This document shows, piece after piece, positions 1 through 64,000 of a stretch of 64,000 bases of DNA. Each line of letters starts with the position of its first letter. The stretch's first letter is position 1. The notes below the pieces were generated by a model. It was not told the DNA's origin and made no database searches. It saw only the letters and a list, made by a program, of their open reading frames with translations. Source of the stretch: Periplaneta americana (Eukaryota; Arthropoda; Insecta; Blattodea; Blattidae); contig NC_091131.1 of assembly GCF_040183065.1 (NCBI RefSeq), forward strand, positions 100,812,330-100,876,329, given 5' to 3'. A program made the position numbers and the translations under genes.

Positions 1-95
1 TAAATATAAGGTTCAGTATTAAATAAATCAGATCCAGGTTAACAAGAGCATCGAAAACTGCGAGTGTGTGAGGACGAAGAGAGAACATTTTTTAC

Positions 96-165
96 CTTTG
101 TCTTCAGCAGATGTTAACATCAAGTCTACGGTATTCATACACGGTTTCTCTCTTTTACTTTGGGC
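96..165 (-). CDS. Gene A exon 10 (last visible exon)
   Basis: 70 nt, phase 0 acceptor (TTTCAG), phase 1 GTAAAA donor. It reads AQSKREKPCMNTVD, then LMLTSAEDKG. A phase-compatible continuation of exon 9; no domain can be named. The gene continues left of position 1. Confidence 0.6.
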
Positions 166-3100
166 CTGAAATAGGAAAACGTGATTACAATCTACATTAC
201 ATGGTGTAGCTGGACATTTTAGAAAAAACTCAGAATAAAGCACTTTACTTGATAACTGGAGCAGTTAAAACTACACTCACTATGGCCATGTGATTGTACA
301 CAATGAATCCCTCTATAATGACAGATGTAAAGAAGCAAGCAGCAAGTACATTCATTAAAATGACGTCACCAAGTAGCTTGAAAAAGTAAATACCACCCAT
401 AGAGGCATGTCAAAAGATGAAGAATGACCTAAATACCAATATATCTATGTTTCGTATTAAAAAACTAGTCAACCCTCTAGGCTACATGGCTATAACACAT
501 CAGTTGACAATTGATGTTATCAAAAAGAAAGATACACTAGATATGGTCCAAAAAGCTACTACACTGAACATTATAAATGATAAATACCCAGAACCAGAGT
601 GGATTAGAATTTACACTGATGGATCACAAATCAATGACACTGCTGGAGCTGGGGTAAACTATTGTAAACTATTCTCTCACTACGTCCCTGTCGGGATATA
701 CATGACCAACTTTGATGCAGAAATACATGCAATACAGCTAGCAGTTAACAACCTCATGTACAGGATCAATATTTTTACAAAAGCTGTAATATTGAGCGAC
801 TCCAGAGCAGCTATTCAGTCTTTATCATCAAACCATAATACAGAAACAGCAATCAACAAGACATCAAATACCTCATGTTAAAAATAAATATACAGTGCTC
901 CAGTGGATACCTTCACATGTAGAAATCTAAGAAAATGAGATGGCTGACATACTAGCCAAAGAAGGAACACAAATACAATCTAATCAAATACTTGTTACAC
1001 CAGAGGTTCACTCATAGAAAAATTATAGACACCTATCAAACAGAGTCAGTAAATAAATCAGAAGGGAAAAGATGGGAAAACATACAAGTTAGTTGGAAAT
1101 CACTAAGTAATAAACCAAAAAAGAAGTGGTGGCTCACTTCAGACTAACAACAGATCATGACTGTCTGGCTGCACACTTGAATAGAATAGACATACTTCAA
1201 TCAGACAGATACCCTATTTGAAATACCGGTGCTACAATGAATTCAAACCACCTTCTAACGTACCTGGTTTAGATGTATGCTTCCAAAATGAAGGTAACAT
1301 CTGTAAATTATATTGGGGTGCTAGAAACTGTATGTAGGATTAACAATTTGTAACATAGACTATGTAAAATAATGTAACATTATGAAAATGTACCGGTATT
1401 TCATCTGTATCAATTTGCACTTGATTGCTTGTCTTTACCGATTTGTGTTGTATGTAATTAAAATAATTTTATAATTTGTAAACTTAGAATAGGTATGTAA
1501 TATGTAATACTATGAAACTGTATCTTATTTGTTTTATTTGTCTTAATTTCTACCTGACTTGTGTTCTTACTCAGTAATTTATAATGTAGTTTTTTTAGTA
1601 GGTTATTTTACGATGCTTTATCAACATCTCAGGTTATTTAGCATCTGGATGGGCCGAAGGTGATAATGCCAGTGAAATGAGTCTGGGGTCCAGCACTGAT
1701 AGTTACCCAGCATTTGCTCATATTGGGTTGAGGTAAAACCCCGGAAAAAACCTCAACCAGGTAACTTGCCCCCACTGGAAATCAAACTCGGGCCACCTGG
1801 TTTTGTGGCCAGATCCGCTAACCGTTACTCCACAGGTGTGGACTAATTATGTAGTACGGTGCCAGATATGTAAAGGATTAAATTCCAATAAAGCCATTTG
1901 TAACAACAACAACATGATGTAAGCAATCACATAACGAAATTATATCTCTAAATATCTTCTAGGTATTACATTCAGTACTGGAAAGTTTTCATAGTCCATG
2001 TATAAAAGCATAGTCAAACGACAAACAGACGACATCCAACATCTTAGACAATGATTAGGAGCTCTATAGTGTTACTACATATTATATTCTAATGCTAATA
2101 TTTGCTGATAAAGAGATATGCAATGAGTAACTGACCGACTGGATTGATCCATCAACCTTGCAACCAGCCAAGTGCAGTAAATGACTTGGATCTTCTGATT
2201 TCCTTAAGAGTGCTTTCTCGATATAATCTTGCCAGAGGACACAATTGAAATGACTACCTCAGAGCAACCCTCTGAAACTCTTCCTAATGTTATTTTCTCA
2301 TTTCAGTTTCACTCTTTTCAACGACACCTTTCCTGTACTTCATCTCCCTCCCATTACAGTTATCTGCCTAGGAGACTTGTAGTAATGTATATCTATAAAA
2401 GATTATACAGCTTTCTCAATTATTTTTATTTAATGGTTAAATTGTTCACCAATATGATTGTTAATCTTTCAATATGAAAAAATAGTTAAGTACTAACAAG
2501 ATTTAAAAATATTCTTGCTTTAATTGTGGCTTGAAATTGTAACCTATAGTTTTCAAATTCACAATGAAAGAAACAGAATAAATCCACACATAAACCAAAT
2601 ACCGGTATGGAGATAATGTCAGTATGTTACGTAATTTATAAACAATTAATAGGCTACTTATCACACAATTTTGAATTATGTCAATATAAATAAGCCTGAG
2701 AGAACAATGCCTACAACGATAGAGGTATCATTATTGATTGATGCTGTGTTCCAAAGACGATTAAGTGTGTTAGAATCAAAATTCGTATTTTAGTTCTCAT
2801 AAACCTAATGTGTCTGGTTTATGGCAGATTGAAAATGTTATGGAAAGTTAAATCAATAAAATTTTGTCGAAGAAGGAACACAGTTTTAATGTACTGATGT
2901 TTTCACATAACCTAGATCTTATATGACAATCCGATTTTCACAATTCTTTAATTTCAAATGCTGAGAATGATCGTGAAATTAAAAATATATTTCACCTGAA
3001 TGAACTCTTCATTCCTCTGCCAATACACAATAATATTATATTTATCACAGTACACTTCAGGTTCATTTGGTTCTAGATCTGAAAAAAAAATACAAATGAG

Positions 3101-6100
3101 GTAATAAAAATAATAAAAAAGTTAAGAGTTATATCAAAACATACACAAAATGAAAATGTTTTGGGATATTCTCGCAACCCTTCTTAAATTCAAAAGAAAG
3201 AAAACTGGATCTCTATCCTTGACAAGGGCAATGACAGAAAAGCGGTACTGTAATACAATAATTTATAATATGAAATCTTACAAACATACATTAACAGCAT
3301 TGGCAAGAAGGATTTTTAGTCTTTTGTATCTTGTTGGGAATTGGAGTATCATTTATAGTTTTTTTTAACCATTATTCATAAGAAATATATAATTATAAGG
3401 GCTCCTACAAAAGACCTTTTCAGTTTCGAACACATGTAATTTACGTTCTATGAATCTGAGGTGCATGAAAATAGTACCAATTGAAAGAGAAACTCAAAAA
3501 GTTTAGTTCCTTACCTTAAAGATGTTCAACGTGACTCCCCTTGGTAACACGGCACACATCAAGCCTATAATTAAGTTCCATTTAGATACGCGCATTTTCC
3601 GACCCCCAGATTCTGAGGTTATGTCTGTTCACCTTACCAGAAAGAAGAAAAGTGACTTCGTCAGGAAACACCACGGAACAAATAAATTCATCATCGTTTT
3701 CAGTGAATCTTTCTTATGTCCAAGCCACTATAGGAACTTGATAAAATACCTTGAAAATGTCTTGGATTTATAGTATTGATTAGTAGAAATTGATGTGATC
3801 ACTGGGAGAGCTGTAAGCCCACCCAACCCACCCTAAATACAGTACTTTACTTATATACAAAAATCGTCGTGCGTGAACGAAGAATACCGCCATATTTCTT
3901 TAATGTAACAGTGGGTTTCAGTGTTGCCAACGTAGTAATAATACTAGACACATAATCAAACCTAACCTAACCTTTCTCATAATACTACACCCCTAATCAA
4001 ACCTAACCTAACCTGTCACATAATACACACCTAATCAAACCTAACCTAACCTGTCACACAATACTACACACCTATAGTAACATTCCTCACATTTAGTATC
4101 ATTTCGTTTTCATGTATTGCCGGCTCTGCCAATCATGTTGGTTTCCATCTATTGGAAGTGGATCGTACTAATATTCCTAATTCGAAGAAGACAGTATGGC
4201 GACTTTCATAATAATTACATTTTACATATTTCGTGATATACTAAATGTGTTGTGGTTGTGATAAAAGTATTGAAAATTCATTTATAGTGCCACATTGGCA
4301 GTGAGAAAAGTGTGCAATATTCGTTCAGTGGCTGGTGGATGCTCTACATTGACCTCGTTTTCAATTAAAGTCTGCTTACTTATGCAGATATTTCTTCGTA
4401 GCACTTTGTCCTCTGGTTTTAGGGTTTGCAACAACTGCAGTCGATACGGATGAAAATGCAACCATTTGTGAAGAATCTTGCCTTAAAATCAGTGTATTGT
4501 AGGCATTAAACTTTGTTCGGTAATGCCGTTGCACATTAATAACCGACTGGTTCACATGAAAATCAAGCTTTTCTGTCCTCTATAGCAGCCATTTTGCCTC
4601 AACAATGAACAAACTTGTTTATATGCGCTGTTATGAGGCAGTGTTACCAACTATAAAAACAATGTTGCCACAACTAAACTTTTTGAGTTTCTCTTTCCAT
4701 TGGTGCTATTTTCATGCACCTCAGATTCATTATATGTGTTCGAAACCGGAAAGGTCTTTTGTAGGAGCCCTGTACCTATAAGTAGCTACCAGTACCCAAA
4801 TAAAACAAACTTTTAGTTTGATAATTCATGGCATAAATCAACAATAATTTGAGAATGTCGCTGTGTCTGTGGCTCAAGCCATAATACACTGATCTTCCAT
4901 ACAAGTAGCCTGGGTTTAACACCCAGTCAGGTCATGATGAAATTTGTGGTGGACAAAGCAAATGTTGTGAAGGGTAGGCTAATATTTAGTCAAACTATAG
5001 GGTTGATAATTATTTATGTGCAATGAATGAAAACACAATCTATCTATTGCTTTTGATTCATTCTAGGAAGTGATAAGTATCATCACACACACACTCGAAA
5101 ATATATCACTGTCGAAAAAAGTAAAACAAAACATTTACTTACTTGGCCGACAATATCTTCCTTTGAATCCTGGACTACAAGAACAGGTACTGTCTTTGTT
5201 CACTGGCCAGCAGATAGTAACACCACTACAGTTAGTCAATTCAGAAACTGAGAACTTATTACAAGCCTGTGACATGTTGAGTCTTGAATCTGGAACAATA
5301 CATGAAACAAGTAGATTCTAAATTGTACAACTTCACAATATCTTAAAATTTACATTTTATACAGTCATTCAGAATTTATCCTTTCGTTCCCTCTCAGAGC
5401 ATTTCATGATTCAAGAATAACATGTGATCATACAGGAGAGAGGGAGAAAACAGAGAGAAAACAGAGGGACAGACAGAGAATGAAATAAAGGGATGAAGAG
5501 AAAAAAGGGTTAGAAGTGGGGTGTGACAGCATTTAGCTGTCACAGCTTCGAACTCTGACTGCTCCGGAAAAATCGCTGTAATAGATAATAACGATTTTGT
5601 CACAGTATGATTTTTGTGTTTGGATGATTCTTGGTGACTGTGATAGTCTCTCATCACGAGCTGATAGATGTTTATGTTTATCACTCTTCTACAAATTGAT
5701 AGACCAGTGCCATGTCCTATATCAACAATATTGATTAGCTCGGTGAGTATAACAAATACAAACATGCTCTGAGCTGTGTTATCGCAATGTGTGGGCACAT
5801 ATATTCGCTTAAGAAAGTTTAAAAATTATTTGGGAGTACTTCGGCAACGAAATGGTGACATCAGACTTTTTCAGATGAATGAGATGATAATTAATTAAAT
5901 CCCAGTTACGTTGTCCTTCAAATTAATAATGAATCTTCTGACTTGCAGTTGTCTGAAGCTGTCATATATCTATACATACATCAGTTGCCATTGCTATGAG
6001 TCACATATTGGTTGGAGGTGGCGATTTTTTGGAGCTGTGATTTTGAAACTACAGTCACAGTCGGAACCAGCAACAGATCTATCACAGCGACAAAATCACA

Positions 6101-9100
6101 GGTCTTCACTAGAAGAGGTAGAGAGAAAGAATATTTTCATGGGTAATGCTTGGACTCTGTGTGAGATAACCATTAACAACGAAACCCTTGATTGTTGTTT
6201 AGAACGTGATTCTTGACAAGATGACTGTAGATAAGTAATTCTTTTGTTATTGTCACATAATTAAACTCATTTTGGCATGACATATGATATTTACACGCTA
6301 GTTTCACCATTACTTTTTTAGGCAAGTGTAATAAATATAATATTCACATTTAATTAATACAGAGCCAGTGTCAAAGATGATGCTTTCCTTTGAAAAAATA
6401 AGATAAGAGTTTGTTTAATTATTGATCAGGCTTCCTGAAATGTCGCTCCAATCGCAAGGAGTGACAACATATGTCTACCAATGATGCCTTAGCATTTTTA
6501 ATTGATGAGCCGATATCAACTCCACATGGAGTACATAACAAGGTTGTCATATCTCGAGTTAATTGACGACTACAAAAAAGATTGTTGTTGTTGTTTAGTC
6601 AACTGTCTACAAGTACCAACAAGGCATCATTCATGAGACTAGGCCAGGAGATAATGGGATAGGGTGGCAAGTTCCTTTTCCCTTCCATTACATACATCAC
6701 TGACTAGATAGATATTACAATAATCAGATTTCAGATAAAGAAAGGTTAATAGTTTTAACTTCAATTTTAATTAAAAGTCATGTTATAACTTAAAATTTAT
6801 TCACTGTGGATGATGGTGTAAAAATCAATGTACTGATGTCAGTATAAAAATAATTGTAACTAGGAATAATCTTTATAACAAAAATGTGATAACACTGCTG
6901 GACATTACAAATACTGATGCATGCAAAAAAAGATATAAAGCCTGCTGCTCGGGTATTAATTCAACGATTTTACTTTACATAGTAGATGAGTCACCCATGC
7001 ATTATTTATACGAAGTTATACAATCACGCACATTCAGTCAATTCTGTAAACACAGTACTAGTTATCATATAAATGGATATTCGGAGACTAAGAGGAAGGC
7101 AGAAAATAGAAAACATTGGAGAATGCTGGGTTTGCAGTGCAAGACCTGCCCTTGGGCAGAACACTACGTATGTACTGGATTAGATCATCAACCTGGCGTT
7201 CTGATTCTACTAATTTATTTCGCAATAATGCGCTTACAGCTCTTAACTTATCAACTTCCACAAGACAGACATTTAAACTTTCTGATTGTTGTTTAATCAA
7301 TTTTTTATTTTCGTCTAGTTTCTCATGCAGTAAATGTAGCGACTTACCCAAGTCCTTTTCTGATTTCTGACTACCTACATTTTTTTAATTAGCTATCTTT
7401 TCCTTCACACTAAAAACCGATTTATACAGAGCAACTGATGAAGGAGGGTTCGCTGCCATTACAATCTTCACAACACCACACTTTATTATTGATTTTAACG
7501 AGATCTGGATCTTCTTCATTCAAATTTACACATTTCACATCAAATAACTTAAGAGCATTCAGAACAGCTTAATTTGAATGTTGTTACTTTGTTGTTGCAC
7601 TTACTGCAAACACTCATTATTGAAACAGCAATTTGCACTTCGCTTTAACAAATACATCTAAATTTCGACAACCTCTCAAGCAGAAAACGAATCAATGCCG
7701 GAACACAGCTGGAAAGCAGGCAAATGTGTGTCTATAACCTAAGGTACGCCAATGGCAGAGATAGTGTCAGAAATACCAAAAAAAAAATCACATAAAAACA
7801 GAGAGGTTAGGAATGGAGATTTAATCACCTAATTATTTATGACATTATAGTGATGTATGCAATGGAGGGAGAAAGGAACTGGCCACCTTACCCTATTATC
7901 TCCTGGCTTAGTTGCTTCTTGAGTGATGCCTTATTGACATCACGTATGAAGTTTCAACCTGTCTTCAGACAGTTGATTAAACAACTGTTATTTGTTGTTA
8001 TATCGGGAAATAAAAAATATTGTTGTTGTCTAGTGCCTTGCATTTGGCAATGAAGCCATTAGCCATTAATAAAAAATATTAAAAGCGTAATTTATGATAA
8101 ACTCATTTTATACATTGAAACAGTTACTACAGTTGCATTCTCATGATATAGGTTAAAGTAAATGCACAGATATTTTTTTACCTGGATATTTGCTCGCTGG
8201 AGACGGAATAGTGAGATTTGTGTCACGGTATTGCAATGGACGACATGATATTCCTCGATTACTTTTAACATTCACACGAGATATTCGAACGTCACCTGCA
8301 AAATGCAAAAAGAGTCAATTTGATATTAATATTAGAAGACATATAAAAGACAATGTAATTTTATGAAACAAACAATATGAATTTGCAATGATTGGTGCCA
8401 GTGGACGTGCAGTGGATTTCACCCAAAATTAAACTGTGCTCACCCTTTTGCCACAAGTGTAGCTGAAACTAGTTTCAGAACACTCTCAACTCCATGTATT
8501 AATTAGCCAACCGGTACTTTAAATGCTACTGTATCGTATTTAGTTTGGCTTTAGCAATTAGTTAAAAATCCACAATATTAGGTACTAGTATTTTGAGTTC
8601 TTAAATCTCCCTATTTTCATCTCGTTCACTTTTGTTTTTCTCTCTACATAGTGCACAAAATAGAAATGAAATTATGCTCCAGTCAGTAGTAATATTTAAT
8701 ACCTACCGTATTATAAATATTTGTCTTTACTAATAACAATTTATTCCCATGAAAATTTTAATGGCGTGTGGCACATAAAAGATAATCTCAAATTTTGAAG
8801 TTCTGGCCATCAGAATGTTTTCCCATTTTAAATATGATGGCAATGCCACTCGATGTTCCTAATACCATTATGCAACCTGGATCCAGCACAAACCAGAATA
8901 AGATCATCGAAGTTAGAAAGATGATTTTAAAATTGCAAATTACTCAACAATATAAATATATATGGTATATACATACTAGGTTCAAAAAGTTTCCGGAATT
9001 TGCTAGTATCATAGAAACAACGTACCTTAAACACTATTCTACAGCATTCCCTTCAAAATAGTTGCCTTCCGCAACAACACACTTTTGCCAACGCGTGTAG

Positions 9101-12100
9101 ATTTCCTGGAAGCAGGCCTGGAAGCCATTTTGTGAAACCCGTCTTAGTGCTCTCGTCGCGTTTGCGATAACCTCTTCAGCATTGAATCTCCGTCCTTTCA
9201 GATGACTTTTCAGACGGGGAAACAGAAAGTAATCAGGTGTTGAGAGATCAGGAGAGTATGGTGGGTGATCCAAAGCAGTTATGTTGTGCCTGGCAAGAAA
9301 ATTCTTTACAATAATTGCGCGATGAGCAGGTGCATTGTCATACATAAGGAACCAGTTGTTTTCTACCCACTTTTCTGGACGTTTCCTTCTCATTGCGTCC
9401 CGGAGGCGACAGAGGATTTCTACGTACAATTCTTTCGTTACAGTACGACCTTCTGGAATGAACTCATGGTGGATGAGACCCTGAGAGTCGAAGAAAACTT
9501 CCAACATAACTTTTCCTTTGGAAGTGTCCCTAGGAAATTTTTGCTTCCGAGGAGATATTTTCGATTTCCACTCAGATGACTGTCGTTTAGGGACTGGGTC
9601 GTACAAGTAGCACCAAGTTTCATCACCAGCATTAATTTTGTTTAAGAAATCACCATCTTCATCAGCCATACTGATCATGTCCCCAGCAAGAGTCATTCTT
9701 GTTTCTTTCTGTTCTGCCGACAACATTTTCGGAACTAACTTCTGAGACGAGTAATGCATGTTGAGATGCTTGTGAAGAACATTGTGTACACTTCCGACTG
9801 ATATTCCGACCTCTGCTGCTATATCTTTTATGGTTTTACGTCGGTCGTCCCTCACAACATTACGCACACGATGAGCAATTGCTTCATTTGTTGCAGTTGT
9901 TGGTCGGCCGCTGCATACGTCATCTTTGATGCTATCGTGGCCACCAGAAAAGCGTTTGTGCCAGGCATATGTACACTTGAGTTTTTTTCATTGCTGCTTC
10001 GCCATATGCTTCTTCCAACAATCTTAATGTCTCTGCAGGAGTTTTGTGTAACAAAACACAGAACTTGATGTTTCTACGTTGCTCTGTGAACATAATCACA
10101 AAATGCGACGAACAAACAAAACACTATGATAAACAATTGCCTATAACTCAAAACCAACAATCGCCATTATCAACAAACTTTAAGGAAATGACATCATGAA
10201 TGTTATCAACAAAACAAATGTATAATATCCCTTGTTATATATTAATACAAAAAATGGTAGTAAAATTCCGGGAACTTTTTGAACCCAGTAGTATTTTTTT
10301 GTTCATGGATTTTATCTAGAACAAAAATGGAATATTACATTGTACTTCCACCATCCTGTGAATAAAGACTGACATTTTTTTTTTTTTTCAGTATCTGTAC
10401 CCTACATTTCGCATCTATGTAAAGTAATAAATATAATTAATTAAGTAATTTAGATTTATAATTTTCCTTATGTTTAGATTTATTAAAAATCGCTTTATCA
10501 TTTTACATTGTAATTCTAATTTCTACACGTTTTCGAACGTTTAATAGATTTACATCGTCAGTATCCTTATGTCTGTTACGTGGACACACAGCAGTGGCGG
10601 GAAGATTTTGCATTTCTTCATGTTTTTTGGCATGATACTGGGAGGAAAGTCGATCGATTGAAGGCAGAAAAAACTGATAATCTCTACCGAGAATATAACT
10701 AATTTTTTTGTTTAAAATTCTCCTTTTATTCTCTTTTCAGTTCATGTGGCTGATCACTTGATCAGATACCACGTGCGGAAGAATAATGGACACTTCATAC
10801 TGCTTAAAATTGTGCGTAAATTTTATTGATATATTAGACTAGCTAATAGTACACTTGAAAATAGTTTTCATAAGTTTTTATTGTAATATGTGCTGTAAAT
10901 ATATACCATAATGAATTATTATGAAGAGATGCGAGAGATTCAATGGATATAAACTGAGTTCTTTATGAGGGTAAAACAGACATACAGCAAGAACAAATAA
11001 CTAGAGTAATCCATTGCCAGAATTTCATTTCTCGGAAATTAAGCTAAGTTAACTATAATTTCTCTGTGTAAGTGATCACACTTCAGGTGAATTTATAATT
11101 ATGTTATACTGTGTTCTGTTATTATTGTATACGACTAAAATAAAGTTCATGCTCATGCTCACCCTTTTCTTTACATTCCCGAACAGCTCCTATAGCAAAG
11201 AAAAGTTTTGCCTGTGAATAAATAATTAGCTGTGTTCCATTCTTCCATCCATCAGATAAATTATGAATAATTCTTTCGGTTCTCCATTGCTTCTGCAACA
11301 TTAATGAACGTGACATAAATTATATTTTCGTTATGACAAGGAATGGACAATGATGTTTCATGACTTGCATGATGATGATGATTGTGAATTATGCTTTGTA
11401 CATATTGGTGAGTACGTTGAGGTACAATATGGTTAAAACTCCCAATCATCTAGAATATATTTGCAGATTACTGAAAAATAAATAGTAACCCTTCTCATGT
11501 TAGAGCATTTTCATTTCATGTCTTCCCAAAAGGTTCACCTTGTGCAATAAACATTCTTTAACAATATGTTTCTATATAGAACAAATATTTGTGCAACACT
11601 GGTTATGAACCATTATCTTGAACTGTAGGCTATAATAAATAACAGTAAACGAACTCACTTCACTGGGTGATAACTTTATTACAGTTTCACTGAAGTTGCG
11701 TGTAACATAAAACAGCTCCACATTCAAGTTCGTATTCATTTGTTGGCTGTAGTGTAGAATATACACACACAGTCTGGATGAAGATGGATGAAACACAGGA
11801 CTCTTTAACTTAGCCCCAGTGTTGTCCCACCTGAAAGTATCTAATCAACAATTTTTGTTACAATGGATACACTAAGATTTAATACATTCAGGTTCTACAC
11901 GTAAAATGAACATGGAACGAAAAGAAATTATGTTTCTGTAAGGAGAAGGCACATGCAGAATTAAAGTGGTAACAAACAGTTCCTGAACTACTGTGTGATT
12001 TAGATCAGTAGTTGTTGGTAGTAGCCTACCAAGTGTTCTGTATGTCTTTTTATACAGAAACAAAAAATAGAATATACGTGGTGTACTCACAAGAGACTTT

Positions 12101-15100
12101 ATTCGTTATGATGGTCTGTAAAAGGAGGAATAAATTGAATGATGAAGTTGTTATATATTTCAGTAAATAATCACTCTCGTTGAAGTCTATAGTTAAGCGA
12201 GTATTCACAAGGGGAATCTAATTAAATAAAGATTCAACAGTGTCTCAAGTGCAATTAAGAAGTTTGAAAATCACACTTAAAAAGTAGTTGCTTTATCACA
12301 ACTTGTAGCATTATTACTATCGCATTTTTCTCCTAGATTTTCATTTTCACTTTTACTGCACTGTTTTTGTTTTCCTGAAACACCAGAGACTAGGGTTAAA
12401 ATTCATTGTGAACAAAGATGGTGTTTATGGCATCTTTCTGCAGGGTTTTTCAATTTTCTGGGAATGGGAAATGGCACGCAGATTCACCCATCTGTCAGAA
12501 TCGGATTCACAGATGCAACCCACGTCACCTGTCAGACTGGAAAAACAATCGCAGATAGGGCGCACGCGCACAACGGACCATGATAAGTCTAAGTGCATGC
12601 ATCATACAGTCAGGCCCTCGAAAAACCTACCAGCCAGCAATCCAAGCCTATTTCCAAAAGCAAACTTTCTTTTATTTGGCCTGGTCTAAATGAAAGTGAT
12701 CAAGTTTGTTTTTTACTTGGGACATTACTATGAATTTCAGATGTTACTTGTGTTAGGTAGGCTACGTAAGATTTCAATTTCATTAAATAATTACTTAGTC
12801 TAATCATTCTATCTTTGTTACGGTATAAATATAAAGTACAGGACATTTTGAAGTCTGTTAAGGTACTTCAAATAATCAAGCTAAAGAATGATAGAATACC
12901 GGTATGTAAACACGTAACACAGCTCTAACAACATACAGGATGAACTGTAAGTAATGTCATTAATTTCAGGGAGTTATTCTTAGAGATATTTCAAACAAAA
13001 AAGTTAAAAACGTTAGACATGCTTGAGACTAGTCTTACTTCAACAGTGTTTTCTTCCAATTGATTTAAAAATTTAAAATACATGTACACTATAATTATCA
13101 GAGTATTAAAACACATAATATTATAGTGTATTATGTATTTTACATTTTTAAATAAAAAAAGTTGAATATAATTTTGCTCGTTCTTGCTTTTTGAAATAAA
13201 ATTTTCTTATGTGAAACATTTCAGAGCATGTTTTGGAAAGCCATTAATTTAATTCTCAATATACTGAGTCAAGTGTATTATGGTAATAAATGATCGAAAA
13301 AATTTTAGTTTTGTCCTTTAAATGTGCGGAAATTTGATTTGAACAAATGTAACTTTGCATCCTACAAAGGCATTTTACAAAGAAATGTAACTTTTCATTC
13401 TGCAAAGGAATTTTACAATGTTACATTTGTTCGGATCAAATTTCTGCATATTTAATGGATTAAATTTCTGCATATTTAAAGAACAAAACTAAAATTCTTT
13501 CAATAATTTATTATCATAATACACTGCTCTCTTAAACTGACTCAGCATATTGGGATTTAAATCAATAGTTTCCCCAAACACGCCATGAAATGTTTCACAT
13601 AAAACAATTTTTATCTCTAGAAGGAGGCAAAAACGAGAAAAATTGTATTTCACTTTTTTGTTTGAAATATCTCAAAGAATAACTCCCTGAAATTAATGAC
13701 ATTACTTATGGTCCACCTCGTATATTTTAACTAATATCAGGTACCTGACTGCTCGTCATTCATTCATATGAAACAAGATGTGTAGACCAATTTGCTGATT
13801 GAGTTGCTGTCCAGGGTGCACCATAGGAGACTGGACTAGGCTACACTCACGATGAGATGAGATGAAATGATGCAGATTTGTTGGGATGCCACAGGGGAAT
13901 CGGAGCTCCAGGAGATAATCCCTCTGCTAACTGACCACAGGCTTTCCCAAAACAAGTCATAAATCGGGGGTATGCAGGGGATCGAACCCAGGTCTACAGA
14001 ATTATAAGTCTAGCTGCTCTAGCCTCTAGACCGCAGTCTAACAAAATATATAGTAAATTATTTTAGTAGATAATTATACAAATTAGAAAGGAAATCTAAT
14101 TTGTGTTGTTCCAGTAATCAACATGTTTATTAATTATGATTTATGTTCTTTGACAAGATTTTTCCTGTCCATAAATCATTACATTTTTATGTACTTATAG
14201 AAAAAGAGCCAGTGTTACGGACATGTACTCAGATAGAGTGCGGGCAGTTTAGATGTCCCAAAACATTACTTGGTCAGTTGGTGGTCCAAGCCCCATACAA
14301 TCACTTTTATTCCTCTCCATGAAAGTGCAGCACTCTTCCTATCTGCAGTCAATTGTGAGTGAGATTTCATTGGAGAGTACAGTAGCATTGTGAAATGGTG
14401 AGATATTTACTGTATTGTCGTACAACAAACAAATTCCACAATTTGGGACACCTGGCCGAAATCTACGGCTGACCACTAGGATCCAGAATACAAAGCAGAG
14501 GTTAAATGAAAAATACAATATGATTGCGGAGAGAATACGGAACAATGATAAATTTAAAAATAAAGTATAATTTGAGTTCAGAGAAACATAGGACTTTTCA
14601 AGGAACTTAAAATTTTACCGGTACCCTGTGTTTATATCCTAGAAACGGTATGCTTTATTCATAAAAATTTAAATTCCTTTAAAACAAACTCAGAATATCA
14701 CGAGCACAATACTAGTACATCCAATAATATACATTTGAATTATCACAGACTTGCTAAAACTCTCAATACCCCTACACATACTGGCAGTAATTTATATAAT
14801 AAACTTCCCCCACATGTCAAGGCACATAACAATAGTATGTTTAAGAAATCTGTTAAAAATATATTACCGACACACATGCCAATATGCACAAAGGACTATT
14901 TAAATATAAAGTTTTAAATTTTAACCATTTATTCTTGTGAGTATTGCCCTTCTGTTCTCTCTTGTTTCATGTGCCTGGAGACCTAGTGGAAGAGAGGCAG
15001 CATCAAGACTCAGAAGAAAGAAAATCAATTGCCTGCTAGCGTGTGATTACAAAATAATTAATTGTGCTTCTCTTAAAATAAACTCATCATCTTATTTACA

Positions 15101-18100
15101 AGTAACTATTCTAGTGTGTTATGCATTACTGACTGAATTAGTAGTATTAGTAGTACATTATTTGCTTAGTGATTAAGTACATGGGTATATTCTAAGTAAC
15201 TAGTATTCTATTAAATAAGCATGTGACATGTTACCATAGATTAAGATGACTGTAAAACTATTGTATCATTGTTAGATTAATGTACACTGACGATGCCATG
15301 AATAATTGTATTCCAACGATTACTACCTACCTACCTACCTACCTACCTACCTATCTATCTATTCATATTAAGTACAGAAAATTGTGTGGCAGAACAAGAC
15401 AAGCAAAGCAACAGAGGGTAAATTTTAATAAAATGGGTTCAGTGACTAACTATAAGAGAAAACGAAGACATAAGAAGAAAACTTAATGAAATAGAAACTG
15501 CCTTGGAATGTAGTCCTCGAAAATATTCTTTCTGCATTTGATGTAAGTCTTCACAATGAATATACGATGATGCATCTGACCATTATACAACACTACTGTA
15601 CTCTCTAATGAAATCAACTGCTACTCCTACTCCGACGAGCACCACACTTTTATGAAGGAGAATACCAAGAATTGCATGGGGCTCAGGCTGCCGACCAACT
15701 GAGCAATGTTTCGGGACTTTTAAACTGCCTAGTCTGTATAAGACGTTTTAAAATGTGAAGATATATGAAAAAAATGTAAAATATCAAGTAATTTCATAGA
15801 ACTGTTATCTCAAAAGTATTATTTGTGACTGGTACTATCAGTATAAGTCAAATAATTTTGTTATAAGAATGAACTTAAAATAAAAAGATGTTAATTTCAA
15901 AACTTCTATTTATATGTACTCAAGGCACTAGAATATGTACCGGTATGTACTCACAATTATGAATTCGAAAGTAGGCTTCAATGTTGTTTCCACTCCGTAC
16001 ATTTAGATACTTAGGTACCAGAGGTTGCGCGTCATTATACTCGAGAATTGTTTCATTTCTATCAGCAGTCTTTATCCTCAAATACTGACTATCTCCTGCA
16101 ATTTTAGAGTATATAGTCACATGAATCCACTTCTTTGGAATTACCAATACTTTCTGTAAGAGAGGCAAGGTAATTATAATTTGAAACATTAATTAATAAA
16201 TTCATAATGTTTAAAAAGTATTCTAGTGAAGGTGCCACATACAAAACAAGTAAAATTTATAACATTACCAAAAATTCAAGCTGCTTAATATTTATGACTT
16301 CTTTCTTTGCATTGACAAGTCCCAGCTGCAAGTTAATAGGTCACTGGTTACCCCGCATTTCACACATACAGTAGCACTTACCTTGTATTCGTTCACAGTC
16401 ACATTACATTCATTGACTCCAGAAGGACATCTTCTAAGAGCACATCTTCTTTCTGTCTTTCCTGTCTCAGATTTCCAACCACCAAGTAATATCCAATAAC
16501 AGCCTTTTGTAAATGGATCCTCTTCTTTACAGATCACAATATGTGCTTCTTCAATTGCATTCACTGAGACCGTCATTTCCCAGTCAGAAACGTTTGTTGG
16601 CAGAGCAACATTATTTTCTTTAAGGAAAACGGTTTCTCCTTTGGCATGTATAACACGCAGATCTGGAAGGAAGCACGACATAATTTATATCAGATTTGTT
16701 TAAACAGAATGTAAAAATGTAAATTTAAATGATGACGATAAAAAAAATACAGGTTGGTTCTAAGAGAATATAAGGATTGTCAGTACGTATATGTTTACAC
16801 AAAGAGCTTACCACATCCAAGGCATTTCCATAATACCATTAGATCATTCTACAATATTAAAATATTTATTCATTGTTTTTATGAAATCGAGCTCTTTGTA
16901 GCCTGCAAGCAAGAAAGCATTTGTATTTAATATGTTCTTATGCATTACTTGAGCTAGACTACTTGAAATTTCAGAATTTGAAAATACTATATTAGTACCT
17001 AGACTAGCTTACTATGCTTTTGTAACGTTTCAGACTCTCTTCTATTTAAAGTGCAGACATAGTGCATACTTTCTTACTTGCTATTCATTATTTCATTATT
17101 ATTCCGTGCTAATGAATTCAAAGATAATAATCAGTTTCTTTTGCAATATATGGTAATTACATGATAAGAAGATACAGTTACCTTTTCGCAATCAACAATT
17201 TAGGAAATAAATTATAATGAAGTGAGTACCGTTATGTACTGTATGGAACTTAAGAGTAACTTTACAACAGGTACTAATGTGGAATAAGAAATTTTAGGTA
17301 ACTAGAATCACCAACACTTCTGATACTAGTCGGTGATGAGATGAATGGACGACTTCATTTTGTGACAATGTGGCAATTGGTATTTAGATATACTGCGACT
17401 TGAAAATACCAGGCATGTCAATAAGTAAGTTACAAATTGAAGTAGCAACTACATTTTTTAATGACTCGGCTGAAGCTATCACCACTACACGGCAAGTGTC
17501 AAGCTGATTGATGTGTGCACAAGCTGCACATGAAAAACAAAGAAGCAGCAGTTGCAAGATGGTGGAACCTTTGCACGAGTGTATCATTGTCAAGGAGAGC
17601 TCCATTGTGCGATTTTTCTAGGAAAAAGGTTTGGCAGCAAAAAATATTCATAAAGAAATGCTGTCTGGGTATGGTGAGGATTGCCTGTCATTTCAAGCTG
17701 TCTACAATTGGGTGCAGAAATTCTCTGAAGGGTAGAGAAGTATCCAAAACAGAGTTGGTCGACCAGTGAGGTCATACAAGATTTGAGAAGAGAGACCGTG
17801 TATTCCTTCTCCTTGTGGTATATGAGGTACCGTAATGAAACAGAATATTTCTTGACAAAATGGGTACTTACTAAATTCTATATAGGTAGTTATAACCAAT
17901 TGAAGTCTTTCATTCCACTATTCATGAAAATTAAATTTCAATTTATCCAGAAGTGACATAATGAAGATATCACTGAAGACGAAAAATAAAGATTTTAACT
18001 AATCCAGGAGTAATACACCAAGAAGCACGAAAATCTACAGGCTATAACTACTAAGCAGGCCACCTTCACAGCATAGAAATTTACAACAAACCAACTTGTT

Positions 18101-20029
18101 ATCTGTGTAATACAAATTAAGTAATGAATCTGGACAACCTCATCAATGCATTGGTCTGTTCATGCATGAAACCACCTCTCAAAACTATTGGAGTGTACGA
18201 GCACTAATGGCGTTACAGTATTAGCACAGTCTAGTATATACAGTCACGGAGCTCAATACGTAGTAAATATGCATCCATAGATAGTTGCTAACCACTAGGA
18301 TCGCTACTATCGTCCTCATTACAGATAATGCAAAATAGTACCTGCACAGTCTATTGTTCCTAGTACTCTCATAAACTCAAGTTTCGTGACTGTATATACT
18401 AGACAGTGGTATTAGAACAACAACAATACTTTCCTTACGACGAATTTTACACAAGTTAAAGTTTATACAGGATAAAAACATGTGCAAAAAGAAGATCTAG
18501 GTTGAAATATCTGGAAATTTTAAACTCATGACAGAAAAATGTGAACTACTGCAAGTTAGTCCCTTGTCGTATGTTTTAAGTTTGTAGTTTGTTGAGACTC
18601 AAAGTTAAAATATTTTATTTGCATTCAAAACAGCAGATTCCTATAGCTACTGGTGCTGTACATAGCTTATGTTCTTGAGGAAACAAACACGAATTACCCA
18701 TACACTAATTTTAGTTTTCGTGAACTACCATTGATAGTATGATTTTCATAGTGAAAATTTTATTTTTTATTTTAGTAGGTTATTTTACGACGCTTTATCA
18801 ACATCTTAGGTAATTTAGGTCTGAATGAGATGAAGGTGATAATGCCAGTGAAATGAGTCCAGAGTCCAGCACCTAAAGTTACTCAGCATTTTCTCATATT
18901 GGGTTGAGGGAAAAACCCAGAAAAAACCTCAACTAGGTAACTTGCCCCAACCGGGAATCGGACCCTGGTTTTGCGGCCAGATGCGCTAACTGTTACTTCA
19001 CAGGTGTGGACTAGTGAAAGTCACTTCATGTATAATTAAATTTCCAGTATTTTTATGTACCATACAAGTTTTGTGTCGTTCACTGCACAAAAAGGGTTGT
19101 ACAAATTTAAAATAATAACAAAGCCAAAGAAATGTAGAGACATGGAGAACTGACTACCAAACAGTTAGAAATGGATGGTTGGGTCATTCGAACGAAAAAT
19201 ATGATAGATGGACGAATGGACAGACAGACATATAATTATTTTATGTTAATCTAGTACTTCTCTGTTATTTCCTCTTATTGGTATTGTTGTATTTTATCTT
19301 CTTCTCTTATTTGATTTTAATTTTATATACACATTTATGTATTTTTATTTTTCATAGTTTCGTTTTATAGTTTTTATAACCTAGAAATTTTTTAAAGGTT
19401 TCTCATTTTGTCATAATTATTTTTCTACTATGATTGTATTTTATTCGATTTCTAGAGTGTCATAGTTTAAATTTGTGTTATTGGGAAGGCTGTCTAATCC
19501 ATAAAATATGCAAAACTTCCCGTTCTCTTTCGAGACTGTTACCTTTATTAACTCTGATGTGTCTTGTTCATGCATTCCTTTGTTATGAGTAGGCCTACCA
19601 TACTATTATTTCACATTTATGGAATACATACTTACAATTCCATCGATAGTCAGTAATTGGAAGTTTCAGACGATTCTTAGTAACAGACTGGCCCCATCCT
19701 GTCCACATCTTACAACTCGTAGGTTCCATAAAGTTACAATTTAATGCACTTTTTTCAGTGATCCATTCAACTGCAAAACAAATGTGAAATTTACATACTA
19801 TTTACATCAATAATTACACCTTACAAACAGTTATATGAATATTGCATGAGATCACACAAGTCTTCAAGTACGAGAGTAAAGCCCATTCGTGTTTTTGAAT
19901 ATATAACCACCACCACTGCCACTGCCACTACTCTGTGTTTGAGCAATGAATGAATTTTCACTGAAGCCAATCTTGTAGTTATATGTCTATTTTATTTTAA
20001 ATCCTTACCACGTTATTATATCGTCGTCG

Positions 20030-20086
<57 letters not shown>

Positions 20087-23000
20087 ATTTTTTCTGGCAA
20101 TATGAACTTGTACGACAATTAAATATTTTAATTACAATAAATCTTGATGCATTGTAATATATGCGTCTAATTCTCAACAAATAAACATAACAATTAAGCA
20201 TCAGCTCATGGAGTAACTTTTGTCATGAAGGACGATTAATGGTGTATTCTGCATCCTACTTAAACTTATATATTATTTTAATGTACCGAAGTACATGTGA
20301 TATTTCTATGCAGATATTCTGCGTCATCATATGATGAAAGAGTACTGGAACGGAGAAAAATTCTCTCCGGCTCCGGGATTTGAACCCATGTCCACATGTG
20401 TGGACTTCAGTTCTACGTTCATAGACATCTATGACGTAGTGCAGAGGGCGGCCACTTGAGGGAACCCAAGAGTTGGAACTTAATCTGAGACGATTCTGTC
20501 CGACGCCGGGGTGGGTATCCTGTGTGGCTTAGTGGATAAAGCATCAGCACGTAGAGCTGAAAACCCGGGTTCAAATCCCGGCGCCGGAGAGAATTTTTCT
20601 CCGTTCCATTACTCTTTCATCATATGACTACTTAAACTTAATAAAATAAGACACAAACTGGTTATCATACTTGTAGTTATGTTATGAATAATGATAATGG
20701 TGGTGGTAATAGAGTTATTTGTAGTTATAGTAGTAACAGTGGAGGTGGTGATGGTGGTGGGAATTAGCAGTAGTGACGAAAGTCAGGCAGGAGTAATGCC
20801 AACTTCATTTAGTGCATTCATGATTCAAATTTCATCCTAAAGTTTCTGGATAGTAAACAAAAACAAAAAAAAAACTGAACAGAATCTTGGTATTACCTTT
20901 CTCGTCTATTACATCTTCTTGAGGTTCCCAAGCCAATCCTGAGTAGGCAGCTTCGTCTTGTGCCACACACCATATACTGTTGCTTCTCTTCAATAAAGTC
21001 ACATTTGGAGTTCCTACAACAAAATACGCAGTAAAGAAACTGAACATATAAATATCTATCAATGACAAGAAGTGGTAGCATCAATTTTGCTATTTTCAGT
21101 GATTACAGTTCTGTCTTAATTTTTCGTTTGACTTTAAGCACCTAGTCTCATAGACTAACAATGTTACATGGCTAAGTCCTACACCTTTCAACTAATAACT
21201 TTGCACCCTCACACCGACAAATCTTTTAGTAGGCCTAATGGTAACTATAGCTTATATGTGCGATTATCACTTTTATTAAAATAATAACTATTTCGTTAAT
21301 TTTTGTGATTGAAATAAACTAGTTTCAATTTATTATTACATTTCTTCCATTCTGTCTTTTCTTGTCCGTCATCACTTCTTTCACTATCTTACTCCTCTCC
21401 CATTACTACCCCAAAATATTATACTTATAACTCTGTACTCCCCTCCTCTGTGGCACATTTCCCCTGACTTGACATCTCTGTCTGTTTGCACTTTTGGACC
21501 TGACTGCTAACTTTTTCACATTTCTGTTTTATTTTAGGTCTTAGTTTTCTTTTCTCTTGATTTATTTTCCCTCTACACCATTTCCTTAAGTCATACTGAT
21601 TTTTTTCCTTGTTTTCCCCCCTTCCTTCATCACTGCTTTCTGCTCTATTATCTCCTATCTCCATCACTCTACTTTTCGACAGCTTCTATTTGGTTCTTAG
21701 TTCCTTCACTCTCTTCGGAAAGGACCACAGCTGCTTTCCTTCAGTCCACACCTGTGGAGTAATGGTCAGCGCGTCTGGCCGCGAAACCAGGTGGCCCGGG
21801 TTCGATTCCCGGTCGGGGAAAGTTACCTGGTTGAGGTTTTTTCCGGGGTTTTCCCTCAACCCAATACGAGCAAATGCTGGGTAAGTTTCGGTGTTGGACC
21901 CCGGACTCATTTCACCGGCATTATCACCTTCATATCATTCAGACGGTAAATAACCTAGATGTTGATACAGCATCGTAAAATAAAGCAATAAAATAAAAAA
22001 AAAAGCTTTCCTTCAATTGCACTGAGGTCATGTTCTGCTGAGTCTTCTGAATTCCAATTCGCGTCACTCCTACTTCTTCTTCAGATGAAGTCACTGCCTG
22101 CTTCCCTGGTACTTTTGCTGAGCTCATCACTTCCACACGTCTCACTGTTCTCCTGTACACTGACTGTATTCATGTCACTAACCTTGCACTTCGACACGAT
22201 ACAAATCCTTTATATTTCTGCTGACAGGTTGTTTTAGACTGACCGATGATTTTCAAAGAAATTATGAAGCTATCGTTCTCAACACAATGAGAGATTAAGT
22301 CATTTACTTAGGATCGTGTCTGTTGGTTCACTCTGAAATGATGTACAATGTATTTTTCTTCACAACAACTCCTTGGAATTGTCTTTTAAATATGCTGTAT
22401 GTAAGTTATAGGCAAATTTGCCAAGTAATGTTCCCAAAACTTGCACCCCACTCCCTCTTAAATGCCTGGTTACGATACCATGTGAATACTTATATAAAAA
22501 TAGAGATGGACAGAAAGAGAGAGAGTAAAAGTACGAGAGGGAGAGGAGAGAATGAGAAAGGGGAAGAGGGGGAGAGAGAAAAAGAGGGCAGAAGAAAGAT
22601 AGAGTAAGAGAGAGATAAAGTGAGAGAAGAAGAATGCGTTGTTATATGATAATATGATCATATAGAACCATGACATCAATGACATGGTGATTGTGACGGC
22701 AGAGGTGGTGGTAATGGTAATGTGGTGGAGGCAATGACAACAGTTACTGCGTCTACTAATACTACCACAAAAACGTGATAAGGAATTTATCGAATCCTTA
22801 TAATTTGCGTGGAATGTTTAAGCTATTCGTGATAATTATTGGAAGTATAATTGGGATTATGATGTTTGGGATTTGAAATAAATGTTTGATATTTCTTTTC
22901 ATTTCTGTTTTCATATTCCTTGCATATATATTTAATAAGGAAAAGCCTTCATTCCAGGTCACTTTGTCCACTTTATATTGTCCACAGTCATATAGTCTAT

Positions 23001-26000
23001 CTACATTTGGTACACGGACATTTCGTCCACTTTTTTTTTTGTCAAAGGATTCGTCCATTTTCAATATTATCAATATATCATAGGTCCACAAATATTTTGT
23101 CCATTTTCTTTGGTCCACATTTTTTGTTCATTTCTTCTAAAGTCCATTTAAAATTTTGTCCATATAGCTAAATACAAGACAAGTTAAACTGCAGTTAATA
23201 GAAAACAATTTCATCATTATTAATGTACTTTCTTATGGTTCCCATGATAGTGAAATCCAATTTAATCTATATATGTGCCAGAACTCTTAATGAAGAATCA
23301 AATTTATACAGTATGATTTCAAAGACAGTACAATGGCATATTTACTTCCTTCGTCTAAAGACTAGGATAAAATAGTTCATAACAATTGCATATATCAGTT
23401 CCACTCATTCAGTAAAAATGGAGACTGACTGCTTTCGCGATGAGAAAATTGTGATATATGTAATGCCCAATATATCACAAATAGGAACATATCTGTGGTG
23501 CCTGGGTAAAGGGGTATAAGTCCAAAAAATCGAAAAATGAGTTACGTATGCCATGATGTTCGGAAAGGCATATTCTATAATTGGGTAAAGCGACATAAGT
23601 CCATCCAGCTCAGAAAAGTGTGTATATAGATGTGTAAAAGGGTATTAATCTCAAAAAGCTAATGTTTGTTTGGGTAAAGGGAGATAAGTATACTTATATC
23701 CATTTACACGATTTGGAATTGTACATACGTGTTTGGTACTGAACTTATACCCTTTTGCACAACCTCTTGATGAAGACACGTATAGACCTGTAACACCGTA
23801 CTTAAAATTTACTGGCAGTTTGGCAAATATACTGTGTCAATAGCAAGAATAACAACATTTTTGCATATTTAATGTCTGCATATATCATTCGAATAATTCA
23901 TGTGCGGTACCAACATTATGCAAGAGTATGGCATAACAGCTACATTGTTTAATATCGAAGTATCCATTGAGAATTGATGGACAGATGGTTCCTGTATGCA
24001 AAAAGTGTTTCTTGGCAACATTTGATGAGATTATCTCTTCCTTCTAAATCGATACTGTGAAAATTCGAGTCAGTAAGTCGCACAGTCTATGAACAATTAT
24101 TTTATAACTGAATCTAAAAATCAACCATCCCAAAATACTCGTAGATACATATCATATGTCATGTGATACCTTGAAGATAAAACTGAATTGTTTATCCAGA
24201 GATGGAAAGACAGCAGTACAAGCGTCCCTATTGCAATATCAAGATCTGGCTGATAAAGCATATCTTGCAACATCTCAAGGCAAAGAATATGCAATCAGTG
24301 GGTTATTTTACGATGCTGTATCAATATCTCAGGTTATTTAACATCTGAATGGAATGAAGGTGATAATGCCGGTGAATTGAGTCCGGAGTTCAACACTGAT
24401 AGTTACCCATCATTTTCTCATAGTGAACTCTTGTTTGGAGGAGAGTGAAATCCTCTTTCATCTTGAATTATTATACCTCGAACTGAGTCTTTTGACAATC
24501 AGCTGCAATGAGCAAAGAGGCAGTTATCTTTTCCTATGATCAGGGATACAAGCTGTACATAGAACACTTCATGATATTATAATAGGCACAATAATTATTA
24601 AGATTCAATTTATGACAAACGTATTGACAAAGTCACATGTTATGTTATAACATTTGACTTACATCAATGTTTACAGACAACAATGTTGAAAACTTCTGTT
24701 GCTTTCTACAAGCGTCAAATTTGGACTTCTAATTTGACCGTACATAACTGTAAAGACGGACAAGTCACATGTTTTATGTGGAGTGAAGTTGATGGTGACC
24801 GGGGGAGCTAATCAAATTGCATCTTGCATTTCAAAATTTCTCTATAATGTGCCTTTCCATGTGAAACATGTAATAGTGTATTCAGACACATGAGGGGGGG
24901 GGGGGACAAAAAAACTCTCACGTGCTGGCTATGTATGTATCTGTTCTGAAAAATCTTCCACACTTTGAAACATTGAGTCGCAAGTTTTTTTTTTTTTTAT
25001 AAAAAGCCACACTCCGACCATGCCTAAATTGAGGAAAGAAGAAAAACTGTGACATAAAAATCCACATTCTTCATGACTGAATGCAGCTTGTACGACTTAC
25101 AGGCAAAAAGAAGCCATTCAATGTGATTGAAATGAATCAGTCAGACTTGCTTCAATATCACTGGTCTGCAGTGATTTTGCTACTGAACAAAAACAAGTAT
25201 ACCAACCCTAATTCGAGTGTGCTCATTACAGATCTGAAGTCTGTTCCTTTGTATCACGCACAAGGTTAAAATAATAACATTTTTAATTTTACATTTTAAT
25301 ACCTTTAGATCAATTTAATTTATTTTATTGTGATTTTGTTACTGAACAAAAACAAGTGCACCAATCCTAATTTGAGTGTTCTGATTACAGATCTGAAGTC
25401 TATTTTGTCTGTCACGTCAAAATTTTCAAGTAATAATATTTTTAATTTTTAATTATGATGTGTGACACTACGCTCAGGTCAAAACTGAGTGTTCTTAAAC
25501 TCGAAGCTTGGGACACATTTGTACTAGTGTCAACTAGGTTTTTAGGAAATTATCGAGCTGTTAATTATACTGAGCTAGTATATAACATGCTTAGAGCATT
25601 TCAGAATCTAGGTTGTTGCATGTCTTTTTTTTAGACCAGTGTATTCTGACTTATTCAAAGATGCTCTCGAAATGAAGAAAACCACAGAATAAGGTGAAAG
25701 ATCTCTCTGTAAAATTATGAAGTGGTTCAAATTTACAAAGGCTGTTGACATAGTATTGTTTAAAGAAACACTTGATACATGAAAAGATTTCAAGACACTG
25801 AATGTCAGGCGAAGAGGACAAACACGTAATCTACTCCAGTTACCTGTTTCATATCAGGACCTTGTACCAATTTCTTGTCAAAAGAAGAAAGATTTATTGG
25901 ACCTGCTACCGGTTGTTCCAAATATATTTCATTCCTTTTACACTGCACTTCCAACAACCTCAACAGTACAAGACATCCATCCTGTCACAATCGAAGAAGT

Positions 26001-29000
26001 CTATGAAGATTAGTGATTTTGATAATGTTAAAGAAAGTGCTTATTAATTCTTATTGTCTATAGTTTGAAAAATGTTATCTTATCATTCCTTAGGTACACT
26101 GAGGCAGATACTATTTTGAAAATAACATTTTATTGACAGTGAAACATCTAATACTATTGGTGTTATGAACAGTAAAATTTACTTTCTTCTTTAACTTTGC
26201 TTAATTTTTTTAATGCAGCTGTTCAGCCATCTTCGAACATTGTGTAATTTTTAATAGTCATTATGTTTCATAATATGAGCTTTGCGTGTTTATTCTGTAA
26301 GAGATATTTCGGGGTAAAAGGAGATAAGTTGTATGTAAGTTTGTGTAAAGGGGGATAAGTTGTCCAAACTTACTATAATATAAAAAACATTATGAAAATA
26401 TTGAAAATAAGTAAATGTTTGTAATAGAACTTGAAAAGCATTAAGCGAAGGACAAAATAACCAGAGTACATTGTAAAAAGAAACACACTGGGATTTACAG
26501 ATTTGTTGCAAACTTTGTTTTTGCATTTTCTCAAAAGTTAAATTTAAGACTTATACCCCTTTACCTGGGCACCACAGATATATGCTCGTATTAATCTATT
26601 TAAGGGAGGTAAGCATACACATGTTGAGAACAGAGCTGAAGTTGGTGCGAAAAACGTTATGGTAGGAATCAAAAGAAGGGACGAACAACACCCAAATGAA
26701 TCTCCCACAGCACTATAAGGGAAGAAATTCAGGCCATCGAAGATCAGGAAATACTACTGAATTTACCAGAAAGAAATTCATTATTACGTACCGTCAGCAG
26801 AGCACAAAATGTACTTGATTGATATTTGCGTGCCATGAACTACAGATTAAAATTGTACAATACCGAAGAGAGGGATAAAGAGAGAAATAGAAAATAATTA
26901 GTAGGCCTATGTTATTTAAATTTTTCTTTATTTCCTTCTAAAATTAAATTTGTAGTTAAATTTCATTGTATATGACTGAAATAAAGTAGCCTAATATAAT
27001 TCTGTGAATAATATATTAATCCTACAATGGACCATAAATATTGTAGACTAAAAATATATAAAATGGACAAAAATTTCTAAGCACATTTCAGTATAGTGGA
27101 TGAAATCATACAGTGGACTATTTTTATAAGTTGATATAACTAGGTGGACAAAATTGTTATGGATATAAAATTACTGTGGATTAAAATCTCAACTGGACGA
27201 AAATAATGTGGATGAAATGTCACCGAACAATCAGTTTGGGAATTGGAGCTGTATCATTAACTGGTTCATAATTTTATTGTTTCCTCATTCCATGAGGCCT
27301 AGTCTCGACACATCAATATGACGCCAATAAAGAAAGAAGAAGAAAGCTTTTTAATGCTTTGACATCTCTGTATCTGTTATTGTGGAAAGTGGAAACAATT
27401 ATTTTTAAATAGGCCAGTATCTTAATGGACTTTTTACAACATACTTTTATTTTAAAAAGCTTGAACTTTCGAACTCTCCAACCATCTCTACTAGCCAAAC
27501 ACATCTCAGTAACGCAGTTTGTACTCAAACCATCCACGCTTCATGTAAGGATACAGCTATACCGGCATAGCTTTAATGTTGCTCAAATCATATTTCTGGG
27601 TGCGCCAGTCAACAATGATCACATTACTAACTGTAATCTGCATGACGCACTCTGTGATTCATCTTAGTATTTGCTACTAATTTAATGAATCACCAGGCTT
27701 TTCACTTAAGAAACTGGTTAAGTTCATGTATGTGCAAATAATTTCTTAAGTTAAACTGACAGTCGCATCTTAGTTAATTCAAATGATTCCTTTTAAATTA
27801 TTTGGTTTCCTGGGATATAAGGAAAATGAAAAAACCTTTTTGCAAAGAAAGAACACTTCGAGACACAATCATTGTCTTCAATTATTAACTATTGTGCATT
27901 ATATCTTTTAATCTTACCTTCAGATGGATCAAGAATGGCAGCAAAAGTGTAAACAAGGCTGTAACATAAATGTTTAATTTTAATATTAAGATATTCAAGA
28001 TGTTTCATACAAAACAGTATTAAGTGCCCAAACTATACTATAAACGATATAACTACTGGTAACAAATATGAATAACATATTATTCGTATAACATTCAGTG
28101 GCGCCTGCTTTTGGAAAACAATGGGTGGAGTTATACGTTAAAATAAATTAATCTCATAAATAATAATAATGATAATAATAACACGACAAATTATTGGGTG
28201 GGCTCTGGCGCCAATGCATACATTAGTTTATAGTAATGAGAAGTTAAGGATGTAAAACTGACACACTGCTATTCACAGATGATCAAATTATAATTGCTAC
28301 ATCTGAAGATGACCTTTTTTTTCACTTGTACAGAGGAGGAACCCGAAGGCTTGCACTGCAGCATGAGGCTAATTGTGCTTACAACTCCTATTCTGTGAAT
28401 AAATGGGTAGCCAAACAACCGCGCTCTTGTATGGTACAAGTACAGCATGCCGCACCATGAACTTAATTCAGGTTATGGTATGGATGATGATGATGATGAT
28501 GATGATGATAATGATGATGATATGTGCATTAATGATGGCAAAATGAGTGTGGGATGAATTTTCCGATATGCTACTGCTTTTAACAATTTTTAAACACACT
28601 TAAATCACTATTCAGGAAGATACTAATCTGGAAATATCTGTTATCCTCGATGGTCAAGTCATTTACATCAATACAGATTCTTATACATCTTCATTATACA
28701 ACTTTTAACACTATATCACTTAGGAATACAATAATGCTAACTTTCACATGTTAATACAACTAGGTTTAAGAATACCTTAGTTGACTAGTTTCGGCTTCAG
28801 AACTGCTGAAAGTAATCATTATTGTATTCCTAAACAAATTTTTAGCACAACATCCTTAGAAACGGAAGTATAGTATGGAATCTCGTGTTAGATTCGTAGT
28901 ATGTAAAAACAATTGTTCAATGAAAAGTCCCCGGGTAAAAATTCTCTCTAGTTTCATACCTATATAAAAATCCAGCTATCCTACTCATCACCTTCACCTA

Positions 29001-29503
29001 CTGTTTCATCTAATAGCAGTAACGAATCCTATTTTACATGTTGTACCATTAGAAACATAATTCTTATTAAAGGTCGTGAAGAAATGACTAGGGGCTTTAA
29101 AAAAATTATATAGAAATAGTATCAATCGTGAATGTGAATGCTGTAATCAAATATAATTCGTTGCAAGAGCATCTTCTCATAAACTCTTACGATCAATTGT
29201 CAACAGCCACACAATTTAATAGTGCCATCATAAAGAAGAGAAAAGAAAATTACAGGGAAGCTATAGACTTGCAATTAGTCTGATAATAATTTCTCTATCC
29301 AATAAAATTTACCATAAGAAATTAAAAAAGTTCTTGTAAAATATCTTGTCATACTGTCTCTCTACAGTGACTAAATAGTTCATATATACATACAATCTAA
29401 TCTCAAAAGTATATACATACAATCTAATCTCAAAATCAACATATTACACGCAATTCAATTTAATTTTGTCTTTAACTTACATGAAGTTTAGTATGAACTC
29501 CAT
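96..29503 (-). CDS. Gene A: 5' part (exons 1-10) of a receptor-like gene with Methyltransf_FA and EGF-like domains; runs off left edge
   Basis: Seen: ten exons joined by GT-AG introns with consistent phases: 29503-29481, 27958-27918, 21013-20897, 19770-19636, 16662-16382, 16153-15955, 8295-8182, 5289-5143, 3078-2996 and 165-96. They give 1210 coding nt (about 403 residues) without an internal stop. Domain order: signal peptide (about residues 1-20), a short ectodomain of unknown family (exons 3-4), a Methyltransf_FA domain (exons 5-6, about residues 106-265), a linker with two Cys, an EGF-like exon, then a possible fibronectin-III start. The last donor at 95-90 shows the gene continues past position 1. 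Known: Methyltransf_FA occurs in many arthropod secreted or extracellular proteins and usually works as a binding module rather than an enzyme. Inferred: this is the ectodomain of a receptor whose cytoplasmic part lies off the window, possibly a receptor PTP like gene C upstream. Alternative: a secreted lectin-like protein. The exon chain is well supported; the receptor identity is not shown here. Confidence 0.72.
417..1911 (+). mobile_element. Degraded RNase H-bearing non-LTR retrotransposon, 3' portion, split by a SINE
   Basis: An open frame at 417-881 has the RNase HI motifs IYTDGS (first Asp), DAEIHAI (Glu) and LSDSRAA (second Asp). After a frameshift near 882 the frame continues with QWIPSHVEI, a stop, ENEMADILAKEG (last Asp) and, further on, AHFRLTTDHDCLAAHLNRI. 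The 3' end reads AATAAAGCC then (AAC)n at about 1886-1911. The same 3' end type occurs at 38.2, 42.7, 56.6 and 56.9 kb. Bases 1601-1842 are a SINE inserted in the tail. It lies in intron 9 of gene A, opposite strand. Probably I/Jockey-related; the clade is uncertain. Confidence 0.75.
1601..1842 (-). mobile_element. tRNA-derived SINE (family 1)
   Basis: On the minus strand it starts at a CACACCTGTGGAGTAACGG-like A-box region, then a box B resembling GTTTGATTTCC, then a conserved body (CCTCAACCCAATATGAGCAA) and a 3' end ATAACC...TAAAATAACC. Members of the same family sit at 18.8, 21.7, 24.3, 30.9 and 44.6 kb. Confidence 0.8.
2996..3078 (-). CDS. Gene A exon 9: possible fibronectin-III N-terminal strands
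   Basis: 83 nt, phase 1 acceptor (CAG after a T-rich tract), phase 0 GTGAAA donor. It encodes EPNEPEVYCDKYNIIVYW then QRNEEFIQ. A proline-rich start followed by hydrophobic-x-hydrophobic-x-Trp is what the first strands of an FnIII domain look like, but one short exon cannot prove it. Confidence 0.6.
3398..4772 (-). mobile_element. Decayed DNA transposon with about 115-bp inverted ends
   Basis: The ends AGGGCTCCTACAAAAGACC (left) and its complement (right, 4752-4771) begin inverted repeats reaching about 3516 and 4671, including the shared tract AAACTCAAAAAGTTTAGTT. Flanked by TA. On the minus strand at about 4420-4640 a broken frame reads VNQSVINVQRHYRTKFN, resembling the helix-turn-helix start of mariner-type transposases. 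Interior bases 3945-4075 hold telomere-like repeats. No complete transposase remains. Confidence 0.65.
3945..4075 (+). repeat. Tandem repeat with CCTAA (insect telomere-like) motifs
   Basis: Three to four imperfect 35-45 bp units, each containing AATCAAACCTAACCTAACCT, separated by CACATAATACTACAC-like spacers. CCTAA is the complement of the insect telomeric TTAGG. It lies inside the decayed transposon. Confidence 0.75.
5143..5289 (-). CDS. Gene A exon 8: EGF-like segment
   Basis: 147 nt, phase 1 to 1, CAG acceptor and GTAAGT donor. The C-terminal half has the EGF/laminin-type signature CSCSPGFKGRYC, preceded by Cys at NCSGVTICW and QACNKF. Phase 1-1 flanking introns are typical for EGF exons. 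The Cys spacing before the signature is loose, so a Tie-like or divergent EGF is equally possible. Confidence 0.7.
5300..6580. other. Intron 7 of gene A: no coding feature seen
   Basis: Open frames here are short and unlike known proteins. Two patches (about 5520-5680 and 6010-6110) share the words CTGTCACAGC and GATTTTGTCACAGT in opposite orientations, hinting at remnants of an inverted-repeat element, but no clean termini could be drawn. Confidence 0.4.
6583..6709 (-). mobile_element. 3' end of a non-LTR element with (CAA)n tail
   Basis: Minus-strand sequence begins GATGTATGTAATGGAAGGG, contains CCCATTATCTCCTGGC and ACAGTTGACTAAACAACAAC, ending in a CAA tail. Near-copies occur at 7850-8005 and 32075-32215 in the plus orientation. 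Confidence 0.65.
7090..7617 (-). pseudogene. Non-LTR ORF1 remnant: zinc-finger plus coiled-coil protein
   Basis: The minus strand from 7617 starts MSVCSKCNNKVT, followed after frame shifts by a Cys-rich part (KCVNLNEEDPDLVKIN, VWCCEDCNG), which resembles the PHD-like finger of Jockey/CR1-type ORF1 proteins. The following 87-residue frame (7351-7088) has a heptad-like coiled coil (LHLLHEKLDENKKLIKQQ). Several frameshifts and stops make it non-functional. It sits between two oppositely oriented 3' tails (6583-6709, 7850-8005), so it may be part of one broken element. Confidence 0.6.
7850..8005 (+). mobile_element. 3' end of a non-LTR element
   Basis: Near-copy of the tail at 6583-6709 but on the plus strand: GATGTATGCAATGGAGGGAG, CCCTATTATCTCCTGGC, CCTGTCTTCAGACAGTTGA, then TTAAACAACTGTT. 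Confidence 0.6.
8182..8295 (-). CDS. Gene A exon 7: linker segment
   Basis: 114 nt, phase 1 to 1, CAG acceptor and GTAAAA donor. It completes a Cys codon with exon 6 and reads CDVRISRVNVKSNRG, ISCRPLQYRDTNLTIP, ending SKYPG. It contains one sequon (NLT). No family recognised; position suggests an inter-domain linker. Confidence 0.65.
8976..10288 (-). mobile_element. Near-complete mariner transposon
   Basis: 1313 bp bounded by TA (8974-8975, 10289-10290). Terminal inverted repeats of about 28 bp: left CTAGGTTCAAAAAGTTTCCG, right complement CTGGGTTCAAAAAGTTCCCG, both continuing GAATTT. It contains one transposase frame on the minus strand with a single frameshift. Size and structure are those of a full-length mariner. 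It lies in intron 6 of gene A. Confidence 0.92.
9034..10093 (-). pseudogene. Mariner transposase, one frameshift
   Basis: Start ATG at 10093-10091 (MFTEQRRNIKFCVLLHKT); the frame breaks in a 7-T run (A7 in the coding strand) at 9982-9988 and resumes as TYAWHKRFSGGHDSIKDD. A single-base gain in A7 or a 2-base loss explains it. From 9867 the frame is open for 277 residues. Catalytic D,D34D triad: GDETW, YDNAPAHRA and PDYFLFPRLK, with exactly 34 residues between the second and third Asp. N-terminal helix-turn-helix: IKDIAAEVGISVGSVHNVLH. Cut-and-paste transposase of about 350 residues when intact. The break makes this copy presumably inactive, but its good preservation suggests a recent arrival. 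Confidence 0.93.
10291..12935. other. Intron 6 of gene A: AT-rich, no gene seen
   Basis: No exon, known transposon motif or RNA gene recognised. A poly-T run lies at 10374-10390. Open frames at 11.1-12.1 and 12.4 kb are short with no recognisable domain. Confidence 0.5.
12936..13720. mobile_element. 785-bp foldback (palindromic) element
   Basis: Bounded by TA (12934-12935, 13721-13722). The left arm has GTAAGTAATGTCATTAATTT and the right arm its complement; arms then track each other for most of the element (TAATAAATGATCGAAAAAAT against ATTCTTTCAATAATTTATTA, and AACATTTCAGAGCATG-like blocks near both sides). The centre has repeated ATTTCTGCATATTTAA. No coding capacity. Probably a nonautonomous Tc1/mariner-type foldback. 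Confidence 0.8.
13800..14040 (-). mobile_element. tRNA-derived SINE-like repeat (family 2)
   Basis: The minus strand begins AGACTGCGGTCTAGAGGCTA (A-box-like) and has GGGTTCGATCCCCTGCATAC (box B) about 40 bases on, followed by a body with CCTGTGGTCAGTTAGCAGAG. tRNA-like head, no intact cloverleaf. Confidence 0.6.
14575..15365 (+). mobile_element. 3' end of a Jockey-type non-LTR retrotransposon with TACC tail
   Basis: A broken frame from about 14590 (FKELKILPVPCVYILETV) continues in an open stretch at 14735-14917: NYHRLAKTLNTPTHTGSNLY, then NKLPPHVKAHN and FKKSVKNIL. This is the C-terminal end of Jockey/CR1-type ORF2 (the LYNKLP...FK family pattern). A noncoding tail ends in (CTAC)n at 15326-15352. 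In intron 6 of gene A, antisense. Confidence 0.65.
15955..16153 (-). CDS. Gene A exon 6: C-terminal half of Methyltransf_FA domain
   Basis: 199 nt, phase 0 acceptor, phase 1 GTGAGT donor. It carries WIHVTIYSK, then NETILEYNDAQPLVPKYLNV and an aromatic end AYFRIHN. This matches the second half of the Methyltransf_FA fold (tryptophan strand, then the PL-x-V/P-x-Y segment and a terminal strand). Two sequon-like sites are visible (NET, NVR is not one). The intron falls between the domain halves. Confidence 0.8.
16382..16662 (-). CDS. Gene A exon 5: N-terminal half of Methyltransf_FA domain
   Basis: 281 nt, phase 1 acceptor, phase 0 GTAAGT donor. Key family features: AHIVICKEED (family pattern AHIAL) and WILLGGWKSETGKTERR (family pattern of an aromatic residue, hydrophobics, LGGW, then a basic stretch). 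Four Cys near the C-terminal side (Cys-Ala-Leu-Arg-Arg-Cys, and two more) are unusual for the family and suggest an extracellular, disulfide-bonded variant. The methyltransferase name is historical; a binding role is more likely. Confidence 0.8.
16663..17480. other. Intron 4 of gene A, part shared with group B
   Basis: Bases about 16850-17110 align with 39470-39725 (shared words AATATTTATTCA, GAGCTCTTTGTA against GACCTCTTTGTA, CTTGAAATTTCAGAATTTGA-like). This shows the A/B duplication extended to just upstream of exon 5. No gene seen. Confidence 0.6.
17530..17790 (+). pseudogene. Mariner-type transposase N-terminal fragment
   Basis: A broken plus frame reads KESSIVRFFLGKGLAAKNIH, then KEMLSGYGEDCLSFQ, VYNWVQKFSEG, a stop, and NRVGRPV. 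This is the N-terminal DNA-binding region of a mariner-like transposase (pattern IHKEM...YG...CLS...V..WV.KF..G...GRP). Truncated. Confidence 0.6.
18225..18408. mobile_element. 184-bp MITE
   Basis: Inverted ends: AGTCTAGTATATACAGTCAC at the left and the complement of GTGACTGTATATACTAGACA at the right, about 24 bp. No coding content. Superfamily not assigned. Confidence 0.75.
18777..19012 (-). mobile_element. tRNA-derived SINE (family 1)
   Basis: Same body as the copy at 21745-22004 (CCTCAACCCAATATGAGAAA, GGTTTTTTCTGGGTTTTTC), in inverse orientation. Diverged box B. In intron 4 of gene A. Confidence 0.8.
19636..19770 (-). CDS. Gene A exon 4: Cys/Trp-containing ectodomain segment
   Basis: 135 nt, phase 1 to phase 1, CAG acceptor and GTAAGT donor. 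It encodes VEWITEKSALNCNF, then SCKMWTGWGQSVTKNR, ending TDYRWN. The two Cys flank an acidic loop and may pair. It is one codon shorter than the paralogue at 42290-42153, which has an extra Glu after TEK. Family not recognised. Confidence 0.75.
20027..20086. repeat. (TCA)n microsatellite
   Basis: About 20 units of CAT/TCA. The orthologous position in group B (42545-42605) has the same repeat, so it predates the duplication. Confidence 0.95.
20327..20627. mobile_element. 301-bp palindromic element with tRNA-like box B in both arms
   Basis: 45-bp nearly perfect inverted ends: TCATATGATGAAAGAGTACT, continuing GGAACGGAGAAAAATTCTCT, against the complement of 20583-20627. The right arm contains a tRNA-like stretch GTGTGGCTTAGTGGATAAAG (box A) and GGGTTCAAATCCCGG (box B); the left arm has the complement-type GGGATTTGAACCC. 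It looks like two SINE heads joined tail-in, forming a foldback. In intron 3 of gene A, absent from group B. Confidence 0.7.
20897..21013 (-). CDS. Gene A exon 3: ectodomain segment with WCVAQ motif
   Basis: 117 nt, phase 1 to phase 1, TAG acceptor and GTAATA donor. The translation starts GTPNVTLLKRSN, contains IWCVAQDEAAYSGLAWEP and ends VIDEKG, with one N-glycosylation sequon (NVT). I do not recognise the fold; with exon 4 it forms about 84 residues with three Cys and several Trp. Paralogue: 45060-44938, where the Cys of WCV is Gly. Confidence 0.75.
21745..22004 (+). mobile_element. tRNA-derived SINE (family 1), best-preserved copy
   Basis: Starts CACACCTGTGGAGTAATGGT (box A region), box B GGTTCGATTCC, body GGTTGAGGTTTTTTCCGGGG and CCCTCAACCCAATACGAGCA, 3' end CATCGTAAAATAAAGC plus an A-rich tail. 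It is flanked by an 11-bp target duplication GCTTTCCTTCA (21733-21743, 22005-22015). Apparent open frames here are artefacts. In intron 2 of gene A. Confidence 0.9.
22500..22640 (+). repeat. GA-rich low-complexity tract
   Basis: AGAGAGAGAG-type purine tract; its duplicate in group B is at 45418-45525. It yields spurious charged or Leu/Ser-rich open frames. Confidence 0.85.
23493..26577 (+). mobile_element. Inner element: 3.1-kb inverted-repeat transposon with subterminal repeats and a decayed gene
   Basis: Inverted ends CTGTGGTGCCTGGGTAAAGG (left) and the complement CTGTGGTGCCCAGGTAAAGG (right), flanked by ATAT (23489-23492, 26578-26581). Subterminal copies of a GTAAAGGGRGATAAGT word lie at about 23580-23700 and 26310-26365. 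The decayed plus-strand gene: VPVCKKCFLATFDE (about 23985), NCKDGQVTCFMWSEVDG (about 24750), a GGQ-N-type motif after VIVYSDT (about 24870), KKPFNVIEMNQSDL (about 25110) and PVSYQDLVPISCQKKKDLLD (about 25840). This order is that of uncharacterised multicopy insect proteins I associate with the DUF7869 domain. Multiple stops; a SINE fragment is inserted at 24296-24425. Confidence 0.65.
24296..24425 (-). mobile_element. SINE family 1 fragment inside the inner element
   Basis: The 3' half of the SINE (GGTTATTTTACGATGCTGTA to the GATAGTTACCCATCATTT region), ending abruptly before the tRNA-like head. Third level of nesting. Confidence 0.75.
27918..27958 (-). CDS. Gene A exon 2: rest of signal peptide
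   Basis: 41 nt between a CAG acceptor (27961-27959) and a GTAAGA donor (27917-27912). In frame with exon 1 it reads LVYTFAAILDPSEG after the shared Ile, completing a hydrophobic core with small residues before a likely cleavage site. Its paralogue at 46943-46903 has the same length and phase, which supports a real exon despite the small size. Confidence 0.75.
28200..28340 (+). pseudogene. Non-LTR reverse transcriptase scrap
   Basis: Reads LLFTDDQIIIATSEDDLF-like (the family's LLFADDQ catalytic box, here with a Thr). Its longer duplicate in group B is at 47100-47290, so the scrap predates the duplication. Confidence 0.6.
28484..28522. repeat. (GAT)n microsatellite
   Basis: About 12 GAT units with one AAT interruption. 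Confidence 0.9.
29481..29503 (-). CDS. Gene A exon 1: start codon and first half of signal peptide
   Basis: The ATG at 29503-29501 begins MEFILNF and the exon ends in phase 2 at a consensus GTAAGT donor (29480-29475). An in-frame TAA lies 21 nt upstream with no ATG between, which fixes the start. The same start, reading MDFLLNF, is present in group B at 48400. Joined to exon 2, it gives a hydrophobic N-terminus typical of a secretory signal. The conserved 5' block upstream (about 29504-29760) is shared with group B and with the inverted copy at 31.7 kb, so it probably holds the 5' UTR and promoter; no core promoter motif could be assigned. Confidence 0.75.
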
Positions 29504-29539
29504 GCTTCCACGCTTCACCACATGTTAGTGTATCAGACA

Positions 29540-30000
29540 AGTTCTTGCTATCAGTAGTCTACTCGCTTGAGAAAGATGCAGAATGCACTCTTCCTGGTTC
29601 TTCCTCACTCTCAGTGACGAATCAGCCACATCCATTTCCTCCTTCTTATCTCTTTCAGGAATTTCCTTATATACACATGCCAAATAATAGTACATTCTTT
29701 TCCTTCTAGAACGAAAGATATTATTCTATGTGGGAATGAGAACCAACCAATAGCGAAGAATTTTATCCCCACCATAGCATAATCCAAAGTTTTCTCACCA
29801 TAAGGACCAGGCTTTGATTACTGGCGGATCAGTGGGATAAGCAGTAGGTAGAGAGATATATGGAAAAATGTATTTCAACTACTTGAGTTTTCCTGGTCAA
29901 TTTCATTCTATTAATACTTTATTCTCACCAACTTGTCAGTGTTGAGAATGACTTACAAAATCGAGAAGCTGCCACCAGTACTCACTAAGATGCTACTACC
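29540..30000. promoter_or_regulatory. Conserved 5' flank of gene A exon 1
   Basis: The block upstream of the start (about 29504-29760) is retained in group B (about 48401-48620) and in the inverted copy (31680-31800), including TGCATTCTGCATCTTTCTCA and GAGTGAGGAAGAACCAGGAA on the minus strand. Conservation beyond the coding exon suggests 5' UTR/promoter, but simple duplication also explains it. No TATA or initiator assigned. Confidence 0.35.
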
Positions 30001-30572
30001 ACTGCTATAATATAGCTCACGCAAGGAAAGATTACCAAAAAGCATTGGTGGTGTTGCTGTCTGTTTTGACGTGTGTATTTACACACGTCGAGGGGTTGAG
30101 AGATGCAGGCCGATGGAAGTAGTCTCTTTCAAGAAGATGAACAAATGAGGACATCACTGTGGAAATAAAGAACGTAGCAAGAGAAAAATTCGAAGCTAAT
30201 TAAACGCGCAACATATGTTTACGGATGGAATATTAATACCGTGCGATACAAGACACGTATTCACATGCAATGGAACAAACTGAAGTCGTAATGTGACTAT
30301 CACAATGCAAGACTGATTCTATCGGCGTCATTTCTCTTCAGACTGTACTCTTGAATATCATTCAAGCTATCTCGTGACCTTTCCTGTCGCCTGTTCTTCC
30401 TTATCGCACTGTTTCATTCGCATTCCTTCCGTCGGTATTCCCTGCTTGCGAGACCTATACCAATGCTACTTCACTTCCATCACTTCTTCATACTATTGCT
30501 ATACTACTACTGCTGCACTACTATTAGTACTTCTTCTACTTTCACCTCTTGCCTTTTCACTTCCATTACCAC

Positions 30573-30658
<86 letters not shown>
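30573..30658. repeat. (AAT)n microsatellite
   Basis: About 28 units of AAT. Produces artefactual poly-Ile, poly-Asn and poly-Leu frames. Confidence 0.95.
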
Positions 30659-30920
30659 TACTTTGGCCAGAATTTTCCACATTACAGTGGTTTATAGTCT
30701 GCTCACTCATTTGATCCTTAGGCAACTTCCTTTTAAAAGTACCGGTAGTGTACAATGACAGTTGGTCTTCTTCCCTGCTTGCTTTAATAATGGCAACGGA
30801 AAATGGGTGGGTACATTATTGCCACGTCTCCTAGTTTTATAATATCGAGAAAAAATTGTTACAATATAAAGAAAAGCAAATAGAATTTATTTTGGTTTAT
30901 TAGTATTAGGATTATTTTTT

Positions 30921-31160
30921 GGTTATTTAATGATGCTGTACCAATAACTAGGTTATTTAGAATCGATGGAATTGGTGATAGCAAGATGGACGAGAAGAGG
31001 CAGAAGATTGGCCATGTGATTACCTGACATTTGCCTTACACTTGGGGAAAACCTCAGAAAAATTTCAACCAGGTAATCAGCCCAAGCAGCAATTGAACCC
31101 AAGCCAGAGAGTTTCGAATCAGCATGCAAACATGTTAGTGCTTGATCTACAAAGAGGTGG
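30921..31160 (-). mobile_element. Diverged SINE family 1 copy
   Basis: Has the GGTTATTTAATGATGCTGTA start, a GGGGAAAACCTCAGAAAAAT central part and a degenerate tRNA-like end. Older than the 21.7-kb copy. Confidence 0.6.
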
Positions 31161-31679
31161 CCTAATATAATAATATTATAATTAGTCTGACGTTAGTTAG
31201 CTAGTTAGGAAGTCAAGTCAGTCACAAAAAATTTTATATTTATATTATATACAACCAATATTTACTGTCTTCATTATATTTTCTAAGTCTACTTTATAAT
31301 GTGTTACTCTATATTGTAATTATTAAACGATTTATTAGAAAGTTCATTATAAATTATTTTATGAAAAAAAAAATGTTTTCTCTCCTTCAAACCCCTCCAT
31401 TACGAGTAAAAAATCCTGCGTATGGGTCTCATAGAAATATGAATAGTTTTAGATATTGCACGGTCAGCTAGTAAAGGTGGAACTGGTGTTAGCAAGATCG
31501 TATTTTATCGAATTTCATGCACATTGTTGTTGATGTCTTTATTACCAGTCAATATTCAATTAGATATCGAATTCTGAAACTGAACCAAGTTAGATTCATT
31601 TAATGTAACATATTCTTACTTCTCGTTGTCTTTGTCTCCAACATCAATCACATTTGTAAAATTTCATTTTGAAACCATT

Positions 31680-32040
31680 GGATGTGGCTGATACATCATT
31701 GAGAGTGAGGAAGAACCAAGAAGAGCGCATTCTGCATCATTCTCAAGCGAGTAGACTTGATAGCAAGAACTTGTGTCTGAAACACTAACATGTGGGGAAG
31801 TGTTGAAGTATGGAGTTTCTATTAAACTTCATTTAAGTTAAAGACTGCATTAAATTGAATTGAGTGTAAGTTGTTGATTTTGAGATTAGATTGTTTGTAT
31901 TTACGTAATATTTAGTTACTGTAGCGAGACAATATGACAGGATTATTTTACAAGAACTTTTTAATTTCTAATGGTGAATTTTATTGGCTAGAGAAATTTT
32001 CAGGCTGATTGCAAGTCTTTAGCTTCCCTGTAATTTTTTT
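31680..32040 (+). pseudogene. Inverted, donor-less copy of the exon 1 region
   Basis: The plus strand matches the minus strand at 29330-29640: GAGAGTGAGGAAGAACCAAG, CTCAAGCGAGTAGACTTGAT, then GAAGTATGGAGTTTCTATTA with ATG at 31816. The in-frame peptide reads MEFLLNFI, but the splice donor GTAAGT is TTAAGT, so it cannot splice as in A or B. Downstream intron homology continues (GACAATATGACAGGATTATT, AGAACTTTTTAATTTCTAAT). Confidence 0.75.
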
Positions 32041-32074
32041 CTTTCTCTTCTGAAGATTGATTAGTGTAATATGT

Positions 32075-32215
32075 TACTAGTCAGCGATGTATGCAATTGA
32101 GGGGGAAACGAACTAGTCACCCTACCCATTATCTCCTGGCTTATCAAGAAATATGCCTTATTGTGTCACTTATGACGTTCCAACCTGTCTTCGGACATTT
32201 GACTAAACTAAACTA
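32075..32215 (+). mobile_element. 3' end of a non-LTR element (same family as 7850-8005)
   Basis: CAGCGATGTATGCAATTGAG, CCCATTATCTCCTGGCTTAT, CCTGTCTTCGGACATTTGAC, then TAAACTAAACTAAA. Confidence 0.6.
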
Positions 32216-32504
32216 AATAGGCATTCACACAATCTCTTCAAGTGAGGTTACGAGGGAAATGGAAGCAAATCATGTTTCAGACAATGCCTGTACCCTTTAT
32301 GGCAGGGATGCCAAACATGCGCTCCCTAGAGAAAGTACCAAAAGTAGCATTTTTGTCCTGCTTCTTATTTCCTCGTTCCTGAGTCTGTCTCTTAGTGAAA
32401 TAAAGTACCAAGGTACAGCTTCAATAAGGAATGGGAATATGATTATTTTATTATTGAAGGAGAAAATAAAGCTAATCGATTATTTTCTGTTCAGTTTCGT
32501 TATA

Positions 32505-33063
32505 CAGGGTGGATGGTAACCTCTGCACCAAAATGAAACTGGTAACAGATAGTGAGAGATTTGAAAAATCTAAATAAGAAATAAGTTTTTTCTCTAACAT
32601 TCACCATGTTAGAAGAAAACGTTATATTTCTATGAAGTATTTGGCAACATCATAGCTACTGCAATAACTCTAATAAGTGCGGCCTGCACTTCTTACCTTC
32701 CATTTCCCACTGCTGTATTCAGTTGGTGACACACAACAGTGTGTTGTGACTTGTGTTGCAAGATTTATTTTAACGATTTCCGCAATTATTCAATTTAAAT
32801 TCATGGCTAAATGGTTTAATTTGCAAAAAAGAAGAAAAAGACATTAACTGTTCAGATTATTTTTACCTATCTGCTTGTATAGCAATCAGCCATTTCTCTA
32901 GGCCATTACCGCAATAGAGTGCTGTAAACATTGGGCAAAGACTATTTTTTTCTGTTTAACGGTGATTCATCAAAAAAAAAAAAAAAGTGTAATAAAAGTT
33001 TTGTTATATTTAACATGTAGAATCACCTCTTAAATTTTGGTGCATCGGTCCTCTTCCACCCTG
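32505..33063. mobile_element. 559-bp mariner-type nonautonomous element
   Basis: Flanked by TA; ends CAGGGTGGATGGTAACCTCT and the complement CAGGGTGGAAGAGGACCGAT, both continuing to GCACCAAAAT. No transposase. Confidence 0.7.
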
Positions 33064-33099
33064 TATACAGTATTATAATATAAGAAGTTATTTCATTGC

Positions 33100-33780
33100 T
33101 GCTCATGGTAAAAATTAAATTTAATAAATAAATAAAATAAATTTAGCCCGTACACATCCCATAAGGGCAAGGGCCTCCTGTTGTCACAGGGAATTGCTCA
33201 TAAGTAGGCTCCTAAGGTGAGCGAGTCCTTGGGAGCTTGGTCATATTACTGATATTTCTTCGTTTCACTGTTCCTGACTTTCCTCTTCGATCATTTCTAC
33301 CATATTCATCTCCCACACTTCCTCATATCACTTCACACGAATTACACTCACTGTCGTTGACTTTCTGTCCTATCTGGTGCTTGTTGATTCATGTTTGGTC
33401 CCAGCTGCCTCCATACTTCTCTGTCTCATGCCACTCTCGACCATTGACTTCCTGCTCTGGTTCTGGAGTAGTCCGCCCATCTGGTTTTTTGTCATCCCAC
33501 GTGCTGTCGTCCTTCTCTCAGGTCCTACATTGTGATGCGATTTGTCCATTTCTGGTGATCCATACGTGCTACGTGGCCGCCCCACTTCCATTTTAGGTTT
33601 TCTGCCCTTTCTACCACATCGCGCATTTTTGTCCTGCTTCTTATTTCCTCGTTCCTGAGTCTGTCTCTTAGTGAAACATTTAGGATCTTCCTTTCCATTC
33701 TCCTTTGACAAACCTGTAGCTATTTTTTTCTGTTTTTCTGTCAAGGACCACGTTTGACAGCCATAGAGTAATGTCAGCAT
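33100..33780 (-). pseudogene. C-terminal region of an RTE-like non-LTR ORF2
   Basis: The minus strand starts LLYGCQTWSLTEKQKKI, then in shifted frames ERKDPKCF, RTKMRDVVERAENLKWKWGG, HVARMDHQKWTQI and RWADYFRTRAGS. The YGCQTW...HVAR pattern is the conserved tail after the RT of RTE-type elements. Frameshifts throughout. A 53-bp piece of the same sequence is at 32349-32401. Confidence 0.7.
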
Positions 33781-33839
33781 GACGCATTTAGGGGGAAAAA
33801 AAACAAGCTTATAGGTATGGAATTATGTAAAATTGTTAT

Positions 33840-34735
33840 TGTATCTTTTATTTTATGGAATTTCCTTTTTATTTGGGAGTTTTTAATTTAATAAATGACA
33901 AAATGGTTAAACTTTCACTCTATCTTAACGTATGGTATAATCTTTTGGGGTAATTCACCTAATGCAATCCAAATATTTAAACAACAAAAGAGAGCAATTA
34001 GAGCCATGGTTCAAGTGTCTCAAACTACCAGCTGCAGACCATTCTTAAAAAAAATTACATATCTTGCCATTACCCTGTATTTATATTTATGAAACCTTAA
34101 ATTTTATCAAATATAATTTGCATAGCTTTCCTATAAATTTCAGACACACACCAGTACAATACAAGAAACTAAGATAATATTTTTATTGAAAGTTTTAACA
34201 CAACTCTATATAAAAACAGTTTCATTCATGCTGGTCTTCTTATGTATAATAGCCTACCAAATTATCTTAAAGAAATATCTGCACATCAGAAATTTAAGAA
34301 AGCTCTTTATAAAATTTTAATCAAAAACTGCTTTTACAGTATGAACGAATTTATTGAAAATTGTTATAACTGAATAGAAAAAAAACGCCTTACTTCAAAA
34401 AAAATTTTACTTCCTCTTTTCCAGATCCTGACTTCGAGAAGGATGTCTTCTCATGAAGGACGCAATGGTTGAAATTGACTTCTGACTTCAAGACATATTG
34501 CAAACGGGACTTATAGCCGAAATCGACCGACCTGTAGTTTTCTTCAATCAAGTTCCAAGTTTTGTATATTTGTATTTGTGTTGCATTTAATTATAGTTAT
34601 TACTTTTATGTATATTATGTAATTAATTATTAGTTTGTAAATATGACATGTCCCATATTATGTATATGATCAGTGGATGCAATAAATGATTATTATGATT
34701 ATTATTATGATTATGATTATACCCCGATACAAGAC
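33840..34735 (+). mobile_element. Jockey-type non-LTR retrotransposon 3' end with GATTAT tail
   Basis: The plus strand reads FHSILTYGIIFWGNSPNAIQ, IFKQQKRAIRAMVQVSQTTS, CRPFFK-like, then NSFIHAGLLMYNSLPNYLKE and HQKFKKALYKIL, characteristic of the ORF2 C-terminus. The tail carries AATAAATG and (GATTATTAT)n ending near 34730. 5'-truncated copy. Confidence 0.75.
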
Positions 34736-35157
34736 AGGATGGCATTTCAATTTATCATAACATACACACCATTTAAAATGTCCGTAAATCATTCGCAAAC
34801 AAAACTAATTGGAAGAAAAGCATAATTCGAAAAGTAAGAGACACAAATACACGATTAACAATATGGTATAAAGCACATACCTTTTCACATGTTACTAATA
34901 TAAAACCAACTGAACTTGCAACAAGCGATCATCATGCTGTAGTTTCTGTGTTTCTTGCAGAGCCATTCATGACAATACGAATACCTAAGCTATAATGCGA
35001 GGCAAGTGATCTCACTTTCTCTTCTGTTCATTATGGTAATGGCATCATATCCAACAGGAATATAAATACCAAAGCTTAAAGCTATAATTTCAAATCAACA
35101 TCGATTAATTAAAATAGCCAACACTGTCCAGGATTATGCCTCAACCCTTTAATGGGG

Positions 35158-35331
35158 AGACCACCACCGCCACCGCCACCGCCACCACCACCGCCACCGC
35201 CACCGCCCCCGCCCCCGCCGCCGCCACCACCACCACCACTGCTGCCACCAATGCTGCTGCTGCTGCTCCTGCTGCTGCCGCCGCCGCCACCGCCACCGCT
35301 GCCACCACCACCACCACCACCCCACCACCAT
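35158..35331. repeat. (CCN)n trinucleotide tract
   Basis: 174 bp of CCA/CCG/CTG-type triplets. It is open in several frames (poly-Pro, poly-Ala/Thr); no exon structure around it, so not a gene. Confidence 0.9.
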
Positions 35332-35496
35332 CCAAGTTTCTACAATGGAACTACATCAATGAGAAGAAAGAATCACTCAGAATGGAGTTCCATATAAGCT
35401 TTTAATAATTGAGGACTTTTTGTTTGTGTTTATAACGGAATAACGAAAATATTTATTTTATCATAAACACAAGTTCTAATAGACGGAAATTTAATT

Positions 35497-35761
35497 AACT
35501 CTTGATGTCACAATGTCACAACTCTTGATGTCACAATGTCACAACTCTTGATGTCCCAATGTCACCTACAGGTGCCGCTTCCTAAAAAGCTATTCAAAAT
35601 TACCAGTATATTAATTTAACCATAAATCAGCGTTGGAATTCGATTACCAGATGTCTATTAAGGCATTTTCGATGCTGAGGTATATTTAAATTAATTTACT
35701 GGTAATTTTGGACAGCTTTTAGAAAGCGGCACCTGTAGGTGACATTGGGACATCAAGAGTT
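35497..35761. mobile_element. 265-bp foldback MITE with tandemly repeated left end
   Basis: Inverted arms of about 80 bp: ATGTCACCTACAGGTGCCGC and its complement at 35725-35745. The terminal 23-bp unit AACTCTTGATGTCACAATGT(CAC) is present three times at the left (35497-35565) but once at the right (35739-35761). Confidence 0.8.
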
Positions 35762-36239
35762 AAATGTATAATTATGCAAATGAGATTACGTAAAAGTAAA
35801 TTTATTGGTTGTGTCTGATGTTGATGGGATATTTCTGAGTTTATTGATAATTACGCTTTTTCTCAAAGAAATATGTGGCCACACTACAATTATCATTGCT
35901 TTCTAAATACTTACTTTACTTTTCAAGAAGGAAACAATTGTGAATCTTCAGTGACAAGACGAAAGTGACAATATTGCAGTGATAGATAGTTCTGTTGTTT
36001 GAAATTCAGTGAATTCTTACACTCCATTGGTGAAATGGTACATAAGCTAAATGGTCACTGAAATCCCACCGTTTCTTGAACTACTCGACAGAGTGATTGT
36101 AGAAAATATTAACTATTTATTCATGCTCCTTGCCACATTAGAATTCAGAGGAGTAATAATATCCTTCGTTTTCTGACCAATGTGCTCAATCCTTACAGCA
36201 CTGTTTTATTTTGTTTCTGAGTTCAGACAGTACATAAAT

Positions 36240-36960
36240 GCTTTGCATGCAGTTGTATCTCTCTCCAGGATCTAAATTTAAAGAACATCAAGAACTTGCT
36301 TTTGAGGTAATGGATAAACTAGATGATGATTCCAGTTTCTTATTTAAAGTTTTATGGACGGATGAAACAAGATTTTCATAACAATGGAGTAGTGAATCGC
36401 CATAATGCACACTACTGCAGAAAATCCCAATTGGGTGTAAGATGTCAATTATCAACAAGTATAGGGTACTGTACTAATGTATGGTGGGGATTAGAGATAG
36501 ACGCTTGTAGGTTCATACTTTTATCAAGAAACTTTAGCGGCTGCCATGTATCTACAGTTTCTTCAAAATTCTCTGGTTGACTTCTTGTCAAAAACTACCT
36601 CTTCAAAACAGACTTCAAATGTTCTTTCAGCAGAATGGTGCGTCAGCACACAATGCAATAATTATTTGTGTATATCTGGACAAGAAATTCCCACGAAGAT
36701 AGATTGGAACCAAAGGACACAATAAGATGGCCATCATGTCTCCAAATATGACATCATTACACTTCTTTTTATAGGGACACTTGAAATCAGAGGTCTAAAT
36801 ATACAGCCAGAAAATGTAGAGAATCTGTAAAAACAGGTTTTGGAGGCATGCAGACGTATTCCTTAGCAAGTAGTACTGCGTAATGTCAAAGAGCTGGTAC
36901 AAAAAATAATTTTGAAAGGTGTATTGCAGAAGAGGCGAAAGAATTTGAATATTTACATTG
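36240..36960 (+). pseudogene. DDE transposase remnant (DUF4817-type mariner relative)
   Basis: In shifting frames: VLWTDETRFS (first Asp), NNGVVNRHNAHY, FQQNGASAHNAIIICVYLD (second motif, Asp to Asn), RWIGTKGTIRWPSCL and LTPLDFFLWGHLKS-like (third motif region). Many stops. It is the C-terminal half of a family whose N-terminus is at 46335-46057. Confidence 0.7.
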
Positions 36961-37525
36961 GAATTTACTTTTTCAAAGATATTTTTCCATGAACAGCTAA
37001 AAATGTAAACATGATATTTATTGTTTAGGATGTCCTATTTATTTATTTATTTATTTGAATATACAATCTCTTGAACTCTACTTTACCCGAAAGTACATTA
37101 GGGTTTAAAGTTCCTGAGTTTATATTATTATAATGAGAATTCATTTGACGTGGGTAACCCAGTCTTGCTACTTAAAATTAACATTTATAATTTGAATCAA
37201 TTACAAGTTCTTAAATATATTACATAAATCACAAAACTGTTTATAACAGCATGTTTTTTGAACACACTGAATAATGGTTTTTCATATATTACATTACAAA
37301 AATGTAAATGTCCGATCAAAATAAATCTTTTGTTTTCGAATACTGGACAATGAAACAAAATTTAAGAAAACATTACTTTGTGTTACTACGAATTTCTGTA
37401 ATACACTGTATAATTGCCAACTATTCCAAATGGTAGGCTTTGGTCAACCCAATAATGTAAATACAAAACTATTTTTAGATAAACTAAACTAAAATATTCT
37501 AGTTAAGGGAGTGTCCCAAAGATTA

Positions 37526-37527
37526 TG

Positions 37528-37579
<52 letters not shown>

Positions 37580-37588
37580 TAGTAGTAA
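37526..37588. repeat. (CAG)n followed by (TAG)n
   Basis: 13 CAG units then 8 TAG/TAA-type units. Confidence 0.9.
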
Positions 37589-37756
37589 TTTATTCACCAT
37601 AAAGATCTTTACAAATCATGGCTTCGTCAATGTTATTTCTAAGTCTTAATCTAGTTTCTGATTATACTATAGATATATTTATGAATTTGTAGCTTTGTTA
37701 TTGCAGGACATCTGCTGACATGATTTAAGAAGAACTGTATCTAAGATAGTATAAAA

Positions 37757-37775
37757 ATAAAATAATAATAATAAC

Positions 37776-37827
<52 letters not shown>
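37757..37827. repeat. (AAT)n microsatellite
   Basis: About 22 AAT units, one CAA interruption. Confidence 0.9.
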
Positions 37828-37978
37828 TTAACAGCAATAACGATCTATATGGCTTCACAATTACACATTAGTAGGCCTAGGCACTTTCATGAAAGGTCTA
37901 AAGACATAAATTCCTCTACAGTATATGGCATATGATGCAGCAGCAACCTGTTGACGATGCTTTTAAACTTCTTTTCAT

Positions 37979-38280
37979 ATGACTCTGCATCATAATCCAC
38001 AGTTGATTCCCGATTTACCACGCAAATCGTCTGTAGCTGCATTTAGATTGGCAACAGGCCATGACTGTTTGGCCAAGCATCTCATAGAAATGGAATATAT
38101 CAGTCTCCTAACTGTCCATTGTGCAACTCAAATCAAGAAATGGATTCAGAACATCTCAAAATCTGTGTGTCATTGGCTAACCATGACAATATCTTTGAAA
38201 TATTGGAGTGCAAGAGGTCAAATGACTTTATTGTCAAATGCCTGGCATTAGAAAACAACAACAACAACAAACAACAACAA
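37979..38280 (+). mobile_element. 5'-truncated RNase H non-LTR element, 3' end
   Basis: Reads LIPDLPRKSSVAAFRLATGH, DCLAKHLIEMEYISLLTVHC and, after frame change, [15 protein letters not shown], then (AAC)n. Nearly identical to the end of the element at 42733-44516; a subfamily mate. Confidence 0.85.
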
Positions 38281-38383
38281 CACTTCATATGAGAATGCAA
38301 CACACCCTGTCGCAAGAAAAAGGAAGATGTCAATGTCAGTACGATCATTTATACCTGGAGCAAATAAAAACAGTTGAAGAAGA

Positions 38384-38385
<2 letters not shown>

Positions 38386-38439
<54 letters not shown>

Positions 38440-38462
38440 TCAATCAATCAATCAATCAATCA
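38386..38462. repeat. (AAT)n then (CAAT)n microsatellites
   Basis: About 17 AAT units followed by five AATC units. Confidence 0.9.
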
Positions 38463-38679
38463 AACTTCTTAATGTATCCAGCTGTTTGCTGACAACATAA
38501 AGTCCACTATAGTCTATTCAGTTGTTTTTCATGAGAAAAGAGGGGTATTTTGATTGGTGTTCATTATAGATGCCTGTTGCTAGTAGCCAGAAGTGGGGTG
38601 TAGTCAATATATACTGTAGGACTGTGTCTTCTGCAACTGGTACTGATGATTTTAATTTACTTCTTTTGTGGTTTATGGA

Positions 38680-38682
<3 letters not shown>

Positions 38683-38754
<72 letters not shown>
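38683..38754. repeat. (AAT)n microsatellite
   Basis: 24 AAT units; source of poly-Asn and poly-Ile artefact frames. Confidence 0.95.
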
Positions 38755-38930
38755 GAATTGGAATGGAATTTATGGGAGGGGGGCACTACTATGGCCCAGC
38801 ACTGCAACCTGTTACGATCTATTGTGCTAGGTGCATTCCCAAACCCAAACCGGCTGACTACACTAAGGTTCGCTGCATACCCAGGTTTCGAACAGGCAAC
38901 TTCCCTCGTCCCTAGGCCAACCATCACATG
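38755..38930 (-). mobile_element. tRNA-like SINE (family 3)
   Basis: The minus strand has GTTCGAAACCTGGGTATGCA (box B-like) and a GGCCTAGGGACGAGGGAAGT head. The neighbouring AAT repeat may be its tail. Confidence 0.5.
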
Positions 38931-38933
38931 TTC

Positions 38934-39169
38934 AGAGGATCACATGTGGTAAAGAGGATCACATGTGGTAAAGTGGATCACATGTGGTAAAGTGGATCAT
39001 ATGTGTATTGTCTAGATAAGGCAGCGCCACATGGATCACACATGAAAAGAAAACCTTTCTTCTGTAAGTGCCACTAAAAATAGTTTTCTTTGCATGTGTG
39101 ATCCATGTGGCGCTGACTTATCTAACAATACACATATGATCCACTTTACCACATGTGATCCTCTTTACC
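38934..39169. mobile_element. 236-bp foldback MITE with tandemly repeated left end
   Basis: Inverted arms of about 90 bp (GATCATATGTGTATTGTCTA against its complement at 39123-39141, and AGCGCCACATGGATCACACA against the right arm). The 19-bp unit AGAGGATCACATGTGGTAA repeats about four times at the left (38934-39009) and about twice at the right. Confidence 0.8.
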
Positions 39170-40199
39170 CCAGTTTACGGTATTCACCATGGCTGCAGGA
39201 TACTTATTCTTGAGGCACTTAAAATAGATTACACGGAATTTAATTAACTTTATCAGAAGTTAAAAGAAATCTGTTTAGAAATATAAAAAGAATATATAAG
39301 AAAGATTTTTATATTAATTATTTTTTTGTTAATAATTTAACTGGAATTTATGAAAAATAATTTATAGAATTAAATAATATAAATATGTAATAGATACCAG
39401 TAATATGAATTATTTCGTGACTTTTGGGTAGACAGTGTCTGCCTTGTCTCCCATAATGCAACGCCACTGACAATATGAAAATATTTATTCACTGTGTTAA
39501 TGAAATTGACCTCTTTGTAATTCTGTTAGCAAGAAACCATGCATTTTAATGTGTACTTACGTATGCATTACACTCTTCACACTTACTGGAGCTAAACTAA
39601 GTTACTCGAAATTTCAGAATTTGAAAATGTTATGTAATGCTCTGCCTTTCTAATGTTTCAGGTTAAAGCGCAGACATAATCTATAGGCCTACTTTCTTAC
39701 TTGCTATTATTTATTTCATATTATTCCAACTCTGCTAGGTAGAAAACAAATGTAAAGAAAATACATGGACATGAAAATGAAAGAAAAGAAGCTTTCAAAA
39801 CTCAGCTGCTGCAGAAAGAATCAATAAGAGGTCTATGTTAAAGACGATTAAACCTATATGTAGCACAGAGATTACTAGCAAGAACATAAATCAAGAATTG
39901 AAAGAAATAAAAGTTACCACATTACAAGCAACAACAAAAACATTACGCATAAAGAGAAAGAACTATAAAAGAAAGAATCTGAAAATTTGGAATGAAGACA
40001 ATTAATTAAAGAAAAGAAAGATCCATTACAGAGCCTAAAACATATAAACGAGAGACTGATGCTATTCTAATAGAATATAAGAGGAAAACTGTTCGAAGAG
40101 AAGTGAGAAAAATTAAAAGACATTCATGGTAGAAATACATATATACAGTAAAACTTAATTTATATTCCATTTTGAGTCTTTCGTACACTACTTTTAACA

Positions 40200-40640
40200 C
40201 TTGAATATAAATACTTGATTAAATGGCGAACTTAGTCGTGTTATTTATGTAAGCATGTGCGGCTTACAGCTGTTTCGGTGCTACTTGACACCATCCTCAG
40301 AGCCTTCTGTGTCTTGGCATCATCTCAACATCGCTGCCTGTTGTGTGGGTGCGTTCGTGTGATGAAGAGTTGAGTCAAATAGTGTGTGTGTTCTGAAATT
40401 GATCTGTGTGTTGAGAATTTGATTGGGGTGTGTCTGTATATTTCATATTGTTCTAGTGTGTTGAGTTTTTGGTTCTTGGATTGTATGTGTAGGATTTCCA
40501 TGTCTGTATTTATGTTATTGTATGTGTGGTTAGTATTAGTTATACATCTACATATGCCGAACACATAACTTCTTCTTTATACTGTGATTCTGACATCAAC
40601 CAAGACCTGTTGACCTAAGTCCCATTCCTGCTACCAGTAC
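40200..40640 (-). pseudogene. Penelope-like element C-terminus and repeat end
   Basis: Minus-strand frame 40564-40325: NHTYNNINTDMEILHIQSKN, then QKLNTLEQYEIYRHT. This matches the region after the GIY-YIG endonuclease of Penelope-like elements (the LNTLEQFEIY pattern). Adjacent noncoding GGCTTACAGCTGTTTCGGTG is typical of their terminal repeats. Confidence 0.6.
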
Positions 40641-40714
40641 TGGAAATGAGAATGAATGTGATGTGTAGCTAGAGGTAAGGGAGTGCCTTTATAACCATGC
40701 AAATGGCTTTTAAG

Positions 40715-41165
40715 GAACCCGCAGGTTCATTGCCGCCCTCACATAAGCCCGCCATCGGTCCCTATCCTGTGCAAGATTAATCCAGTCTCTATCATCATAT
40801 CCACCTCCCTCAAATCTATTTTAATATTATCCTCCCATATACGTCTCGGCCTCCCCAAAGGTCTTTTTCCCTCCGGCCTCGCAACTAACACTCTACGAGT
40901 ATATGCATTTCTGGATTTGCCCATACGTGCTAGATGCCCTGCCCATCTCAAACGTCTGGATTTAATGTTCCTAATTATGTCACGTGAAAAATAAAATTCG
41001 TGCAGTTCTGCATTGTGTAACTTTCTCCATTCTCCTGTAACTTCATCCCTCTTAATCCCAAATATTTTCCTAATAACCTTATTCTCAAATACCCTTGATC
41101 TCTGTTCCTCTCTCAAAGTGAGAGACCAATTTTCACAACCCTACAGAACAACCGGTAATATAACT
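40715..41165 (-). pseudogene. RTE-like ORF2 C-terminus
   Basis: An open minus-strand frame of 125 residues: REEQRSRVFENKVIRKIFGI, RRLRWAGHLARMGKSRNAYT, EGKRPLGRPRRIWEDNIKID. Conserved tail of a widespread insect non-LTR family. Intact for 375 nt but lacking the RT. A shorter copy is at 54837-54977. Confidence 0.8.
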
Positions 41166-42152
41166 GTTTTATAAATTATAACTTTCAGAATTTTTGACAG
41201 CAGACTAGAGTAGCAGACTAGCTTCTCAACCGAATAATAATACATGCCTTTATAACCTGTCTTTTATTGTAATGTTGAATGGTTTTTAGCACAGATCCGT
41301 ATTATATTAGCCAGTTTTTTTTCCTCTGGATTTTAAGATTAAAAAATGGTGTGTATGTTATATAGTAGTAAATACGTTATTTTCGCGTTCTAACAGTTTC
41401 ACGGCAAACCTAATTTCGAACAAAACTGAATTAGAATGAATAAAAGAAGTTTTATATATAGGCTACCTCTCGAGGTTTAAAATACGATCGTATGGGTGAG
41501 AAAGCGTATAAAAGAAAGACATACCGGTATAACTGAAATAAATTAACATGGAAAGCACAGGAATTTTGCCAGGACTTCAGGAAAAACGTGTGAGAAACGT
41601 ATAAATGAAGTCCCGCACATTCACAGACAGTGCCGTAAATAAAACCTGTGGAGCTTGAGCCTGTGTATGTATCATTTGTGGAGGCAGTTTCGTGCATACA
41701 ACTAAAGGCCAGAACACACCGGACACTATACTATGCAGCTAAACTATAAAGATATATAGCTATAGGCAGCCAAGTTCCGATTGTCGATGGCAGGAGTCTG
41801 AACTACTGAGCTTGTTGTATGATTCCTGTTTGTAGCGATTCATCTTCAATCAGTAATAAGAAGTTGGTGGGCCTATAACATTAATGCAGCATGTGATTAG
41901 GTCTATATGTTAACCTGCACATTGAAAGAAATCTATAGCCCGCTATAAGCTGTAGAACTCTGCTATATAGCGCGTATTTCTAGGAAGTCATAGTTCATAT
42001 GTATTTGTGTTATTGTGAGGGCAGACTAATCCATAAATGGAAAACTTTTCATTTTCTTTCGACAGTGTTACCGGTACCTTTATTAATTTTGTGTCTTGTT
42101 TGTTCATTTCTTTGTTATGAGTACTAATATTTCATATTTATGGAATACATAC

Positions 42153-42290
42153 CATTCCATCGATAGTCAGCAATGTAAGGTCTCAAACGATTCTTAGTAA
42201 AAGACTGGCCCCATCCTGTCCACTTCTTACACATCGTAGGTTTCATGAAGTTACAATTTAATGCACTTTCTTTTTCAGTGACCCATTCAA
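42153..42290 (-). CDS. Group B exon 4
   Basis: 138 nt, phase 1 to 1, CAG acceptor and GTATGT donor. It encodes VEWVTEKESALNCNFMKPTM, then CKKWTGWGQSFTKNRLRP and ends ADYRWN. Cys positions are conserved with gene A exon 4. The donor would join in phase to gene A exon 5. Confidence 0.72.
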
Positions 42291-42544
42291 CTGTAAAAGA
42301 AATACGAAATTTACATATATTATAATTTACACCAGTAATTATATCTTACAAACAGTTACATGAATACTGGATGACAGACATCACAAAACCGTTTAGTATA
42401 AGGGTAAAGCCAATTTGTGCTTTCGAGCATTAACCACCACCACTGCCACCATCACTACTCAGTGTTTGGGCAACGAATGGATTTTCACTCAAGTCAATCT
42501 TCTATGTTTGTTGATTTTATTTCCAATCCTTACCACGGTATTAT

Positions 42545-42605
<61 letters not shown>

Positions 42606-45600
42606 CCAAATTTTTCTGGCAAATTGTATGAGAATTAAATGTTTTAATTACAATAAATCCTGATGCAGTGGAATATACGTATCTAACTCTCAACATATTA
42701 AACACTGCAATTATGAATCATCTTGGAATATGTTGTTGTTTTCTAATGCCAGGCGTTTGACAATAAAGTCATTTGACCTCTTGCACTCCAATATTTTTCA
42801 AAGATATTATCATGACTAGCCAATGAAGCACAGATTTTGAGGTGTTCCGAATCCATTTCTTGGTTTGAGTTGCACAATGGGCAGTTAGGGGACTGACATA
42901 TTCCAATTCTATGCAGGTGTTTGGCCAAACAATCATGGCCTGTTGCCAATCTAAATGCAGCTACAGACGATTTTCGTGGTAAATCGGGAATTAACTGTAG
43001 ATTTTGATGCAGAGAGTTCCATTTTTTCCCTTGGGATTGAGGTATGAAATTTTGTTTGTTGAAGTCTAAGTATGTAGATTTAATAAATCTCTTCACAGAG
43101 TAATACGTAGATTTAGTAACAGGTCTGTAAGTAGCAGTGCTGCCCTTCTTTGCTAAAGCATCCGCATTCTCGTTTCCCATGATCCCACAATGGGATGGTA
43201 TCCATTGGAATACAATTCTTTTATTGAGTGATAATAATTGAGAGAGCATTTTAGTTATTTCTGCTGTTTGGAATGAAGGTGTGTGTTTAGAGACGATTGA
43301 TAGAATAGCTGCTTTGGAGTCTGACAATATAACTGCATTCCTAAATTTATTAATGTGGCATAGAAGATTCCTGAGACATTCACTTATTGCAATGATTTCA
43401 CCATCAAAACTTGTTGTTCCATATCCAAGTGATCTATAAAGTGAGAAGAGACAGCACGTAACACCTGCACCGGCACCTTGTTCTCTGGAGATCAAGGATC
43501 CGTAGGTGTATAAATGAAGCCAGTTTTGTGGAGGGTACCTAGTATTAATTGTCACTAAAGACAATTGTTTCAGCATTTCAGTGTTTACTTCTGATTTCAG
43601 TATTTCTTCTGTTAAATTTAGATTATATTCTATATTAAATAGAGTTATAGGGTTTGGTTTAATTTGTAAGTTTTCTTTTAAATTCGGGATATTGATTTTC
43701 TGTTTTAATTCTTGAACAATGGATATGAAACTTTTTTGAGTTTTCAATCTACAAAGAGGACTGTATGAATGCCAATTGTTACCTGGTAATCTGATAAGTT
43801 TTTCATATTGAATCAGTGCTTTTTCTTCTATTGTCATTTTGATGCTGTTAATATTAGTGAGGAATCTCATAGAATCTATTGGCGTTGTTTTGATTCCACC
43901 AGTAATGAGTCTGAGAGCTTGGTTTTGAACATATAAATGGCAAGTTGTAGCCGATTTAAGTGAACACCATATTTTAACATTTTGGTGGCTACTTCATTCA
44001 CACACAACCCCCAGAATGTCTGGAGGACCACACCTGCTGTTGGTCGACGGGTCCATTGGACCTAGCTGGAAGACCTTGTTGATCACCAGCTTTCCCTCCT
44101 TAAGCCACTGGAGGACGATTTTACTGCCATAGCAGGTCAGCACTAGGAACAGAAAAGTAGAAAGGGGAGGAAGGAAAGGGAAATGAACCCCTAGGCCTCG
44201 AATGCTCTAATGCCATTGGGGTCGAAGAAAGTAAGAGTTCAGTCAGAGGACTGGATAGGAAAGGGTAAAGAGGGAATTAGGTATTGGATAGAGGAAAATT
44301 ATACCAAATTCAGTCATTAACTCATCAAGCTGACCAGTGCTAATGGATGAGTAGCCCCACCCTTTAGTTCAGCTCGTAAAATTATGCTTACTAACAGCTG
44401 CACCACGGGAAGGTAGGGATGGGAAATTGGGTATTTGTCCAGGTTGGTTCCTTAAAGCCTTCAATGGAAAGGATTAATGGCTCTCCCCCCTGTATCCGAC
44501 AGATACCCTTTTGCAGCCATCTTGGAATATAAGTTCTAACTCTCAACATATAAACATGTAATTATGAATCACCTTATGCAGCAGTAGCAGCAGCAGCAAT
44601 GTTTTTTATTGGTTATTTTAGGCCGTTTTTTCAAGTCCTATGGTTATATAGTGTCTGAATGAGATGAAGATGACAATGTCAGCAAAATGAGTCCAGGGTC
44701 CAATGCCGAAAGTTACCCAGCATTTGCTCTTAATGGGTTGAGGGAAAACCCCGGAAAAAACCTCAAACAGGTAACTTGTCCAAACCAGGATTTGAATCCG
44801 GACCCACTCATTTCATGGTCAGAGATTCTAACCATTACTACACACTTCATTTAGTGTATTCATGAATAAAATTTCGTCCTTAAGTTTCTGCATAGTAAGT
44901 AATGAAAAAACTGAACAGGATATTGATATTACTGTACCTTTCTCGTCTATTACATCTTCTTGAGGTTCCCAAGCCAATCCTGAGTAGGCAGCATGGTTCT
45001 GTGCCACACCCCATACACTATTGCCCCACTTCAATAAAGTCACACTTGGAGTACTTAGGCCTACAACAAAAATATGCTGTTAAGAATTCGAATATATAAA
45101 CAGCAATCAATGACAAAATTTGGCTATTTTCAGTGATAAGTAGCCTACTGTAACTGTTTTGTCTTAAATTTTCGTTTCACTTTAAGCACCTAGTCCTATA
45201 AACTAACAATGCACATGAAAGGTAGGTAGTGACTTACATGGTTAAGTCTACTCTTTTGTATTCTCACACTGACAAATCTTTTAGTAACTATAGAACTTAT
45301 GTGTGACTATCACTTTTATCACACAGAACTCAATATAAAACAAATACACTCCTAAACCTTCTACACCTGCATGGGATTACGGGTTTTGTTATGTATTTGT
45401 GTATACTTATGCAAAAATAGAGAGAGAGAGAAAGTAAATGAACGAGAGGGAGACGAGGGAATGAGAGAGGGATAGAAGGGGCGAAAGAAAGGAAAAGGGA
45501 GGTAAAGAGAAAGAGGAAGAATGTGTTATTATATGATAATACAGGGTGAACCAGCCAGGACTAGATTCCTAACTGTACTCACGGTGGCTGACTCATACAT

Positions 45601-48400
45601 AATGATCCTACCATATGTGGAGGATTCGTTCCGCACTTTTGTGGTTAGTATTGCGTAATGATGTACTTATCGAATTCACAATTCATGTTCGAAATGACGT
45701 CCTTGTGATATCTGGCAGGCTGCACATCTCCTGAAGACATGTCCAGCAACTCACCACAGTTCGTTCTCTGAAATGGCTCGAATTTCGTGCTGGATATTTT
45801 GAGCTACTCAAGTAAATGTGGGTTATTTGCGTAAACTTCACTTTTAACCACTGAGATGGAACTATGCTTCGTCATTATAAAAAATTAAGGTGGGGTCAAG
45901 TAGTCCATCATACATTGACTGTTGGAACCACATGCAAAATCTAAGTCTGCTCTGATAATCGGGTTCCATTAACCTCTGAACTACACAAATTTTGTAAGGT
46001 TTTAATTCTAATTATTTCATACTTCTTATCATTGAAGACTCTGACACCTCTATCTGCTAAGCTACATGGCAGGATGATGTCGTAGGACTTCTCTCTAGTC
46101 GATGGCCAATTTCATCTAACATCTCCTCAGTGAGAACATGCTTCACACATGTTCGTTTCTTATCCAATACTGATCCAGTTGTACGAAATTTCTTCACTGA
46201 ATTGTAAATCAATGCTTTAGAAAGTTCTGGCGAATCAGAGAATGACTGACGGAAGTTTGTTACAACTGTTCTCCAAGATTCGTATTTCACAAAGTTATCG
46301 CAAATAAACACTCCTTGTTTAAGAGTATATTTCATAATGGATACACTACTGCACTCTACTAAATGTTCGGTATACAGCTACACCCTCACTGTGTGAATGT
46401 GTTTACGCAAGTAAATACGAAATTTACGCGGGCAAGAGGTCTGATCACTGCGATGTCACAGCAGTTACTATGCATACGACTTTCTGCTGACGCCAGTCTA
46501 GCCCTGGCTGACTCACTCTGTATTATGACTATGAGCATATAGAACTGACATGGTGACTGTAGTGGCAGAGGCGTTGTAATAATAACAGTAGTGGAGGTAG
46601 GGATGGCAGTGACAACAGTACTGTGTCTGCTCATACCACCACCACAAAAAAAAAAAAAAAGAAGATTAATCGAATCTCTATAATTGCGTGGAACCTTCAT
46701 GCCATTCGTGATTGTTATTGTGAGCATGGTGATTATAATGACGTTTGAGATTTAAAATAACAGTTTCATATTTCTTTTCATTTCTGTTATCATATTTCTC
46801 GCTAATGAAAGTGAAAGAACATTTTTATAAAGAAAGAACAATTCGAGACTCACTCATTAAATATTATGAAGAAGTATTCTGTATTAGGTCCATTAATCTT
46901 ACCTTTAAATGGATCAACAATGGCAGCAAAAGTGCAAACAAGTCTGTAAAATAAATGTTTAATTTTAATATCAAGATGTTTCACAGAAAACATATTATAG
47001 ACGATATAAGCTTAAATAATATGAATTAATGCATTGTATATACCGGTACAGTCATTTACAGTAATGAAAAGTTAAGGTTGTAACATACAGTATACATATT
47101 GCTATTCGCAGATGATCAAATTATAATTACTACATCTGAAGATGATCTCTAACGTGCAGCTTATATTCTGCAACAAGTTAGGCCTGCCTCAGATTTTGGA
47201 CTCTCAATTTGTATTGATAAAACGAAAGTGCGTAAGGGCCTAAAGGAAAATATATCATTCAAAGCAAAATCTACTAACTGTAAGTTCTCCATACTGTACT
47301 ACAGGGTGAACCAGCCAGGGCTAGATTCCTAACTGCACTCACGGCGGCCAATTCATCTACATAATGGTGCTACTATATGAGGATTTGTTCCGCGCTTTTG
47401 TGGTTAGTATTGCATAATGATGTACTTACCGAATTCACAATTCATGTTCGAAATGACGTCTTTGTGGTATCTTGCAGGCTGCATATCTCCTGAAGACATG
47501 TCCAGCAACTCACCGCAGTTCATTCTCCGAAATGGCTCGAATTTCATGCCGAATATTTTGAGTTTCTCAAGTGAATATTGGTTATTCGCGTAAACTTTAC
47601 TTTTCAGTGTGCTCCATAAATAAAAATCATTTACATCAATATAAATTCTTAGCACACCCTTAGAAACGGAAGTATAGTCTGGACTCTCGTGTCATAAATT
47701 CATAGTATATAAAAATTGTTCAATGAGAAATCCCAGGGTAAAAATTATCAGTAGTTTGACACCCATATAAAAACATCCAAGTATCCTATTCATCATTCTC
47801 ACCTACTGTATTATCCAAATGGCAGTAATGAATCTTATTTTGCACGTTGTACCATTAGAAATAGAATTCATATCAAAGATCGGGGAGAAAAGAATAATAT
47901 CTAAAAGCTTTAAAAAATTAAGCAAAAGTACCGGTAGTGGTAACAATCGTGAATGTTGTGAACAAACATAATTCAATGCAACAACGTCTCATGAACTCTT
48001 ACAAGTAAAATCAATTGACAACAGTCACCTAATTTAATAATATCAGCATTAAGAAGAGGAAAGAAAAATGAAAATTACAAGGAAGCTGTAAACTTGCGAT
48101 CAGTCTGATCATTCTCTATCCAATAAAATTCACAATAGAAAATTAAAAAGTTCTTATAGAAAATCCTGTCATACTGTCTCTGCAGTTTCATTTCATTTAT
48201 TGTATTCCATAAATCTTACATTAGCATTGAAGCTTAAAGATGTGGAACAAGTTAAGATTTTACAAGATTACAATTTTTTGGCGAGATGAAGTGACTAAAT
48301 ATTAAGTATATACATACAATTTAATCTCGAAATCAACAACCTACACTCAATTTAATTGAAGACAGCTTTTAACTTACATGAAGTTTAGTAGGAAATCCAT
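42153..48400 (-). CDS. Group B: duplicated 5' exons 1-4 of a gene A paralogue, no exon 5 found
   Basis: Seen: four exons (48400-48378, 46943-46903, 45060-44938, 42290-42153) with the same phases as gene A exons 1-4, sequons and splice sites intact, and 325 coding nt without a stop. The predicted peptide starts MDFLLNFILVCTFAAIVDP. Introns are also alignable with those of gene A (shared CAT repeat, GA-rich tract, reverse-transcriptase scrap), so this is a segmental duplication. Intron 4 homology is still seen at 39.47-39.72 kb, but the sequence where exon 5 should follow has been replaced by repeats. Interpretations: a truncated gene, or an alternative promoter/N-terminal cassette splicing in phase 1 to gene A exon 5 (16662). 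Intact donors and open frames argue against a long-dead relic. Confidence 0.65.
42545..42605. repeat. (TCA)n microsatellite
   Basis: About 20 units; duplicate of 20027-20086. Confidence 0.95.
42733..44516 (-). mobile_element. RNase H non-LTR retrotransposon, 5'-truncated, inserted in group B intron 3
   Basis: Ends in (AAC)n on the minus strand at about 42733, after [15 protein letters not shown]. Bases about 43990-44516 are noncoding relative to the frame and could belong to a second repeat. Flanked by similar sequence (42663-42725 and 44520-44572: CTCAACATAT, AATTATGAATCA), resembling a long target duplication. Absent at the matching place in gene A (about 20.1 kb). Confidence 0.7.
42743..43870 (-). 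CDS. RNase H / C-terminal domain of non-LTR ORF2 (375 residues, 5'-truncated)
   Basis: A 375-residue frame starting MRFLTNINSIK, probably an internal Met of a longer ORF2 without its RT. RNase HI region: WLHLYTYGS, where the first catalytic Asp of the family TDGS is Tyr; SFDGEIIAI (Glu); VILSDSKAAI (Asp); PSHCGIMGNENADALAKKG (His and last Asp). A C-terminal Cys/His knuckle reads CQSPNCPLCNSNQEMDSEH (CCHC type). The frame is fully open, so the element is young, but it lacks the reverse transcriptase and the first Asp, and cannot be autonomous. Confidence 0.85.
   Translation of the reverse strand: MRFLTNINSIKMTIEEKALIQYEKLIRLPGNNWHSYSPLCRLKTQKSFISIVQELKQKINIPNLKENLQIKPNPITLFNIEYNLNLTEEILKSEVNTEMLKQLSLVTINTRYPPQNWLHLYTYGSLISREQGAGAGVTCCLFSLYRSLGYGTTSFDGEIIAISECLRNLLCHINKFRNAVILSDSKAAILSIVSKHTPSFQTAEITKMLSQLLSLNKRIVFQWIPSHCGIMGNENADALAKKGSTATYRPVTKSTYYSVKRFIKSTYLDFNKQNFIPQSQGKKWNSLHQNLQLIPDLPRKSSVAAFRLATGHDCLAKHLHRIGICQSPNCPLCNSNQEMDSEHLKICASLASHDNIFEKYWSARGQMTLLSNAWH
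44611..44845 (-). mobile_element. tRNA-derived SINE (family 1)
   Basis: GGTTATTTTAGGCCG start, AACCCCGGAAAAAACCTCAA centre, degenerate box B (AATCCTGGTTTGG on the minus strand). Absent from the matching place in gene A. Confidence 0.8.
44938..45060 (-). CDS. Group B exon 3
   Basis: 123 nt, phase 1 to 1, TAG acceptor and GTACAG donor. It reads GLSTPSVTLLKWGNSVWGVA, then QNHAAYSGLAWEPQ and ends VIDEKG. Relative to gene A it has two extra codons near the N-terminus and Gly in place of the Cys of WCV. The 3' 57 nt are identical to the gene A exon. Confidence 0.72.
45418..45525 (+). repeat. GA-rich low-complexity tract
   Basis: Duplicate of the tract at 22500-22640. Confidence 0.85.
45542..46520 (-). 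mobile_element. Decayed DNA transposon with DUF4817-type transposase N-terminus
   Basis: 979 bp, TA on both sides (45540-45541, 46521-46522), inverted ends CAGGGTGAACCAGCCAGGAC and complement CAGAGTGAGTCAGCCAGGGC. The minus frame 46335-46057 reads MKYTLKQGVFICDNFVKYES, SKALIYNSVKKFRTTGSVLD, KKRTCVKHVLTEEMLDEIGH: a helix-turn-helix domain typical of this insect family. The catalytic part is mostly deleted. Gene A at about 22650 preserves the uninterrupted site. Confidence 0.8.
46903..46943 (-). CDS. Group B exon 2: signal peptide continuation
   Basis: 41 nt between CAG and GTAAGA, reading LVCTFAAIVDPFKG in frame. Same length and phase as gene A exon 2. Confidence 0.7.
47100..47290 (+). pseudogene. 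Non-LTR reverse transcriptase fragment
   Basis: Reads LLFADDQIIITTSEDDL, a stop, AAYILQQVRPASDFGLSICI and DKTKVRKG-like: the LLFADDQ box and following segment of a Jockey/I-type RT. Duplicate of 28200-28340. Confidence 0.65.
47302..47610 (-). mobile_element. Truncated second copy of the 45.5-kb transposon
   Basis: CAGGGTGAACCAGCCAGGGC, then ATTCACAATTCATGTTCGAA, CTCCTGAAGACATGTCCAGC and GAATTTCATGCCGAATATTT match 45542-45830 closely. The other end is missing. Confidence 0.8.
48378..48400 (-). CDS. Group B exon 1: start codon and signal peptide start
   Basis: The ATG at 48400-48398 begins MDFLLNF and ends in phase 2 at GTAAGT (48377-48372). Surrounding sequence from about 47.6 to 48.6 kb aligns with 28.9-29.7 kb around gene A exon 1. 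Confidence 0.7.
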
Positions 48401-49496
48401 GCTCCAACACTTCACCACATGTCAGTGTATCAGACTAGTTCTCACTATCAAGTAATCTACTCACTTGAAAAAGATGCAGAATGCAGTCTTCCTCGTTCTT
48501 CCTTACTCTCAGCCACATCCATTTCCTCCTTCTTATTTCTTTAAGGAATTTCCTTACATACACACGCCAAATAATAATAGTTTTCCTTCTAGAATGAAAG
48601 ACATTATGCGTAGTTCTACGTCAAAAGGAGATGACAAAGAGAATAAAAGGAATACAAGTCATAGTGACGAGGGGGTTGCACTTTTATGTGAAAGCCAATT
48701 ACCAAGGTACCCCCCTTATCTAGTGAGGAGAAAGACGTAGTTCTATGTTAAAAGGGGAGGACAAAGAGAATAAAGGAAATACAAGTCATAGTGCACTTTT
48801 ATGTAAATGTCAATTACCAAGTTACCCTTCAAATTGACTTCTTTCCTTATAGTCTTCAAATGCTATTTCAGATATTATGAAATGCCATTTCAGTTATACA
48901 TATTCATATGAGACGAAGAGGAAGGCGCGGAAATGAGGGAAGATGGGAGAATGCTGGGTTTGCAGTTAAAGACCTACCAATACCCTTCGGCAGGAATGAA
49001 TGAATGCGTGTTTTCTTCAGATCCCATAAAAACATATAAATTAAGTTTTACTATACTGGTACTACACATGTCTAGGAACAAGATAACGGGGTGTAGAAGA
49101 AACAAGGACTAGTGGATTGGATGGAAGTGACTCATGGGAGTACAACTGACATTTGGAACCAAGCAATAAAACATAAAGGAACTATGAAAATTAAAAGGAA
49201 ATCGTTAGAAAGTATCATTTGGCCCATGTTATATGTAACAAAAGAGAAGCACAAAGAGTGCTTATCTGCAGGACCTATTGGTCCTATTCAGTGGAAGTTC
49301 CAGCAGATGGGCCACATGGGCCACTAAAATTCTAAGAATTTTTTTAAATTTCGAAATAATGGAAACTGGACAAAACATTCTTTACTTCCAGTGGCATGCG
49401 AACTATGCATGTTATCTAATAATATAATGAATATTCATTTATACAGTATTTTTGTATTATGTAAAATTTAGACATTGTTTAAAAATAATAAAAAAA

Positions 49497-49748
49497 AAGC
49501 TTAGCATATAGGCTTTCACGACCAGTGTCTAGTTGAAATGGAGCTTCCGGGCTAAGATGCCGTGGTCTACTTGTGTAGATATTCCCAGATGTTTTGTATA
49601 CTACTGCGGCAGATATCTTCAGTGATTAGGTATCCTAGGTCGAGGTCTTCTGCTAGGGGTACCTGTGGCAGCTGCAGTAGGAAACGAAACATCTGGGAAT
49701 ATCTACACCAGTAGACCACAGCATCTTAGCCCGGAAGCTCCATTTCAA
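49497..49748. mobile_element. Inverted-repeat fragment, possibly Penelope-like terminal repeat
   Basis: TGAAATGGAGCTTCCGGGCT at 49533 and its complement at 49727-49747; AGATATTCCCAGATGTTT at 49577 and complement at 49689. Words such as TTTCACGACCAGTGTCTAG are familiar from Penelope-like repeat ends, but no coding part is attached. Confidence 0.5.
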
Positions 49749-49749
49749 A

Positions 49750-52110
49750 TAAAAAAAGTTGTTAAGGATTCGCAGTAGTTTGAAAATATTTATAAAACAG
49801 CGAATATTAGGCTGCTTTCAATTTGTAGGTGAAGGTGCAAGCTACTTTAAGTTCGGATACACCCACAATATTTGCTCAAGAACCACCATTGCCCGCCTTT
49901 ATGAGGCAATACTGAATATTAAAGACATCAGACTACAGCAAAGAGAGAAATTAGAAGAAACAAAGGATGAGGGAAAATTAGGAAAATCAAGACCAAAAAT
50001 AATTGTAATATTAAAAAATTACACAAAAGAAATCTCGGCTGAAATTTCTGTAACTTATGGATACAAAAAGATAATGTGTTCAACAATCAACAATAAGATT
50101 ATGCACAGCCTGTGTTCCATAATTTAATGGATACATCAAATTTGATGTGCAATAGGACAGTGACAACCGGAATTTCGAAAAAGGAGAAAGCAGAACAGAA
50201 TGACAAAAATATGATATTTGCAATTACCAGTAATTGGCGATAGAAGTTACAAATAAAAGAACGCATTTGAAATACAAAAATTCATTAAAAATTATAAATA
50301 TAAAATATTATGTTCAGTCGAAAATGAAAAACAGTTAGCAGCATACACAAATAAAGGAGAAACAAGAACCGTAGGCAGGCTTGGAAAAGTTCGTTAGTCA
50401 AGAGAATGTAAGCCTTTGCTGTGGAATATGGAAACCAGTACTCCAATCTTGAAGAAGAAGATGGAAGAAAAAACCATACAAAGCAAGATTGCAAGAAAGA
50501 AGAAAGGAAGAAAAACAAAAAAGGAACAAATGAAAAATAGATCAACATCGGCACAGAAATTTGCATGTTAATTGCACAGATGTAAACAATTTTCATGCTA
50601 ACAAAATCTCTACTGGTACATCTGCAAAAGCTGCTGAAGAAGGGTTATGAGTAGGTTTGTCCCAAAAAATCGGAACATCCCAATTTCTTAACTTTGACAA
50701 GTGTTCAGCTCAGAATAAATAAAATCGAAGAAATCATTATTTTAAGGAAATTAATAAAAGATCAATTTTTAATAAGAGAAATGTATTTTCACGTTCTTCA
50801 TGAAATAACAATATGTGTATAATATGATGCATTTTCTTTCTTTATTATATTCTCTATAGAGCATAACAAATATTTTATTTCATTATTAGTACCATGAAAA
50901 ATATATCTTACACTGAATGTTATGATAATATAAAAAAAATATTTTGAATTCCACTAGTAGGTAGTACATCATAAAAATAAAAACAGCTTAAAAATCCTGA
51001 AGTATAAAACACTTGGACTCTTTTTATTATAAAAAAATACGCAAAAATGATTACTCATTTCTAAAATATCCCTTTCTACATGTATAATAAATTTAGACAT
51101 CGCTCTATTTAACATTTATCTCCATTTCTTTGAAGTAATGCATGTCAACACTAACTATGGGCACCACTCATTTGCTTGTTTCAATTCAAAAAAGTACATC
51201 AAGTGTATATTCTCAGTAATGCATTATTCCAGCGTCTTTATTTGATGTCTTGATTTCCATAAATCATCTATTCCCGGACTAAATTACATGTGCAGACACT
51301 GCTCAGGATGTAATTGTAGTCTCCCATGTAATAATATAGAAACAATATACAGATACAATTACAAGAACAATTCCATACCCCAGGCTGAAGAAGCATAAAT
51401 TTAATGTGCTTTTGTGGAACAAGAGAATAAACATTATAAAGTTGTGTGATATCAAATTTGTTCGTAACTGTTGCTTTAAGCTCATCTCATCGCCTAACTT
51501 CAGTAAAAGTACACTTTATTTCGTATACATTTTAAAATGCTGAACTACTTTATTAATACGGAACTCAGAATAATCTTACATTTACAATGAAACTATTGAA
51601 AAAGACAGGTACACATAATTTCTCACTTCGGAAAAAGTTTAATTTGAACATGATGTGATTACCATCTTACTTCCTTTGCAATGATCATTACAAATTTACT
51701 CTGTAATAATCCCCCCTTTAATAATTTTCTAACAATATACAGTTACACAATTGGAGAAAAAACTGACATAAAAAATTATATCCAAGTGCTCAACATTAGA
51801 GACCAAACATTCATAGTTTAACACGTAGGATTATCATCCAACTTGCCACAGTTCATTATAGATTCTTAGTGTAAACGGAGAGTTTTGTTTACAACAATAA
51901 ATCCATTCGCTTACATTTTTGTATGTTAACAACAGCAAGAAGAGATGTAAGTTTAACAAAGTCAAGTTAATAAGTTATGTAAGTTACTAATAATGCAATG
52001 TAGATCTAATACCATTATTTTCTATATGTAGTAAAACTATTTTCATAAATAACTTTACTTTTGCTGGATAATTTCCATAAAAATATATGCATATTTAATT
52101 CATACATTAA
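49750..52110. other. AT-rich intergenic stretch, nothing recognised
   Basis: Between group B exon 1 and the 3' end of gene C. Open frames are short, low-complexity or AT-biased without motifs. No RNA gene seen. Confidence 0.5.
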
Positions 52111-52129
52111 GTGAATTATGTTAATCATT

Positions 52130-52380
52130 ATTGTCGTCATCACCATCGCTGCCGCCATCATTATCATAATTGCTTTCGTCATCTTCATGTCACTATCATC
52201 ATTACCATCCTAGAAATTACTGATAACTGTCATCATTGTATCGCCGTCATCATTAATATCGCAACCATTAACATTATTTACCACCACCATCGTCGTCATC
52301 ACAACCACTATAGTCATAGTCATAGAAATTGTCATTATCGTCAAAGTCATCACTAACAGCATTAAACAACACCATCACTA
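52130..52380. repeat. Degenerate (TCA/CAT)n tract
   Basis: Imperfect ATC/CAT triplets, giving a His-rich artefact frame; just past the 3' end of gene C. Confidence 0.7.
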
Positions 52381-52998
52381 CCAAAGAATACCTAGTTTCT
52401 TCTAAGTATCTCCTATTTCATTTTTATCATTAAAAAGAACATCAGAATGAATATAGTATGCCTGAAAACGTGAAATTTATTATTATTATTATATCGATCA
52501 TAATGTCTCTAAAAATTAAATTTAGTTATGCCTACAAAAGTCTTATTAGAGTTTGGAATTACTCGTTCATTTTAACTGATATAGAGTTTTAAATGTTTTT
52601 TTTTTTTCTTACAGAAAGTGGAAAAAAGAAAAAGAAATCAAAATAAACTATGTAGTATTCACAAATATGAAATTAGTAATCACAATGCTTGTAAAAGTAT
52701 CATTTCCCATGTACCCAATGGTTCACTTTCTTTAGGCTTATATACAAAAACAAGAGCTATCAAATTAAGTCACAGAATACTTACTGTAATTTTAACACAA
52801 CCCACAGATGGACAAATACCATATCACGTTTTCGTTTGTTTCTAACAGTTCATTTGCATTGCTTCTGTAAATTTTATCTTGACTAATAACAGCTAAAGAT
52901 ATTTTTATAACATATTATTAGCTATATAAAATTAGCACAAAGCGTAACTCTCTTTGCTGAATTCTGTATATACCGGTAACTTTGTTATTCCTTTGTGA

Positions 52999-53073
52999 TC
53001 AGTTAAAATTGGCATAGGTTTGGAATGTGTCCAAATAAGTAACTGCTGCTTTGTAGAGGAATTCAAACTGTTC
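52999..53073 (-). CDS. Gene C last coding exon and stop
   Basis: 75 nt: [16 protein letters not shown], then FQTYANFN and TGA. The EQF/YxFLY start is the conserved terminal helix of PTP domains. A possible AATAAA lies at 52481-52476 on the minus strand, giving a 3' UTR of about 0.5 kb; weak support for that site. Confidence 0.82.
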   Translation of the reverse strand, partial: EQFEFLYKAAVTYLDTFQTYANFN

Positions 53074-56000
53074 CTGTAAAACAAAACCAAATATGTTTTT
53101 ATCATTACGAACACGGTCTAATCCTCAGACATGAAATCGTAACTAATCAAATTTAGTTAAATATTTCTTCATATTAGAGTGTTAAAAAAAGGGGTCTAAT
53201 ATTTTAAGAGATAATAAAACTCATCAAAACAATTAAAAAAAAAGGTTTAATAAACATTTGTCCTGACATTAATATCTTCCGAGATATTAGAATTAATTGT
53301 TCACAATGGATGCTCGATGTACCTTCCATTCATCCTAACACAATCTCCTGCTCAACATCTTAGGGAACCACGCAACCTTTCAAACACCCTTCGTTGGTCT
53401 CGGATGTGCTGACATGTGTTGAAGACATGCCCCTGTAGCGTTTGAACGTCTTCAATGAATGTTCATACACTAAGTTTAAGTGTCCCCATTACCAAAAGTC
53501 CAAGGAATTAAAATCTGGGGAACAAGCAGGGCATGGTACAGGATCTCCCCAGCCAATCCACTGAAGATTAAATACCCGTGATAGATGTTGTCTGACTATG
53601 TTATGGAAATGGGCTGGTGCTCCGTCATGCATAAACCACATTTATACTCTTACGGTATGACACTTCTTCCAGTAGGACGGGCAGTTAGTTTGCTAAGAAA
53701 CGCCAATAATGAGAACCAGATAATCTACGGCGTAGAATGTGTGGTCCTATTAACCTGTCACCAACACACGAACTTTAAAGTACGTTTTTCGTAAGAATTA
53801 TTAATTTTAGGACTCATGTTTATTGGACTTTATTTTTTCTTGTTTTTATGCATTTAATATTAGACCGTTTTTTTAATACCCTGTATGACACTGATGTTCA
53901 TATTAGTCAATAAACTGATCAAGCTGTCGAACAACAGATTAGTCAACTGACAATTGTTCAATTAATAAACCATTAGTCAATATGTTAATAAATACAGAGT
54001 GGAAGTGAAATAGCTTTGCAGATTTCCAGAGCGGATAGCTCATGTTGTATGTAACAAAAAACTGTAATATCATAATGATGGAAAGTTCATAGTTTTTTCA
54101 GTAAAAAATGTTTTTTTCCAAAAGTTTAACAATCTCTTATTCGGTAACTATTGCTAATAGGATCGTGATTTTTGTCCTTATCGATAGGAAATCTAATAAA
54201 GAATAATTTATCTCTCTGGCATATTTCAGTAGCATGCACGGTTTTCGTGTAAATTTAATTTTAAAAACCTCTAAATCCAAGCCATTGCACAATGTGAGCA
54301 AGTGTAACGTCTTGGCAGAGAGCAGCTCACCTACCTAGACTCACCGAGTTTGTTGATCTTTTACAACTGTATCAGGAGTAATGTGTGTTTGCAACGATAT
54401 TGTCGGACTGCTGAAACTTCAAACTTAATTTTCTAATTAACCGTGCATTTAATCACAAAACGTAATATTGATTTTCTATTCAATTACGTGTACTCTATCG
54501 TACTTTTCAATCTGCAAGGTTATTTCACCTTCACTCTAATATAAAAAATTCAATCAAACAGTTAATCAATGAACCAATCAATCAAATAGCCGTGAGCACT
54601 TATTACAGGCCTACATGTGTGCACATGTCTGAAAATCAATATGCTGAACAGAATTTTGTACTAGTTATTTTCAATTCTTGCAAGAACATGACAGGACGAA
54701 TTAATATGCTTAATGATGTTCCTACTATACCTGATCAGGCACCAAAAATGAAATATAAAGTTCCAATATCCTTGTGATTTGTTGAGAATATTCATCGTTG
54801 CAAAGTTAGTAATTATTATTAGAAAATTACTTACTTACAAATGGCTTTTAAGGAACCCGAAGGTTCATTGCCACCCTCACATAAGCCTGCCATTGGTCCC
54901 TATCCTGTGCAAGATTAATCCACTCCCTATCATCATATCCCACCTCCCTCAAATCCATTTTAATATTATCCTCCCACTGTTTTTAGAAAATAGCTAAGAA
55001 ATAATACATCAGGTCCTTATGGTTATCTCCCTCCCTTACTTCTATCCATCTTTCTCACTTCATCCTTGCGGTTTATTCTTTTATACTTCTTTCCAATTCC
55101 TCTGTCTTCTTTCTCATTCATTTCATTCTTTCACTCACTCACTCACTCACTCACTCATTCACTCTTTCTTGCCATTATTTCATTCCTTTCTCATTTCTTC
55201 TCGCTTTTTTCTTTTCCTTCGTCTCCCCTCCCTTTCACATTCTTTCTTTTTTATTAATTAAAGCTTAGTCTATTCGTTCTATTATAGTCATAGGGTAGGT
55301 TGATTGGTGGTTGGTTTGGTGCATAGGTAGTTGGGTGAATGAATGGGAGAAGGAGTGTCAGAAGGAGTTATATGTCTGAAGATGCCAGACTTAAGGCAAA
55401 AACGTTTACAACAAATGTATGCAATGTAAACTACATCATAAATTACATTAAATTGATAAGTCACATGACTGAATAACACTTTTAAGTAATAATATTAGAA
55501 TTGACTTATCTGAAACTTCAAAATGAATTGTAAAGAATAAAGGACTTAGCTTTATACAAGGAATTATCTTGGCAGTCTAATATTAACTAAACAGTACCAA
55601 TCTTCCACAATACTCACGTAAGATGACACAAACTGCTCTCGATTCTGACGTATTGTCCGGATAGCATGACAGACATCGCACTCTTGTTCCAGTTTAATTT
55701 TTTCCACAAGAAAGGCCAGTGACAGAAAGTATCCACAGGCTTTTGCACCATCACTGTAAAAATGTGTAACTTTGAAAACATCGGTAATGCTACTTTTACC
55801 TTCACTGCAACATTAGAAGCAAATATTAGAGCAGAGTCAGTATGTATATAGGAGGTCACGTGTCAGCGTATTCCGAATCTCACTGGACTGGTGGACAACA
55901 ATGACGTCACGCTGCAGCGGAATAGGAACAAAACTGCCGGAAGGACTGATGGCTGTCATGGCGACTGTGTAAGTGGTTATCTGTGCTACGCTAGCAAAAT

Positions 56001-56567
56001 TTTGCGAAATTTCCGTACTGCCATCTCGTTCAAAGAAAAGAGATCATAAACAACTTATTTCTTGAACCGGTAGTAATAACTGATCCGTTGACATGTTCAC
56101 TCATAAGCCATTAACATATTGTTTTTACGTTGTGCTCATTACAAACAATACAGCAGAACTAAAGCAGAACACACTGCCATGACACAACAGTGCACGATGT
56201 CATTCGTCTGCTAATTCCCGCCCTATACAAGAACCAATCAGATTCACTGATGGCGGCTGATGGAGACTGCCACCACCTTTGCAAGCTGATGGCACCAGTG
56301 CGACACCAGTGGAGCATCAATGACGTCATTGGTGGAATTCGGAATACCGTGATGCCATCGGATTGCTCACCGGTGAGATTCGGAATACGCTCTGTATTAT
56401 CGGGAGAAAGATAATTTCTGTAGGAACATGTGTGGTCCACCTATCCACCCTAAATACTACATTTCTTTTATAAATCTGTGCTTCATTGGCTGGTCATGAT
56501 AATATCTTTGAAAAATATTGGAGTGCAAGAGGTCAAATGACTTTATTGTCAAACGCCTGGCATTAGA

Positions 56568-56599
<32 letters not shown>

Positions 56600-59500
56600 T
56601 TTCTTTTATGCAAGAATTAGAAGCGAAGAAGGAATATTAACAATTTAAAGCTAAAGTATTAGAGTAGTATCTACAGAAAGCAGTTGAGGTAATGTTGCCA
56701 ATGTTTAGAAAGTAGTAGTATAGTTTATGGAGGAAAATGCATTTCTGCATTTATCTATCTCCTCATCTAACCCACCCTAACCATGTCAGTGTCCGAATCC
56801 TGGGTCCTATTCCACAAAAGTATGGTCTAATATCTTTGAAAAATATTGGTGTGCAAGAGGTCAAATGACTTTATTGTCAAACACCTGGCATTAGAAAATA
56901 ACAACAACAACTTTAAGTAAGCTTTGGATACGCTGCCTCACGGGAGATAATTATGTGAAATTTGACAATGTATCAATAGGGTCCATTCTGCCCCAGAGGT
57001 GGGACAGAACGGACCACTTTCATATTATTTTATTTTTTGTTATTGGTTGCCCCTATACATTTCTATGTGTAACCTTTGTGCTTCATAGTGAAGAGGACAT
57101 ATTAAAGAACATGTACACAAAATTTCTGCTTTTTATTTATAACATATAACATTTTATATCCATTTTCATGTTAAAGGTTTTGTTCCGCCCCTGGTTCCCC
57201 TACATTTCATTGGTTGGTTAATAGTAGTCAATGTCATAGCATAGCAAATATGCATGAAATATCAAAGTTTTTTAGTGTGTAGATAAATTCAATCTGTGAT
57301 AACACTATAATGACATATAATTTCAATACAGATCCTTATTGTGTGTTTTCTTTAGATTTTCGCTAAATGTACCGAACAATGTCTTTCCTTGCCTCTAGCT
57401 CTTTTAAAATAAATAATTTCGTCTTTGTGTTAAAAACACCATTTTCACGAATTTTCCTTTTTGCGAAACAATAAGGCCGGGGACACGCTGCGGCAGTAAC
57501 GCGGCATTACATGTAATGCGCAGAGGAAATTGTGCACTCTCGAACAAGCGGTGCGCACGATACGAACCATCTGACCAGCGCGCAAGCCTCGAACACCTTT
57601 CTAGTTCCATTCTATCTAGCACAATGCACGACCATGGAAAGCGAGGAAGCTTTGTTAACTGCTATTGGCGCTTTGGTAGTAATAGGATACATTTTCAACA
57701 GAAAGAAACGTAGACCTACAGACTGCACAAGAAGCGGCTAGGGAGTAATTTGTTAAATGCAATAAACTTTCAATAAGCGGCCAGTATAAAAACCTTAGGA
57801 CTACTCGGCTGATTTCCACCAATTCTGGAGAATTATTGATAAAAATTGGGGCAAACTAAAAAATAGCCACCAACGTGCGAGAACCAATCTGAAGTCAAGA
57901 TAGGATAGTAGGCCTATTTATTGTACTAAACTCAATTCATTCTTTGAAGAATGTTATTGTGTAATTAACAAAGTATGTAAAACAGTATTTTTGGTTGATC
58001 GTCTGTATATGTCAATATTCCAGGTTCGCACTGACTTTATGATTCTTGGTGACAGGGGATTCGTTTACAAGCCTTCAATACCTTTTGCGAATTTCAAAAC
58101 AGATTATTATCGGAGAAATAATTCCAGAAGTTCGCCCAGCAATTGTCAGCACATTAAAGAAAAATATCAAGATGAGTTAAATCATAGTACCAACATAATG
58201 TGCTTCTTTAATGGGGATATTTTAATTGCAATACAAACAATGAAACATTGAGAGAATTACAGTTAAAAAATTCGAAATATCACACCAAGAAAAATCAATA
58301 ATATTTCGAAGTAGCATTGTAATAAAGAAACACATACAATGAAACTACAAACATTTCCTTTTTCGAGTAATCAAAATTTGATTGCCAAATAAAAAGAAAT
58401 TATGGTTTATTTAACGACGCTCGCAAACTGCAGAGGTTATATCCGCATTGCCGGTGTGCCGGAATTCTGTCCTGCAGGAGTTCTTTTACGTGCCAGTAAA
58501 TCTACTGACATGAGACTGTCGCATTTAAACACACTTAAATGTCATCGACCTGGGCCGGGATCGAACCCACAACCTTGAGCATAGAAGGTCAGCGCTATAC
58601 CAACTATGCTACTCAGGCCGACTTTTCCAAATTATGTTTTTAATTTAAGTGTAGTCAAAACGAGTATTTTAAATCAGCCAAAGAAAATGATTTTAAAATA
58701 AAACATAGGAATGCAAAATATATACAACAAATACTACAAAAATTGTTATTCAATTTATTAAAAATAATAAGAAAAAAAAAACAGAAACCATTAAACGTGC
58801 TGGTTTTGACTATCGGAGCAGCCTATGTGATTAACATTCTGGGGATGGAGTTTTGACTGGAGGACGTTGGGGAGAGCCAAGAGAGTTTGATTCAAATCCG
58901 AAAGTGACAGGGTGTAGTGTAGTAAGAATGGAATTGGAGCTTTTGTCATTAAAAGTCGGCTTGAGAAGACTTGAGTCGGAGGACGTTGCGGTGGTTCAGG
59001 AACTGAAGCATAATAAGTTGAGGGAGTAATTGATTGAGTAGGTTGTCTAGGGTAACCCATTTGGGAATAAGACATCAAATAAAGGTGCAGATGAATGAAA
59101 ACGTTCCTGTCCATAGTAAGTTGGTATTTCAAAGAAGTTTCGTTTTGCTTTCACCTGAATGTCATAAATAGCTTGCTGAATTCCTTTCCTAGTAGTCGCA
59201 TGATATGCTATTATTTTCGATAAAAGAAAGTACAAAATGATTTGCGTTCACACTGTTCAACTGTGATCTCTAACCTCCCAGAAACCATCGGCGTGGTTCA
59301 GGCGGTAGCGCGTTTGCCTGCTGATCCGGAATTGCGCTCAAGCATGGGTACATCAATACTTGCACCAGCTCTCGACTCTATTGGTACCGATACGCACGCA
59401 CAGAAAAATACGACGGTTATCTTGAAGTGGAAGATCACGTTTAAATATTGACAAATAAATGATAAATATTTAAATTACCATTATTCTTGATAGAATAAGT

Positions 59501-62500
59501 CAGACAAATATTATATGAATGATGATAAACCGTTCCTTGCATCCTGAAATACAAATTTATTACCAAGAAGGTGGACATAACCTAATTCAAGGTATAACTT
59601 CATGTGGCAAACATCAGTTCCTCTGCCATACAATTTTATGACGTCACTAATAACATTTTACTAATATTATACAACTGTTGTACACTGTTTTATGTAACAA
59701 AATTACAACTCCATACTATAGGCTACAAGAACTTGCCATATTACCATATTTACCCACGTAAAAGATATGCAGAAAAAAGAAAGAGACGAAACACAAAGTA
59801 AGGCAGACATGAAGAAAGATGGAAATAAATATAAAAAAGAAAGAAATACAGAAAATGAGGCATTCAAACAAGAGTGCCGTGACTTATGTTCTCAAAGGGG
59901 TGTTTCAAACAAACCAGGCTACAAGGATGAGAATCAGTGTGTAGAAGCTTTATTGATATATAATATGTTACTTACAGGCATGTGACGACTATAGGTCCTT
60001 TGCCATTGTAGAGTCTTTCTGTTTCCTGCCATAACTCCAAGACAACAGACGTAGAAGGTGGAAGCGTTTCATCACTCTTCCATCCCTTCAACTGCAAGAT
60101 TTGTACTGTCTTGTCCTCTGTTGTACTCTGTAAATAATTATTTTTACTTAATATTATTTTGTTGACTGTACCATACCCCGTCATCGTCGGCATCATCATG
60201 AGCATCATTGTTCTTATAATCGTCATCATCATTTCACAACAACGATTATTTCATTACTATGCAGAAAAAAATACAATATGGGTTCACTTATAATACTGAA
60301 TTATAATCTGAAAATGATCCAAAATGTTGTTAATCAAAACTGATTTCTGACTTGCTACTCAGTATTACGTGCAGCTTATTTAGAAGAGATAATTACATTC
60401 TTATTCAATACCGGTATTAAATGCTTAATGATTCAGTTCTAGTGGCTCATACTTTTCCACAAATTGACAATGTAATCTTGACGAGCATTCTAAGATGAGA
60501 GTTCACAGCATATGAGTAAAGATAGGTACTTGTGAATTACAGTAAGGGCAGTTAAATCAGTAATCAGTACAATCTTAAAGATATTTGAAGACAAGACTGC
60601 TGTATAAGCTGCTGTTGCAGATTTAAGCAAAGCTTTTAATACGATTTCTTGTATTGTAATAATACCGTAATGAAAAAGTGCTCTTTTATGTAATGGAAAA
60701 TTGCTAATTGAAATTTCATTGACAATTCCAAACTGTAGACAATTTCTTATTTACATAATAGGAAATAGATGAGAATGAAACATCAAATCTACAAATTGGT
60801 AAATCTGCGGTTCCTCAGGCAGGATTCAATTTTAGGGCCACTTCTGTTTATCATTGATTCATTATTATGAATGATTTGCCATACATGTTAAATGCAAGTC
60901 AGTGTTACATGCTGACGACACAATCTTTCTTACAGTAGATAAGAATATTGATAAGGTAAAGAACAAAGAAAATATTATACTGAAGAAAAATAAACTTTGG
61001 TCTATCATAAATTAACTAAAAATATGGTACTGGTAGGCCTACCAGCAAATGAAGAAAATTCTAAACAATGTACTTCATATTAGGTAACAATGACGATACT
61101 CCTAAAAAGCAAAATTGTTCGGAATTCACAATGATAAAAATACTAACTTCGGAAGTTTACATTAATATTAAATTGTAAAAAAATTATATATCCAAACATG
61201 TACGCCAGAAGCAAATGATATGAAAATGCAGGTGCAAAATTATCATACTAAAATAAACAATATAATATTACATACAATATTAAGGATAAAAGAAACTTAT
61301 CCTAAACATTACTTACCGGTACAGTATACAATCAGAAGTCAATATTCTAAAAAAATATAGTATATCCTCTAAATAAAGCTTCCTACACATTTTTATTCCA
61401 AACAATATTTTACACTTTCTGTTCACATAAGACAAGAGTTAATTTACGATAAATATTCATATAAAACAATAAAAAGAACTAAAAATCTCTGAAGTTTGAT
61501 TTTACCATTCAAAACAATCTTGTACAGAATAGGATATATTTTTGAGAAGCCAGGTTTTCACTTTTACATTTAAATTGTTTAGTGAGACTTTCTGTGTTTC
61601 TTTTGGTATCTGATAACATGTTAAACAGCTTGCAACTCAAGATGTAAATACTACTTCTAACTTTAGACAGTTTGCAATAGGGTATGTTTAGTTTTTCTTT
61701 ATTGTAAGTATTATGTTCATGTTTATCATTCCTACTGGTGAAGATATAAAGATTTTTCTTTATATATTGGAGTTCAAAGACGTATTCAATAATTTCAATG
61801 TGCTTGGTACTTTTGTGATAATTTTTATGCTTTTTCCTGAATTAATAAGACCTCATTCAGTTTGTTATTGCTTCCCCACACCAAGACTTCATATTTCAAT
61901 ATGTTATGATAAAAAAAAAAGCACTTCTAAGGTAATGTTCAAGCATATTGTCTCTAATTACTCTTAACAGGTACCTACAGGACTCTGGAGTGTCTGCGAG
62001 AGATATATACTCGATACAAATCAGATCTCCATCTACTTTATATTAGTCTCAAGTGTTATAAAAAAGAGAGTGTACTATTCACGTATTATGGTTATAAATG
62101 CAGTACATAATTATCTTAAAGCTTTAAAGGACCAAAAGAAAATATTAACGATCTTTCGTGCAAATAAAACATAGCCCTAAAAGTTAATTTAAGAAGTGAT
62201 GCATTTGTACGAACTTCGAACATTTTAAGTTACTCTTAAAACATTTTTATGATTTTGGTGAAACAAAATGAGAATTGTCATTTCTCAAATTTATGCACTT
62301 TTAAAACACCTATGTTGTTTTTTATTCAATAAAACTAATCAGGTCCAAAAGTTCAAGTGTAAAAATTACATACCAATAATTATTACTGTTAAAGATGCCA
62401 CAGTCACACAGTTTATCATTTAAAATAGTAAGTATACCCACAAATAAACAGATCATTGCACAAATAGTCAGAAAATGTTTAAAGATTTAGGAAATCGGTT

Positions 62501-63376
62501 TTCATTACAACACTCCTCTACAGATTTATGCAGAAGGTAATTGCAGTAAAATAAAAAAGCCTCACAAACAGATAAGAAGAATATAAACTTGCATTAGAAG
62601 ATATGACTAGTCCTACTGCATATTAAAATCTTTAGCATGTTATGACGTATGATATCATAATTTTATTGTGCCTTGTTTCTATACTTTCTTGGGCATTAGT
62701 CACCATATTAGGTTTTAAAAAAGAAGAACCGGAACTTGGTAATATTTGGAAGTAAATAATGTAACTTAAATAACATAAAACTCAAAAAATCTTCAATGAG
62801 TACCGGTACTCAAATGACTTGAATGACATATTGGCTCTTCCAGTATTAATGTATGGCAGCGAATTCTGGACACTAAATGCCAACAATAAATAAAAAATTA
62901 GATCATCTGAAATGAGATTTACGAAAAAAAAAAAAAACAAAAAAAAAAAAAACAAAAAAACTACACAATATACTGTCAGATTATAAGAGAAATGAAGAAA
63001 TTCTAAAATAATTTAAAAGTCATTCCAGTTTTAGATAAAATTCGAAATACAAAAATAATTAGTTTGACATAGATGCCACAGGAATATCTTCCTAGAATAA
63101 TGAAATATTATCAACCTAGAGGAATAAGATACTAAAAGACCTCTAAAATGGCTATAGTGTGGTGGTGGGGGTGGTGGTGGTGGTGTTGGTGGTTTTTAAA
63201 ATGTGTGAGGAGGAATCAATTACTTAAGTGGTACTTACTGAAGCATCACGATCCAAAATTGTTATTCTGTAGATGATCTTATACATGGAATCATCCTCTT
63301 GCCTACATCTGAGTGCAAGGTATGGCATAGGGTTCATATTTGGTTCACCTTTAGTAGGCCAGAACTTGCATACATT
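52999..63376 (-). CDS. Gene C: 3' part (last four exons) of a receptor-type protein tyrosine phosphatase, inactive D2 domain
   Basis: Seen: exons 63376-63239, 60127-59976, 55753-55618 and 53073-52999, in-phase, about 166 residues ending in TGA at 53001-52999. Features of a PTP domain in order: CKFWP (family KCxxYWP), a YKIIYRITI strand, GWKSDE at the WPD-loop position, [15 protein letters not shown] at the HCxAGxxRTG signature, then [14 protein letters not shown] and a final [16 protein letters not shown] helix. The catalytic Cys is kept, but the preceding His is Thr, the phosphate-binding Arg is Ala, and the WPD Asp is gone. This is how membrane-distal D2 pseudophosphatase domains of receptor PTPs look. 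Upstream exons (D1, transmembrane, ectodomain) are off the right edge. Known: D2 domains regulate D1 and bind partners. It is the nearest upstream neighbour of group B, same strand, 4.6 kb away. Confidence 0.85.
53177..53885 (-). mobile_element. Decayed transposon in the last intron of gene C
   Basis: Ends GGGTCTAATATTTTAAGAGA (left, near 53192) and complement GTATTAAAAAAACGGTCTAA (right) form imperfect inverted repeats after a TTAAAAAA tract. The interior (CACAATCTCCTGCTCAACAT, GACATGTGTTGAAGACATGC) resembles the 45.5-kb family's transposase region on the minus strand, with no intact frame. Confidence 0.55.
54837..54977 (-). pseudogene. RTE-like 3' fragment
   Basis: Matches the end of the 40715-41165 remnant (GGCTTTTAAGGAACCCGAAG, CCCTATCCTGTGCAAGATTA). 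In the third-last to last-exon interval of gene C. Confidence 0.75.
55618..55753 (-). CDS. Gene C exon (second from last): degenerate P-loop and helices
   Basis: 136 nt, phase 2 to 0, CAG acceptor and GTGAGT donor. It reads [18 protein letters not shown], then a [19 protein letters not shown] helix. It corresponds to the AGxxRTG end of the signature, lacking Arg, and the family's V-x-x-x-V-x-x-hydrophobic-R segment. Confidence 0.85.
55864..56393. mobile_element. 530-bp inverted-repeat element
   Basis: Ends CAGCGTATTCCGAATCTCAC (left) and complement AGCGTATTCCGAATCTCACC (right), about 24 bp. GC-richer than its surroundings. No transposase. In gene C intron. Confidence 0.7.
56473..56600 (+). 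mobile_element. Short 3' end of the RNase H non-LTR family
   Basis: AATCTGTGCTTCATTGGCTG through GGAGTGCAAGAGGTCAAATG and AACGCCTGGCATTAG, then (AAC)n. Only about 105 bp of element remain. Confidence 0.85.
56827..56911 (+). mobile_element. Second short 3' end of the RNase H non-LTR family
   Basis: ATATCTTTGAAAAATATTGG, GTGCAAGAGGTCAAATGACT, ACACCTGGCATTAG, then (AAC)n. Lies about 230 bp from the preceding one in the same orientation. Confidence 0.85.
57470..57760 (+). mobile_element. Possible PIF/Harbinger-type fragment with a small open frame
   Basis: A GC-rich island (GGCCGGGGACACGCTGCGGC start) followed by a 35-residue frame at 57634-57741: [20 protein letters not shown], then [15 protein letters not shown] and stop. 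Harbinger transposases often begin with a short acidic/hydrophobic segment and a basic RRRR stretch before the catalytic domain, which is not present here. A short host exon cannot be excluded. Confidence 0.35.
58401..58621 (-). mobile_element. tRNA-derived SINE (family 4)
   Basis: The minus strand starts GGCCTGAGTAGCATAGTTGG (box A) and has GTGGGTTCGATCCCGGCCCA (box B); the body contains CACTTAAATGTCATCGACC-complement and ends GTTAAATAAACCAT. Confidence 0.8.
59285..59370 (+). mobile_element. tRNA-like SINE fragment (family 5)
   Basis: GGCGTGGTTCAGGCGGTAGC, then GTTTGCCTGCTGATCCGG, AATTGCGCTCAAGCATGGGT. tRNA-like head with a lost box B; no cloverleaf. Confidence 0.55.
59976..60127 (-). CDS. 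Gene C exon (third from last): degenerate WPD loop to signature Cys
   Basis: 152 nt, phase 0 to phase 2, CAG acceptor and GTAAGT donor. It holds [17 protein letters not shown], where active PTPs have the WPDxGxP loop, and ends GPIVVTCL, the start of the signature motif. Confidence 0.85.
60580..61130 (+). pseudogene. Jockey-type reverse transcriptase remnant
   Basis: Shifting frames: [28 protein letters not shown]-like (family [12 protein letters not shown]), [15 protein letters not shown], and [11 protein letters not shown]. Order and spacing are those of RT blocks. Heavily mutated. In gene C intron, antisense. Confidence 0.6.
62830..63165 (+). pseudogene. Non-LTR ORF2 C-terminal remnant
   Basis: [18 protein letters not shown], then after an A-rich tract (62924-62961) [13 protein letters not shown]-like in another frame, and [20 protein letters not shown]. 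The YGSE-W ... DRMP-x-x-LPR pattern is that of RTE-like element tails. 80 bp from a gene C exon. Confidence 0.6.
62924..62961. repeat. A-rich tract
   Basis: Runs of A broken by single C. Confidence 0.95.
63160..63196. repeat. (GGT)n microsatellite
   Basis: About 11 GTG/GGT units, 40-75 bp downstream of a gene C exon on its strand. Confidence 0.9.
63239..63376 (-). CDS. Gene C exon (fourth from last): PTP D2 N-terminal strands
   Basis: 138 nt, phase 0 both sides, CAG acceptor and GTAAGT donor. It begins [12 protein letters not shown] and ends [13 protein letters not shown]. The CKFWP element corresponds to the conserved KCxxYWP motif of PTP domains. Confidence 0.8.
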
Positions 63377-63559
63377 CTGAAAATTTGAAAGTTCATAATA
63401 TTACAAATTAATTTATTAACAAACTTATTAGCCTACCTATGATTGAGGTTCTGGCTGATATGTATCATACAGGTAATGATCAGGCAGTAATCTCACTTGA
63501 CAGTATGTGTCAGAGGAAGAACAGTTGTTGCATACATCACAAGTCTGATTAGTGAACTA

Positions 63560-64000
63560 CGAGGCGCATTCAGAAAGTAAGTTTCCCGATTTTTTCTCCT
63601 TGAAAGTAAACGTAATTAGCCGTGTCAATTGTGCATGCGTAACAGATCTATGACGTATCAATCATATGTCAGCCGGACAGGTCCCGCCTGGTGCCAGTAG
63701 CGTGGCAGCAGTGGTCCGAAATGGAAGCTCTTATTCCTTCTCCCGCCGCCTGCGAGGTTCGGTCGGTGATAAAGTTCTTTAATGCACAAAGCATTGCGCC
63801 AATTGAAATTCATCGGCAGCTCTGTCAGGTCTATGGGCCGAACATCATGAGTAAGCAGATGGTGCGTCGCTGGTGTAGACAGTTTTCTGAAGGTCGTCAA
63901 AGTGTCCATGATGAAGAGTGCAGTGGGCGACCGTCCCTCATCAATGATGATCATGTTGAGCTGGTGCGGCAGTGCATCATGGAGAACCGTCGCTTCACGA
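63560..64000 (+). mobile_element. Mariner-like element, left part, continues past the window
   Basis: Starts after TA with CGAGGCGCATTCAGAAAGTA and AGTTTCCCGATTTTTTCTCC (terminal repeat-like), followed by a 5' UTR of about 120 bp and an open transposase frame. Local sequence is less AT-rich than its surroundings. Confidence 0.75.
63721..64000 (+). CDS. Mariner-type transposase, N-terminal 93 residues, open to the edge
   Basis: ATG at 63721, no stop to 64000. MEALIPSPAACEVRSVIKFF, NAQSIAPIEIHRQLCQVYGP, SKQMVRRWCRQFSEGRQSVH, DEECSGRPSLINDDHVELV. This is the paired helix-turn-helix DNA-binding region of mariner-like transposases (pattern IH-x-Q-L...YG...M....V.RWC..F..GR...DE...GRP). No disruption in the visible part, so the copy could be recent; the catalytic half is off-window. 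Confidence 0.88.
   Translation, partial: MEALIPSPAACEVRSVIKFFNAQSIAPIEIHRQLCQVYGPNIMSKQMVRRWCRQFSEGRQSVHDEECSGRPSLINDDHVELVRQCIMENRRFT

Follow-up and report, generated by a model that had tools for sequence, protein, structure and literature searches.

The closest described systems are the Sola2 DNA transposons. The terminal inverted repeats (TIRs) of Sola2 are short, 12–21 bp in the printed cases, and those of Sola as a whole are given as 11–1124 bp (PMC3627910; PMC10741241). The Sola2 target-site duplications are AT-rich 4-bp AWWT sequences, including ATAT, AAAT and ATTT (PMC3627910), and the Sola catalytic triad is described as DDD (PMC10741241). The element analysed here lies at positions 23493–26577 of a 64-kb stretch of Periplaneta americana DNA (64,000 nucleotides, hereafter the window). 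Compared by description with the published accounts just cited, its family resembles Sola2 in its short TIRs, its 4-bp AT-rich AWWT duplications and its size of a few kilobases. It differs in that the gene of the window copy is dead and the element contains a SINE fragment and a foreign fragment. It is highly probable that the element is a dead, non-autonomous copy of a Sola2-like cut-and-paste DNA transposon that was moved in trans by a DDE/D transposase. The Sola2-like assignment is an analogy drawn from the kind of duplication and the architecture of the element, and not from resemblance between transposases.

The 3.1-kb element was bounded, within the 64-kb window, by 30-bp inverted ends with the sequence CTGTGGTGCC(TG/CA)GGTAAAGGGGTATAAGTC, which matched at 28 of 30 positions. 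The arms reached 34 bp at 94% when the flanking ATAT was included. The clean ends and ATAT flank that a sequence-only reading had reported were borne out, with ATAT present on both sides. The features of the ends are as follows.

23489–23492, no strand: left target-site duplication, ATAT, read from the sequence
23493–23522, plus strand: left terminal inverted repeat, 28/30 against the right end
23506–23758, no strand: left subterminal sites of the motif GTAAAGGGNNATAAGT (23506+, 23585+, 23674+, 23692−, 23743−; a weaker one at 23632+)
26314–26564, no strand: right subterminal sites of the same motif (26314+, 26345+, 26549−)
26548–26577, minus strand: right terminal inverted repeat, 28/30 against the left end
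26578–26581, no strand: right target-site duplication, ATAT, read from the sequence

Across ten Markov-1 random 64-kb sequences, a single inverted repeat reached 24 bp or more (25 bp, 92%). By the criteria of this control the window contained 26, most of which were other repeats. The motif GTAAAGGGNNATAAGT (at most two mismatches) occurred nine times in the window versus 0.44 expected, and eight of the nine sites were inside the element and close to its ends. All eight sites were kept at nearly equal offsets in 16 of 34 copies of the element, and fewer were kept in the rest.

These copies were gathered by searching the home genome (3.23 Gb) with the whole element as the query. At least 94 matching pieces in at least 37 places were obtained from the best 40 of 4477 candidates scored, and 33 other copies were read, giving 34 with the window copy. 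Both ends were recognised in 29 of the 34, and five copies were without a recognisable end in the fetched stretch. An exact 4-bp duplication flanked 25 of the 29 both-ended copies, whereas a match of 3 or 5 bp was found in none of the 29. The exact duplications were AATT (11), ATAT (6), AAAT (5), ATTT (1), AACT (1) and ATGT (1); hence 23 of 25 conformed to AWWT, and AACT and ATGT were each one base off. The remaining four copies had one mismatch (L017, L023 and L035) or three (L028). The 29 copies fell into 21 flank groups, two of which shared part of a host repeat with different insertion points. When eight shared-flank copies were left out, 19 of 21 copies had exact 4-bp duplications, compared with a mean of 6.9 and a maximum of 14 in 10,000 shuffles. 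The family therefore displays the features of a TIR (cut-and-paste) DNA transposon, namely, terminal inverted repeats, a duplication of constant length and multiple copies in unrelated flanks. An insertion site in a FLYWCH/MULE-type gene, suggested by a frame open across the restored 4-bp site, was rejected after Pfam did not confirm it.

Gene pieces were present in all 34 copies. The sequence-only reading had named gene-less copies of the ends, or the gene without the ends, as observations that would count against it, and neither was seen in the 34 copies read; because the query was the whole element, derivatives that keep only the ends would have escaped the search. In the window copy, the gene was split over three frames and contained stops. 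Its pieces were colinear with P0002, a 697-aa open reading frame of the same genome (best tblastn E 5e-21), and the interior was resolved as follows.

23937–24035, plus strand: relic of an N-terminal gene piece (CxxC); tblastn with P0002 residues 203–235, E 4.5e-4
24144–24293, plus strand: relic of a DTxHxxCD gene piece, clearer in other copies; tblastn with P0002 residues 342–390, E 7e-4
24297–24425, minus strand: SINE fragment inside the gene, oriented by eye from the tRNA-like head in other copies
24421–24492, minus strand: possible inverted gene piece, weak; tblastn with P0002 residues 246–269, 46% identity, E 0.035
24644–24905, plus strand: core relic from the first Asp (24656–24658) to the second Asp (24885–24887, YSDT), with one internal frameshift; tblastn with P0002; fragment P0001
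24898–25158, plus strand: remaining core with poly-G and poly-T tracts and stops; tblastn with P0002 residues 481–570
25171–25449, plus strand: imperfect tandem duplication of about 120 bp at a spacing of 159 bp, 83%, and 89% over the first 75 bp
25533–25625, plus strand: unrelated coding-sequence fragment, longer in other copies (...ERFHQDI...) and absent from P0002
25672–25950, plus strand: C-terminal gene part with KKKDLLDLLP; tblastn with P0002 residues 582–674, E 1.8e-17

The E value of 5e-21 applied to 24644–24844 jointly with 24898–25158, and that for 24804–24905 was 3e-7. The VIVYSDT, GGQ-like and KKKDLLD motifs that had been noticed earlier in the internal gene were all located in the element: VIVYSDT at 24870–24890, the GGQ-like remnant directly after it and KKKDLLD at 25882–25902. 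A remnant of a third acidic motif, DHA*IE, was read by eye near 25016–25033. The SINE fragment had five further copies in the window and occurred in all 34 element copies read, with 88–129 of its 129 bp present. An intron at about 25268–25636 was rejected because other copies show the foreign coding fragment and the P0002 frame is uninterrupted there. In the AlphaFold2 model of P0001, the order strand, strand, helix, strand was obtained with a mean pLDDT of only 51.5, and an RNase H fold of the encoded protein is inferred. No match better than E 0.2 came from the PDB sequence searches. The decayed window pieces had no match to the Pfam domain DUF7869, and all their Pfam, NCBIfam and PDB matches were below threshold.

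The gene type was also found with other ends, those of the P0002 and L096 families, and these too are inverted repeats. The P0002 frame was uninterrupted in the copy read and was without the SINE or ERFHQDI fragment. P0002 matched Pfam PF25273 (DUF7869), a domain of unknown function, at 1.1e-7 and 32.1 bits (cut-off 26) over residues 436–553, which are part of the core only. Hence, the link to DUF7869 guessed from the sequence held through P0002 and did not hold for the window pieces themselves. In the family alignment A1, DUF7869 was matched at E 0.01 or better in 8 of 12 rows. D402 and D478 were invariant and were followed by an acidic motif; at this third site, the E of IE was kept in 11/11 rows and the preceding D in 10/11, where some rows are near-duplicates and the residue is ambiguous. 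In PHROGs, P0002 had a single match, at the level of chance (E 0.066); no confirmed relative was found in the viral contigs scanned, and the plasmid search gave none. L001–L003, from a motif scan of genome contigs, were discarded as chance matches in frames full of stops.

The P0002 family occupied at least 28 places (including L065), with a length of about 3.9 kb, the copy read being longer at about 4.3 kb. Among the matches listed, the 27 places other than L065 stopped at query positions 4024–4038, and the end piece recurred inverted beyond the other side in 19 of the 28 places listed. Like the window family, it combines a homologous gene with its own 30-bp inverted ends and 4-bp AWWT-like duplications, which were exact in 9/9 copies with both ends read (AATT 4, AAAT 2, ATAT 2, ACAT 1; 8/9 AWWT). 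Subterminal repeats were likewise seen (by eye, in one copy), and the ends of the two families share CCGGGTAA and AAGTC, the end sequence being CTACAGGAAGCGTGAAAAACCGGGTAAGTC versus CTGTGGTGCCCGGGTAAAGGGGTATAAGTC in the window family. The one copy read of a third family has a 544-aa frame between inverted repeats of 35 bp that match at 34 positions and are flanked by ATAT. These long relatives sit between inverted repeats flanked by 4-bp duplications, so in this genome DUF7869 is taken to mark a TIR-transposon gene, presumably the transposase.

Duplications of 4 bp are also made by superfamilies other than Sola2, such as Chapaev/CMC and Academ. Membership in one of these, or in a separate superfamily, as yet without a name, of which DUF7869 would be the hallmark, is the best-surviving alternative to Sola2 and is rather unlikely. 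At the third catalytic position the residue may be an E instead of a D, which would differ from the DDD described for Sola, and the Sola2 likeness comes from descriptions of published elements and not from a transposase comparison. However, the short TIRs and AWWT duplications described for published Sola2 are shared by the families here (PMC3627910). A broader proposal, slightly less probable again and put forward tentatively, is that a large superfamily of transposases, unrecognised as such by protein databases, has DUF7869 as its catalytic domain; it would possibly be distinct from Sola2 and use a D-D-E triad. On this view, the home genome would hold numerous diverged lineages side by side, 27–58% identical over the parts compared, of which some still have long open frames.

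The window gene itself is most likely a relic of the element's transposase. It is very improbable that it is a host or foreign passenger in an element whose real transposase is encoded elsewhere. The ERFHQDI piece shows that capture does occur in the window family, but diverged genes of the same kind form long frames in two further families with different ends and one duplication type, as expected of an element's own transposase, and the invariant D402 and D478 with the following acidic motif also argue against a passenger.

Of the 26 copies in which the site could be read, 22 have a stop codon downstream of the second putative catalytic Asp; in eight more it was unreadable. For three gene segments (29, 30 and 32 copies), the informative sites at codon positions 1/2/3 numbered 8/4/4, 14/4/8 and 23/19/17, and the variable sites had no third-position excess. 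When the majority letter was taken for each column, three of four gene segments were stop-free and the C-terminal one had two stops; much of the decay is thus specific to single copies, which speaks against early gene death. With its SINE fragment, stop past the second Asp and foreign fragment, the lineage was probably gene-dead already at the time of spread, and therefore would have moved in trans. The family seems to have multiplied when its gene no longer worked, and it appears non-autonomous. Hence, the window gene is a fossil: the earlier suggestion that it is the payload, and maybe the transposase, stands as a transposase relic and not as a working payload. Autonomy and recent activity of the window copy, or of its family, make up the least probable reading of all, since the 99% match of the best other copy among those listed (at least one recent copying event, by transposition or segmental duplication) and the largely stop-free majority reading are set against the absence of any open frame longer than 174 aa in the 28 other end-bounded copies (34 copies read of at least 37 places), the SINE fragment common to all, the widely shared stop and the missing third-position excess.

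For the preferred Sola2-like reading, an RNase H-fold DDE/D transposase would come either from relatives that are still intact or from an autonomous parent that has died out. It is predicted to bind the GGTAAAG...AAGTC repeats near each end, and it would then excise the element and insert it via 4-bp staggered cuts at AWWT-like sites.

The element belongs to an already known kind, and it provides useful new evidence about DUF7869. The window copy is an ordinary fossil, yet it shows a large element spreading while still carrying a dead gene. The presumed function of DUF7869 is named here from anatomy, that is, from a gene placed between inverted repeats with 4-bp AWWT-like duplications in the two further families examined, an arrangement that its relic repeats in the window family. 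DUF7869-type proteins are numerous in insects, and many of them could then be re-annotated as transposases, not host genes.

The span of 23493–26577, assigned to an inverted-repeat transposon in the sequence-only reading, was borne out by 30-bp terminal inverted repeats (28/30) with ATAT adjoining both sides. Under one fixed criterion, 26 inverted repeats of at least 24 bp were found in the window versus one (25 bp, 92%) in ten random sequences; these 26 included the arms of the studied element with ATAT (34 bp, 94%), and most of the others belonged to other repeats. The motif GTAAAGGGNNATAAGT, for which the expected number in the whole window was 0.44, had nine matches there, eight of which were located near the element ends. 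The gene pieces between the ends were distributed over three frames with stops.

Other repeats were also observed in the window. A near-perfect palindrome of ~236 bp at 38934–39169 contained 19-bp units (GGTAAAGTGGATCACATGT), three on the left and two on the right. Its core, GGTAAAGNGGAT, resembled the motif repeated near the ends of the 23493–26577 element, and the palindrome may therefore be a small non-autonomous relative. A mariner-type element at 8974–10290 had 28-bp inverted ends (93%) and a 317-aa frame matching Transposase_1 and DDE_3 in Pfam. Six copies or fragments of a dispersed SINE-like repeat, the head of which was tRNA-like by eye, occurred at 1597, 18774, 21862, 24297, 30921 and 44611. 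RNase H frames at 390–878 (just below the Pfam cut-off) and 42746–43993 were probably derived from non-LTR retroelements; the latter was overlapped by the inverted pair 37983–38263/42731–43014. Four further long inverted repeats (3398–3508/4672–4771, 12948–13008/13648–13708, 29246–29634/31679–32037 and 49533–49607/49674–49748) are possibly other transposons or foldback elements.

The home genome (3,231,669,367 bases, 91 contigs) was searched with the element, and at least 94 matching pieces, counted as at least 37 places, were found with 40 of 4477 candidates scored. The copies read were the window copy and 33 loci (L012–L044), with three listed places left out. Both ends, each accepted with at most 6 mismatches in 22, were present in 29 of these 34 copies, and an exact 4-bp duplication was found in 25 of the 29 (AATT 11, ATAT 6, AAAT 5, and AACT, ATGT and ATTT 1 each). 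The other four had one mismatch (L017, L023 and L035) or three (L028), and duplications of 3 or 5 bp matched in none of the 29. Flanks were common to several groups of copies (L024–L027 with L023; L036–L037; L014/L015/L017/L035), indicating segmental duplication or location in the same host repeat. After eight flank-sharing copies (L015, L017, L024–L027, L035 and L037) were dropped on the basis of flank comparison, the exact duplication was retained in 19 of 21, whereas 10,000 rounds in which the right flanks were shuffled averaged 6.9 and never exceeded 14; the shuffled mean was high because the insertion sites were so alike. Moreover, all eight motif sites were kept at near-constant distances from the ends in 16 of the 34 copies, and the remaining copies had fewer, in some through a missing end.

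When the core of copy L031 was used as a protein query against the home genome (150 of 2732 candidates scored), many diverged relatives were found, with open frames of up to 697 aa among the matches listed. The longest of these, P0002 of locus L065, carried the motifs DTCHKCD, AFDLQ, YSDSCGGQNRN, GHTHMECDADHAAIE and KKKDI. Its similarity to the element in the window was split into colinear pieces (E 5e-21 for one pair jointly, 1.8e-17, 3e-7, 4.5e-4 and 7e-4 for the others) and one further piece that was inverted and weak (E 0.035). The Pfam domain DUF7869 was matched by P0002 with 32.1 bits (cut-off 26) and, at E 0.01 or better, by 8 of the 12 rows of an alignment of P0002, the core fragment of the element's gene and ten of twelve further relatives (L088 and L095 were omitted as near-duplicates). 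The invariant columns were D402, L407, Y419, W443, E445, C458, S477 and D478. In a script alignment of P0002 with the twelve relatives, some of them near-duplicates, the E of IE in the third acidic region was seen by eye in all 11 covering rows, and the first and second preceding Ds in 10 and 8 of the 11, respectively. L084 (G000:C3:151674515-151675663), another of the diverged relatives, had a long frame, open over 614 aa, and departed at otherwise conserved sites (CECQNKN, SHRDF); it may have been domesticated or altered.

Whether this gene is a passenger or the transposase gene was weighed against its other families. A DNA search of the home genome with L065 (38 of 3481 candidates scored) gave at least 28 gene-bearing places including L065 itself. 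The match stopped at query 4024–4038 in the other 27, and the query piece 4001–4037 recurred inverted beyond the opposite side in 19 of the 28. Nine of these 19 were read at both ends, which were CTACAGGAAGCGTGAAAAACCGGGTAAGTC, and all nine had exact 4-bp duplications by eye (AATT 4, AAAT 2, ATAT 2, ACAT 1); AAAT and ACAT are non-palindromic and hence represent true direct duplications rather than extra inverted-repeat bases. In a third family, of which one copy was read, a 544-aa ORF with about 30% identity to P0002 lay between 35-bp inverted repeats (34/35) that had ATAT on either side; being palindromic, ATAT is weaker evidence of duplication there. By eye, AAGTC was at the inner side of the end sequences of all three families, and CCGGGTAA was common to the ends of the window's family and that of P0002. 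Thus, gene type, architecture and duplication type were common to three families with differing ends, which suggests that the element's gene is a transposase gene rather than a passenger.

In the published description, Sola2 has TIRs of 12–21 bp, and its duplications follow the pattern AWWT, for example ATAT, AAAT and ATTT (PMC3627910). Sola in general is described with DDD transposases, 4-bp duplications, TIRs of 11–1124 bp and lengths of mostly 2–9 kb (PMC10741241), and one survey places it in the RNase H-like superfamily (PMC3985635). The studied element showed the duplication and TIR features of Sola2 and is called Sola2-like on these grounds; the third catalytic residue may be either D or E, compared with the DDD of Sola. 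The transposase would bind the subterminal repeats, and the element would be excised and then inserted via 4-bp staggered cuts. An RNase H-like fold is presumed: the single-sequence structure model of the core fragment was poor, with a mean pLDDT of 51.5, and PDB sequence searches gave no match better than E 0.2. The open-access literature searched contained no paper on DUF7869 (PF25273, IPR057191) or the motifs; Repbase or Dfam may hold the families.

The state of the gene was compared among the 34 copies. All of them contained the SINE fragment inside the gene (88–129 of its 129 bp), and a second insert was of coding origin:

25533–25625 (element positions 1571–1834 in L020): foreign coding fragment, SLKMHFLHSHFDFFPSNL..ERFHQDI

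This fragment, which had no Pfam match and which we take to be part of another multicopy insect protein, was present ahead of the C-terminal part in 32 copies by protein match (L029 and L043 gave none) and was absent from P0002. P0002 was a single frame across both places and hence had no introns there. A stop after the second Asp was found in 22 of the 26 copies where the exact pattern located the site (L014, L015, L039 and L043 differed); of the eight others, four (L018–L021) were without the core piece. For three gene segments, covered in 29, 30 and 32 copies, parsimony-informative sites at codon positions 1/2/3 numbered 8/4/4, 14/4/8 and 23/19/17, respectively, so there was no third-position excess. 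Furthermore, in the 28 copies outside the window that had both ends, no open frame was longer than 174 aa. The majority reading was stop-free in three of four gene segments, with two stops in the C-terminal one; much of the decay was therefore specific to single copies, which counts against spread of an already dead gene. Nevertheless, the family of the studied element probably lacked a functional gene while it spread, and transposase activity would have been supplied in trans.
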